Positions 1-48,101 of a stretch of 48,101 nucleotides of DNA are shown here, piece after piece. Below the pieces are notes generated by a model. The model was not told the DNA's origin and searched no databases. It saw only the letters and a list, made by a program, of their open reading frames with translations. Position 1 is the first letter of the stretch; each line of letters begins with the position of its first letter. The stretch is from Candidatus Kaiserbacteria bacterium. Its GTDB lineage: Bacteria; Patescibacteriota; Minisyncoccia; Phycocordibacterales; Phycocordibacteraceae. The stretch lies in NCBI GenBank assembly GCA_016217905.1, contig JACRFL010000015.1:1-48101 (forward strand), read 5' to 3'. Both the position numbers and the translations under genes were made by a program.

Positions 1-360
1 CTCAAATGCACTTTCAATTCCGATGAACGTCGGTATCGAAGAAAGCGGTTGAGTTGCCGAAAATTTTAACACCCAGAAGATGATGTTAAGAATTCCAATG
101 ATAACCCCGAAACGAATACCACCCAGGATAGGATTATTATTTTCTTCAGAAGATATGAACTTCGGATAGAGATACGAAAGAGTTAGTGCCAGCGCAAGAT
201 TGGCAATAAATCCAAGAGGGATATTCGGCTCAATTCTTCCGATAACTCCCAGTTGCTGATACAGATTTTGGAAGAGTACTAGATGCCAGACGAATGCGGT
301 TGCAAAACCGATGACCGTGCTGGCAACAGCACCGAGGATGTATTTTTTCTTATTTGTCAT
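1..360 (-). CDS. Membrane protein, partial (runs off the window start); not in the supplied ORF track
   Basis: Reverse strand reads MTNKKKYILGAVASTVIGFATAFVWHLVLFQNLYQQLGVIGRIEPNIPLGFIANLALALTLSYLYPKFISSEENNNPILGGIRFGVIIGILNIIFWVLKF..., open to base 1. Confidence 0.75.
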   Translation of the reverse strand, partial: MTNKKKYILGAVASTVIGFATAFVWHLVLFQNLYQQLGVIGRIEPNIPLGFIANLALALTLSYLYPKFISSEENNNPILGGIRFGVIIGILNIIFWVLKFSATQPLSSIPTFIGIESAFE

Positions 361-658
361 ATAGTTGTATTTGTTCGAAATGTGCTATGGTCATGTCTTT
401 ATGATCCATCAGGGCGATGCATTTCATACATGCGGGAATATTTGGAATATCGAGATCCGATTGATCAGCGTCTTTGCGACTTTGCCAATAGACAATATCG
501 CGCCATCTTCCGTTTTCTCCCTTGTGAAGCTCGCGTTTTATGAACCCGCGTAGTTTCGCGAGTTCAGACATGAGTGCCGCAGACGCATCTAAAAATGCCT
601 GTTCCTCAACTCCTTTTGCAAGTTGGTATTCAATGACTTTGACCGTAACATTTTCCAT
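350..658 (-). CDS. Small protein, possibly dimeric alpha-beta barrel / ABM-like
   Basis: 102 aa ORF overlapping the next gene by 11 bp; same strand as its neighbours. Confidence 0.65.
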   Translation of the reverse strand: MENVTVKVIEYQLAKGVEEQAFLDASAALMSELAKLRGFIKRELHKGENGRWRDIVYWQSRKDADQSDLDIPNIPACMKCIALMDHKDMTIAHFEQIQLYDK

Positions 659-661
659 TTT

Positions 662-1021
662 TTATTTCTTCGGCAATGGCGACCACAGCGCAAGAGGCGA
701 GCCAGTCGGGTCAAGAACAACACTGACGATGCCGTTCGGTGTCTCATGGGTATCGTGTAAAACCTTTGCGCCGAGTTTAGACGCTTTTGCCGTTGCAGTT
801 TTTACGTCTTCGACCGAAACGTATGGTGTCCAGTGGGAAGGAATGTGTCCTTTGCCCGGGTTCTCTTTTATTCCCGCACCCAATTCTTTTGCGGCTCCTA
901 CCTTGATCATAACGTACCCGCCCATCTCATTCATGTCCCAACCGAACATATCTTGATAAAACTTCTTGGCCGCCGTCGGGTCATCAGAGGCTAGTTCAAA
1001 CCAAACAAATTGATGTTCCAT
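662..1021 (-). CDS. VOC (glyoxalase/bleomycin resistance-like) family protein
   Basis: MEHQFVWFELASDDPTAAKKFYQDMFGWDMNEM...VVLDPTGSPLALW is typical of VOC proteins. Confidence 0.9.
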   Translation of the reverse strand: MEHQFVWFELASDDPTAAKKFYQDMFGWDMNEMGGYVMIKVGAAKELGAGIKENPGKGHIPSHWTPYVSVEDVKTATAKASKLGAKVLHDTHETPNGIVSVVLDPTGSPLALWSPLPKK

Positions 1022-1102
1022 AGTAAGTTTAAGTTATTAGTTAATATTTTCGACCTTTTGAGTATAGCAGATATTGCTTGCAATATGCAAGTATGATACT
1101 CT
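1022..1102. promoter_or_regulatory. Divergent promoter region with candidate HxlR operator
   Basis: Minus strand TTGCAT-18 nt-TATACT; inverted repeat CTTGC-AATAT-GCAAG lies between the promoters; TATGAT box at 1092-1097 on the plus strand. Confidence 0.6.
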
Positions 1103-1108
1103 GTGTAC

Positions 1109-1537
1109 ATGAAGAAGTCAAGAAGATCAGACTGTCCAATCAATTTTGCACTTCAGACTTTCGGCGATACGTGGTCGCTCTTAATTATTCGCGACCTCAT
1201 GTTTTTCGGAAAGACATACTATGGAGATTTTCTCAAATCCGATGAACACATAGCAACTAATATTCTTGCCGACAGACTTGCTCGGCTTGAACAGGTTGGA
1301 ATCATACGAAAAATCCCAAACATAAAAGACAAACGAAAAGACGCATACCAATTAACTGAAAAAGGAGTAGACCTTTTGCCGATGTTGCTTGAAATAATAG
1401 TGTGGAGCGCAAAATACGATTCAAAAACCGCCGCGCCAAAAGACTTTGTCGCTCAAGCGAAAAACAATCGAGAAAAACTCATCAAGCAAATCAAAACTGC
1501 GTTAAAACAGGGCGAGGTTTTATTTCAGCCTAAATAA
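1109..1537 (+). CDS. HxlR family transcriptional regulator
   Basis: CPINFALQTFGDTWSLLIIRDLMFFGKTYYGDFLKSDEHIATNILADRLARLEQVGII..YQLTEKG, HxlR winged helix; ATG preferred over the GTG at 1103. Confidence 0.93.
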   Translation: MKKSRRSDCPINFALQTFGDTWSLLIIRDLMFFGKTYYGDFLKSDEHIATNILADRLARLEQVGIIRKIPNIKDKRKDAYQLTEKGVDLLPMLLEIIVWSAKYDSKTAAPKDFVAQAKNNREKLIKQIKTALKQGEVLFQPK

Positions 1538-1700
1538 TATGGAAACGGCGAAGCAAAACCAAAAATTTCCTTTCCATTTTTTGTCGGCTCCCCCCACACC
1601 TCCCGCCGAAAATCATAAATAAGGAAGGAAAATTTTTGGTTTTTGCTCCCGCGACCGCAGGGAGCGGACGAGGCGCGCCCATTCGCTTCGCCACGCAATC

Positions 1701-1743
1701 GGAGCGTACAATTTAGTTTCAAGCCACCACGCGCTTCGCGCGT
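1701..1743. repeat. Intergenic repeat copy 1
   Basis: GGAGCGTACAATTTAGTTTCAAGCCACCACGCGCTTCGCGCGT; 41/43 identical to 5003-5045. Confidence 0.9.
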
Positions 1744-1782
1744 CCCACCTTCTGGCTTTGAAAAAGCCGTTGAGTTCTGTAT

Positions 1783-1858
1783 TGGTGGGCGATGCAGGAC
1801 TCGAACCCGCGGCATCTTCGGTGTAAGCGAAGCGCTCTACCAACTGAGCTAATCGCCC
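1783..1858 (-). tRNA. tRNA-Val(TAC), CCA encoded
   Basis: Cloverleaf GGGCGAT TA GCTC...GAGC G CTTCG CTTACAC CGAAG ATGCC GCGGG TTCGAGT CCTGC ATCGCCC A CCA. Confidence 0.95.
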
Positions 1859-1983
1859 GATCCTTTTAGTGTATCCACAACTCGTCTAAAACGCCATCTC
1901 CACAAACTATAGAACATCCTATATTACAATCATAACTAACTAGTTCAATATGAAAAAAAATCGAGAAGGATCGTGCGCGTGTT

Positions 1984-2655
1984 TTGCGAAAACAAGGTCA
2001 TTCAATGAATGAAATAGCGCGCATCCTCGGCGTTGCGAAGGATAGTGTGAGTTTGTGGACTGGAGACATTGAACTCACCTCTAGACAAAAACAGAAATTA
2101 TCTGAACACGGACGATCTGTTGAGTCAGTCGAACGTCGACGTCTCGCCCGCTTAACCAACGAACGTGCTCGAAGACGAACGTACTTTGAAGAGTGGATTA
2201 CTAAGATCGAAAGAGTATCAAAGAATGAACTATTTTTTCTAGGCACAGCTCTTTATTGGGGTGAAGGCTCTAAGACAAATCGTGGTACAGTCAATTTCAC
2301 TATCAGCGACCCGCAGAGCATCCAGATCATGATGCGCTATTTCAAAGAATGGTGTAACGTACCAGATCTAAAATTCAGAGGTCATGTAATACTACATCCG
2401 CACCTCGACGCACAAAAAGCTGAACGCTACTGGAGCCGAATCTCAGGTATTCCGATTACTCGATTTCACAAAACATCAACGCAACACAATAAAGCAAGTC
2501 AGAACAAAAAAGATAGTTTGCCACTTGGAACTTTTTCAATCGGAATTTACGATACCATACTTTACTTAAGACTTATGGGATGGATGCAAGGCATGTATAA
2601 TCGGCTGATAGAGAAAAACAGGCAAGTCCCACCTAGGTATGATCAGTTTCTCTGA
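1984..2655 (+). CDS. HTH plus LAGLIDADG-like domain protein; real start probably 1950 through a frameshift
   Basis: MNEIARILGVAKDSVSLWTGDIEL helix-turn-helix, then LGTALYWGEGSK and related motifs; only TTG/ATG starts inside the HTH. Confidence 0.6.
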   Translation: MRKQGHSMNEIARILGVAKDSVSLWTGDIELTSRQKQKLSEHGRSVESVERRRLARLTNERARRRTYFEEWITKIERVSKNELFFLGTALYWGEGSKTNRGTVNFTISDPQSIQIMMRYFKEWCNVPDLKFRGHVILHPHLDAQKAERYWSRISGIPITRFHKTSTQHNKASQNKKDSLPLGTFSIGIYDTILYLRLMGWMQGMYNRLIEKNRQVPPRYDQFL

Positions 2656-2700
2656 TTTTAAGGCACGGATGAAACCAAACAGTATGCTATATACGTTTGT

Positions 2701-3402
2701 ATGCATATGAACGAAGCACCTTCGGCGCCCTCATGCGTCGGCATTATCATGGATGGCAATCGCCGCTGGGCGAAGGCGCGCGGACTGCCCGCATTTGAGG
2801 GTCACAGAGCGGGAGGAGAAACGCTAAAGAGCGTAGTAAGGTGGGCAAAAGATGCCGGAGTAGAACACATCATCTTCTACACCTTTTCAACAGAAAATTG
2901 GAACCGCTCGGAAGAAGAAGTATCGTACCTTCTTAACTTAATTGAGGAATTCATTGGAACAGAGTTGGAACATTTTAACGCAGAGGGCGGCGTATTGCAT
3001 TATGTTGGTGATTTGTCGCGGTTTTCAGAAAAGTTGCAAAGGACACTGAAGGATTCTGAAATAAAAACGGCGCGTAATTTTGGCCCACATGTTTATTTTG
3101 CCCTTAACTATGGCGGGCGGCAGGAAATTCTCTCCGCAGTCCGCAACATCGTTTCGAAAAATCCGCAAGAAGGAGACATTACCGACGCCTACTTCGCTGC
3201 ACATTTGCAAACGGGCACTATGCCGGATCCCGATATCATCATCAGAACTTCTGGTGAAAAGCGTCTCTCGGGATTCCTCCCGTGGCAGTCGGTCTACAGC
3301 GAGCTTTTTTTCTCCGATACGCTCTGGCCCGACTTTACTAAAGAAGAATTCGATTCAATTCTTGCAGAATTCGCGACACGCGAACGCCGCCGCGGAAAAT
3401 GA
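2701..3402 (+). CDS. uppS: Isoprenyl transferase (undecaprenyl diphosphate synthase)
   Basis: IIMDGNRRWAKARGLP..GHRAGGETLK...YTFSTENWNRS...PDPDIIIRTSGEKRLSGFLPWQSVYSELFF. Confidence 0.97.
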   Translation: MHMNEAPSAPSCVGIIMDGNRRWAKARGLPAFEGHRAGGETLKSVVRWAKDAGVEHIIFYTFSTENWNRSEEEVSYLLNLIEEFIGTELEHFNAEGGVLHYVGDLSRFSEKLQRTLKDSEIKTARNFGPHVYFALNYGGRQEILSAVRNIVSKNPQEGDITDAYFAAHLQTGTMPDPDIIIRTSGEKRLSGFLPWQSVYSELFFSDTLWPDFTKEEFDSILAEFATRERRRGK

Positions 3403-4082
3403 ATCTCCCTGTCCTTTACGAAGACAATGATGTCGTCGCGGTGGCGAAACCCGCGGGGCTCATCACGCATTCTGATGGGCGGACGCAGGAAGAAACGGCG
3501 GAGGACTGGTTTAAAGAAAAATATCCCCGCGCGGAGGGCGGGTACGCGCATCGGCTCGATCGCGACACCTCGGGCGTGCTCGTCTTCGCGAAGAACGCCG
3601 CCGCCTATGAATTCTTACGCAACGCATTTCACGATAGAAAGGTACAGAAAACCTATCTCACATTCGTTCATGGCGTGCCGAAAGAGAAGAAGGGCGTTAT
3701 AGAGTTCGACATCGGTCGCTCGCGCAAGGACTTCCGCCTCCGGAGCGCTCAGCCCAAAGCGAAGGGGCGCCTGCGCGAAGCGCTCACGCGCTACGAGGTA
3801 CTCGGCGAGGCGGGGAAGTTCGCGCTCCTAAGCGTGAGCCCGGAGACGGGCAGGACGCACCAGATCCGCGTCCACCTCAAGGCTATTCATCACCCGATTG
3901 TCGGCGACGCGCTCTACGCCCCGAACCATCCGCCCGCGCTCGGCATTACGCGACTCGGCCTCCATGCCTACCGGCTCGATCTCCCGCTTCCTTTGGGGGG
4001 CCGTACGCTCATTACGGCACCCGTACCGGACGATCTCATGAGCGCATTTGCTCAATTTCCTGACGCGTGCTACAGTCGCTGA
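3399..4082 (+). CDS. RluA/RluD family pseudouridine synthase
   Basis: AHRLDRDTSGVLVFAKN...TGRTHQIRVHLKAIHHPIVGD. Confidence 0.95.
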   Translation: MNLPVLYEDNDVVAVAKPAGLITHSDGRTQEETAEDWFKEKYPRAEGGYAHRLDRDTSGVLVFAKNAAAYEFLRNAFHDRKVQKTYLTFVHGVPKEKKGVIEFDIGRSRKDFRLRSAQPKAKGRLREALTRYEVLGEAGKFALLSVSPETGRTHQIRVHLKAIHHPIVGDALYAPNHPPALGITRLGLHAYRLDLPLPLGGRTLITAPVPDDLMSAFAQFPDACYSR

Positions 4083-4085
4083 CAC

Positions 4086-4583
4086 ATGCGAAAAGTAATC
4101 ACTCCGGTTAATGTAGAAGGGCGCGCGAAGCTCGGCATCCGCGCGGGCGACACGGTGCGCGTTGTGCAGAACATCGTGGAGCTCAAGAAAGGCCGCGGCA
4201 CCGACAAAAAGGAGAAGACGACCAAGAACGCCCGCAAACAAACGTTCGAAGGTCTCGTCCTCTCGACCAAGCACGGGCGCGAGGCGGGCGGGATGTTCAC
4301 CGTGCGCGCGACGCTCTCGGGCGTCGGCGTCGAGAAAACGTTCCCGCTCTACTCGCCTTCCATCGACTCGATCGAGATCGTAAAGCGCTCCAAGGTCCGC
4401 CGCGCGAAGCTGTACTTCATCCGCGCGAAGGCGGCCAAGGCGGTGCGTCGCCAGCTGCGCAATACGCGCATGATGTCGCTCAAGAGCGATGAGACAATCG
4501 CTTCAGCAGAGGTAGCTCGCGAAGTTGAAACAGAAACAGAAGTCGTCGCGCCCGTTGTTGAACGGGAAGAAGTTGTAGTATAG
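4086..4583 (+). CDS. rplS: 50S ribosomal protein L19
   Basis: GDTVRVVQNIVELKKG..RKQTFEGLVLSTKHG..GMFTVR..SGVGVEKTFPLYSPSIDSIEIVKRSKVRRAKLYFIR. Confidence 0.93.
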   Translation: MRKVITPVNVEGRAKLGIRAGDTVRVVQNIVELKKGRGTDKKEKTTKNARKQTFEGLVLSTKHGREAGGMFTVRATLSGVGVEKTFPLYSPSIDSIEIVKRSKVRRAKLYFIRAKAAKAVRRQLRNTRMMSLKSDETIASAEVAREVETETEVVAPVVEREEVVV

Positions 4584-4594
4584 TGTTTCAGTCT

Positions 4595-4680
4595 GCCCAG
4601 GTGGTGAAACGGCAGACACGCCACCTTGAGGTGGTGGTTCCCGCAAGGGATTGGAGGTTCGAGTCCTCTCCTGGGCACCA
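4595..4680 (+). tRNA. tRNA-Leu(GAG), CCA encoded
   Basis: GCCCAGG acceptor, CCACC-TTGAGGT-GGTGG anticodon arm, long variable arm, GGAGGTTCGAGTCCTCT T arm, CCTGGGC A CCA. Confidence 0.95.
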
Positions 4681-4909
4681 GTAGTAACTTGTTCGGAATT
4701 AAGAATAAGGAGCGATTTTGCGGGAGCCAAAATCGCGCTTTGATTTTCGGCAAAACTCTTTCCGCCTGCGGCGAAAACAAAAGCGGATTTTACCCTGCGG
4801 AGCGCGGCGTACTCGCCGCGCGGAGCAGTCATTTCCGACAAAGTTAGTTTTGGTGCTGTAATTATACACTTTGCTCGAACCTTTTTCGAGCGGAAACTGA
4901 ATGAATCAG

Positions 4910-5000
4910 CCCCGCCACCGCCTCGCAGAGCCTCGGCGGACACCAAGGAACATTTTTCCTTTTTGGTGTTGCCGAGTGAAGCAAGGCGGCGGCGGGGCTT
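4910..5000. repeat. Large imperfect inverted repeat (cruciform/hairpin)
   Basis: AGCCCCGCCaCCGCCT...AGGCGGcGGCGGGGCT with inner ACACCAA...TTGGTGT. Confidence 0.75.
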
Positions 5001-5002
5001 TC

Positions 5003-5045
5003 GTGGAGCGTAGGATTTAGTTTCAAGCCACCACGCGCTTCGCGC
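5003..5045. repeat. Intergenic repeat copy 2
   Basis: GGAGCGTAGGATTTAGTTTCAAGCCACCACGCGCTTCGCGCGT. Confidence 0.9.
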
Positions 5046-5215
5046 GTGCGACATCATTTGTTTTGAAAATAGGTGCGAGCTTGGTACAATAGAGACACAC
5101 AGTTGGATACAAAATCAGAAACCATACGTTGAAAAATCATAGATTTTTGCTACGCTTGTTTTGTAGGCAAAGAAAGTAATGACTCATATTTCTATACTAT
5201 CAAAAGTAGCATACT

Positions 5216-5524
5216 ATGGCAACTATATCACAGAACATTAAACGAATACGAGCAAAACAAGGATTAACGCAAGACGGCTTGGCGAAAAAAGCCAATATCA
5301 AATACTCTACCCTTACAAAAATTGAAGGTGGTGTCGTTACTAAGCCAAGCGTTCAGACGATCCAAAAAATCGCCAAGTCGTTAGGCGTTCCAATAGAAGA
5401 GTTATTATTGCTTTTATCTTTAAAAAAGAATTTGCCGCCAAAAATTAAATCAATTAAAATACAATTATGGAAAATTCAAAAACATATAATCTCTTTAGAT
5501 ATCTCGCCATTGCCGGAAATATAA
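5216..5524 (+). CDS. XRE family helix-turn-helix regulator
   Basis: NIKRIRAKQGLTQDGLAKKANIKYSTLTKIEGG...PSVQTIQKIAKSLGVPIEELL. Confidence 0.93.
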   Translation: MATISQNIKRIRAKQGLTQDGLAKKANIKYSTLTKIEGGVVTKPSVQTIQKIAKSLGVPIEELLLLLSLKKNLPPKIKSIKIQLWKIQKHIISLDISPLPEI

Positions 5525-5664
5525 TTTTCTTTCTTTGGATTTTATACAATGGAATAAATGAGGGATTCCAAGGAACCCCTCCTGAGATAGTTTCTTACAT
5601 CGGATTGATGATTTTACTGCTTCTTAACGCCTTTCTTATTTATAGCCGCCAAATAAAAAACTGA
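5467..5664 (+). CDS. Small two-TM membrane protein
   Basis: 65 aa with two hydrophobic helices; overlaps the XRE gene. Confidence 0.7.
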   Translation: MENSKTYNLFRYLAIAGNIIFFLWILYNGINEGFQGTPPEIVSYIGLMILLLLNAFLIYSRQIKN

Positions 5665-5676
5665 TATAATAACATT

Positions 5677-5904
5677 ATGAATAAAAATTGGTTTAAAAAA
5701 ATGGGATGGATTTATCAACCTGTTTCTTGGCAGGGGGCATTAGTAACTTTCTTGCTTATTCTATTTTTGGTTCAGGTCTTTATAGCGATTGATAGGAATT
5801 CTCATTCTGTTAGCGATACCCTTTATGGGATTTTCCCATATTGGATACCGGCTATCCTTGTTTGGCTTTGGATTGGCTCGAAAACAAATCAACAGGACCG
5901 TTAA
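5677..5904 (+). CDS. Small membrane protein
   Basis: 75 aa, two hydrophobic segments, follows 5467-5664 closely. Confidence 0.65.
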   Translation: MNKNWFKKMGWIYQPVSWQGALVTFLLILFLVQVFIAIDRNSHSVSDTLYGIFPYWIPAILVWLWIGSKTNQQDR

Positions 5905-5980
5905 GACCACCAAAGAAAAACTATGCAAAAATAACCACATGGAACCAAAATTGAACACAATCAATAAAAGGAGCGCTGAA

Positions 5981-6385
5981 ATGGAAGATATAAAAATAAA
6001 TGTAAAGTTTAAGATTTCAGCATTATGGATAGCCATGCTGTTTGTATTTGCCTATGTGGATATTTTTGCATTTTATAGGCCCGGAATTATTGAGGGAATA
6101 ATGGCGGGGAAAGTAGCAGCTTTTCAGATTGATCAAGTATTCTTGTTCCTAACTACTCTCTATATAACGATTCCGAGCATTATGGTTTTTCTATCTCTAG
6201 TATTGAAGCCTGTAATAAATCGCTGGGCAAATATCATAGTCGGCATACTTTATATTGTGAGTATTTTACTTAGCCTTATAGGAGAGGTCTGGTTTTTTAT
6301 ATTTGGCAGTATTGTAGAGAGTTTACTGTTATCGCTGATTGTTTGGTACGCGTGGAAGTGGCCTAAACGGGAAGATTATCTCTAA
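5981..6385 (+). CDS. DUF6326-like four-TM membrane protein
   Basis: AAAGGAG Shine-Dalgarno before ATG 5981; MEDIKINVKFKISALWIAMLFVFAYVDIF..PGIIEGIMAGKV...IVWYAWKWPK; alternative start 5939. Confidence 0.8.
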   Translation: MEDIKINVKFKISALWIAMLFVFAYVDIFAFYRPGIIEGIMAGKVAAFQIDQVFLFLTTLYITIPSIMVFLSLVLKPVINRWANIIVGILYIVSILLSLIGEVWFFIFGSIVESLLLSLIVWYAWKWPKREDYL

Positions 6386-6482
6386 TGTACGGTGCGTGAG
6401 CTTTCTGCTGGCACAAATCCCGTCGGCGCGGGTCAGTTCCGCTCAAAAAAGCTCGGATTTCGTCAAACAAACGCACAAAGGA

Positions 6483-6513
6483 AAAGCCCGGAGCGCATGC
6501 GCTCCGGGCTTTG
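6483..6513. terminator. Rho-independent terminator
   Basis: AAAGCCCGGAGCGCATGCGCTCCGGGCTTT perfect palindrome downstream of the 6525-6698 minus-strand ORF. Confidence 0.85.
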
Positions 6514-6524
6514 TTGCATGCGGA

Positions 6525-6698
6525 TCATCGGGGACGGGACCCGAGCACGGTGTGCCCGACCCGGTCCCAATCGACACCGAAGCACAGCGCCGCGCTGAGG
6601 ATGGCAACCAGCGCCAGCCACATCCATGTGTCCCTGGACAATCCAAGAAACACTTTCTTGTCCCACCAATTTTGGTAGGGGGGTTTTGCGTCGTACAT
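6525..6698 (-). CDS. Single-TM microprotein (57 aa), not in the ORF track
   Basis: GGAGGAGAG Shine-Dalgarno, then MYDAKPPYQNWWDKKVFLGLSRDTWMWLALVAILSAALCFGVDWDRVGHTVLGSRPR*; sigma70-like promoter TTGACT-16-TACGCT upstream. Confidence 0.75.
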   Translation of the reverse strand: MYDAKPPYQNWWDKKVFLGLSRDTWMWLALVAILSAALCFGVDWDRVGHTVLGSRPR

Positions 6699-6792
6699 AA
6701 TCTCTCTCCTCCTCGAAGGAATCCCGAACTAAAGCGTAGCACCTCTTGATAAAAAGTCAAGCATCGCAAAACGACCTGTATACTGAGGATAT

Positions 6793-7326
6793 ATGCTCTA
6801 TACAGGAAAAGGAGACGGCGGGACGACGACGGCATTTGGCTGTAATCAGCAGCGGATCTCGAAGTCTTCCGAATTGCCGAAGGCGCTCGGGGCGCTCGAT
6901 GAGTTGAATGCGTATCTCGGACTTGTGAAGATGCGGAGCGCGGCAGAGCCGCGCATAAAAGAAGCGGTGCGCGATGCACAGGATACGCTCTTTATAATCC
7001 AGGCCGAAGTCGCGGGCGCGGATAAGAGGGTGGGGGAGAGCGCAGTGGAAGGTATCGAAAAAATAGTGAATGATATAGAGAAAGAAATTCCTCCCCTCAA
7101 AGGATTCTCCATTGCGGGTGGCACCGAGCTCTCCGCGCTCCTTGACGTCGCGCGGACGCTCGCGCGGAGAGCCGAGCGGCGCGTCATCGCGGTGAAGGAA
7201 ATGAATCTGCGCGACGTCACTCCGGCGACACTCGCGTATCTGAACCGTCTCTCCTCGCTCCTCTTCGCGCTCGCGCGTCTTGCCAACCACCTCGCCGGCG
7301 TTGCGGAGGAAACGCCGCGGTATTAG
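6793..7326 (+). CDS. PduO-type cob(I)alamin adenosyltransferase
   Basis: YTGKGDGGTT..., LGALDELNAYLGL, LFIIQAEVA, ARTLARRAERRV, YLNRLSSLLFALAR. Confidence 0.93.
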   Translation: MLYTGKGDGGTTTAFGCNQQRISKSSELPKALGALDELNAYLGLVKMRSAAEPRIKEAVRDAQDTLFIIQAEVAGADKRVGESAVEGIEKIVNDIEKEIPPLKGFSIAGGTELSALLDVARTLARRAERRVIAVKEMNLRDVTPATLAYLNRLSSLLFALARLANHLAGVAEETPRY

Positions 7327-8024
7327 CCGGCGCGTTTCTCGTGCAGAGCGATTTCGTGGATTGAACGATTGCGGTGGATGATCTCGTCGTTCCGCACACT
7401 CCGAAAGAATTCATACTGGCTTCTCGGGTGGCGACCATACTGGGCGAGGAACTCGCTCTCGATAGATCTGCTCTTCAGCATCTCTTCGTTCTCCGCGAGG
7501 AAGAGGGAGTATTGATCGAATGCGTGCTGCTCGAAAAGGTAATTAGTCTCGAGCGACCAGCGCGGGTTGATGAAGTACAAAAGGTATGACAGCCAGAAAT
7601 AGAAAAAAGCGAAAAGCGTCGGGATGAGCGTGTGGCGGACGATACCGGCACGCTTCTCTTTGCGCGCGAGGGTGGAAATGACGACAACATGCATCGTTTC
7701 GTTTTCAGAAGCGAAGTGTGCAAATCGCGCGATAGTCGAGAGTTTGAGCGCGCGCCGCTCGTTCGAATAGAAGAGAGTGAGGAGCGTGAACGCAGCCGAG
7801 GTCCATGAGTGATAGGGGACGCGCGCGATAACCTCGACGGCGCGAAACTTAAGATACGAAGGTTTTCCATACACTGCGTTGCCGCACCATACGAGCACCA
7901 CGCCGAGGATTCTAGGCACGAGACCGACGTTATATGCGTCGAGCGGCTCTTTATACGCCCGCAAAGTCGCTTCGTCGTTCAGAGCCTCCACAAGCTTCTC
8001 GAACTCCTCGTATTCGTCCTGCAT
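7323..8024 (-). CDS. Alternative oxidase-like diiron protein
   Basis: RAVEVIARVPYHSW, ENETMHVVV, FEQHAFDQYSLFL and RNDEIIHRN match the four carboxylate/His ligand motifs of AOX. Confidence 0.85.
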   Translation of the reverse strand: MQDEYEEFEKLVEALNDEATLRAYKEPLDAYNVGLVPRILGVVLVWCGNAVYGKPSYLKFRAVEVIARVPYHSWTSAAFTLLTLFYSNERRALKLSTIARFAHFASENETMHVVVISTLARKEKRAGIVRHTLIPTLFAFFYFWLSYLLYFINPRWSLETNYLFEQHAFDQYSLFLAENEEMLKSRSIESEFLAQYGRHPRSQYEFFRSVRNDEIIHRNRSIHEIALHEKRAG

Positions 8025-8107
8025 GCGGCGCACAATATCATGTTTCTCGTATTCGTGTTATAAAAATCTCGTGCCCGCCTACGTTAAAACTGCGACGGGG
8101 CAAGCAT

Positions 8108-8180
8108 GGCGGTTATGGTGTAATGGTTAACACTGGAGCTTGTGGAGCTCTCGATTCGGGTTCAATTCCCGATAACCGCC
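8108..8180 (+). tRNA. tRNA-His(GTG), CCA not encoded
   Basis: G-1 GCGGTTA...GGAGC-TTGTGGA-GCTCT...TAACCGC C; extra 5' G diagnostic of tRNA-His. Confidence 0.94.
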
Positions 8181-8213
8181 CCCGTTTTTGGCGTGATACT
8201 ATGTTATGTGCGG

Positions 8214-8852
8214 ATGAAGAGTTTGCTTCTCGGTATTGTGGTGATTATCATCGCGGGTTTCGGAGGGCTCGTGTACCGCAATGCGCTCGAATATTCGGCA
8301 CGGCCGATCGCCTGTCCGGTCGACGCGCTCGTGTGTCCCGACGGCACGTCGGTCTCTCGCGAAGGGATGTCGTGCACATTCCCCGCCTGTCCGCCGCCGA
8401 ATGTCTCGCTTTTGGGCGTCGGCATCTCGTTCGCGCTCCCGGGCAGCTTTGAGGAGAGCGAACTTCCGGATGCCGCGAGCATCGCCGCGTACGCGTCAGC
8501 GAGCGCGGACTCACTTTCGGGCGCCGCAATCGTGATTCGCCGCTACGCGATCGCGGCGTCCTCGACCGCGCTTGCGACCATAGAGCAAACGGCACTACGC
8601 GGCACATCCGGGGTGCCGGTCGGTGCAGTGGCGTTTTCTTCCACAGTGCTCGACAATCGCCGCTTCACGATCGTCTCGATTGAACGCTTCGAGGGCGTGG
8701 TCGACACAGCGTACTACCTCGCGCGCGGCGCGGACGTGCTGCGCTTCGACGCGATCGACCGGGGCGTCGCGGTTTGGACCGATTCGAATCTCGATACTTC
8801 GACGCTCCCGGCGCACGCGGCGCTCCGGAAACTTCTCGCAACCTTGCAGTGA
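8214..8852 (+). CDS. Membrane-anchored protein with Cys-rich CPVDALVCPDGTSV motif
   Basis: N-terminal TM helix, then CP..VCPDGTSVSREG..CTFPACP. Confidence 0.75.
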   Translation: MKSLLLGIVVIIIAGFGGLVYRNALEYSARPIACPVDALVCPDGTSVSREGMSCTFPACPPPNVSLLGVGISFALPGSFEESELPDAASIAAYASASADSLSGAAIVIRRYAIAASSTALATIEQTALRGTSGVPVGAVAFSSTVLDNRRFTIVSIERFEGVVDTAYYLARGADVLRFDAIDRGVAVWTDSNLDTSTLPAHAALRKLLATLQ

Positions 8853-8908
8853 GAGTAGCGCGGCGGTGTATACTGGGGATAGCTTTACTCCGTAATCGAT
8901 TTTCCCAC

Positions 8909-9712
8909 ATGAACAACGATTTTTTCAGCAGCATATTCAACAATGGCGTCATGCGCGTTGCGGTTGTCGGCGTCCTCGCCATTCTCGCACTCTTCCTGCT
9001 CGCGCAGACGATAGCCGTCGCAGGGGATTTCGGCCGACCGGGCGCTCCGGCGACCGACACCATCACTGTACAGGGCGACGGTCAGGCGACGATGGCGCCG
9101 GATGTCGCGCGCGTTTCCTTCACGGTGCAACACACCTCGCCGACGGTTGTCGATGCTCAGGCCGCGACCACCAAGCAGGCGAATGCGGCGCTCGCTTTCG
9201 TCACAAGCCAGGGCGTTGCGGAAAAAGACGTGAAGACGCTCTCTTACAACATCTCTCCGCAATACTCATATCCGAACCCCTGTACGGGCGGGGCACTCTG
9301 CCCGGACTACAACCGCGCGCCAAAGATCACCGGCTATCAGGTCTCCGAGACTATTCAGGTGACGGCGCGCGATCTCTCCGCGGTCGGCGCGCTCCTCGGC
9401 GGGCTCGGGAAGCTCGGAGTGCAGAATGTAAGCGGCCCCTCCTTCGCGCTTGATGACGCGACGGCCGGCTACGCTGCCGCCCGCGCCGACGCTATCGCAA
9501 AGGCGAAGGCGCAGGCGGCGCTGCTTGCGGGTCAGCTCGGCGTCTCGCTCAAGAAGATCGTGAACTTCAGCGAGTCCTCGGGCGGATATCCGTACCCGAT
9601 GATGTACGGCATGGGCGGCGGCATATCCGAGTCGAAAGCCGCGACGCCGGAAGTGCCGGTCGGGGAGAATACGTATCGCGCGTCGGTCTCGATCACCTAC
9701 GAGATCCGCTGA
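8909..9712 (+). CDS. SIMPL domain (DUF541) protein
   Basis: ITVQGDGQATMAPDVARVSFTVQ...KAKAQAALLAGQLGVSLKKIVNFSES; TM anchor. Confidence 0.92.
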   Translation: MNNDFFSSIFNNGVMRVAVVGVLAILALFLLAQTIAVAGDFGRPGAPATDTITVQGDGQATMAPDVARVSFTVQHTSPTVVDAQAATTKQANAALAFVTSQGVAEKDVKTLSYNISPQYSYPNPCTGGALCPDYNRAPKITGYQVSETIQVTARDLSAVGALLGGLGKLGVQNVSGPSFALDDATAGYAAARADAIAKAKAQAALLAGQLGVSLKKIVNFSESSGGYPYPMMYGMGGGISESKAATPEVPVGENTYRASVSITYEIR

Positions 9713-9714
9713 AT

Positions 9715-9776
9715 TGACGCGTTCGGGGTGTTATAGTATGCTCTCGGTATAGAGAGCCCGCGGGGCTTTTTTATTT
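9715..9776 (+). promoter_or_regulatory. Promoter TTGACG-17-TATGCT followed by short terminator-like hairpin
   Basis: TTGACGcgttcggggtgttatagTATGCT, then AGCCC-GCG-GGGCT-TTTTTATTT before secE. Confidence 0.65.
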
Positions 9777-9792
9777 GACTGACGATATCTTC

Positions 9793-9978
9793 ATGATCTC
9801 ACCTCTCACCTACCTGAAGCATGTCCGCGAAGAGTTCGCTCACATCGTCTGGCCGACGAATCGGACGGCGGTCGCGCACACGCTCGTCGTTCTCTTTATT
9901 GCGGCGGCCATCGCGCTTCTCGTCAGCCTGCTGGATTACGTCCTGAACCTGTCGGTAAGCCGCATCGCGGGCGGCTAA
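9793..9978 (+). CDS. secE: Preprotein translocase SecE
   Basis: YLKHVREEFAHIVWPTNRTAVAHTLVVL; directly upstream of nusG. Confidence 0.92.
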   Translation: MISPLTYLKHVREEFAHIVWPTNRTAVAHTLVVLFIAAAIALLVSLLDYVLNLSVSRIAGG

Positions 9979-9982
9979 TCTT

Positions 9983-10624
9983 ATGGACACGACCCAACCC
10001 TTGCACAGCGGTGAGATGGATCTGCCGGAAGAGATCGGCATGGCGGACATTGCACCCTCAGTGCGCAAAGAGATTCGCGACGAGACCGTGCCGAAGTCGG
10101 AGGACGCGCGCTGGTACACCATCCACACCTACGCCGGCTACGAGAATGCTGTGGAGCGCAATTTGAAGCAACGTATAGAATCACTCGGTATGGAAGGGAA
10201 GATATTCGACGTGGTTGTCCCGACCGAGAAGAAGATCAGGGTGAAGGCAGGAAAGCGCGTAATCGAAGAAGAGAAGATCTATCCGGGCTATATCCTCGTG
10301 CGGATGATTGTGGACGATGATTCATGGTTCGTGGTGCGCAATACGCCCCGCGTGACGGGCTTCGTCGGAAGTGGCAATACGCCGGTCCCGATGGAGGAGT
10401 CAGAGGTCGCGGGCCTCATGAAGCGTATGACGGCCGAGGCGCCGAAGCACCGCATCGACCTCGTGAAGGATGATCCTATCGTCATCAGCGACGGCCCATT
10501 CAAGGATCTCGAGGGCAAGGTGGGAGAAATCGATGAGAGCCGCGGCAAGGTGAAGGTCATGGTTTCGATGTTCGGGCGCGAAACGCCGGTCGAGCTTGAT
10601 TTCTTGCAGGTGCGCAAACTCTAA
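9983..10624 (+). CDS. nusG: Transcription termination/antitermination protein NusG
   Basis: WYTIHTYAGYENAVERNLKQRI...VYPGYILVRM-like, VRNTPRVTGFVGSG, KOW domain. Confidence 0.97.
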   Translation: MDTTQPLHSGEMDLPEEIGMADIAPSVRKEIRDETVPKSEDARWYTIHTYAGYENAVERNLKQRIESLGMEGKIFDVVVPTEKKIRVKAGKRVIEEEKIYPGYILVRMIVDDDSWFVVRNTPRVTGFVGSGNTPVPMEESEVAGLMKRMTAEAPKHRIDLVKDDPIVISDGPFKDLEGKVGEIDESRGKVKVMVSMFGRETPVELDFLQVRKL

Positions 10625-10642
10625 GGTAGAGTCACATTCACT

Positions 10643-11062
10643 ATGGCTACCGTTGTAAAGAAGATAAAACTCCAGATTCCGGGCGGCGCTGCGACGCCGG
10701 CGCCTCCGGTCGGCACCGCGCTCGGCCCTGCCGGCGTGAATATCGGCCAGTTCGTGACCCAGTTCAACGCGGCGACACAGGATAAGCGGGGGAGCATCAT
10801 CCCGATCGAGCTCTCGGTCTACGACGACCGCTCCTTTACTTTCGTCATGAAGAATCCGCCGGCTTCGCGCCTTATCCTCAAGGCGCTCGGTATTGAGAAG
10901 GGTTCAAGCAAGGCGAAGGAGACGAAGGTAGGCACCATCACGAAGGCACAGATCGCGGCGATTGTTGAAGAGAAGATGCCGGATATGAACGCGAGCTCCG
11001 CCGAAGCGGCGGCGCGTACAATCGCGGGCACAGCGCGGAGCATGGGCGTGGAAGTGAAATAG
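10643..11062 (+). CDS. rplK: 50S ribosomal protein L11
   Basis: [31 protein letters not shown]...[16 protein letters not shown]. Confidence 0.98.
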
Positions 11063-11065
11063 TTT

Positions 11066-11593
11066 TTATTTTCGATCGAGTGTGTAGAAACGGTGAGGGG
11101 GAACTCCCGCACCGTTTTCTTCTGAAATCATCCTGAACTCTTGTTCGTACGGAGGGAAGAACGTATCGGCATCAGCTTCATCATCAACAAGGGTGAGGTA
11201 CACGCGATTCGCGTAGGGAAGTGCGGCAGCATAAAGCTCGCCGCCGCCGATAACAAACATTTCATCGGAGCCCGGTGCGCGCGCCGCAGCGGCGCGCGCT
11301 ACCTCAAGCGAGTCAACCACGACCGCGCCCGACGCTTTATAGTCCGCCCGTCGCGTCACGACGATATTAGTGCGGTTCGATAACGGCCGGAATTTCTCCG
11401 GCAGGGATTCCCAGGTTTTACGGCCCATGATGACTGGATGTCCCATCGTGAGCTCCTTAAATCGCCGCATATCTTCGGGTAGGTGCCAGAGCAGTTGGCC
11501 GCTTTTCCCTAATTCTCTATTCTTCCCGATTGCGGCGATGAGCGAAATGCGCCTCGAACTATATTCTGTGTCAATATCTGTACCTTTTGGCAT
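11066..11593 (-). CDS. folA: Dihydrofolate reductase
   Basis: ISLIAAIGKNRELGKSGQLLWHLPEDMRRFKELTMGHPVIMGRKTWESL...VIGGGELY. Confidence 0.95.
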   Translation of the reverse strand: MPKGTDIDTEYSSRRISLIAAIGKNRELGKSGQLLWHLPEDMRRFKELTMGHPVIMGRKTWESLPEKFRPLSNRTNIVVTRRADYKASGAVVVDSLEVARAAAARAPGSDEMFVIGGGELYAAALPYANRVYLTLVDDEADADTFFPPYEQEFRMISEENGAGVPPHRFYTLDRK

Positions 11594-11611
11594 TTCCCGT
11601 ATACTAGCAGG

Positions 11612-12175
11612 ATGTCAGTTATCGGCATCCACGAAGTCGTCCGAAGGATCAAAGAAGACAATTTGATCACCGGTCTCGCCGGACGCGATCTCTCCAACCC
11701 GGAAGGGACGGGCATTGATCTGCGTCTCGGAGCGGTGCACAAAATGACGGAGGGCGGTGCGTATATTGAAGCCGACGGTCCCGCAGGCCTCGGGAAGCGC
11801 AGCGGCGTAAAGACGGAAGAACTCTATCGCCTCAAAGAAGGTGAGGTACAGGACGAACTCATAATCGAACCCGGCGAATACTATCTCGTGCAGACAGCCG
11901 AAACCGTGCACACGCCGCTCGACCTTATGCCGATGGCGTATCCGAGGAGTTCTCTCTTTCGTGCAGGACTGCTCTTGCTCGCAACAAAGACCGACCCCGG
12001 GTATGAGGGACAGCTCACCTTCGGCCTTACGAACTTGAGTTCCTTTCCGGTGAAGCTCCAGCTCGGTGCGCGCATCTGCAACATTGTGTTCCATAAGATC
12101 GAGGGCGATGCCATCGGCTATCGCGGACAACACCAGGGCGGCCGCGTCTCGCACGGAGAGGAAACCCAAGTTTAG
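11612..12175 (+). CDS. dCTP deaminase/dUTPase-family protein (paralog 1)
   Basis: GTGIDLRLGAV...PRSSLFRAGL...TDPGYEGQLTFGLTNLS. Confidence 0.85.
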   Translation: MSVIGIHEVVRRIKEDNLITGLAGRDLSNPEGTGIDLRLGAVHKMTEGGAYIEADGPAGLGKRSGVKTEELYRLKEGEVQDELIIEPGEYYLVQTAETVHTPLDLMPMAYPRSSLFRAGLLLLATKTDPGYEGQLTFGLTNLSSFPVKLQLGARICNIVFHKIEGDAIGYRGQHQGGRVSHGEETQV

Positions 12176-12177
12176 GT

Positions 12178-12774
12178 ATGTTCCTATCTGACAATGACAT
12201 CAAGAAGGGGCTTAAGGATGGTAGCATCGTCATCCACCCGTTCAATTCGAAGCATCTGCAGCCGGTGAGCTACGACGTCACGCTCGGAAATGAATTTGAG
12301 GTAAACAACCGTCATGCGATGACTGCCATTGATACCGTGAACAAAATTTATCCGGAGACCCGCACGGTGAAAGTAAAAGACGGCAAGGCGTTCATCCTCC
12401 ACCCGGGCGAGAGTGTGCTCGGCAAACAGCGCGAGTTCATCGGCGTTGATCGGAATCACCTCATCATCCTCTCCGGCAAATCGTCGCTTGCACGCGTCGG
12501 ACTTGTGGTGCACAACACCGCGATGCTCTTCAATCCGTGCCACTATTTCTATCCGACGTTCGAACTGGTGAATACGAACAACGTACCGATCGTGTTGCGG
12601 CCCGGCATGACCATCGCCCAACTCCTGTTCGCTCGGCTCACGGGCCCGGCGGGACGGACCTATAAGGAAACGGGACGGTATGGCGCAAAAAACTCGAACC
12701 ATTTCGCTCAGGAACGGGGAATCGCCCCAAAGAAAAAGCCGGCTAAAAAGAAAGCGGCGAAGAAAAGGAAATAA
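12178..12774 (+). CDS. dcd: dCTP deaminase (paralog 2)
   Basis: MFLSDNDIKKGLKDGSIVIHPFNSKHLQPVSYDVTLGNEF...SGKSSLARVGLVVH; Lys-rich C-terminal tail. Confidence 0.85.
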   Translation: MFLSDNDIKKGLKDGSIVIHPFNSKHLQPVSYDVTLGNEFEVNNRHAMTAIDTVNKIYPETRTVKVKDGKAFILHPGESVLGKQREFIGVDRNHLIILSGKSSLARVGLVVHNTAMLFNPCHYFYPTFELVNTNNVPIVLRPGMTIAQLLFARLTGPAGRTYKETGRYGAKNSNHFAQERGIAPKKKPAKKKAAKKRK

Positions 12775-12784
12775 TTTCACTCGT

Positions 12785-13768
12785 ATGAAAAAACGCCATC
12801 CCGAATACCAGTACCTCGACCTCGTTCGCGACACGCTTGAGAACGGAGAGAAGCAGGTGGATGCGGGGACGGGCGTAAAGACCTACAGCGTCTTCGGGAG
12901 GCAGATCCGTTTTGATCTGTCACATGGGTTGCCGCTCCTCACGACGAAGAAGGTGTACTGGAACGGCGTGCTCCACGAGCTCTACTGGTTCCTCTCAGGT
13001 CAATCCAACATCAAATATCTCGTGGATAACAACGTTCATATTTGGGACGACTACCCCTACAAGATCTACAAAGAAAAGGTGGCGAAGGGGAAGGAGCCTG
13101 AACTCACGAAGGAGACATTCATAGAGAAAATAGCCAAGAGCGCCGCATTCGCGAAAAAGCACGGAGAACTCCGCCATATTTATGGCGAGCTCTGGCGGCG
13201 CTGGCCGGCGGAGGGCAAGCGGACCGTGGATCAGCTCGGCTGGGTGATAGAAGAGCTCCGGAAGGATCCGGATGCGCATAACACGATCGTTACCGCGTGG
13301 AATCCGCACTATCTCTACAGCATGGCGAAGCCGGGCGAAGGCGTGCGATTCCCGATCTGTCACAACCTGTACCAGGTAAACGTCAAGCACGGGAAGGTGT
13401 GTTTACAGCTGTATCAGCGGAGCGCCGATATATTTCTCGGCGTGCCGTTCAACATCGCAAGCTACGCGCTCCTCACGATGATCATTGCGAAGATACTCGG
13501 CCGCGAGCCGGGCGAATTCGTCCATACGTTCGGCGACCTGCATGTGTACGAGAATCACCGCGCACAAGCGAAAGAACAGCTTGCGCGCAAGCCGCGACCC
13601 TTCCCGAAAGTGAAGTTCACGAAGTCGTTCAAGACGCTCGATTCATTCCGCCCGGGATTCGTCGAGCTCGTCGATTACGATCCGCATCCGCCGATCAAAG
13701 CGGAATTAGCGGTCGTCGGCGGCTACAACGAGAAACTGCACCGCGCTAAGAAAAAGACTAAACGATAA
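12785..13768 (+). CDS. thyA: Thymidylate synthase
   Basis: LLTTKKVYWNGVLHELYWFLSGQSNIKYL..., FPICHNLYQ catalytic Cys, QRSADIFLGVPFNIASYALL, FGDLHVYENH. Confidence 0.96.
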   Translation: MKKRHPEYQYLDLVRDTLENGEKQVDAGTGVKTYSVFGRQIRFDLSHGLPLLTTKKVYWNGVLHELYWFLSGQSNIKYLVDNNVHIWDDYPYKIYKEKVAKGKEPELTKETFIEKIAKSAAFAKKHGELRHIYGELWRRWPAEGKRTVDQLGWVIEELRKDPDAHNTIVTAWNPHYLYSMAKPGEGVRFPICHNLYQVNVKHGKVCLQLYQRSADIFLGVPFNIASYALLTMIIAKILGREPGEFVHTFGDLHVYENHRAQAKEQLARKPRPFPKVKFTKSFKTLDSFRPGFVELVDYDPHPPIKAELAVVGGYNEKLHRAKKKTKR

Positions 13769-13771
13769 CTT

Positions 13772-15037
13772 ATGGATCTTTACAAACACATTCGAAAAGA
13801 GGACCGCGAGATATATCGCGCGGTCGTGGGAGAAGAGAAACGACAGAAGGAGGGGCTGGAGTTGATCCCATCCGAGAACTACGTCTCGCGTGCGGTGAAG
13901 GAGGCGATGGCGTCGTCCTTGACGAACAAATATTCGGAAGGGTATCCGGGCAGGCGCTACTACGGCGGGCAGGAGTTTACGGATAAGGTGGAAGCGCTCG
14001 CCATCGAGCGCGCGAAGAAACTTTTTGGTGCGGCGTATGCAAACGTCCAGCCCTTGGGCGGCGCGAACGCGAACATCGCGATGTATTTTGCTCTCCTGCA
14101 ACCCGGCGACACGATCCTCGGCATGGACCTCTCGCACGGCGGGCACCTGACCCACGGCCATCCGGTCACGTACCTCACTAAGATATTCAACTTCCAGCGG
14201 TACAAAATGAAGAACATCGAGACCGGCGAGATCGACTACGACGACATGCGCCGCGTCGCGAAGAAGATTAAGCCGAAGATTATTCTTGCTGGTTTCTCGG
14301 CGTATCCGCGTGAGCTCAATTATAAGAAATTCGTAAGCATCGCACGCGAGGTGGGAGCTCTCGCGGTGATGGATATCGCGCACATTGCGGGTCTTATTGC
14401 AGGGAAAGCAGCTAAGAATCCGTTTGACGATGGCTTCGACGTTATGACCACGACGACGCACAAAACGCTCCGCGGTCCGCGCGGCGGGATGATTTTGGTA
14501 CACAAGGATGAAGAAATAGCGAAGAAGATAGATAAGGCGGTCTTCCCCGGGTTTCAGGGCGGCCCGCATATGCACCAGATTGCGGCAAAGGCCGTCGCCT
14601 TCGGCGAGGCGCTCCGGCCGTCGTTTAAAAAATATGCGAAGCAGATCATTGCAAATACCAAAGCGATGGAAAAAGTGTTTAAAAAGCATGCCGCGCGGAT
14701 GATCACCGGCGGTTCCGACAATCACCTTATCCTGCTCGACGTGTGGACCTCCTTTGGCATCTCGGGCGGCGAGGCGGAGAAACTCCTCGATAGGGCCGGC
14801 ATCACGCTCAACAAGAACGCGATCGCCGACGATACGCGCAAACCGATGGATCCTTCCGGCATCCGCTTCGGCACGCCAGCCTTGACGACACGCGGCTTCA
14901 AGGAAAAAGAAGCGGCGCAGGTCGCGGAGATTATGATTGAGGTTCTCACCAAGCGCGATGAGGCGGCGGTGAAGCGCGCAAAACAAGAGATAAAGAAACT
15001 CGCACTCTCGCATCCTATTCCTGAATCGTTCCGGTAG
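13772..15037 (+). CDS. glyA: Serine hydroxymethyltransferase
   Basis: LELIPSENYVSRAVKEAMAS..NKYSEGYPGRRYYGG...MTTTTHKTLRGPRGG. Confidence 0.98.
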   Translation: MDLYKHIRKEDREIYRAVVGEEKRQKEGLELIPSENYVSRAVKEAMASSLTNKYSEGYPGRRYYGGQEFTDKVEALAIERAKKLFGAAYANVQPLGGANANIAMYFALLQPGDTILGMDLSHGGHLTHGHPVTYLTKIFNFQRYKMKNIETGEIDYDDMRRVAKKIKPKIILAGFSAYPRELNYKKFVSIAREVGALAVMDIAHIAGLIAGKAAKNPFDDGFDVMTTTTHKTLRGPRGGMILVHKDEEIAKKIDKAVFPGFQGGPHMHQIAAKAVAFGEALRPSFKKYAKQIIANTKAMEKVFKKHAARMITGGSDNHLILLDVWTSFGISGGEAEKLLDRAGITLNKNAIADDTRKPMDPSGIRFGTPALTTRGFKEKEAAQVAEIMIEVLTKRDEAAVKRAKQEIKKLALSHPIPESFR

Positions 15038-15063
15038 CGTTATACACAGAACTCAGTTATGCG

Positions 15064-15092
15064 TTGTAATTTCGTTACAGAAAGGTTATTCT
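15064..15092 (+). promoter_or_regulatory. Promoter of the Panacea gene
   Basis: TTGTAA-17 nt-TATTCT, 8 nt before ATG 15101. Confidence 0.6.
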
Positions 15093-15100
15093 TTTCATAT

Positions 15101-15616
15101 ATGGGGCCTGCGGTCCTTCCCCTTCTGGAAGTGCAACTTGATGAGCGTCTGTATAAGAACGCGGTTTTGTATTTCATTAAGTACTGCAACAATAAATATT
15201 TGGGCGTTACGAAACTCAACAAACTTCTCTATTATCTCGATTTCATCTCATATCGAGACCGGGGCAAGTCTTTCACCGGCGACACGTACATCCATGACCA
15301 ATACGGACCGGTTCCTGCTTCTATAGGCGAAGTTCTTACGACTCTCAAAAGCGATGGAGCAATTGATGCTTTGGCTGTGTCTTATAAAGATGGCGAAAAA
15401 ATTCAATTTGAAATTAGTGACGCCACTCAATTTGATGAAAAGATATTTTCAAAAGAACAAAAAGGGCTTTTAAAGTCCATATGTGATGAGTTCGGAAGCT
15501 GGCCAACCGAGAAAATTGTTGCACAAACTCATCTTGAAGCCCCGTGGTTCTATTCGAAGCCCTATCAAATAGTCGATTACGAGTACGCGCGCGACATCGA
15601 CTTTTTTAAGAAATAA
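15101..15616 (+). CDS. Panacea-domain (DUF4065/SocA-like) protein, putative antitoxin
   Basis: KYCNNKYLGVTKLNKLLYYLDFISYRDRGKSFTGDTYIHDQYGPVPASIGEVLTTL. Confidence 0.88.
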   Translation: MGPAVLPLLEVQLDERLYKNAVLYFIKYCNNKYLGVTKLNKLLYYLDFISYRDRGKSFTGDTYIHDQYGPVPASIGEVLTTLKSDGAIDALAVSYKDGEKIQFEISDATQFDEKIFSKEQKGLLKSICDEFGSWPTEKIVAQTHLEAPWFYSKPYQIVDYEYARDIDFFKK

Positions 15617-15625
15617 ATTCCCGTT

Positions 15626-16015
15626 ATGGCGTGGGTACTTGTCGAGCGGGAACAGTTTGTGCGTATGTGCGACAAGATTGAGGTTTCTGAAATTGTTCGT
15701 GATTTTATTCGGACTTGGGCACCCTCCGTTAGTCGATACGAAATACCATCTCAAAAACTCATTTACCGCTCGCCGAATAATCGCTATGAAGCATGGAATG
15801 CGCGTATCCCGAATCCAAACAGCAATAAAGGTAAACGTGGTGGATACCGTCTGGTATTTTTTCTTGACCTACAGACCGCTACTGTTAATCTTGATTTTAT
15901 AGAAGAGCGCGACAATCTTGGTTATAAAAATGAAGGGCATCACAAAAAAGATGGATACAACGCGTATATCTCAGAAGTGAAAAAAGAACTCGCTAGACGC
16001 GACCCTTTGTCATAA
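15626..16015 (+). CDS. Putative toxin, RelE/ParE-like fold suggested
   Basis: Starts 9 nt after the Panacea gene; ARIPNPNSNKGKRGGYRLVFFLDLQTATVNLDFIEERD resembles the RelE-type gKrGGyRv..y core. Confidence 0.6.
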   Translation: MAWVLVEREQFVRMCDKIEVSEIVRDFIRTWAPSVSRYEIPSQKLIYRSPNNRYEAWNARIPNPNSNKGKRGGYRLVFFLDLQTATVNLDFIEERDNLGYKNEGHHKKDGYNAYISEVKKELARRDPLS

Positions 16016-16247
16016 GTTTTTGGTACCTTTCAAACAAAAATTCAAGGCGGGTGGATTCGGAAGGGAAAGGTTTGGTAATGCCGTAGGCGCGGTCGAGCGC
16101 GTGGCGCGCATCGAGCAAGTCCTTCGGCATAGCATTCGGGTCGTAGAGGTCGACGAGCGTCGCACCTGGGTGCGCGGCACGCGCATCCACGCCATACGCA
16201 TGAGCGAAGCCAGCCGCACGGTCGCGTACTTCGTTCCAGGTGAGCAT
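15993..16247 (-). pseudogene. Remnant of an MmeI-like DNA methyltransferase (apparent internal deletion)
   Basis: LTWNEVRDRAAGFAHAY resembles the MmeI-family N-terminus; LVDLYDPNAMPKDLLDARHALDRAYG..FPSESTRLEFLFERYQKLM resembles its C-terminus. Confidence 0.6.
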
Positions 16248-16304
16248 GCAAGAATTATATATAATACCTTCGCTTCATTCTAGGAAACGGCTATACTGCA
16301 GGAG

Positions 16305-17963
16305 ATGGAAGAGCGTATACGGAAGGCAGTCTCTGAAGCGCTCAGGGGAATGGACGCGGCCGATGTTGCGTTCGTCGTAGAGCGCTCGAGCGACCCCGCA
16401 TACGGAGACTATGCAACAAATGCCGCGCTCGCGGCGGCGAAGCCGCTTGGGAAGAAGCCGCGCGAGCTCGCAGAACAATTGGTGAACGAACTTAGGTCCT
16501 CGACTTCACTCGGGCCGACCTCGGTTCAAAAAATCGAAGTCGCAGGCCCGGGCTTCGTGAACATCATGCTCTCGCGCGAGGCAATTGCGCTCGCGGTCGC
16601 CGAGGCGGGCGCACAGGGACCAGTATGGGGGAAGGGCACCGAGAATGCAGGCAAGCACATCATTGTTGAATATTCAAATCCGAACGCGTTTAAGGAAATG
16701 CACGTGGGGCACTTGGTCGGTACGGTCGTCGGCGAGGCGCTCGCGCGCCTCATCGAGAATGCTGGTGCGACGACTGCACGCGATACCTTCGGCGGCGATA
16801 TCGGCCCGAACGTGGCGAAAGCGCTCTGGGGGCTCCGCAAGAACGACGTTACTGATCCGACAACTGCGCAGGAGATGGGCACCGCATACGCCGAGGGTTC
16901 GCGCGCGTATGAGACAAGCCCAGAGGCGAAAGAAGAAATAGACGCGCTCAATCAGGCGATCTATGCGGGTACAGACCGCGAGCTGATGGAACTCTGGCGC
17001 AAAGGGCGTGATGTCTCGATGGAAGAGTTCCGCCGCATATGGAAGCTTCTCGGCACGCACTTTGACTTTGAATTCTTTGACAGCGATACGACCGAGATTG
17101 GCGTGCGCGTCGTAGGGGACGGGCTCAATAAAGGGGTGTTTGAGAAAAGCGATGGAGCGATTATTTATAACGGAGAGAAGAAGGGGGTGCACACAATGGT
17201 GTTTATCACCTCGCACAACACCCCCACTTACGAGGCGAAAGACATCGGACTCGCCTTTCTCAAGGAGGGGCGCTGGCCCTCGGACCGGAGCATCATCATC
17301 ACCGGAAGCGAGCAGGCGGGCCGCTTCAAGACGGTACTCGCGGCGCTTGCCGACATCGCTCCCTTGCTCGCGGAGAAAACCGTGCATGTCGCGACCGGCT
17401 TTTTGAAACTCGCCTCGGGGAAGATGTCCTCGCGCGAGGGGAATGTCATCACCGCCGACGAACTCATCCACAGCGTTATCCGTGAAGCGAGCGAGAAGAA
17501 CGCCGACCCGCTTGTCGCGGAGCAGGTCGCCCTCGGCGCGATCAAGTACATGATCCTGCGCCAGGCGCCGGGCTCGGACATCGTCTTCGACGAAGAGAAA
17601 TCACTCTCACTCCTTGGCGACTCGGGGCCGTATCTGCAATACGCCCTCGTGCGCGCGAGGAAGATCCTCGCGTACGCCTCCGACGGAGCGAGCGGCGAAG
17701 AGGAACCCGCCGAACCGTACGCCATTGAGCGGCTCATCCTGCACTTCCCGGAGGTAGCTGCGCGCGCGGCGCGCGAGCTCGCGCCGAACCTGCTCACGAC
17801 CTACCTCACCGAACTCGCGGGGGAGTGGAATTCTTTTTATGCAAAGGAGCGCATCATCGACGGTGAGCACGAGGCGCACAAGTTCCTGCTCGCCCGCGCG
17901 TTCGTGAACACCATGACAAACGGCCTCACGCTCCTCGGTATCCCCACACCAGAGAAAATGTGA
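16305..17963 (+). CDS. argS: Arginyl-tRNA synthetase
   Basis: VEYSNPNAFKEMHVGHLVGTVVGEALARL...SGKMSSREGNVITADEL... Confidence 0.96.
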   Translation: MEERIRKAVSEALRGMDAADVAFVVERSSDPAYGDYATNAALAAAKPLGKKPRELAEQLVNELRSSTSLGPTSVQKIEVAGPGFVNIMLSREAIALAVAEAGAQGPVWGKGTENAGKHIIVEYSNPNAFKEMHVGHLVGTVVGEALARLIENAGATTARDTFGGDIGPNVAKALWGLRKNDVTDPTTAQEMGTAYAEGSRAYETSPEAKEEIDALNQAIYAGTDRELMELWRKGRDVSMEEFRRIWKLLGTHFDFEFFDSDTTEIGVRVVGDGLNKGVFEKSDGAIIYNGEKKGVHTMVFITSHNTPTYEAKDIGLAFLKEGRWPSDRSIIITGSEQAGRFKTVLAALADIAPLLAEKTVHVATGFLKLASGKMSSREGNVITADELIHSVIREASEKNADPLVAEQVALGAIKYMILRQAPGSDIVFDEEKSLSLLGDSGPYLQYALVRARKILAYASDGASGEEEPAEPYAIERLILHFPEVAARAARELAPNLLTTYLTELAGEWNSFYAKERIIDGEHEAHKFLLARAFVNTMTNGLTLLGIPTPEKM

Positions 17964-18038
17964 GTTGTGTAGAAGCGAGTAGTGCGCTAGATTCTTCTCC
18001 AGACTGCACATATCGTGCGTCGAGAACAAGGAGGCTCC

Positions 18039-18374
18039 ATGGCTTCAAAAAAGAAACCGGACGGGTGCACCACCGTTCGGTGCGTGTTGGAGGCAATACA
18101 GAAGTACGGATCGCCCTCGATACTCGCGTTCTTCATCAGCGCGATGGGAAGCGAAGATGCTCCGGAAGGATTCAACCTCGAGGTCGAGGTGGCGAGGTTT
18201 TACGACATGAAGACGTACGGCCTTTCCAAGACCCCGATCGGCTACAAGATTCCACAATTCGTTCTGCGGTTCTCGGAGAAGGTGCTCGGTAACGGAAGTC
18301 GCCATACGCCCTCTCGGGGCAGACCTGGCCGAAAGCTGTCAACCCGACTCTCGGTGTCGATGGGCGGGCGCTGA
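18039..18374 (+). CDS. Orphan small protein (111 aa)
   Basis: AAGGAGG Shine-Dalgarno 6 nt before ATG; flanked downstream by a strong terminator. Confidence 0.7.
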   Translation: MASKKKPDGCTTVRCVLEAIQKYGSPSILAFFISAMGSEDAPEGFNLEVEVARFYDMKTYGLSKTPIGYKIPQFVLRFSEKVLGNGSRHTPSRGRPGRKLSTRLSVSMGGR

Positions 18375-18394
18375 TACTCGCCGAATGCAACCAG

Positions 18395-18425
18395 CAGCCG
18401 CAAAACATTGCGGCTGTTTCATTTT
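18395..18425 (+). terminator. Rho-independent terminator
   Basis: CAGCCGCAA-AACA-TTGCGGCTG then TTTCATTTTT. Confidence 0.9.
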
Positions 18426-18453
18426 TGGCCGGCAAACGCTAGACTAGCTGAAT

Positions 18454-21261
18454 ATGGCGGATATGCCCGAGAAGTCAGAGGCAGCGAAGCGCGAGGAGGC
18501 GACGCTCACGTTCTGGGAGCAGGAACGCATTTTCGAGAAGTCGCTCGCGAAGAAGTCCCCGAAAGGAGAATATGTTTTTTATGACGGACCGCCGTTTGCG
18601 ACCGGAACACCGCACTACGGTCACATTGTCACGAGTGTCACCAAGGATGTCGTACCACGCTACTGGACGATGCGCGGCTACCATGTGCCGCGTGTCTGGG
18701 GGTGGGACTGCCACGGCTTGCCGATAGAGAATATCGTCGAGAAAGAGCTCGGCTTCAAGCACAAAAAAGATATCAAGGCATACGGCGTCGCGAACTTCAA
18801 CGAACGCTGCCGCGAGCAGGTCCTAACTTATGTCGATTATTGGAAGACATTCATCCCGCGCATCGGCCGCTGGGCGGATATGGAGCACGCGTACCTCACG
18901 ATGGACAAGCCGTTTATGGAGAGCGTCTGGTGGGTGTTCAAACAGATCTACGATAAGGGGCTGGTGTACGAGGACTACCGCTCCATGCACATCTGCCCGC
19001 GCTGTGAGACGACGCTCTCTCAGCAAGAGGTCGCGGAGGGGTACAGAGACGTCAAGGACATCGCGGTGACAGTGAAGTTCAAAGTGAAAAATCCGGAGAA
19101 ACACGGCCTGCCAGAGAATACCTATTTTCTCGCGTGGACGACGACACCATGGACACTTCCGGGGAATGTCGCGCTCGCGGTCGGGGAGAAAATAAAATAT
19201 GTCATTGCGCGAAAGGGGGAAGAACATTTCATTCTCGGTCGCGACAAAGTTTCTGACGAATTTACCATAGAGAAAGAGGTGAGTGGAGCTGCGCTTGTCG
19301 GTATTGAATATGAACCACCGTTTGATTACTACATTAACGACACAGCGCTCAAAAATCGCGAGAACGGATGGAAAGTGTATGCGGCAGACTTTGTCACGAC
19401 CGATACCGGCACGGGTATTGCGCACGAGGCGCCGGCATTTGGTGCAGATGACTGGGAACTTTTAAAGAAAGTCAATCTGCCATTCGTGCAGCACGTGAAC
19501 ATGGATGGGACATTTAAACCGGAAGTGAAAGATTTTGCCGGTCTCGAAGCGAAGCCGCGTTCCGACGACGATGCGGTGCGCCTCGGAACGGATATCGCCG
19601 TGCTAAAATATTTGCAAGACCACGGAACGCTTTTCTCAAAAGAGAACATCACGCACTCCTATCCGCACTGCTGGCGCTGCGATACGCCGCTCCTCAACTA
19701 CGCGACATCGTCCTGGTTCGTCTCCATCACAAAGATAAAAGACGATGTGCTTAAAAATGCGAAGAACATCTCATGGTTGCCCGCGCATATCAAAGAAGGC
19801 CGCTTCGGCAAGTGGCTAGAGGGCGCGCGCGACTGGTCAATCTCACGCCAGCGTTTCTGGGCGAGTGTCATTCCGTTGTGGGTTTGCGAGAAATGCAAAA
19901 CGAAGCGCGTCTTCGGCTCGGCGACGGAATTAGAAGAGGCGAGCGGGAGAAAGATAACCGATCTCCACAAACACATCGTGGATGAGATTACGGTGCCGTG
20001 CGCGTGCGGCGGCACGATGCACCGCATCCCGGACGTGCTTGACACCTGGTTCGATTCCGGCTCGATGCCGTACGGCGAGAAGCATTATCCCTTTGAGGGG
20101 AAAGAACGTTTCGAGGCGGCGTTTCCTGCGAAGTTTATCGCAGAGGGAATAGACCAGACGCGCGCCTGGTTCTACTACCTGCACGTGCTCGGCGGCGCGC
20201 TGTTTAGTAAAAATGCTTTTCAGAACGTTATCGTCAACGGAATCGTCTTGGCCGAGGACGGCAAGAAGATGTCCAAACGGCTTCAAAATTATCCCGACCC
20301 GCTGGAAATCGTGGAAAAGTATGGCGCAGACGCGCTCCGCCTCTACCTGCTCTCCTCGCCCGTCGTGCAAGCAGAAAATCTGGCTTTTTCAGAGAGCGGT
20401 GTCGATGAGGTCGCCAAGAAAAATATCGGACGCCTCAACAACGTGCTCGCGTTCTATAAACTCTACGAAGACGGGACCGAACGTTCGGAAGCGAGCACCA
20501 ATATTCTCGACCGATGGATTCTCGCGCGTCTCGCAGAGCTCATAAAAGAAACGACCGAAGGATATGAGAAATATGAACTAGATAGAGCAACGCGGCCGAC
20601 CGCACTGTTCATCGACGACCTCTCTACCTGGTATGTGCGTCGCTCCCGCGATCGGTTCAGGGCGGAAGATGTTTCGAGAGAGGGGGCGCTCGCGACGTTG
20701 CGTCAGGCGCTGTACACACTCGCGCTCGTCCTAGCGCCCGCCGCGCCCTTTATCGCGGAAGAAATTTTTCAAGGCGTGCGTAGTGCGAATGACCCCCAAA
20801 GCGTGCATTTAGCCGACTGGCCTGAAATAAAAAAACGTTGGCGTTTGTTTGGCGGCAATAAAGACGAATTGCTCATCACAGAAATGGCGCGCGCGCGTGC
20901 GCTTGTCTCCGACGCGCTCCAGCTGCGGCAGAGGGAGGGCATCAAGGTGCGGCAGCCGCTCGCGAAGCTCATGGTGCCCGACATGATTTCGGAAGAATTG
21001 ATGCGGATTCTCGCCGAAGAAGTAAATGTTAAGCAGGTTGTCATGGGTCATTCGACTGTCGAGCTCGACACCACTCTCACACCCGAGCTCATTAGAGAGG
21101 GTGACGAACGGGAGATGGCGCGCGCGGTTGCCGAAGCGCGCAAGCTCGAAGGATTCCTCACGCACGATACGGTGCGCGTAGAGATTCACCCGGAGGGGAA
21201 GCATTCGGCCGTACTGTCGACAGGTATGTCGCGCTTCGACGTCATACGCGATGCGTCATAA
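18454..21261 (+). CDS. ileS: Isoleucyl-tRNA synthetase
   Basis: FYDGPPFATGTPHYGHIVTSVTKD...WGWDCHGLPIE...EDGKKMSKRLQNYPDP. Confidence 0.97.
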   Translation: MADMPEKSEAAKREEATLTFWEQERIFEKSLAKKSPKGEYVFYDGPPFATGTPHYGHIVTSVTKDVVPRYWTMRGYHVPRVWGWDCHGLPIENIVEKELGFKHKKDIKAYGVANFNERCREQVLTYVDYWKTFIPRIGRWADMEHAYLTMDKPFMESVWWVFKQIYDKGLVYEDYRSMHICPRCETTLSQQEVAEGYRDVKDIAVTVKFKVKNPEKHGLPENTYFLAWTTTPWTLPGNVALAVGEKIKYVIARKGEEHFILGRDKVSDEFTIEKEVSGAALVGIEYEPPFDYYINDTALKNRENGWKVYAADFVTTDTGTGIAHEAPAFGADDWELLKKVNLPFVQHVNMDGTFKPEVKDFAGLEAKPRSDDDAVRLGTDIAVLKYLQDHGTLFSKENITHSYPHCWRCDTPLLNYATSSWFVSITKIKDDVLKNAKNISWLPAHIKEGRFGKWLEGARDWSISRQRFWASVIPLWVCEKCKTKRVFGSATELEEASGRKITDLHKHIVDEITVPCACGGTMHRIPDVLDTWFDSGSMPYGEKHYPFEGKERFEAAFPAKFIAEGIDQTRAWFYYLHVLGGALFSKNAFQNVIVNGIVLAEDGKKMSKRLQNYPDPLEIVEKYGADALRLYLLSSPVVQAENLAFSESGVDEVAKKNIGRLNNVLAFYKLYEDGTERSEASTNILDRWILARLAELIKETTEGYEKYELDRATRPTALFIDDLSTWYVRRSRDRFRAEDVSREGALATLRQALYTLALVLAPAAPFIAEEIFQGVRSANDPQSVHLADWPEIKKRWRLFGGNKDELLITEMARARALVSDALQLRQREGIKVRQPLAKLMVPDMISEELMRILAEEVNVKQVVMGHSTVELDTTLTPELIREGDEREMARAVAEARKLEGFLTHDTVRVEIHPEGKHSAVLSTGMSRFDVIRDAS

Positions 21262-21820
21262 ATACGAAACACGTGGCATCGTACTCTCGCGGACGCCCTT
21301 GGGAGAAGCGAACGCGTATGTGACGCTGCTCACCCGTGAGCTCGGTCTCGTGCGTGCTCGCGCGCAGGGCGTGCGCGCGCAGGGGGCGAAGCTCGCTGCG
21401 TCACTCGCTACATTTGCCGAGAGTTCTCTTGTACTTGTGCGTGGGAAGGAAGGGTGGCGCGTCGCGGGCGCAATCCTCGAAGAGGAATGGTTCACGCAGA
21501 TGCGGCACCCTGCGTCCCGTGCGGCGGCGTCACGGGTGTCGGGTCTCTTTCTTCGCCTTGTCGCCGGTGAGACCCCTGACCCGGAGCTTTTTCCCCTAGT
21601 CACCGGATTTTTCAGGGCGCTGGCGACACTACCCGAAGACGCCCACGAGGCGGCCGAGATACGTGCCGCGCTTTGCATACTCGCGGCACTCGGTCTTGTG
21701 GCGGGGGAGATTCCGGGCGAAGCGTCGGAATTCACACCCGCGATACTCGCCGATGTTCGCAGAAAGCGTGCGGAGTACATTACGCGCATCAACCGCGGCA
21801 TCGCCGCTTCTGGTCTCTGA
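21251..21820 (+). CDS. recO: DNA repair protein RecO
   Basis: ETRGIVLSRTPLGEANAYVTLLTRELGLVRARAQGVR; position and length fit. Confidence 0.88.
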   Translation: MRHKYETRGIVLSRTPLGEANAYVTLLTRELGLVRARAQGVRAQGAKLAASLATFAESSLVLVRGKEGWRVAGAILEEEWFTQMRHPASRAAASRVSGLFLRLVAGETPDPELFPLVTGFFRALATLPEDAHEAAEIRAALCILAALGLVAGEIPGEASEFTPAILADVRRKRAEYITRINRGIAASGL

Positions 21821-21841
21821 ACTCTTGTATACTGATACGCA

Positions 21842-23722
21842 ATGCCTCTGTCGCCCGAAGACGATACCGGTTCTCTCGAACGCGCACGTAAGCGCCTCTA
21901 TGACCCAGAGGCCGCCCCGCAAACGCGCACGCCGCTTTCTGCCGTTCCGGAGCGGTTGCTGCCGCATGCGTGGCAGGGTGAATTGCCGCGCCCCGCGCCC
22001 CGCGCGGCGCGGCATGTGCGCCTCGCCGGCGTATTTTTCTTTACTGCCGCCGCGTTTTTCATCGTCGCGCTGAGTGCCGCCGGCTATTTTTTCTACTTCG
22101 GCGGCAACGCGGTTTCGGTGGACAAGATCGCGATCGATATCCAGGGGCCAACGACCGTCGCCGGCGGAGAGACCGTACCCCTGTCGCTCATCGTCACGAA
22201 CAAGAATCCGGTCGCAATCGAGAATGTGACCGTCGAAATCGACTTCCCGGCCGGAACGAGAGATGCGTCGAATGTCTTCGCGGCGTACCCTCACTATGTC
22301 GAGAACCTCGGCACGCTCGCAAGCGGCGCGAACGTTACGCGCTCGATCAAGGCCGTCGTGTTCGGGGGAACGGGACAGACCCTCTCTTTCCCGGTCTCCC
22401 TCTCGTACGGCGCTACCGGCAGCAACGCGGTCTTCGTTAAAAAATCTTCCTACACGGTCGCGATTTCCGCGGCTCCGCTCGAGATCGCCGTCAATACGCT
22501 CGCTGAAACCGTTTCAAACAAGCCACTCACGCTCACGCTCACGGTCCGCTCGAACGCGGCGGTGCCGCTCGACAACGTCGTCCTTTCGGGCGACCTGCCC
22601 TTCGGCTTTTCCATCACGTCTTCCTCGATGCCTTTGAACGGCTCCACCTTCCTTCTCGGGACGCTCTCGCCGGGGGCGAGCAAAACGGTAACGCTCACAG
22701 GGACGCTCACGGGGCAGAATAAGGAGCAGCGCGTCTTCCGCTTCTCCGTCGGCACGGCACGCGCGTCCGACACCCAGACGCTCGCCGTCACCTACATGAC
22801 CCAGGATGCGACGGTCGCCATCGTCGCGCCCTTTATCGACGCGACCCTCGCGCTCAACGGCGACACGAGGGCGGATGCGGTCATCAGCCCCGGCAGCATC
22901 CAGAGCGTCTCCGTCTCTTATGCGAATACTCTTGCGACGAGCGTCGGGAATGCGATCGTCGCGATTACTCTCAGCGGTTCCGCGATCGACTATGACAGCA
23001 TCCGGACCACCAATGGTTTCTATAATTCCGCCACGCGCACTGTCGTTTTTAGCAGGGACACCGATCCCGCTCTCGCGGCGCTCGCTCCCGGCGCTTCCGG
23101 TGTCGGCACGTTCACCTTTTCGACGCTGCCGGTCGGCGCGCTCGCTCCCCTGCCGAGGGTGAACTTCGCGATATCGGTGTCGGGCACGCGCGTGGGCCAG
23201 GCGAACGTTCCGGAACAGGTGAGTTCCACGGTGACTCGCACCGCGAAAGTCGCGACGGCGGCGGTTCTCTCGGCTTCCGCGCTCCATTCCTCGGGTATCC
23301 TGCGCAATGGCGGTCCCGTTCCGCCGCGCGCCAATCAGGCGACGACGTATTCGATCGTCTGGAACGCGGAGAATACGGGAAGCACGATTGCGGGAGGCGC
23401 CGTCTCGACCGTCCTGCCGAGTTACGTCTCCTACACCGGCACGACAGCCGGTGCCGGATCCTTTACCTACGACGACAAATCTCGCACGGTAACGTGGAAT
23501 ATCGGCGAACTCGCGCAGAGGGGAAGCGCGCAGGGCGTTTTCCAAGTCTCACTCGTCCCCTCGACCTCGCAGCGGGGCACCGCGCCGCCTCTTACGGGCG
23601 CGGTGTCCTTCTCCGGCTACGATCGTTTCGCGGGCGTACAGATTGCCGCAGTCGCGGATCCGACGACTACCGAAACGAAGGGAGACCCCGGATATGTCCC
23701 CGCGTACGCAAACGTGCAATAA
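21842..23722 (+). CDS. Single-pass membrane protein with beta-sandwich (DUF11/CARDB-like) repeats
   Basis: Pro/Arg-rich cytosolic tail, one TM helix, then LSLIVTNKNPVAIENVTVEIDFPAG, LTLTVRSNAAVPLDNVVLSGDLPFGF repeats. Confidence 0.8.
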   Translation: MPLSPEDDTGSLERARKRLYDPEAAPQTRTPLSAVPERLLPHAWQGELPRPAPRAARHVRLAGVFFFTAAAFFIVALSAAGYFFYFGGNAVSVDKIAIDIQGPTTVAGGETVPLSLIVTNKNPVAIENVTVEIDFPAGTRDASNVFAAYPHYVENLGTLASGANVTRSIKAVVFGGTGQTLSFPVSLSYGATGSNAVFVKKSSYTVAISAAPLEIAVNTLAETVSNKPLTLTLTVRSNAAVPLDNVVLSGDLPFGFSITSSSMPLNGSTFLLGTLSPGASKTVTLTGTLTGQNKEQRVFRFSVGTARASDTQTLAVTYMTQDATVAIVAPFIDATLALNGDTRADAVISPGSIQSVSVSYANTLATSVGNAIVAITLSGSAIDYDSIRTTNGFYNSATRTVVFSRDTDPALAALAPGASGVGTFTFSTLPVGALAPLPRVNFAISVSGTRVGQANVPEQVSSTVTRTAKVATAAVLSASALHSSGILRNGGPVPPRANQATTYSIVWNAENTGSTIAGGAVSTVLPSYVSYTGTTAGAGSFTYDDKSRTVTWNIGELAQRGSAQGVFQVSLVPSTSQRGTAPPLTGAVSFSGYDRFAGVQIAAVADPTTTETKGDPGYVPAYANVQ

Positions 23723-23731
23723 TGTCGTCCT

Positions 23732-25114
23732 ATGTCTGATCTGAACCTGATGGAGAAGATCGTCTCACTCTGCAAGCGCCGCGGGTTCGTGTTCCCGGCA
23801 AGCGAAATATACGGCGGTCTCGCTGGATTTTGGGACTACGGCCCCTACGGGGTCGAATTGGTGAATAACCTAAAACAGCTTTGGTGGCGCAAGGTGGTGC
23901 AAGAGCGTGACGACGTTTTTGGCGTTGACGGCGCTATCATCCAACACCCGAAATTGTGGGAGGCGAGCGGGCATGTGGCGGGGTTTACCGACCCGCTCGT
24001 CGACTGCAAGAAGTGCGGCGCGCGCCATCGCGCAGACCACCTGGCCGACACCGGCAGTACGGATATCGCCGAGTTGACCGAGCTCCTGAAGGACGCGGCG
24101 TGCCCGACGTGCGGTGAAAAGGCGCTTACGCCGCCGCGCACCTACAACATGATGATGAAGACGTGGGTCGGTCCGATCGAAGACGATTCCTCTCTCGCGT
24201 ATCTGCGGCCGGAAACGGCCGGTTCCATCTTCACGAACTTCAAGAACGTGCTTGACACCACGCATGCGAAACTGCCGTTCGGCATCGCGCAGATAGGAAA
24301 GGCGTTCCGTAACGAAATAGCGCCGCGCGACTTCATCTTCCGCGTCCGCGAACTCGAACAGATGGAGATGCAGTATTTTATTGACCCGCAGATGCAGGCG
24401 GCGGCGTACGAATCGTGGCGACAATTCGCGTGGGATTTTATGACCACGGAGCTTGGCGTGCGCGAAGAAAATCTGCAGTGGCACGAACACGCGGAGAATG
24501 AGCGCGCGCATTATGCCGCAGCCGCTCACGATATTTATTTTAAGTTCCCGCACGGCTTCAAAGAGCTGTGGGGCACCCATAACCGGACAAACTTCGATCT
24601 GTCGGGACACGCGCGAGCAAGCGGACAAGATTTGAATTATTTTGACGAAGAAACAAAAGAGCGTCTCACGCCGTACGTGATCGAGTCGTCGGTCGGCGTC
24701 GGGCGGATGTTCCTCGCAGTTCTCGCCGACGCGTACCGCGAAGATGAGCTCGGCGGTGAGACGCGCACCTATCTCGCGCTTATGCCGAAGATTGCGCCGG
24801 TGAAGGCGATGGTCTCGCCGCTTTTGAAGAACAAGCCGGAGCTCGTCGCGAAGGCGAAGGAAGTGCGCGAGGAACTCAAGAAGGTGCACCCGGCCATCGC
24901 CTGGGACGACAACGGCAACATCGGCAAGCGCTACCGCCGCCAGGACGAGATCGGCACGCCTTTCTGCGTTACGATTGACTTTGACACTTTGGGTGAGAAG
25001 TCAGAATTAAAGGATACGGTCACGCTCCGCCACCGCGACTCCGGCGAACAGGAACGCCTCACCGTCCCCGAGGTTGTCGAGCGCATCCGCTCCAGCACTT
25101 CCCTCTCTCTTTGA
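23732..25114 (+). CDS. glyS: Glycyl-tRNA synthetase (alpha2 type)
   Basis: LCKRRGFVFPASEIYGGLAGFWDYGPYGVELVNNLK...LRPETAGSIFTNFK...FRNEIAPRDFIFRVRELEQMEMQYF. Confidence 0.97.
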   Translation: MSDLNLMEKIVSLCKRRGFVFPASEIYGGLAGFWDYGPYGVELVNNLKQLWWRKVVQERDDVFGVDGAIIQHPKLWEASGHVAGFTDPLVDCKKCGARHRADHLADTGSTDIAELTELLKDAACPTCGEKALTPPRTYNMMMKTWVGPIEDDSSLAYLRPETAGSIFTNFKNVLDTTHAKLPFGIAQIGKAFRNEIAPRDFIFRVRELEQMEMQYFIDPQMQAAAYESWRQFAWDFMTTELGVREENLQWHEHAENERAHYAAAAHDIYFKFPHGFKELWGTHNRTNFDLSGHARASGQDLNYFDEETKERLTPYVIESSVGVGRMFLAVLADAYREDELGGETRTYLALMPKIAPVKAMVSPLLKNKPELVAKAKEVREELKKVHPAIAWDDNGNIGKRYRRQDEIGTPFCVTIDFDTLGEKSELKDTVTLRHRDSGEQERLTVPEVVERIRSSTSLSL

Positions 25115-25171
25115 CGAAAATAAAAATCGGTGTATGCTTCTTGAGGAGCTAGGTGCTTATTGAGTACGCGG

Positions 25172-25221
25172 TTCGCCGCAGCGGAGAGCGGCTTGTATAG
25201 GCCTTTCTCTGCTGTGGCGAA
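25172..25221 (+). promoter_or_regulatory. 5' UTR stem-loop (15 bp, 2 G-U pairs)
   Basis: TTCGCCGCAGCGGAG pairs fully with CTCTGCTGTGGCGAA. Confidence 0.75.
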
Positions 25222-25264
25222 ACGGACTCCCGTTCTCGCTGTTCGGCATATTAAGGAGATGGCC

Positions 25265-25747
25265 ATGGATGTTGCTGTCACAGGGGAGTTCCCTGCCCCA
25301 GTTCGCAGCTGCGCGAAGGTGATCACCGGCGAGGTGATTGCCCGTTGTGTAGACGTGGTTCGCGGTCGCCCGATACCGGAGGCAATCGCGGCCCTGAACC
25401 GGCACGCGTATGTCGATGATGCCGTGATCGCGACAGTGCCGCGGGGCCGGAGCGATCAAACGATCCTGGTCTTCTTCCCGATTGACTGGTACGCCAGTTG
25501 TGCCGAAGCGGACGAAGAGCGCAAACGGCTTGGCCTGAGGCCCGCCGACTTTGACGAGATAGTTTCGGCGAACGAAGCCGATCAGGCATTTTCAGACGGC
25601 CATCCGAACCTTACCCAGTGGATGGATGAAAACAAAAACTGGAACTATATCGCCTTCTACCGATGGAGAGGGAAGCGTAGCTTGGACGCCAAGCGTCGCT
25701 TCTTCAGGTACGGAAAAAATTGGTGGCATGTCGGTGTCCCCACGTAG
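25265..25747 (+). CDS. Orphan protein (160 aa)
   Basis: AAGGAG Shine-Dalgarno 6 nt before ATG; promoter TTGACG-16-TATGCT about 130 nt upstream; terminator downstream. Confidence 0.8.
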   Translation: MDVAVTGEFPAPVRSCAKVITGEVIARCVDVVRGRPIPEAIAALNRHAYVDDAVIATVPRGRSDQTILVFFPIDWYASCAEADEERKRLGLRPADFDEIVSANEADQAFSDGHPNLTQWMDENKNWNYIAFYRWRGKRSLDAKRRFFRYGKNWWHVGVPT

Positions 25748-25777
25748 ATTGGGGCCTCTGCGCGCCCCATCATCTTT

Positions 25778-25819
25778 GGGCTTCGCACGCAACACCAGCG
25801 TGCGGAGCCCTTTTATTTT
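25778..25819 (+). terminator. Rho-independent terminator
   Basis: GGGCTtCGCACGC-aacacca-GCGTGCGgAGCCC-TTTTATTTT. Confidence 0.92.
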
Positions 25820-25840
25820 GAATATGCTAGGATTCCCATA

Positions 25841-26902
25841 ATGAATAAGGACATCCGCGTTTCCATCACCTCGGGTACCATCGTCACGGCGCTGGCCGTT
25901 GTCGCGGGCGTGTATATCTTCTGGCTCCTGCGCGATCTCGCGCTTCTCGTCCTGACCGCGATTATTATCGCCTCGGCCATCGAGCCGGGGATCGCTTTCT
26001 TCATCCGGCAGCGCCTGCCGCGCTTCGTGGCCGCCCTGCTCGTCTACGTACTCGTGTTCGGTTCAGTGTTCTCGCTCCTCTACTTTTTCTTCCCGCCTAT
26101 CATTGCGGACGCCGCCGATTTCCTCTCCGCAATGCCGCGGTATCTCGACACAATCAACATTCCCTCGTCATTCTCGAATATCGCGAACACGACAAACCTC
26201 ATAAGCAACCAGCAGGGGATACAGCCCTTCGTGCAAACGCTCCTTTCGTTCCAGTCCGTGTTTACGGTTGGGTCAAGCGGCGTGCTGCAACTATTCATTG
26301 CTTTCTTCGGCGGTCTCTTCTCGTTGGCAATGATTATCGTACTCTCTTTCTACTTTGCGCTTCAGGATACCGGGGTCGATGACTTCCTTCGTTTGGTGAT
26401 GCCGGTGAAATATGAAGAATACTCTGTTGATCTCTGGAAGCGCTCACAGAAGAAAATAGGACTCTGGATGCAGGGACAAATACTTCTCTCGGTTATTGTC
26501 GGCATACTCGTATATCTCGGCCTCCTCATTATCGGCATTCCGTATGCGCTTCTCCTTTCCGTCTTTACCGCAATAGCGGAAATCATTCCCGTGTTCGGTT
26601 CCTTGATGGCGGGGGCAGTCGCGGTCATCGTTGGGTACTCTTCCGGCGGCTTCCCGATCGCGGCGATCGTCGCCGGCCTCTACGTCGTCGTGAACCAGTT
26701 CGAGTCGAACCTCATCTATCCGCTCATCGTGAAAAAGATTGTCGGCATCCCTCCGCTCCTTGTCATCGTGGCGCTCATCGCCGGTTACACGCTCGCCGGA
26801 TTCCTCGGCGTGCTGCTCTCGGTGCCAGTCGCGGCGGTCGCCCTTGAGTTCATCACCGACTTCGACAAGCGCAAGCGTCGCGAGGCGCACAAAAGCGCGT
26901 AA
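25841..26902 (+). CDS. AI-2E family transporter
   Basis: Multiple TM helices; ITAIAEIIPVFGSLMAGAVAVIVG-like core, NQFESNLIYPLIVKKIVGIPPLLVIVALIAG. Confidence 0.94.
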   Translation: MNKDIRVSITSGTIVTALAVVAGVYIFWLLRDLALLVLTAIIIASAIEPGIAFFIRQRLPRFVAALLVYVLVFGSVFSLLYFFFPPIIADAADFLSAMPRYLDTINIPSSFSNIANTTNLISNQQGIQPFVQTLLSFQSVFTVGSSGVLQLFIAFFGGLFSLAMIIVLSFYFALQDTGVDDFLRLVMPVKYEEYSVDLWKRSQKKIGLWMQGQILLSVIVGILVYLGLLIIGIPYALLLSVFTAIAEIIPVFGSLMAGAVAVIVGYSSGGFPIAAIVAGLYVVVNQFESNLIYPLIVKKIVGIPPLLVIVALIAGYTLAGFLGVLLSVPVAAVALEFITDFDKRKRREAHKSA

Positions 26903-26903
26903 C

Positions 26904-28337
26904 GTGGAAAAAACTTTCTATCTCACGACGCCCATTTTCTACCCGAACGCAAAGCTCCACCTCGGACATGCGTACACCATGACGCTGGCCGATGCGCTGA
27001 TCCGCTACCAGCGCGGCGCGGGGAAGAAGACGTATTTTCTCGCCGGTTCGGATGAGAACACCCAGAAGATGGTCGATGCGGCGGCGAAAGCGGGAACAGA
27101 GCCGATGGCGTTCCTTGACGACATCGTGAAGAATTTCATGAAGCTCTACGCCTCTCTTGATATTTCATACGATCAGTTTATCCGCACCACCGATACGAAG
27201 GTTCACTGGCCGGGCGCGCAAGCTCTGTGGAAAAGGCTCGATGCCGCCGGCGACGTGTATACGAAGAAGTACGAGGGGCTCTATTGCGTCGGGCACGAGG
27301 CGTTTGTCACGGAAAAGGACCTGGTCGGCGGGAAATGCCCCGATCACGGGACCGAACCGGAACATCTGCGCGAGGAAAATTATTTCTTCCGCCTTTCGCG
27401 CTACGCGGATGTGCTGAAGGGGAAAATCGAGAGCGATGAGCTTCGCCTCGTCCCGCAATCTCGCAAAAATGAGATACTCTCGTTCATCGGGGACGGCTTG
27501 AAGGACGTGAGCTTCTCGCGTCCGCGCCGGCGCGGTTGGCCGGAAGGTCTCGGCATTCCGGTGCCGGGAGACGATTCGCAGATCATGTATGTGTGGTGCG
27601 ACGCGCTCGCGAATTATATTACGGCGCTCGGGTTCGGCCGCGATGACGCGCTCTACCGTGAGTTCTGGCCTGCGGACGTGCATGTTATCGGCAAGGATAT
27701 TTTGCGATTTCACGCGGCGATCTGGCCTGCCATGCTCCTCTCCGCTGGCTTGCCGCTCCCCAAAACGATTTTCGTGCACGGATTCATCACTTCGGGCGGG
27801 AAAAAAATGTCAAAGACGCTCGGCAATATTATCGACCCCGAAGAGCTTATCGAAACCTACGGCACCGACGCCGTCCGTTACTTCCTGCTCCGGCACATCT
27901 CGCCGTTTGAGGACGGGGATATCACGCGCGAAGGGTTCAAGGACGCGTACACCGCAAATCTCACCAACGGCCTCGGTAATCTCGTCGCGCGGGTGATGAA
28001 GCTCGCCGAAACGCATTTGGGAGAGTCTGTTGCGCGGCCGGAGGCGGCGCCATTTCCGCGAGAATATTCGGATATGTTCGACATGTTTGAATTGAATCGC
28101 GCGATTGATTTTGTGTGGGGTCGCATACAGGCGCTTGATGAGCGCATTACACGCGAAGAGCCCTTCAGGCTGGTGAAAAAAGACCCCGAAAGAGGCCGCG
28201 CGCTCATCGGCGAACTCGTCACCGAACTCTATTGGATAGCCCGTCTCTTGAACCCGTTCATGCCCGAAACAAGCGAAATAATAAAACGTGCGGTGCGTGA
28301 AAACAAAAAACCCGAGAATCTCTTCCCCAGGGTATGA
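26904..28337 (+). CDS. metG: Methionyl-tRNA synthetase (GTG start)
   Basis: FYLTTPIFYPNAKLHLGHAYTMTLADALIRYQR...FVHGFITSGGKKMSKTLGN. Confidence 0.97.
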   Translation: MEKTFYLTTPIFYPNAKLHLGHAYTMTLADALIRYQRGAGKKTYFLAGSDENTQKMVDAAAKAGTEPMAFLDDIVKNFMKLYASLDISYDQFIRTTDTKVHWPGAQALWKRLDAAGDVYTKKYEGLYCVGHEAFVTEKDLVGGKCPDHGTEPEHLREENYFFRLSRYADVLKGKIESDELRLVPQSRKNEILSFIGDGLKDVSFSRPRRRGWPEGLGIPVPGDDSQIMYVWCDALANYITALGFGRDDALYREFWPADVHVIGKDILRFHAAIWPAMLLSAGLPLPKTIFVHGFITSGGKKMSKTLGNIIDPEELIETYGTDAVRYFLLRHISPFEDGDITREGFKDAYTANLTNGLGNLVARVMKLAETHLGESVARPEAAPFPREYSDMFDMFELNRAIDFVWGRIQALDERITREEPFRLVKKDPERGRALIGELVTELYWIARLLNPFMPETSEIIKRAVRENKKPENLFPRV

Positions 28338-29131
28338 ACGCAAAATATGTGGACGCGCACTGCCACATCCAGTTCGACCAGTATGCGCATGACGAAGCTG
28401 AAATAATCGAACGGATGCGCGAGGAGGGCGTCGCGGGCATCGTTGTCGGCGTCGACCGTGCGTCATCGAAGAAAGCGCTCGTACTTGCGGGGAAACACGA
28501 GCATCTCTATGCCGCCGTCGGCCTTCACCCGAATCGTGTTGCCGAAGAACAGTTTGACGAAGCGATGTACCGCGCGCTTGCGGCGAGTTCGAAAGTAGTC
28601 GCGATAGGGGAGTGTGGTTTAGATTATTTCAGACCTGCGGAAGTGAATGAAGCCGTCAAAAATGCACAGACAAAGCTTTTTAAAAAACACCTCACACTCG
28701 CTGTCGCACTCGATAAGCCGCTCATTATCCATGTGCGACCTTCGCGAGGGACGATGGATGCGTACCACGACCTGATAGAAATTTTGAAAGAAGAAAAAAC
28801 GAAACAACCAAACCTTCGCGGCGACGTCCACTTCTTCGTCGGTAGTGTGAAGGAGGCCGAGGCGCTCATCGCACTCGATTTCACGCTCTCCTTCACCGCG
28901 GTCGTCACGTTCGCGCGCGATTACGACGAGGTTATCAAGGCGGTACCGCTCGCCTCGATACTTTCAGAAACCGACGCTCCCTACGTTGCGCCAGAGAGCC
29001 GCCGGGGCAAGCGCAATGACCCGCTTGCGGCAGCAGATGTCGTGCGCACCATCGCCCGCATCAGGGGCGAGGACCCGGAAATTGTTCGTCAAACGCTCCT
29101 CGCGAATGCGGAGTGCCTGTTTGCTCTGTGA
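28334..29131 (+). CDS. tatD: TatD family hydrolase
   Basis: YVDAHCHIQFDQY...IGECGLDYFR...LIIHVRPSRG...SETDAPYVAPE. Confidence 0.93.
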   Translation: MNAKYVDAHCHIQFDQYAHDEAEIIERMREEGVAGIVVGVDRASSKKALVLAGKHEHLYAAVGLHPNRVAEEQFDEAMYRALAASSKVVAIGECGLDYFRPAEVNEAVKNAQTKLFKKHLTLAVALDKPLIIHVRPSRGTMDAYHDLIEILKEEKTKQPNLRGDVHFFVGSVKEAEALIALDFTLSFTAVVTFARDYDEVIKAVPLASILSETDAPYVAPESRRGKRNDPLAAADVVRTIARIRGEDPEIVRQTLLANAECLFAL

Positions 29132-29158
29132 GAGATGTCGTGCTAGGATATCGCCATT

Positions 29159-29650
29159 ATGTCGAAGAATCAGGACGAAGAGACGTTCGCGGATGAGATG
29201 CTCGACGATGCGGGCTCCGAGCCGCGCGTGTATGAGCTCGGTTTCCACCTTGATCCCGAACTTCCCACCGAGGAGGTGAAAAAGGCGTATCAGGCGGTGT
29301 GCGGGCTTATCAGCGGGAAGGGTACCCTTGTCGCCGAAGGCGAGCCGGAGAAGACCCAGCTCGCGTACACCATCTCCCGTCAGGAAGTCGCCGGTCGCCG
29401 CGACTTCGACTCGGCGTATTTCTCTTGGATCGTGTACGAGGCGGACGCATCGAACCATGCGGATATCATCGCCGCAGTTTCTGCGAACAAGCACATCGTC
29501 CGCTTCATTGATCTTCTTACGACAAAGGACGCAGCCCGCCATTCCGTCGAGATGCGCGCGATTTCCATGAAAATGCCGGAGCGCGCGGAAGACGCGAATG
29601 CAACACTAGGCACCGAGCTGGACGCGGCGCTTGAGAATGCGATAATGTAA
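29159..29650 (+). CDS. rpsF: 30S ribosomal protein S6
   Basis: VYELGFHLDPELPTEEV...KTQLAYTISRQEVAGRRDFDSAYFSWIVYEA; upstream of ssb-rpsR. Confidence 0.85.
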   Translation: MSKNQDEETFADEMLDDAGSEPRVYELGFHLDPELPTEEVKKAYQAVCGLISGKGTLVAEGEPEKTQLAYTISRQEVAGRRDFDSAYFSWIVYEADASNHADIIAAVSANKHIVRFIDLLTTKDAARHSVEMRAISMKMPERAEDANATLGTELDAALENAIM

Positions 29651-29653
29651 ACC

Positions 29654-30118
29654 ATGTACCTCAACAAAGCATTCCTCTACGGCAATCTCACCCGCGATCC
29701 GGAGTTGAAGGCGCTGCCTTCCGGAGGGCAGGTTGCGAATTTCGGCATCGCGACGAATCGCACCTACAAGGACAAGAACGGGCAGAAGCAGGAAGCGACG
29801 GAGTTCCACAACATCGTCGCCTTTGGCCGCACCGCCGAAGTCATCGCGCAGTATATGAAAAAAGGCCGTCCGATCTTCGTCGAGGGACGCATCCAGACGC
29901 GCTCGTGGGACGATAAGGAAAGCGGCAAGAAGAATTATCGCACCGAGATCGTCGTCGATAACTTCCAGTTTGGTTCGTCAGCAGCTGGCGAAAATGGCGG
30001 CAGAACTGGTTTGCCGGCGAGCGTGGACGGCGCTCACGAAGAGCAGCCAGCGCCCAAAGACGACGAAGCGATAAAGTACCCGGACGAGGAAATCAATCCG
30101 GAGGACATCCCCTTTTAA
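29654..30118 (+). CDS. ssb: Single-stranded DNA-binding protein
   Basis: MYLNKAFLYGNLTRDPELKALPSGGQVANFGIATNRTY...INPEDIPF acidic tip. Confidence 0.97.
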   Translation: MYLNKAFLYGNLTRDPELKALPSGGQVANFGIATNRTYKDKNGQKQEATEFHNIVAFGRTAEVIAQYMKKGRPIFVEGRIQTRSWDDKESGKKNYRTEIVVDNFQFGSSAAGENGGRTGLPASVDGAHEEQPAPKDDEAIKYPDEEINPEDIPF

Positions 30119-30127
30119 ATTATTTCT

Positions 30128-30334
30128 ATGGCCTACCAAGCTGAACGCGAAGAGATAGAGATCAAGAAGTTTATCGACTACAAGGATGTCGCATATTTAA
30201 AGCTTTTCACCAATCCGCACGCGAAGATGCTCTCTAAGAAGCGCACGGGCATCCCCGCCGCCAAGCAGCGCGACATCATGCAAGCCATCAAGCGCGCCCG
30301 CTACATGGCGCTTCTCCCGTACGTTTCCGCATAA
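30128..30334 (+). CDS. rpsR: 30S ribosomal protein S18
   Basis: FIDYKDVAYLKLFTNPHAKMLSKKRTGIPAAKQRDIMQAIKRARYMALLPYV. Confidence 0.96.
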   Translation: MAYQAEREEIEIKKFIDYKDVAYLKLFTNPHAKMLSKKRTGIPAAKQRDIMQAIKRARYMALLPYVSA

Positions 30335-30367
30335 CAAAAAACCGCCGTTAGGCGGTTTTTTGTTATG
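30330..30367. terminator. Bidirectional terminator, perfect 18-bp arms
   Basis: GCATAACAAAAAACCGCC-GTTA-GGCGGTTTTTTGTTATGC. Confidence 0.95.
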
Positions 30368-30938
30368 CCTTCTCCACCCGCTCAGCATATTCGCCGCTAT
30401 CCGTATTTATTCTGATAATGTCGCCCGCTCTGATGAAGAGCGGTACATTCACTTTTGCTCCCGTGACAAGCTCGACAAGTTTATTACCGCCCGAGACGGT
30501 ATTGCCTTTGACCGCTGGCGGGGCATCTTTCACCGCAAGCTCCACCTTGACCGGTATCTTTATCGTCATCGGCCGCTCTTCATAGGTCAGCACTTCGACG
30601 GGCGCATTTTGTACAAGCCATTGCACCTTGTCGTGCACCGTCTCTTCAGGAAACGAGAAACGGTTCTTCGGGTTGCCCGTCTCCGCGAACCAGCTCTCGC
30701 CGCGGTTGGTGTAGAGGTACTGCGCCTGCATGTTGCTGATGTCCGCTTCAGTCACGGTCTCGTTCTGGTGGAAAGAGATTTCGATGACCCGGCCGGAGAC
30801 GAGATGCCGCAGCTTCGTCTGGTTCACCGGCTTTCGCATCTGCATGCGGAAGACATGCGACGAAAGCACCTCATAAGGCTCGCCGTTATAGTCGATCACG
30901 GTCTTCGGAAGGATTTCGTTATAGGACAATACAGCCAT
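30363..30938 (-). CDS. efp: Elongation factor P, divergent
   Basis: MAVLSYNEILPKTVIDYNGEPYEVLSSHVFRMQMRKPVNQTKLRHLVSGRVIEISF. Confidence 0.9.
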   Translation of the reverse strand: MAVLSYNEILPKTVIDYNGEPYEVLSSHVFRMQMRKPVNQTKLRHLVSGRVIEISFHQNETVTEADISNMQAQYLYTNRGESWFAETGNPKNRFSFPEETVHDKVQWLVQNAPVEVLTYEERPMTIKIPVKVELAVKDAPPAVKGNTVSGGNKLVELVTGAKVNVPLFIRAGDIIRINTDSGEYAERVEKA

Positions 30939-31016
30939 GGTTCTGAAACGTAGCGTGTATGGGAATCGTTATAAAAAGTGCCGCCGGAGGCAGATTGGGG
31001 TATGCTACCAGATGCC

Positions 31017-31595
31017 ATGAGTTTTTCAACTGCAGAACCCGACGCGCTCTCCGACGCAGAGGTGCTCGCGCGCTCTCGGAAAGAGCCCGATCTCTTCGCA
31101 CTTCTTGTTCGCCGTTATGAAGCCGCTCTGCTCCGCCGCGCGAAGACGATACTGAAAAGCCCCGAGGACGCCGAAGAGGCGGTGCAGGACGCCTTCACGA
31201 GAATGTATCTCTATGCGGACAAGTATCATGCGCAGGAAGGTGCCAGTTTTTCTTCCTGGGCGTACACGATACTCAACCGCGTTGCGTATACCAAATACGT
31301 TGCGCGAAGGAAAGAGTGGGAAAAGACTGCGGAACTAGAACCCGCACAGTACGAATCGTTGCCGGACGCGAAGGCAGAATTCCTCGAGGACCTCTCGATA
31401 CGGGATGAGGTTATCGCCGCGCTCGCGAGGCTGCCCGAAGCCGCAGCGAGGATCCTGCGGCTGCAATTCGTGGAGGGGAAGAGTCAGGAGGAGATCGCGG
31501 AATCGGAGCGCCTCTCGATCCCCGCCGTGAAGACGCGCATTCACCGCGCCAAGAAACTTTTCAAACAAGCGTATGATGAACAACACTATGACTAA
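31017..31595 (+). CDS. Sigma-70 family (ECF-like) RNA polymerase sigma factor
   Basis: DAEEAVQDAFTRMYLYADKY...FSSWAYTILNRVAYTK...KSQEEIAESERLSIPAVKTRIHRAKKLFK. Confidence 0.94.
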   Translation: MSFSTAEPDALSDAEVLARSRKEPDLFALLVRRYEAALLRRAKTILKSPEDAEEAVQDAFTRMYLYADKYHAQEGASFSSWAYTILNRVAYTKYVARRKEWEKTAELEPAQYESLPDAKAEFLEDLSIRDEVIAALARLPEAAARILRLQFVEGKSQEEIAESERLSIPAVKTRIHRAKKLFKQAYDEQHYD

Positions 31596-31905
31596 CGAAC
31601 CGTCGAACATCGAGCGCATCGTGATGCAGCGCGTGCATCTCATTCGCATGCTCAAGCTCGTCATCTCGACGGCCATATTCGCGGCTCTCTCATTCGTCGC
31701 CGCGCTCTGGGGTATCGGTAGGGAAGTATGGGTCGCACGCGTGCTCGAGAATGCCCCCGTCGGCCCGGAACACATTCTCGCGTTCTATCTCGCCGCGTTC
31801 ATGCACACCCGCCTTATCGTCCAGGCGCTCGTGATACTCACGCTCCTGTCGTTTCTGTTCCTCGCGCGAGAAACCGTTCGTTTCTTCCTGGTCTCTCGCG
31901 CTTAG
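31573..31905 (+). CDS. Two-TM small membrane protein, candidate anti-sigma partner
   Basis: Overlaps the sigma gene by 23 bp; two hydrophobic helices. Confidence 0.75.
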
Positions 31906-32951
31906 CTATCGGCAAGCTTCGCCCTGACCTGTTTCAGGAGCTCTTTCGCGGCGTCTTTATTCTCGCGCAGGTAGGTGCGCGTCGCGTCGTAGCCGACGCC
32001 AAGCTTTTGTTCGCCCATCTTGTAGGTAGCGCCCGACTTTGCCACGATTTCAAATTTTTCGCCGAGCGCGATAAGCTCGCCTTCGCGGCTGATGCCTTCG
32101 TTGTAGAGGAGATCAAACTCCGTCGTCTTGAAGGGTGCGGCGACTTTGTTCTTCACCACCTTCACCCGCACGCGCCCGCCGACCACCTCCTCGCCCTTTT
32201 TTATCGAGGCGATGCGGCGGATGTCGAGGCGCACCGAGGTGTAGAACTTCAGCGCCTTGCCGCCCGGGGTGGTCTCAGGGTTGCCGAACATGACGCCGAT
32301 TTGCATGCGGATTTGGTTGATGAAGATGACGATTGTTCTGCTGCGCGACACGATTGCCGTGAGCTTCCGCAAGGCCTGGCTCATGAGCCGCGCCTGCTTG
32401 CCCACGTGTTGCTGGCCCATCTCGCCCTCGATCTCATCTTTGGGCGTGAGCGCGGCGACGGAGTCGATGACGATGACGTCGATGTTCCCGCTCCTGACAA
32501 GACTCTCGACGATATCGAGCGCTTGTTCGCCCGTGTCCGGCTGCGAGATAAGGAGCTCAGGGAGCTTCACGCCGATGCGCCGCGCGTACTCCGGGTCAAG
32601 CGCGTGCTCGGCGTCGACGAATGCCGCGATGCCACCGGCCTTTTGCGCCTCGGCTATGACATGCAGCGCGAGCGTCGTCTTGCCGGAGGATTCCGGCCCG
32701 AATATCTCGACGATGCGCCCGCGGGGAAGGCCGCCCACGCCCAAGGCGGCGTCGAGCCCGATGGAGCCGGTCGATATCGCGGGTATCTTCTGCGGCGTGC
32801 CGGCTCCGTAGGTGGTGATCGCCTCGTCCCCGAACTTGGTGCGGATTTCCTTCAATGCCTGCTCAATGGATTTTTGCTTCTCGCTCTTGTCTGCGCTCGC
32901 TGCGGAAACAGTCTTCGCTATCTTTTCCTTTTTTGGTTTTCCGAATGCCAT
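31902..32951 (-). CDS. recA: Recombinase RecA
   Basis: [26 protein letters not shown]...[13 protein letters not shown]...[26 protein letters not shown]. Confidence 0.99.
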
Positions 32952-32955
32952 AGTG

Positions 32956-33309
32956 TTAATTGTTAGTTTGTGGTTGGCTGTTTGAAGTTGGTACGAAAAT
33001 GCTGCGCACGGCGGTCACCGACTTCCCGAAACGGTCGGTAGCGACGAAGGTAAGTATAGAGCCTCCGCGGGGAAAGGTAAGAGTTGACGAGAAGTTTCCT
33101 TCCTGGTCGCGAAGGACCGAAGCGCCGTCCATCGTGAGGAGGGCGACACGCGGTGCTTTCCCCCGGACAGTGACGATGCCGTCCGGGAAAGAAGCGTTGT
33201 CTGCGGGGGAGGCTACGGAAAGGGAGGGGCCGGCCGCAAGCGGCCACGCTTCCACGCCCCCGTAGCCGGCGAGGAGGAAGAGAACGGCGAGCAGGAGGTA
33301 TTTCGTCAT
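32956..33309 (-). CDS. Secreted/membrane-anchored Ig-like domain protein
   Basis: [53 protein letters not shown]...[10 protein letters not shown]. Confidence 0.75.
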
Positions 33310-33322
33310 CGCGTGCCTGCGG

Positions 33323-35524
33323 CTAGAAAGCCGCCCCGTCTTCCTCCAGCGTGTCGGCGGGGGACGGCGCGCTGTGCCTGCCGGTGGCGGAGAGCACCTC
33401 GCGCGGCTTGCTGCCGTCGGCGGGGCCGATGACGCCCTTTGCCTCAAGCACGTCCATGAGCCGCGCCGCCCGCGAGTATCCGATCTTCAGTTTTCGCTGC
33501 AGGTAGGACGTCGAAGCCCGACCGACCTCTTCCACCGCGGCGCGCGCGTCCTCATAGAGATCGTCATCAATGTCTTCGTCATCGAAGCCGTTGCGTATGA
33601 GTCCGATGACGTCATTCGACTCGGCCCCATTGGGGCCGAAGTCGATGCTCGAGAGGTTTCCGGCGTTGCGGCTCTTGATGTAGCTCACCACTTTCTTCAC
33701 TTCGTTCTCGCTAATGAACGCCGTCTGGATGCGCACAGGCTTCTGCATGTCGCTTGAGAGGTAGAGCATGTCGCCCGCGCCTAGAAGCGTCTCCGCGCCG
33801 GCGCCGTCGAGAATGGTGCGCGAGTCTATCTGGGAGGCGACCTGGAGCGCCATGCGCGTCGGCACGTTCGCCTTAATGAGGCCGGTGATGACATTCACCG
33901 ACGGCCGCTGGGTGGAAAGGAGAAGGTGGATGCCGACGGCGCGCGACATCTGCGCGAGGCGGACGATCCCCGCTTCAAGCTCGCGCGGGTACGTATGCAT
34001 GATATCCGCGAGTTCGTCAATGACGATGAGGATATAGGGAAGTGCCTCGGGGAGTTCCGCGCCGCCCTTCTTCTTCGCCGGCTCGAAGATGGTGGCGTGG
34101 TAAGAATCGATATCGCGCACGCGCTGTGCCTCGAGGATGTTGTAGCGGCGCTCCATTTCTTTGGCCGCCCACTTGAGCGAAAGGATGGTCTTCTTCGGAT
34201 CAGTGATGACGGGCGTGAGAAGGTGCGGGATGCCGTTGTAGGCGGTGAGCTCGACGCGCTTCGGATCGATCATGATGAAGCGCAGCTGGTTCGGGCCGTT
34301 CCTGTAGAGAAGGGAGGTGATGATCGCGTGGATGGCGACGGACTTTCCGGAGCCGGTTGCGCCCGCGACAAGACCGTGGGGCATCTTCGCGATGTTCACG
34401 TAATGCGGCGTTCCGGTGATATCGCGTCCGAGCGCGGCGAGGAGCGGTTTCGCGCTTTCGGACCACTCGGGAGCGCCGAGGAGCCCGCCGAGACCGACCA
34501 TCGCCTTTACCGAGTTGGGCACCTCGATGCCGACGAGCGATTTCCCCGGAATGGGCGCCTCGATGCGCACGGGGTGCGCGGCGAGCGCGAGTTCGAGATT
34601 GTTCGCGAGCGACACGATCTTCGAAAGCCGCACGCCCTCGGCAGGCTTCACCGCGTAGCGGGTAACGGTCGGGCCGACCGACACCTCGTCCATCTCGAGG
34701 TTGATGCCGAAATTCTGGAACGTGCGCTTGATGATATTCGCGTTCGCCTTGATGTCGCCGACGCCCGGCTTGCCGCGGTCCGTTCCGAGTAGGGAGAGCG
34801 GCGGCGCTTCGTACTCGGCATCGAAGTTTGCGATGCCGGTTCCGGGGGTTTCTGTCATCCGGTTGAAGACGGTGACCACCGGCTCGCGCTCCGGCTCTTC
34901 ATCGGCGCTCTCCGTTCTGGAAGCGTCGCCGTCTTCGGGGACCCCGACGACGGAAAGCTCGTCTTCCTCGAACGGCTCCTCGTCGCGCCCTTTGTGCGCG
35001 CGCAGGCGTTGCCAGATCGAAACCGCGTTCTCGCGCAGGAGCGCGCCGAGCGCCTCAAGGTCGGCCACGATGGCGAGGCCGACGCTAATCGTCGCGATAA
35101 GGAGCACAAGCGCTCCCCAGAAACCGAAGAAGCTCGCGAGCATCTTCCCGCCCCAAACGCCGACAACCCCGCCGAGGCCGGAATCGGGGAAGAGACCGGC
35201 GAAAGTGAGTACCGATGCGCAGATGATGAGGGTGCCCGAGGCGGTGAGCGGGGCGATCGTCGGGCGGCCGAAGCCTGCGTAGAGGCCGATCAGGATGAGA
35301 GCGACGGGCAGAAGGAACGCGCCGACGCCGACGACAGCGTAGCTTGCGGAGAGGACGGCGCCGCCAACGGGACCCGCCGCGTTGAACATCGCGAGAATGA
35401 GCAGGACTCCCGCGGCAAGGAGCACGATTGCGGAGGCGTAGCGAACGAGAGCGTCGTACCCCCGGACCTCTTCGTCGCGCCCCTTGCGAGTGCGCCGTGC
35501 GCCGTTGTTATTCTTGCGGCCCAT
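33323..35524 (-). CDS. ftsK: DNA translocase FtsK/SpoIIIE
   Basis: N-terminal TM helices, HGLVAGATGSGKSVAIHAIITSLLYRN, FIMIDPKRVELTAYNGIPHL, gamma domain. Confidence 0.97.
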   Translation of the reverse strand: MGRKNNNGARRTRKGRDEEVRGYDALVRYASAIVLLAAGVLLILAMFNAAGPVGGAVLSASYAVVGVGAFLLPVALILIGLYAGFGRPTIAPLTASGTLIICASVLTFAGLFPDSGLGGVVGVWGGKMLASFFGFWGALVLLIATISVGLAIVADLEALGALLRENAVSIWQRLRAHKGRDEEPFEEDELSVVGVPEDGDASRTESADEEPEREPVVTVFNRMTETPGTGIANFDAEYEAPPLSLLGTDRGKPGVGDIKANANIIKRTFQNFGINLEMDEVSVGPTVTRYAVKPAEGVRLSKIVSLANNLELALAAHPVRIEAPIPGKSLVGIEVPNSVKAMVGLGGLLGAPEWSESAKPLLAALGRDITGTPHYVNIAKMPHGLVAGATGSGKSVAIHAIITSLLYRNGPNQLRFIMIDPKRVELTAYNGIPHLLTPVITDPKKTILSLKWAAKEMERRYNILEAQRVRDIDSYHATIFEPAKKKGGAELPEALPYILIVIDELADIMHTYPRELEAGIVRLAQMSRAVGIHLLLSTQRPSVNVITGLIKANVPTRMALQVASQIDSRTILDGAGAETLLGAGDMLYLSSDMQKPVRIQTAFISENEVKKVVSYIKSRNAGNLSSIDFGPNGAESNDVIGLIRNGFDDEDIDDDLYEDARAAVEEVGRASTSYLQRKLKIGYSRAARLMDVLEAKGVIGPADGSKPREVLSATGRHSAPSPADTLEEDGAAF

Positions 35525-35633
35525 AATATACGTACATTGTAGCACCGCCGCGCGTCGTCTCCACAGCGTAGGTGCTTTGGGTTTTGCGTGTTCGCGCACG
35601 CGCCGCTTGCGAGGAGAGAGGTACGGCGTATAC

Positions 35634-35654
35634 TGTCCCATACGATATGGGACA
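35634..35654. promoter_or_regulatory. Candidate operator palindrome O1
   Basis: TGTCCCATA-CGA-TATGGGACA overlapping the end of a TATACT -10 and the start codon at 35647. Confidence 0.8.
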
Positions 35655-36453
35655 CGAACCGTTGAATATAGGACACGACATCGGTATCAGACAAACAAAT
35701 ATTAACGGCAAAAGCCAGAATCTGGATGATTTTGTCCTAGAAAAAAGCATATTTGCTAACATTTTTGAAAAGGACATACGCAGGGTCTTTATATACAAGA
35801 AGGCCGAGCGGCTTGCCAAAGCCATGCATCTCGTTGCCCCTGCCTTTGCAGAATCGCCCTCGCTCCGAAACCGTATCGACGCGATCGCCCTCGGCCTCGT
35901 CGACGCGGCGGTACTCCCCTCCGGGGCCGCGCGCGCCGCGCTCTCCCGGGAACTCCTTGCGCTCTCGAGCGTCCTCTCCATGGCCAGAGCAGGAGGCCTC
36001 CTCTCCCTCATGAATGTAGAGCTCATCGCCCGCGAAACCCACGCTCTGCTTCAAGATGTCGCCGTATACGAGGAACCGCGCCTCTTTCTCGACGAAGCCC
36101 CGACTCTCTCCGGTATCGCGAAAAAAGCCCTCTCTTCCGGCGACGTCAAGAACCGCGGTCGCCCCGCAAAAGTGCAGGCGCGTCCGCGCGCCGTCTCGGG
36201 AAATTCCGCGGGGGCACCGCAAGAACATGTAAAGGACACCGATGTATCGGACAAGCGTATAAAAGACAGACGAGATGCTATTCTGTCCGTTATAAGTAAT
36301 AAAGGACAGGCGAGTATAAAAGACATTTCCACGCTCATCCGCTCTGTTTCCGAGAAAACCATTCAACGCGAGCTCCTGGCGCTCATCGAGGCCGGCGTGG
36401 TTTGCAAGCGGGGCGAACGCCGCTGGAGCACCTACTTGCTCACCCGGGAGTAA
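35647..36453 (+). CDS. Predicted DNA-binding protein with C-terminal DeoR-like HTH
   Basis: C-term RRDAILSVISNKGQASIKDISTLIRSVSEKTIQRELLALIEAGVVCKRGERRWSTYLL. Confidence 0.85.
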   Translation: MGHEPLNIGHDIGIRQTNINGKSQNLDDFVLEKSIFANIFEKDIRRVFIYKKAERLAKAMHLVAPAFAESPSLRNRIDAIALGLVDAAVLPSGAARAALSRELLALSSVLSMARAGGLLSLMNVELIARETHALLQDVAVYEEPRLFLDEAPTLSGIAKKALSSGDVKNRGRPAKVQARPRAVSGNSAGAPQEHVKDTDVSDKRIKDRRDAILSVISNKGQASIKDISTLIRSVSEKTIQRELLALIEAGVVCKRGERRWSTYLLTRE

Positions 36454-36478
36454 AATGGGACATCCGATGTCCCATTTT
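36452..36478. promoter_or_regulatory. Candidate operator palindrome O2
   Basis: AAAATGGGACAT-CCG-ATGTCCCATTTT. Confidence 0.8.
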
Positions 36479-36486
36479 GATGGGTT

Positions 36487-36515
36487 TTGACTCGTCAAAC
36501 CGTTTTTGCTAGTAT
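36487..36515 (+). promoter_or_regulatory. Promoter TTGACT-17-TAGTAT
   Basis: TTGACTcgtcaaaccgtttttgcTAGTAT. Confidence 0.6.
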
Positions 36516-36649
36516 TACGGTCGTGATAGCAACTGGGGTATAGGAGCGATATAGAGGCCGTCCGCCATCCCGCGGATTGGCCCCTATTTGCGTTTCTAAT
36601 TCCTAGCCGTTATCCACACGGGCCGGTACCGGGAATGCTTGTTTCCGCT

Positions 36650-36881
36650 ATACTGTCCGTAGTCCTTGCGGGGACGATTTCGTTCTCATTTCGGTGGGCG
36701 GAGTCGAGCCCGGGAGGGCGTACTTTGATAACGGAATAGTCTATCGAAAGATAGACATCAACCCTTGCCAACTAACCCATGGCGCGCTGGTCGATACCGT
36801 GCGCTGTGGGATAGTGTGAAATGAAAGTGAATGTGCCACAAACTTGATTATCACGTGCTCCCTAAATTCTTAACAATCGTT
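36650..36881 (+). promoter_or_regulatory. Structured leader of the surface-protein gene
   Basis: GTCTATC-GAAA-GATAGAC at 36739-36756 and CCCATGGCGC...GCGCTGTGGG at 36776-36810; TATACT box near 36650. Confidence 0.6.
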
Positions 36882-39800
36882 ATGCAAATGGTAACTACAA
36901 AAGCGATCGCGAAGGTCGCGGCGGTGGCGACCGGACTCGCGATGGCGACGTCAATGCTCTCGCTCGCGCCCCTCGCGCACGCGGCGGCTCTGACCAGCTC
37001 GCAAGTCTCGGCCATCGTCTCGCTTCTCCAATCGTTCGGCGCTGACAGCGCTACGATCGCGGACGTCCAGGCATCGCTTACGGGCAGTACACCTTCGACT
37101 CCTTCGACACCGGCTTCCTCCTGCTCCTTTACCAAGGACTTGACGGTCGGCTCGAAGGGTGCAGACGTAACGGCGCTTCAGGATGCACTGAAGGCGGGCG
37201 GCTATATGACAGCCAACGCGACGGGCAATTTCGGCCCGCTCACGAAGGCTGGCGTTATCGCCTGGCAGAAGGCCAAGGGCATTACGCCCGCGGCCGGCTA
37301 CTTCGGTGCGAAGAGCCGCGCGGCGTTCTGCGGCAGCTCAACAACGACCACGACGACTCCGGTGACGGGCAACGGCCTCAAGGTCTCGCTCTCGCCGACC
37401 AGTCCGAACGGCACGGCCCTCGTTCAGGGTCAGGGTATCGGGGATCTCGCGGACTTCGTGTTCGCGAACCCGACCTCGGCTCCGATCAGCGTAACGGGCC
37501 TTAGCCTCAAGCGCACGGGCGTCAGCAACGACTCGACGATGACGAACGTGTACCTCTATAACGGCGGTACGCGCATTACGGATTCGGCAGGCGTTAGCAA
37601 CTCGGCGTTCAGCTTCTCTGACCCGGTCGCGCTCTTCACAGTCCCGGCAGGCGGCACCTACACGGTGTCGGTTCGTTCGGATATCGCGGGCGGCACCTCC
37701 GGTCAGCAGATCGGCGTCCAGATTGTCTCGGTAACCAGCGGAGGTACGCTCGACTCCTCAGTCAGCTTCCCGGTTAATTCTGGCTTCCAGACGATCTCGG
37801 CCGCTACGCTCGCGACGGTCAACTACGCGGCGAACCCGACCCCCTCCTCAGTGGTCACTATTAGCCCGTCGAACGACTATCCGGTCTGGCAGGACACCGT
37901 AAGCGTGTCGACCAACCCGGTGAAGCTCTCGTCGCTCAAGTTCGTGAACCTCGGCTCGGCCAATTCGTCCGACATCATGAACCTGCGCCTCTACGTCGAC
38001 GGCGTCCAGGTCGGCTCGGCGCTTCCGTCGATGGCGGCGGATCGTTCGGTCACCTTCGACCTCACGGCGAATCCGTTCTTGCTCTCGACGCAGAGCCATG
38101 TCGTCAAGGTCCTCGCGAATATCGGTACGGGTGCTGCCTCGCGCACCATCCAGTTCTCGGTACAGCGCAGCTCGGACGGCATGTTCGTCGACAACCAGCT
38201 GAATCAGCCGGTCACGCCGACGTACAGTTCGACAACTTTCTCGGCGGCTACGACCGCGGTCGTTACGCTCAACTCCGCTTCGGTGGCGGGCGTTTCGGTC
38301 TCTCGTAATCCGTCATCTCCGACGCAGAGCATCGCAGTAGGCGCTTCAAGCGTGAAGTGGGCCTCCTTCGATATTCTCGCTTCGGGTGAAAACGTGAAGG
38401 TCATCGACCTCTACGTCTACGCGAGCTCCACGAGCTCCACAGGCGGAACCAATGGTGTCGGCGGCCTCAACAACGGTAAGATCATGGTGAACGGCGTGCA
38501 GATTGGTTCGACGAAGGACATCGGCCAACTCGTCGCGGCCAAGACTGACTTCTCGCTCGGTTCATCGCTTATCCTTCCGGCTGGCGTGGTAACGACCGTC
38601 GATATCTACGCTGACGCGCAGGATACGGCCGGTACGAACCTCACGACCGGCGGAACGGTCATCGTCTCCCTCGCGGCGAACACAAGCAATGCCCAGGGTC
38701 AGTCGTCGCTCACCTCGACCGGCGTACCGAACGGTACGGCGGGCACGAATGACGTCGCGGGCAACTCCATAACGGTCACCTCTTCGTCCCTCACGGCGAC
38801 GAAGGCAACCGGCTATGGTAACCAGACCGTCATCGCGGGCGCGAACAACGCCAAAATCGGCTCGTTCACGCTCTCGGCGGGCGCAACGGAAGGAGTGTTG
38901 GTCAACACGATCAACATCACCTTCCCGAACGCGGTTTCCTCGACGATCACGAACTTGACGCTCAAGGACAACGCGACGGGTACCGTTCTCGGCTCGGTCG
39001 TTACGACCCCGTCGACGAGCAATTCCGTCTCGGTGAATCTCAGCGTTCCGGTTTCCTCGACCAAGACCATCGACATCTACGGCAACATCCTCTCGGGTGC
39101 GAACGCAGGTACGATTGTCGCGTCGGTGGGCACGGGCACGACCGGCTCGGGCCTCGTGACCAACACGTCCGCCTCGGTCGCTTCGGCGCAGGCCTTGCAG
39201 ACCATCACGCTCGGCTCGGGCACGCTTACGCTCACGCGCGGCGCTGGTGATCCGGTCAGCACCAACGTGCTCGCAGGCGCCGCTTCGGTACAGGTCGGCC
39301 AGTTCAACTTCGCCGGTGCGAACTCCTCGTACACGGTGAACAACTTCGCCATCCTCGTTCCGAACAACGTCGCGACCTCGGTGACCACAGTCACGGTCAA
39401 GGGTAAGGACCAGAACGGCAATGTCGTTCAGCAGACCCAGGCGCTCGTGCCGAGTTCGTCGACTGCGTACGCGACCGCGACCTTCACCGGTCTCGGCATG
39501 TACGTCCCGATGAACGACTCGGCCAATCTCGATGTCTATGTCGGCACGCCGACTATCGCCTCGGGCGCCACCTCGGGCGCGGCGATCAACGTCACGTTTG
39601 ACGCGGGCGCGACCTCGGGCATCTTCTCGGCGACCAACAGCGCCGGTACGGTATCGACTTCGATTAACTCTGGTACGAATGTCGCCAGCAACGGCACGTT
39701 CTACGTGAGGAAGTCGATCCCGACCTTCGCGATGCTCACGACAGGTGTCACGGTCCCATCGACGGGCTCGCCGATCTACAAGTTCAGCATCACTGCTGAT

Positions 39801-40256
39801 CCGGCGGGCGCGATCGAGTGGAGCAAGCTCGTCTTCAATATCGCGACCACGACGGCAAGCGTTACGAATGCGTATGTCGTTGACGACGCTTCGGGCGTAA
39901 GCCTGCTTGACTCGGGAACGTATGCGTCCACGACGGCGACCACGATCACGGTCAACCTGGTAACGAACAACAACACGTTGGCGAAGTACCAGCAGGTCGC
40001 GGCGGGTGCAACGAAGATCTACGATCTCTACGGCACGGTGAGCAGCTACGGCGCTTCCGGCTCGACGGTCACAATCTCGCTCGCATCAGATGCTTCGGCT
40101 ATCACGAATGGTTACGTCTCGGGCGGATCTCCGATTGCGGGCAACACCAATTGGTCTGATCGCTCGGCAACAACCCACTCGGTTACCTCGACTGACTGGA
40201 CGAACGGTTACCTCCTCAAGAACTTCACCAGCAACGCGACGACCTACACCAAGTAG
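36882..40256 (+). CDS. Large secreted surface protein: signal peptide, PG_binding_1 domain, tandem Ig-like modules
   Basis: KAIAKVAAVATGLAMATSMLSLAPLAHAA signal; LTVGSKGADVTALQDALKAGGYM..GNFGPLTKAGVIAWQKAKGI; repeated beta modules. Confidence 0.92.
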   Translation: MQMVTTKAIAKVAAVATGLAMATSMLSLAPLAHAAALTSSQVSAIVSLLQSFGADSATIADVQASLTGSTPSTPSTPASSCSFTKDLTVGSKGADVTALQDALKAGGYMTANATGNFGPLTKAGVIAWQKAKGITPAAGYFGAKSRAAFCGSSTTTTTTPVTGNGLKVSLSPTSPNGTALVQGQGIGDLADFVFANPTSAPISVTGLSLKRTGVSNDSTMTNVYLYNGGTRITDSAGVSNSAFSFSDPVALFTVPAGGTYTVSVRSDIAGGTSGQQIGVQIVSVTSGGTLDSSVSFPVNSGFQTISAATLATVNYAANPTPSSVVTISPSNDYPVWQDTVSVSTNPVKLSSLKFVNLGSANSSDIMNLRLYVDGVQVGSALPSMAADRSVTFDLTANPFLLSTQSHVVKVLANIGTGAASRTIQFSVQRSSDGMFVDNQLNQPVTPTYSSTTFSAATTAVVTLNSASVAGVSVSRNPSSPTQSIAVGASSVKWASFDILASGENVKVIDLYVYASSTSSTGGTNGVGGLNNGKIMVNGVQIGSTKDIGQLVAAKTDFSLGSSLILPAGVVTTVDIYADAQDTAGTNLTTGGTVIVSLAANTSNAQGQSSLTSTGVPNGTAGTNDVAGNSITVTSSSLTATKATGYGNQTVIAGANNAKIGSFTLSAGATEGVLVNTINITFPNAVSSTITNLTLKDNATGTVLGSVVTTPSTSNSVSVNLSVPVSSTKTIDIYGNILSGANAGTIVASVGTGTTGSGLVTNTSASVASAQALQTITLGSGTLTLTRGAGDPVSTNVLAGAASVQVGQFNFAGANSSYTVNNFAILVPNNVATSVTTVTVKGKDQNGNVVQQTQALVPSSSTAYATATFTGLGMYVPMNDSANLDVYVGTPTIASGATSGAAINVTFDAGATSGIFSATNSAGTVSTSINSGTNVASNGTFYVRKSIPTFAMLTTGVTVPSTGSPIYKFSITADPAGAIEWSKLVFNIATTTASVTNAYVVDDASGVSLLDSGTYASTTATTITVNLVTNNNTLAKYQQVAAGATKIYDLYGTVSSYGASGSTVTISLASDASAITNGYVSGGSPIAGNTNWSDRSATTHSVTSTDWTNGYLLKNFTSNATTYTK

Positions 40257-40340
40257 TCTCGTCTTGGGTGAACTTCCGAAAGGAAAACAACCTAAGTTCA
40301 AAAGTCTTCGGACTTCCGGCTAGGGAATCGGCCTGGCAAG

Positions 40341-40375
40341 AGAAAGAACCCCCGCAAGGGAGTTCTTTCTTTTTA
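40341..40375 (+). terminator. Rho-independent terminator 1
   Basis: AGAAAGAACcCCC-GCAA-GGGaGTTCTTTCTTTTT. Confidence 0.9.
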
Positions 40376-40380
40376 GACGC

Positions 40381-40409
40381 AAAAACCACCTCTTTACGAG
40401 GTGGTTTTT
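40381..40409 (+). terminator. Rho-independent terminator 2
   Basis: AAAAACCACCTC-TTTAC-GAGGTGGTTTTT. Confidence 0.9.
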
Positions 40410-40544
40410 GCTTTACATAACCTTACCTTCCCCCAATCCCCTGACGCAAGTTAGACTTAAGTCATACTCTCGTTTCGCTTCGGTTATCAACAGTTCGATG
40501 ACGTAAGTCTGACTTTAATCATTTTGTTTTGTTATTGTGACCGG

Positions 40545-41255
40545 ATGAGGGTAGAACATTTTTCTGTGGGTTCTGTCATCCATGTCACAAAACGCGGTGC
40601 TCATGGAATGGATATCGTGCGTGATTCTGGTGATAAAAATCGTTTCATCAAGTCACTCTTTCTGCTAAATGATACTCACTCGGATACCAACTGGCATCGA
40701 GATACCGCACAATTACCGCCTTTCACGCGACCGGAGCACTGGCCGGAACGCGAACCGTTGGTACATATTCTTGCTTGGACGCTTTTATCGAACCATTTCC
40801 ATTTGCTCCTGCAAGAAACTCGAGAGGGCGGGACTGCAAAATTCATGCAGCGTTTCGGCGGGAGCCTCACCCTGTGTTTCAATTTGAAGTATAAGGAGAA
40901 AGGGAGTCTCTTTCAGAGTTCATATCACGCACGAGCTGTGAACAAGGATTCGCATATGAATTACCTCGTTTTCTATATCCTCGTGAAGAACATACTTGAG
41001 ACGTATCCGGGCGGACTCACGATGGCCGCTGCAAATTTCGATGACGCGTGGGAATGGGCGAAAAAGTATCCATTCTCAAGCTTCAAGGATCATATTTCAG
41101 GCGTGTCGTCTCCGCTCGTCGACGATCCTGACGGCTTGCTCACGGGCCTTCTCGGTAGCGGAGACGCATCAAAACAAGAGATGAAAGAGCTTCTTGCTCT
41201 GCACACGTCCTCGCACGGCGAGGAATTCAAAGAGTTGGTGCTCGAAACCTGGTAG
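40545..41255 (+). mobile_element. REP-associated tyrosine (Y1/IS200-like) transposase, RAYT
   Basis: NHFHLLLQE HUH motif; GSLFQSSYHARAV; domesticated-type Y1 transposase with no obvious second ORF. Confidence 0.9.
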
Positions 41256-41345
41256 CCATTTTCTGTTATTCCCAGCTTTTCTGGAGGGTCTGACCCTTTA
41301 AAATTCGCTGAGATGGTTTTTGGGTTGTGGTATTATTTTTTGCGT

Positions 41346-42053
41346 ATGCGGATTACGAAAAAGTATTGGGTGATAGCGGGCATTGGACTCTTCGCGGCTG
41401 TGCTGGCGGCTGGCGGCTGGTCGTATTATGCGAAAACGCGCGCGCCGGCGTTCCCGATTAATGCGTCCGACACGATAGCCTCTTGGAGTTTCAAAGGCGC
41501 GTATACGGGCAACGACGTACTCGTCGCACGAGCGAATGCGGACATTGCTCACCTCATCGGTCTCCTGGGGAAGGGGGAATACGACGACTACGATCTCTAT
41601 CTCGGCATCGCAAACGATTATGGCCTTCTCGGAGACGGTAAAGCGGCGTATCGGTATTACAACCGCTCGATACGCGTGCATCCCGGCAAGGGTCTTGCCT
41701 ACATGAATATCGCGCACCTGATGGACGAACTCGGCGCGTATCACACTGTCGCCGATGCCTACACGGCAGGGGTGCAGGCGGAGCCGGGAATGCTGGAGTA
41801 CCACATTGAACGGCTGACATTTCTGACCGAACGTTTCGCGAGCGACGATGCCGTAATTCTCGCTGCGCTCACCGACGTTTCAAAGCAGTTCGGCGATAAC
41901 GCGTCCGTCCTCGCGATAGAGGCGCAGTGGCTCGCCGGACAGAAGCGCTACGCCGACGCGATCAAAGTATGGGAAGTCGTAAAGATGCTTTCACCCAAGG
42001 ATCGACAGGCGGCGATTGATGCCGAAATGGCGCGGCTCAAAAGGAAACAATGA
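41346..42053 (+). CDS. Membrane-anchored TPR-like protein
   Basis: N-terminal TM, then YLGIANDYGLLGDGKAAYRYYNRSIRVHPGKGLAYMNIAHLMDELGAYHTVADAYTAGVQAEP. Confidence 0.85.
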   Translation: MRITKKYWVIAGIGLFAAVLAAGGWSYYAKTRAPAFPINASDTIASWSFKGAYTGNDVLVARANADIAHLIGLLGKGEYDDYDLYLGIANDYGLLGDGKAAYRYYNRSIRVHPGKGLAYMNIAHLMDELGAYHTVADAYTAGVQAEPGMLEYHIERLTFLTERFASDDAVILAALTDVSKQFGDNASVLAIEAQWLAGQKRYADAIKVWEVVKMLSPKDRQAAIDAEMARLKRKQ

Positions 42054-44134
42054 AATATATCGAGCGCGCGTACCCTTGGCTCCTTCTCGCGCCCGTCATC
42101 CTGCCGGTCGTGGTCTGGGGCGGCCTCATCTACCCCTATCTCGTTCCGAAAACACTCCTTTTCTATGCGATAAGCTTCGCCGCGGCCGGAGCGTTCGCGC
42201 TGCTTGTCGCGCAGGGTCGTCCGTTTTTCTGGGCGCGGCTCGCGAAGCGGGAGACATGGATCCCTGTCGCGCTTCTCGCGCTCGCGTATGCCGCGAGCGC
42301 CTTCGGAATTGATTTCTACCGAAGCTTCTGGAGCCTCTTTGCGCGCGGCGACGGGCTCCTGATGCTCACCAGTGCAGTGGCGAGCTACTATCTTATCCTG
42401 CTTTTTGCGGATCGAGCGTTCTTCGAGCGGCTACTGCGCGTTGTTGCCGTCGTCGGCAGCGCCGCCGCGCTCTACGGCATCGGGGAGTGGCTTATCAGCG
42501 GCGGGCGCATCGGGAGCCTGCTCGGGAACGCCGCGTTCTTCGCCGGTTATCTCGGTATCGCGCTGTTCGCGACACTCGCTGCCGCGCGCACGCTTGCGCG
42601 CGGCTGGCAGCGCGCAGCATACGCCGGTGCGGCACTGCAAGTCATCGCTATCATTCTGACCGCGACGCGCGGCACGCTTCTCGCGCTCGTGATCGCGCTT
42701 CTCGTCGCGCTCGTGCACCTTGCGACGCGCGCGAGCGGGAAGAAACGCGTCTGGTCGGCGCGCCTCTTGGCGGCGCTCCTTGTCTTCGGCGGGATCTTTT
42801 TCGCGTTGCGCGCCGAACTTGCGAAGGTGCCGTTTGAACCCGTCGCGCGTATCGCTTCCCTCTCGCTTTCTGATGGAACGGTCAGTAGCCGCCTCTTTAT
42901 CTGGAAAAATATGGTGGCGGAAATACAAAAGACCCCGTGGCTCGGCGTCGGGGCCGAACACGTCGACGTACTCTTCAATCGCTTTTACGATCCGACGCAG
43001 ATTTCCGAACAATGGTTCGATCGTTCGCACAACGCTTTCCTCGACTACGCCGCACAGTACGGGATTGGCGGACTGCTGCTCTATCTCGCGCTCATCGGTT
43101 CGTTCTTCATCACCGCGGCGCGCGAAGCGCGCCGCGGTGATCGCCCGACCGCAGGATTCTTCGTCCTCCTTGCGGTCACCTACGCCGTCCAAAATTTCTT
43201 CGTCTTCGACACGGTCTCCTCGTTCTGGCTCCTGCTCGCGCTGCTCGCTTCCTTTTCTGCGGCGTCTGGTGACGCCCATCGTGATACGCTCCCGTTGCCC
43301 GCAGGCGCATCTCCCGCGCTCTGGGTTCTTGCGTTCGCGCTTGTTTTTCTTATCGTTCCTGCGAGCGTGCGCCCGGCGCTCGCGGCGCATGATCTCTCTG
43401 AAGCATACACGTATCAGCTCACCGATGTCGCGAGAGAAGTACGTTCGCTTTCGCGCGGTACCGCGCTCGCTACATACGGCGATCTCGAGTACGGCTACGA
43501 AGCGTACGATATGTACGCGAACAACCAAGTCGCGGCGCTTGCGGGCGAGGCGCGCATCGACGCCTACCAGTCGACGTTCTCGCTGGTCTCGACCGCCTTT
43601 CAACGGTATTCCTACGACGGACGCACGGCGCTCTACCTCGCGCACGTGCTCTCGCTCGCGCCGCAGGGCATCACGGTCGACAAAGATCTGCTCTCGGCGG
43701 CGCTTGAGCGCGCGATCCGGTCTTCGCCGAAGAGAGAACAGCCTTGGTACGTGCTCGCGAATCTTTCCATCAGCAATGCGAATGCGTATCCGCCCTCCTC
43801 CAAGGAGCGCATCGCCGGCTATGCGGCCGCGCGGGACATCCTCACGCGCTACATAGATCTCGTGCCGACTCTTTCCGCGCCGCATTTCGTACTCGCGCAA
43901 TTGTTCTATGCCTCCCGCAAGCCTGCAGAGGCTGCGGCGGAGGCCGCGAAAGGGAAGGAATACTATAAGGGGAATCTTGAAGCCGCCCGCCGCGCCGCGA
44001 CTTATTATGAGACCGTGCTCGACCTTCCGAATGCCGCCTACTTCCTGGAGGAAGTCGTGCGTCTCGATTCGCAAGACGCGGGGGCGCGGAGCGATCTCGA
44101 GAAAATACGAGAGTATGAACGATCAAAAAAATAA
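42050..44134 (+). CDS. O-antigen ligase/Wzy-like polymerase with C-terminal TPR region
   Basis: Polytopic; ILTATRGTLLALVIALL; WLGVGAEHVDVLF...WFDRSHNAFLDYAAQYGIGGLLLYLAL. Confidence 0.9.
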   Translation: MKYIERAYPWLLLAPVILPVVVWGGLIYPYLVPKTLLFYAISFAAAGAFALLVAQGRPFFWARLAKRETWIPVALLALAYAASAFGIDFYRSFWSLFARGDGLLMLTSAVASYYLILLFADRAFFERLLRVVAVVGSAAALYGIGEWLISGGRIGSLLGNAAFFAGYLGIALFATLAAARTLARGWQRAAYAGAALQVIAIILTATRGTLLALVIALLVALVHLATRASGKKRVWSARLLAALLVFGGIFFALRAELAKVPFEPVARIASLSLSDGTVSSRLFIWKNMVAEIQKTPWLGVGAEHVDVLFNRFYDPTQISEQWFDRSHNAFLDYAAQYGIGGLLLYLALIGSFFITAAREARRGDRPTAGFFVLLAVTYAVQNFFVFDTVSSFWLLLALLASFSAASGDAHRDTLPLPAGASPALWVLAFALVFLIVPASVRPALAAHDLSEAYTYQLTDVAREVRSLSRGTALATYGDLEYGYEAYDMYANNQVAALAGEARIDAYQSTFSLVSTAFQRYSYDGRTALYLAHVLSLAPQGITVDKDLLSAALERAIRSSPKREQPWYVLANLSISNANAYPPSSKERIAGYAAARDILTRYIDLVPTLSAPHFVLAQLFYASRKPAEAAAEAAKGKEYYKGNLEAARRAATYYETVLDLPNAAYFLEEVVRLDSQDAGARSDLEKIREYERSKK

Positions 44135-44261
44135 AGACCGTCAGGATTCGGAAAGGCGGATGCTGCCGTTTTTCGTGGAGTTCGTGAAATTTTCCACCGG
44201 ATTCGCGGCCATCGTCGCTGTCGCTCTCCTCGCGCTCCACGCCGCTTCTGCCGCCCTGTGA
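44115..44261 (+). CDS. Candidate 48-aa single-TM microprotein
   Basis: MNDQKNKDRQDSERRMLPFFVEFVKFSTGFAAIVAVALLALHAASAAL*; overlaps the ligase gene by 20 nt. Confidence 0.5.
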   Translation: MNDQKNKDRQDSERRMLPFFVEFVKFSTGFAAIVAVALLALHAASAAL

Positions 44262-44319
44262 CGCATCGTCACGCCGCGGGCGCTGCGATGTACATTTCTT
44301 GCTGGCTCTGATATGATGG

Positions 44320-44443
44320 CTTTTGTACGAACCGAAGACCGCTGGCGGAACATCCCGAGAGCAATCGAGGGGCGACCATAAGTCCGGCGCAGGGAGACCG
44401 TAAACGGTCGAACTCTCCTTTATTTCGTTCGTACGAAACATCG
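44320..44443 (+). promoter_or_regulatory. Ribosomal protein L10 leader
   Basis: CCGAAGACCGCTGG...GCGCAGGGAGACCGTAAACGG; closing helix GTACGAAC/GTTCGTAC; directly upstream of rplJ. Confidence 0.85.
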
Positions 44444-44444
44444 T

Positions 44445-44936
44445 ATGGCAATATCAAAAGACAAGAAACGCGCGATACTCGCGAAGCTTGCGGACGCCTT
44501 CCAAGAAGCGTCTTCGATCGCATTTGTCGGTTTCTCCAAGCTTACCGTGAAGGACGCGTCAAAACTGCGCACCGAACTCTCGAAAGAGAGTGTGCGCTAT
44601 TTCGTCGCGAAGAAAACTCTCATTCAAAGAGCGCTCGCAGATCGCGGCTATACGGGCGACGTGCCAGCACTGCCCGGCGAGGTCGCTGTCGCATGGACGA
44701 CGGAAGACGCGACGGCCCCCTCGCGCGGCGTGCACGAGTTCGCCAAGAAGTTGAAGGGGGCGTTGTCGCTCCTTGGGGGAGTGTTCGAGGGAACATTTCT
44801 CAACGCGGAGAAGATAACGGCGATCGCAACCATACCGCCGATGGTCGTCCTGCGCGGGATGTTCGTGAACGTCATCAACAGCCCGATCCAGGGGCTTGTT
44901 ATGGCACTCGATCAGATTAGTAAGAAAAAACAATAA
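44445..44936 (+). CDS. rplJ: 50S ribosomal protein L10
   Basis: [42 protein letters not shown]. Confidence 0.95.
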
Positions 44937-44938
44937 TT

Positions 44939-45358
44939 ATGGACGAAAATAAAACAGTAGAAGTGCCTGCACCGAGCGAAGTCGAGGTACCGAGCAAGTT
45001 CAAGAAGCTCGTGGAGGAAGTCGAGGCGATGACCGTCCTCGAACTCTCCGAACTGGTCAAGGTGCTGGAAAAGAAGTTCGGCGTGAGTGCCGCCGCGGTC
45101 GCGGTCGCCGGCCCCGCGGCAGCGGGCGCTCCGGCAGAGGAAGGGAAGTCGACCAGCGACGTCGAGCTTACCGACGCGGGGGCGAGCAAGATCGCCGTCA
45201 TCAAGGTGGTGAAGGAGGCGCTCGCGCTCGGGTTGAAGGAGGCGAAGGATCTCGTCGACGGCGTGCCGTCGATGCTGAAGCAGGGTATGAAAAAGGAGGA
45301 TGCCGCCGAGCTCGCGAAGAAACTCACGGATGCGGGCGCGAAAGTCACGCTTAAATAA
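44939..45358 (+). CDS. rplL: 50S ribosomal protein L7/L12
   Basis: [23 protein letters not shown]...[33 protein letters not shown]. Confidence 0.97.
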
Positions 45359-45368
45359 AGACACAAAA

Positions 45369-45409
45369 AACGCGTCCCGCCAGAGGCGGGGCGCGTTTTG
45401 CGTTTTTTT
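45369..45409 (+). terminator. Rho-independent terminator
   Basis: ACGCGtCCCGCC-aga-GGCGGGgCGCGT, then TTTGCGTTTTTTT. Confidence 0.92.
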
Positions 45410-45439
45410 GCACGGGCGTTTACACTGGCGGCATTCATT

Positions 45440-46009
45440 ATGGAATCGCTTGCGAAGCTCTTCGGCTCCGGCGCCCGTCTGAAGGTGCTCCGGCTCTTTC
45501 TATTCAATCAGGATATCTCCTTCACGCTTGCCGACATCGCCGAACGGACAAAGCTGACAAGAGATGTCACACGGCGCGAGGCCAATGAACTTTTCTCCGC
45601 TGGCCTCCTGCGCAAAAGGGGCGCGCAATCGCCCACCCGGTACCAGGCGAATCCGCGCTTCGAACACCTCGACGCGCTCGATACGTTTGTCCGCGAGACG
45701 ACCGCCGTGCAGCCGCAGAACATCCTGAAAGTGCTCAAGCGCGCCGGGACATTGCGGTTCGTCGCGCTCTCGGGGCTTTTCACCGGGATCGTAGAGCCGC
45801 AAATAGACCTTCTTGTCGTGGGCGACAACATCGAGGAGCGCACTCTTGCGAGCGTGGTGCATTCGCTTGAAGCAGAGCTCGGGCGCGAGATAAGGTACGC
45901 GTCTTTTCCTACGGCGGATTTCAAGTACCGCCGCGGGGTGTACGACCGCCTCCTTCGGGACGTTTTCGACTATCCACACCGCGTCCTCATCGATAAAATC
46001 GGGCTATAG
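45440..46009 (+). CDS. Winged-helix regulator with nucleotidyltransferase-like C-terminal region
   Basis: GSGARLKVLRLFLFNQDISFTLADIAERTKLTRDVTRREANELFSAGLL; LFTGIVEPQIDLLVVGD. Confidence 0.75.
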   Translation: MESLAKLFGSGARLKVLRLFLFNQDISFTLADIAERTKLTRDVTRREANELFSAGLLRKRGAQSPTRYQANPRFEHLDALDTFVRETTAVQPQNILKVLKRAGTLRFVALSGLFTGIVEPQIDLLVVGDNIEERTLASVVHSLEAELGREIRYASFPTADFKYRRGVYDRLLRDVFDYPHRVLIDKIGL

Positions 46010-46085
46010 AAGTGCTATACTTCAACGCAGATACTCGCAGATAAGGCGCGAGTAATTAATCGCATAAACAAAGCGCTATTTCACT

Positions 46086-46769
46086 ATGGTTTTCACTACA
46101 TGGGCGGATGTGCTCAGCCAATCCTTCCAGAGTCTCTTCTACGGATTGGTCTCGTTCATCCCCAACTTGGTTGTCGCAGTCATTATCTTCATCGTCGGCT
46201 GGCTCATCGGCGTGGGCTTGGGGAGGGTAGTCACGCAGATTGTCAATTCGCTGCGCGTCGACCAGGCGCTAAGAACAACCGGCATTGAGCGCCTGCTCTC
46301 GCGCGCGGGATTTGAGCTCTCTTCCGGCAGGTTTCTTGGCTTCCTCGTCAAGTGGTTCTTCATCATTGTCTTTTTGGTCGCGGCGCTCGACGTGCTGCGC
46401 CTTACGACCGTCAATCTCTTCATCAGCGACGTGGTCCTCGGGTACCTCCCGCAGGTGATCGTGGCGGTTCTTATCCTCCTTATCGCGGCGATTGTTGCGG
46501 AGGCGGCGGAACGGATCGTCGTCGGCTCGGCTCGGGCGGCCTCGCTGCGCGCCGCCGGATTCCTCGGCAAAGTGGCGCGGTATGCGATCTGGATATTCGC
46601 CATCCTCGCAGCACTCGCGCAGTTGAACGTTGCAACAGCGTTCGTCCAGACCTTGTTCACTGGCGTCGTGATCGCGGTGTCGCTCGCGGTCGGTCTCGCC
46701 TTCGGACTTGGCGGCCAGGCTGCGGCGGCCCGCTACCTCGAACATCTCCAATCAGAGATGAAGGACTAG
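46086..46769 (+). CDS. MscS-like conserved TM helix protein
   Basis: IPNLVVAVIIFIVGWLIGVGLGRVV...VVIAVSLAVGLAFGLGGQAAAARYLE. Confidence 0.88.
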   Translation: MVFTTWADVLSQSFQSLFYGLVSFIPNLVVAVIIFIVGWLIGVGLGRVVTQIVNSLRVDQALRTTGIERLLSRAGFELSSGRFLGFLVKWFFIIVFLVAALDVLRLTTVNLFISDVVLGYLPQVIVAVLILLIAAIVAEAAERIVVGSARAASLRAAGFLGKVARYAIWIFAILAALAQLNVATAFVQTLFTGVVIAVSLAVGLAFGLGGQAAAARYLEHLQSEMKD

Positions 46770-46774
46770 GGTTA

Positions 46775-46810
46775 GTAAACTGATGGACACCTTGGTGTCC
46801 ATCAGTTTAC
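46775..46810. repeat. Perfect 36-bp palindrome
   Basis: GTAAACTGATGGACACC-TT-GGTGTCCATCAGTTTAC. Confidence 0.95.
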
Positions 46811-46939
46811 TTCCGATTCTTGCGGCGAGAGAAGTTTTACGCTGCTTTATTCAAAGCGGGTTTCAAGATACAGAATCAGAAAGGTAGCGGGGTTGGTTAA
46901 TGGCCGTGTAAAAAGCACGTACCGGACTCATGCAAATTG

Positions 46940-46968
46940 TTGACTTCAAAAGCGCCTTCCTCTATACT
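46940..46968 (+). promoter_or_regulatory. Near-consensus sigma70 promoter
   Basis: TTGACT-17-TATACT. Confidence 0.85.
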
Positions 46969-47048
46969 CTCTCTACGTGTCTACGAACCGAAAAACTTCA
47001 CTTTTAGGAGCGGATAGGCCGTAAGGCCACGCGCGCATGAAGCGCACG

Positions 47049-47074
47049 GAAAACCGCCCCTTGGGGCGGTTTTC
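47049..47074 (+). terminator. Terminator-like hairpin in the rRNA leader
   Basis: GAAAACCGCCCC-TT-GGGGCGGTTTTC. Confidence 0.8.
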
Positions 47075-47196
47075 GTTTCGAAGGGACACTGATTTTTGAC
47101 AATACGAATACGCAAAAGTAAAAAAAGACCCCGCATAGGGAGTGGTTTCTGTGCGTGGGGGGAGTGCAATAGAATGAATGTGCTATGTAGGTCTCC

Positions 47197-48101
<905 letters not shown>

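Follow-up and report, generated by a model that had tools for sequence, protein, structure and literature searches.

The window analyzed here, a stretch of 48,101 nucleotides that forms a single contig (G000:C12) of a 610-kb source genome, carries a two-gene unit between glyA and argS. In this unit, a Panacea-domain gene, panA, is followed by a small gene, panT. Named relatives (Yanofskybacteria, Nomurabacteria, and Paceibacterota) suggest that the genome belongs to the CPR/Patescibacteria. As described in an initial annotation of the sequence, the 129-aa ORF lies 9 nt downstream of the Panacea ORF and both occupy a pocket of lower GC content (41 to 43%, compared to 54 to 58% in the flanks); the identity of glyA and argS was confirmed by tblastn against relatives. 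The features of the locus are as follows.

15038..16304, no strand assigned: accessory island between glyA and argS, 1,267 bp
15064..15092, plus strand: promoter-like string TTGTAA-17-TATTCT, 8/12 to consensus, chance level
15101..15616, plus strand: panA, putative Panacea-domain antitoxin with a length of 171 aa when read from the likely start; PF13274 is the sole Pfam domain
15617..15625, plus strand: panA-panT gap of 9 nt, an operon-like spacing that stays short in relatives
15626..16015, plus strand: panT, RelE/HigB2-like toxin candidate, 129 aa, no family above cut-off; described from profile comparisons and a homolog alignment
15993..16247, minus strand: 84-aa remnant of an MmeI-type (type IIG/IIL) restriction-modification (RM) enzyme, corresponding to its C-terminal domain; PF20467, E = 1.5e-16; PADLOC REase_MTase_IIG, 2.2e-13

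At its full extent, the Panacea ORF spans 15059-15616(+) and encodes 185 aa from an opening ATG at 15059. Because alignments of PanA with its relatives begin at approximately codon 15 of this ORF, the ATG at 15101 is favored and is probably the true start. The product scored 69.2 bits against PF13274 (SocA_Panacea; cut-off, 25.7 bits; E = 7.1e-19), which identifies it as a Panacea protein, and a Pfam scan detected no helix-turn-helix (HTH) and nothing else beyond Panacea, making PanA a stand-alone Panacea. No other Panacea gene is present in the source genome. A family search of both proteins, proposed as a check in the initial annotation, thus placed PanA, whereas PanT gave nothing above cut-off. 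The same annotation had credited the pair with its own promoter, and the string in question is present (TTGTAA at 15064-15069, 17 nt, and TATTCT at 15087-15092), but the two hexamers agree with the sigma-70 consensus at just 4/6 positions apiece. A scan of the region returned zero promoter sites at 9/12 or better, while the shuffled region averaged 2.0 such sites. Since the string reaches only 8/12 and shuffles yield better sites, the proposed promoter is no better than chance.

Homologs were collected starting from the downstream protein rather than from Panacea, and the upstream gene was then inspected. The genomes searched with the toxin comprised 99 relatives, 397 genomes of the order, 380 of the phylum, and 335 of the class, in partly overlapping sets. 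Full-length PanT homologs were recovered from 17 distinct genomes, the window counted, and a Panacea ORF lies directly 5′ of panT in 17/17 of these, as well as in both genomes with a truncated copy (G175 and G960). Six of these loci were recovered with a toxin profile that was fixed beforehand and with no other query. In total, the panA-panT pair is present in 19 genomes, and the genes flanking it vary from locus to locus. The 129-aa protein had been put forward as the cognate partner of Panacea, with neighborhood conservation across genomes as a check and infrequent co-occurrence of its homologs with Panacea genes as grounds for abandoning the idea; the invariable adjacency of the full-length homologs bears the proposed partnership out. 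Two short PanT fragments, one in G621 and the other a second copy in G250, have no Panacea within reach and look like relics.

Beyond these sets, a short-peptide scan of 85,462 species returned one close relative, in Yanofskybacteria; at the Yanofskybacteria locus obtained from the GTDB species scan, PanA and PanT share 70% and 65% identity, respectively, and the two genes are 8 nt apart. No relatives were found among viral contigs, which were searched twice, or among phages, and plasmids yielded only distant RelE/ParE toxins and nothing closer. Judging from the species scan, the family is likely restricted to Patescibacteria. As to the surroundings of individual pairs, the one in G498 is adjoined by 1240-aa and 362-aa ORFs (L150:4779-9546 −) with no Pfam or PADLOC match, and a zeta-toxin gene and an N6_N4 methylase lie near the one in G250 (L156:4803-5510 +).

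PanA and PanT distances were strongly correlated across 12 pairs (Mantel r = 0.86), with 0/20,000 permutations as high. In a tree of 94 PanAs, partners of this PanT type come together in a single group of 14 rows. Labels of toxin type cluster strongly on the PanA tree, requiring 25 changes over all label groups compared to 63.0 when labels were shuffled. Both genes are under purifying selection, as nonsynonymous differences are far less frequent than synonymous ones in each (for panT, pN of 0.16 to 0.27 versus pS of 0.47 to 0.99). Because the adjacent pair is conserved in distant genomes and pN lies far below pS, the Panacea ORF and the 129-aa ORF are both real genes. In the two genomes with truncated copies, the damage is confined to the toxin: the G175 panT (L071:2024-2242 +) has a frame that joins PDK to LAKEF, so that the catalytic core is gone in comparison with its nearest relatives, and the G960 panT (L169:1501-1698 +) has an early stop that leaves 65 aa, while panA is intact in both. 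A harmful PanT and a harmless PanA would be expected to give such toxin-only loss. Together, these comparisons leave the reading of panA-panT as a real, conserved toxin-antitoxin (TA) pair well supported.

The gap between glyA and argS measures 27 bp in G040 and is similarly short in G016, G034, G057, and G005 of the same genus; in some genomes it is ~25 to 30 bp. Several congeners thus have an empty site in place of the panAT module, and others carry unrelated short inserts, for instance a GNAT-like ORF (G029) or a TrpR-like HTH gene, which were identified by eye. The glyA-argS junction is therefore a variable insertion spot in the genus; a direct search for repeats at the island edges found none of at least 14 bp. 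The nearest PanAT pairs occur outside the genus, in Yanofskybacteria and others, with PanT identities of 61 to 65%, whereas the PanT of congener G052 is only 28% identical and lies away from glyA, a pattern that points to horizontal acquisition of the two genes as a unit. The MmeI-type remnant, situated between panT and argS, is convergent with panT, with a 23-nt overlap at the 3′ end of the latter; congeners G002 and G054 carry full-length homologs of this enzyme (921 to 938 aa).

PanT matched no curated family in Pfam, NCBIfam, or PADLOC, and no match to PF06296 was obtained even at E ≤ 10. Two of its homologs, L066 and L068, reach PF06296 (RelE) with E values of 0.009 and 0.047, short of the cut-off, and as the best homolog reached 16.6 bits against a cut-off of 27, PanT is not assigned to PF06296. 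In a PDB search with a profile of eight homologs, HigB-2 chains ranked on top with weak values (E = 0.23 or worse). Comparison of the PanT profile by hhalign with L160 and L161, two plasmid-encoded proteins above the PF06296 cut-off, gave 96.7% over 42 columns, a similarity limited to the ~42 columns around GKRGGYR; most partner clusters of other types, PemK-like included, gave <2% by the same procedure. Weak genome matches of the PanT profile include two PF05016 toxins, which adjoin MazE and Phd_YefM antitoxins. At the level of sequence, PanT thus appears related to bona fide members of the RelE/ParE (BECR) superfamily.

Residues F11, W57, G69, R75, and R95 are invariant in 12/12 PanT homologs, and position 100 is Y/F in 10/12. 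Cleavage by Escherichia coli RelE requires R61, R81, and Y87, and the corresponding residues of Mycobacterium tuberculosis RelE1 are R65, R85, and Y89 (PMC12620021). The R75-R95 spacing of 20 in the window PanT equals that of R61-R81 in RelE and of R65-R85 in RelE1, matching R75, R95, and aromatic 100 as probable equivalents of RelE R61, R81, and Y87. AlphaFold models built from shallow four-sequence alignments were of low confidence for both PanA and PanT. As the PanT model reached a pLDDT of only 45, the assignment of its fold rests on sequence; Foldseek returned no RelE match for this model, a search that carries no meaning.

Could PanT nevertheless be a ParE-like inhibitor of DNA gyrase within a PanAT module, rather than an mRNase? 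RelE and ParE have one common fold, and sequence alone may mislead (PMC11980606); ParE-annotated toxins are also reported with Panacea (PMC8832971), and the two PF05016 matches belong to the family ParE_toxin. ParE gyrase inhibitors, however, are without such catalytic residues (PMC11980606), yet PanT keeps R75, R95, and the aromatic residue at RelE-like spacing, and for this reason the RelE/HigB2-type mRNase is favored over the ParE type. Its closest curated family, PF06296, is moreover listed as a ribosome-dependent mRNase, and we regard gyrase inhibition as improbable. The RelE/ParE hint of the initial annotation thus agrees with weak but concordant sequence evidence in which the catalytic-type residues speak for RelE, while the new fold that it considered possible finds no support. 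A true TA pair with a toxin of some other, unrecognized fold, whose RelE likeness at GKRGGYR would be convergent, strikes us as slightly less probable again. Several lines converge on the RelE superfamily (HigB-2 PDB matches, PF06296 homolog matches, hhalign, and PF05016 matches), and the R-20-R-5-[YF] pattern spans the catalytic triad, even though PanT has no above-threshold family, the similarity is so narrowly confined, and the fold search gave no RelE; the elements of the pLDDT-45 model (E-H-H-E...E-E-E-H) are compatible with RelE topology but carry little weight.

That the locus holds no functional TA system at all, being instead a decaying accessory remnant or a regulatory PanA beside an unrelated small gene, seems very unlikely. 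The module does adjoin the MmeI remnant in a variable spot, and panT is broken in some relatives (G175 and G960). In the window, however, panA and panT are intact, co-diverging, and under purifying selection, and loss of panT with retention of panA is the outcome to be expected of relaxed selection on a toxin. Overall, we consider it likely that the pair is a type II PanAT module, in which PanT is a diverged RelE/HigB2-type ribonuclease neutralized by PanA, and that it is carried as horizontally acquired accessory cargo.

In such a type II module, PanA would bind, mask, and inhibit PanT, and the co-divergence of the two proteins lends indirect support to a complex of this kind. If PanA were lost or remodeled, freed PanT, with its predicted BECR fold, would cut mRNA on the ribosome, most likely in the A site, and translation would stop; the role of the module is probably phage defense or its own maintenance. 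We infer PanT toxicity, direct neutralization by PanA in a complex, a trigger, ribosome-dependent cleavage, and a defense role. A published stand-alone Panacea is described as neutralizing its toxin by direct contact, and in the same paper Panacea is proposed as a possible trigger sensor (PMC10440598). Kurata et al. report that 8/25 PanTs tested were nontoxic in E. coli (PMC8832971).

Panacea is present in 58/297 genomes of the order. Among ~87 Panacea loci examined, the downstream partners of ~38 belong to clusters that profile comparison links to RelE-like proteins; the largest of these clusters are only partly anchored, C3 directly and C4 solely via C3. Panacea genes of the order often precede RelE-like toxins of several mutually distant groups (L009-L094), and partner groups C6, C8, C9, and C11 gave no clear match. 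In G388 (L149) and G164 (L153/L066), homologous PanAT pairs are embedded in type I RM loci, with hsdS on one side and hsdR on the other. The same position is occupied by a PanAT pair of a different toxin type in G085 (L069) and, in G317 (L079), by a Panacea gene counted without a toxin partner. In a small control, hsdS/hsdR-type neighbors were found at 0/30 glyA loci. DarTG2 is known to occupy the interval from hsdS to hsdR, which has been proposed as an insertion spot for defense genes (PMC12255303). Panacea-RelE modules appear to be common accessory cargo in Patescibacteria and recur within type I RM loci, where embedded defense genes are known to occur. A bolder reading, which we offer as speculative and on balance unlikely, is that a Patescibacteria lineage has RelE-type toxins as its main Panacea partners, recurrently in or beside RM loci, with Panacea as the sensor and RelE as a translation-stopping effector that would guard or back up RM in these ultra-small, host-dependent bacteria.

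With regard to known systems, SocA of the type VI TA system SocAB likewise has a Panacea domain. Identity with SocAB was rejected, as PanA scored 11.9 bits against the SocA equivalog NF047745 (cut-off, 190). With RelE/HigB2 toxins of PF06296 (HigB-2, PDB 5ja8/5mje), PanT has in common the GK[RS]GG[YF]R core, the catalytic-type Arg pair, its size, and a two-gene context. Unlike them, it falls below the family cut-off, has a diverged N-terminal half, and is partnered by Panacea; the window pair is also antitoxin-first, whereas the order listed for PF06296 modules is toxin-first (PMC11980606). The main text of that 2025 survey of RelE/ParE toxins makes no mention of Panacea. MqsR-PanA modules resemble the window in combining a Panacea antitoxin with a BECR-fold mRNase, as predicted for PanT, but MqsR belongs to PF15723, to which the window PanT has no match, and in the tested MqsR-PanA neutralization is performed by a Zn-binding domain, of which none was detected in PanA from the window.

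The closest correspondence is with PanAT systems (Kurata et al. 2022, PMC8832971; NetFlax 2023, PMC10440598), which are described as sharing with the window the order of Panacea first and toxin immediately 3′, the two-gene operon, and a mobile distribution; in being a stand-alone Panacea, the window PanA is like a published PanA reported to neutralize directly (PMC10440598). These systems span 88 toxin clusters, including the BECR-fold mRNase MqsR as well as ParE-annotated toxins (PMC8832971). The idea that the pairing may be new thus holds in part: Panacea with MqsR and with ParE-annotated toxins is already published (PMC8832971, PMC10440598), and the PF06296-like family of the window is not among the toxin families named in the main text (toxSAS, Fic/Doc, MazF/PemK-like, membrane, cyclase, MqsR, and ParE), although unnamed clusters may include it. 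The 17 intact natural pairs and the natural toxin-loss alleles could be used to map Panacea specificity. Overall, the window pair fits the published PanAT class and is a further example of it, adding an apparently RelE-like, Pfam-invisible toxin family whose full-length copies, in the sample searched, occur only with Panacea.
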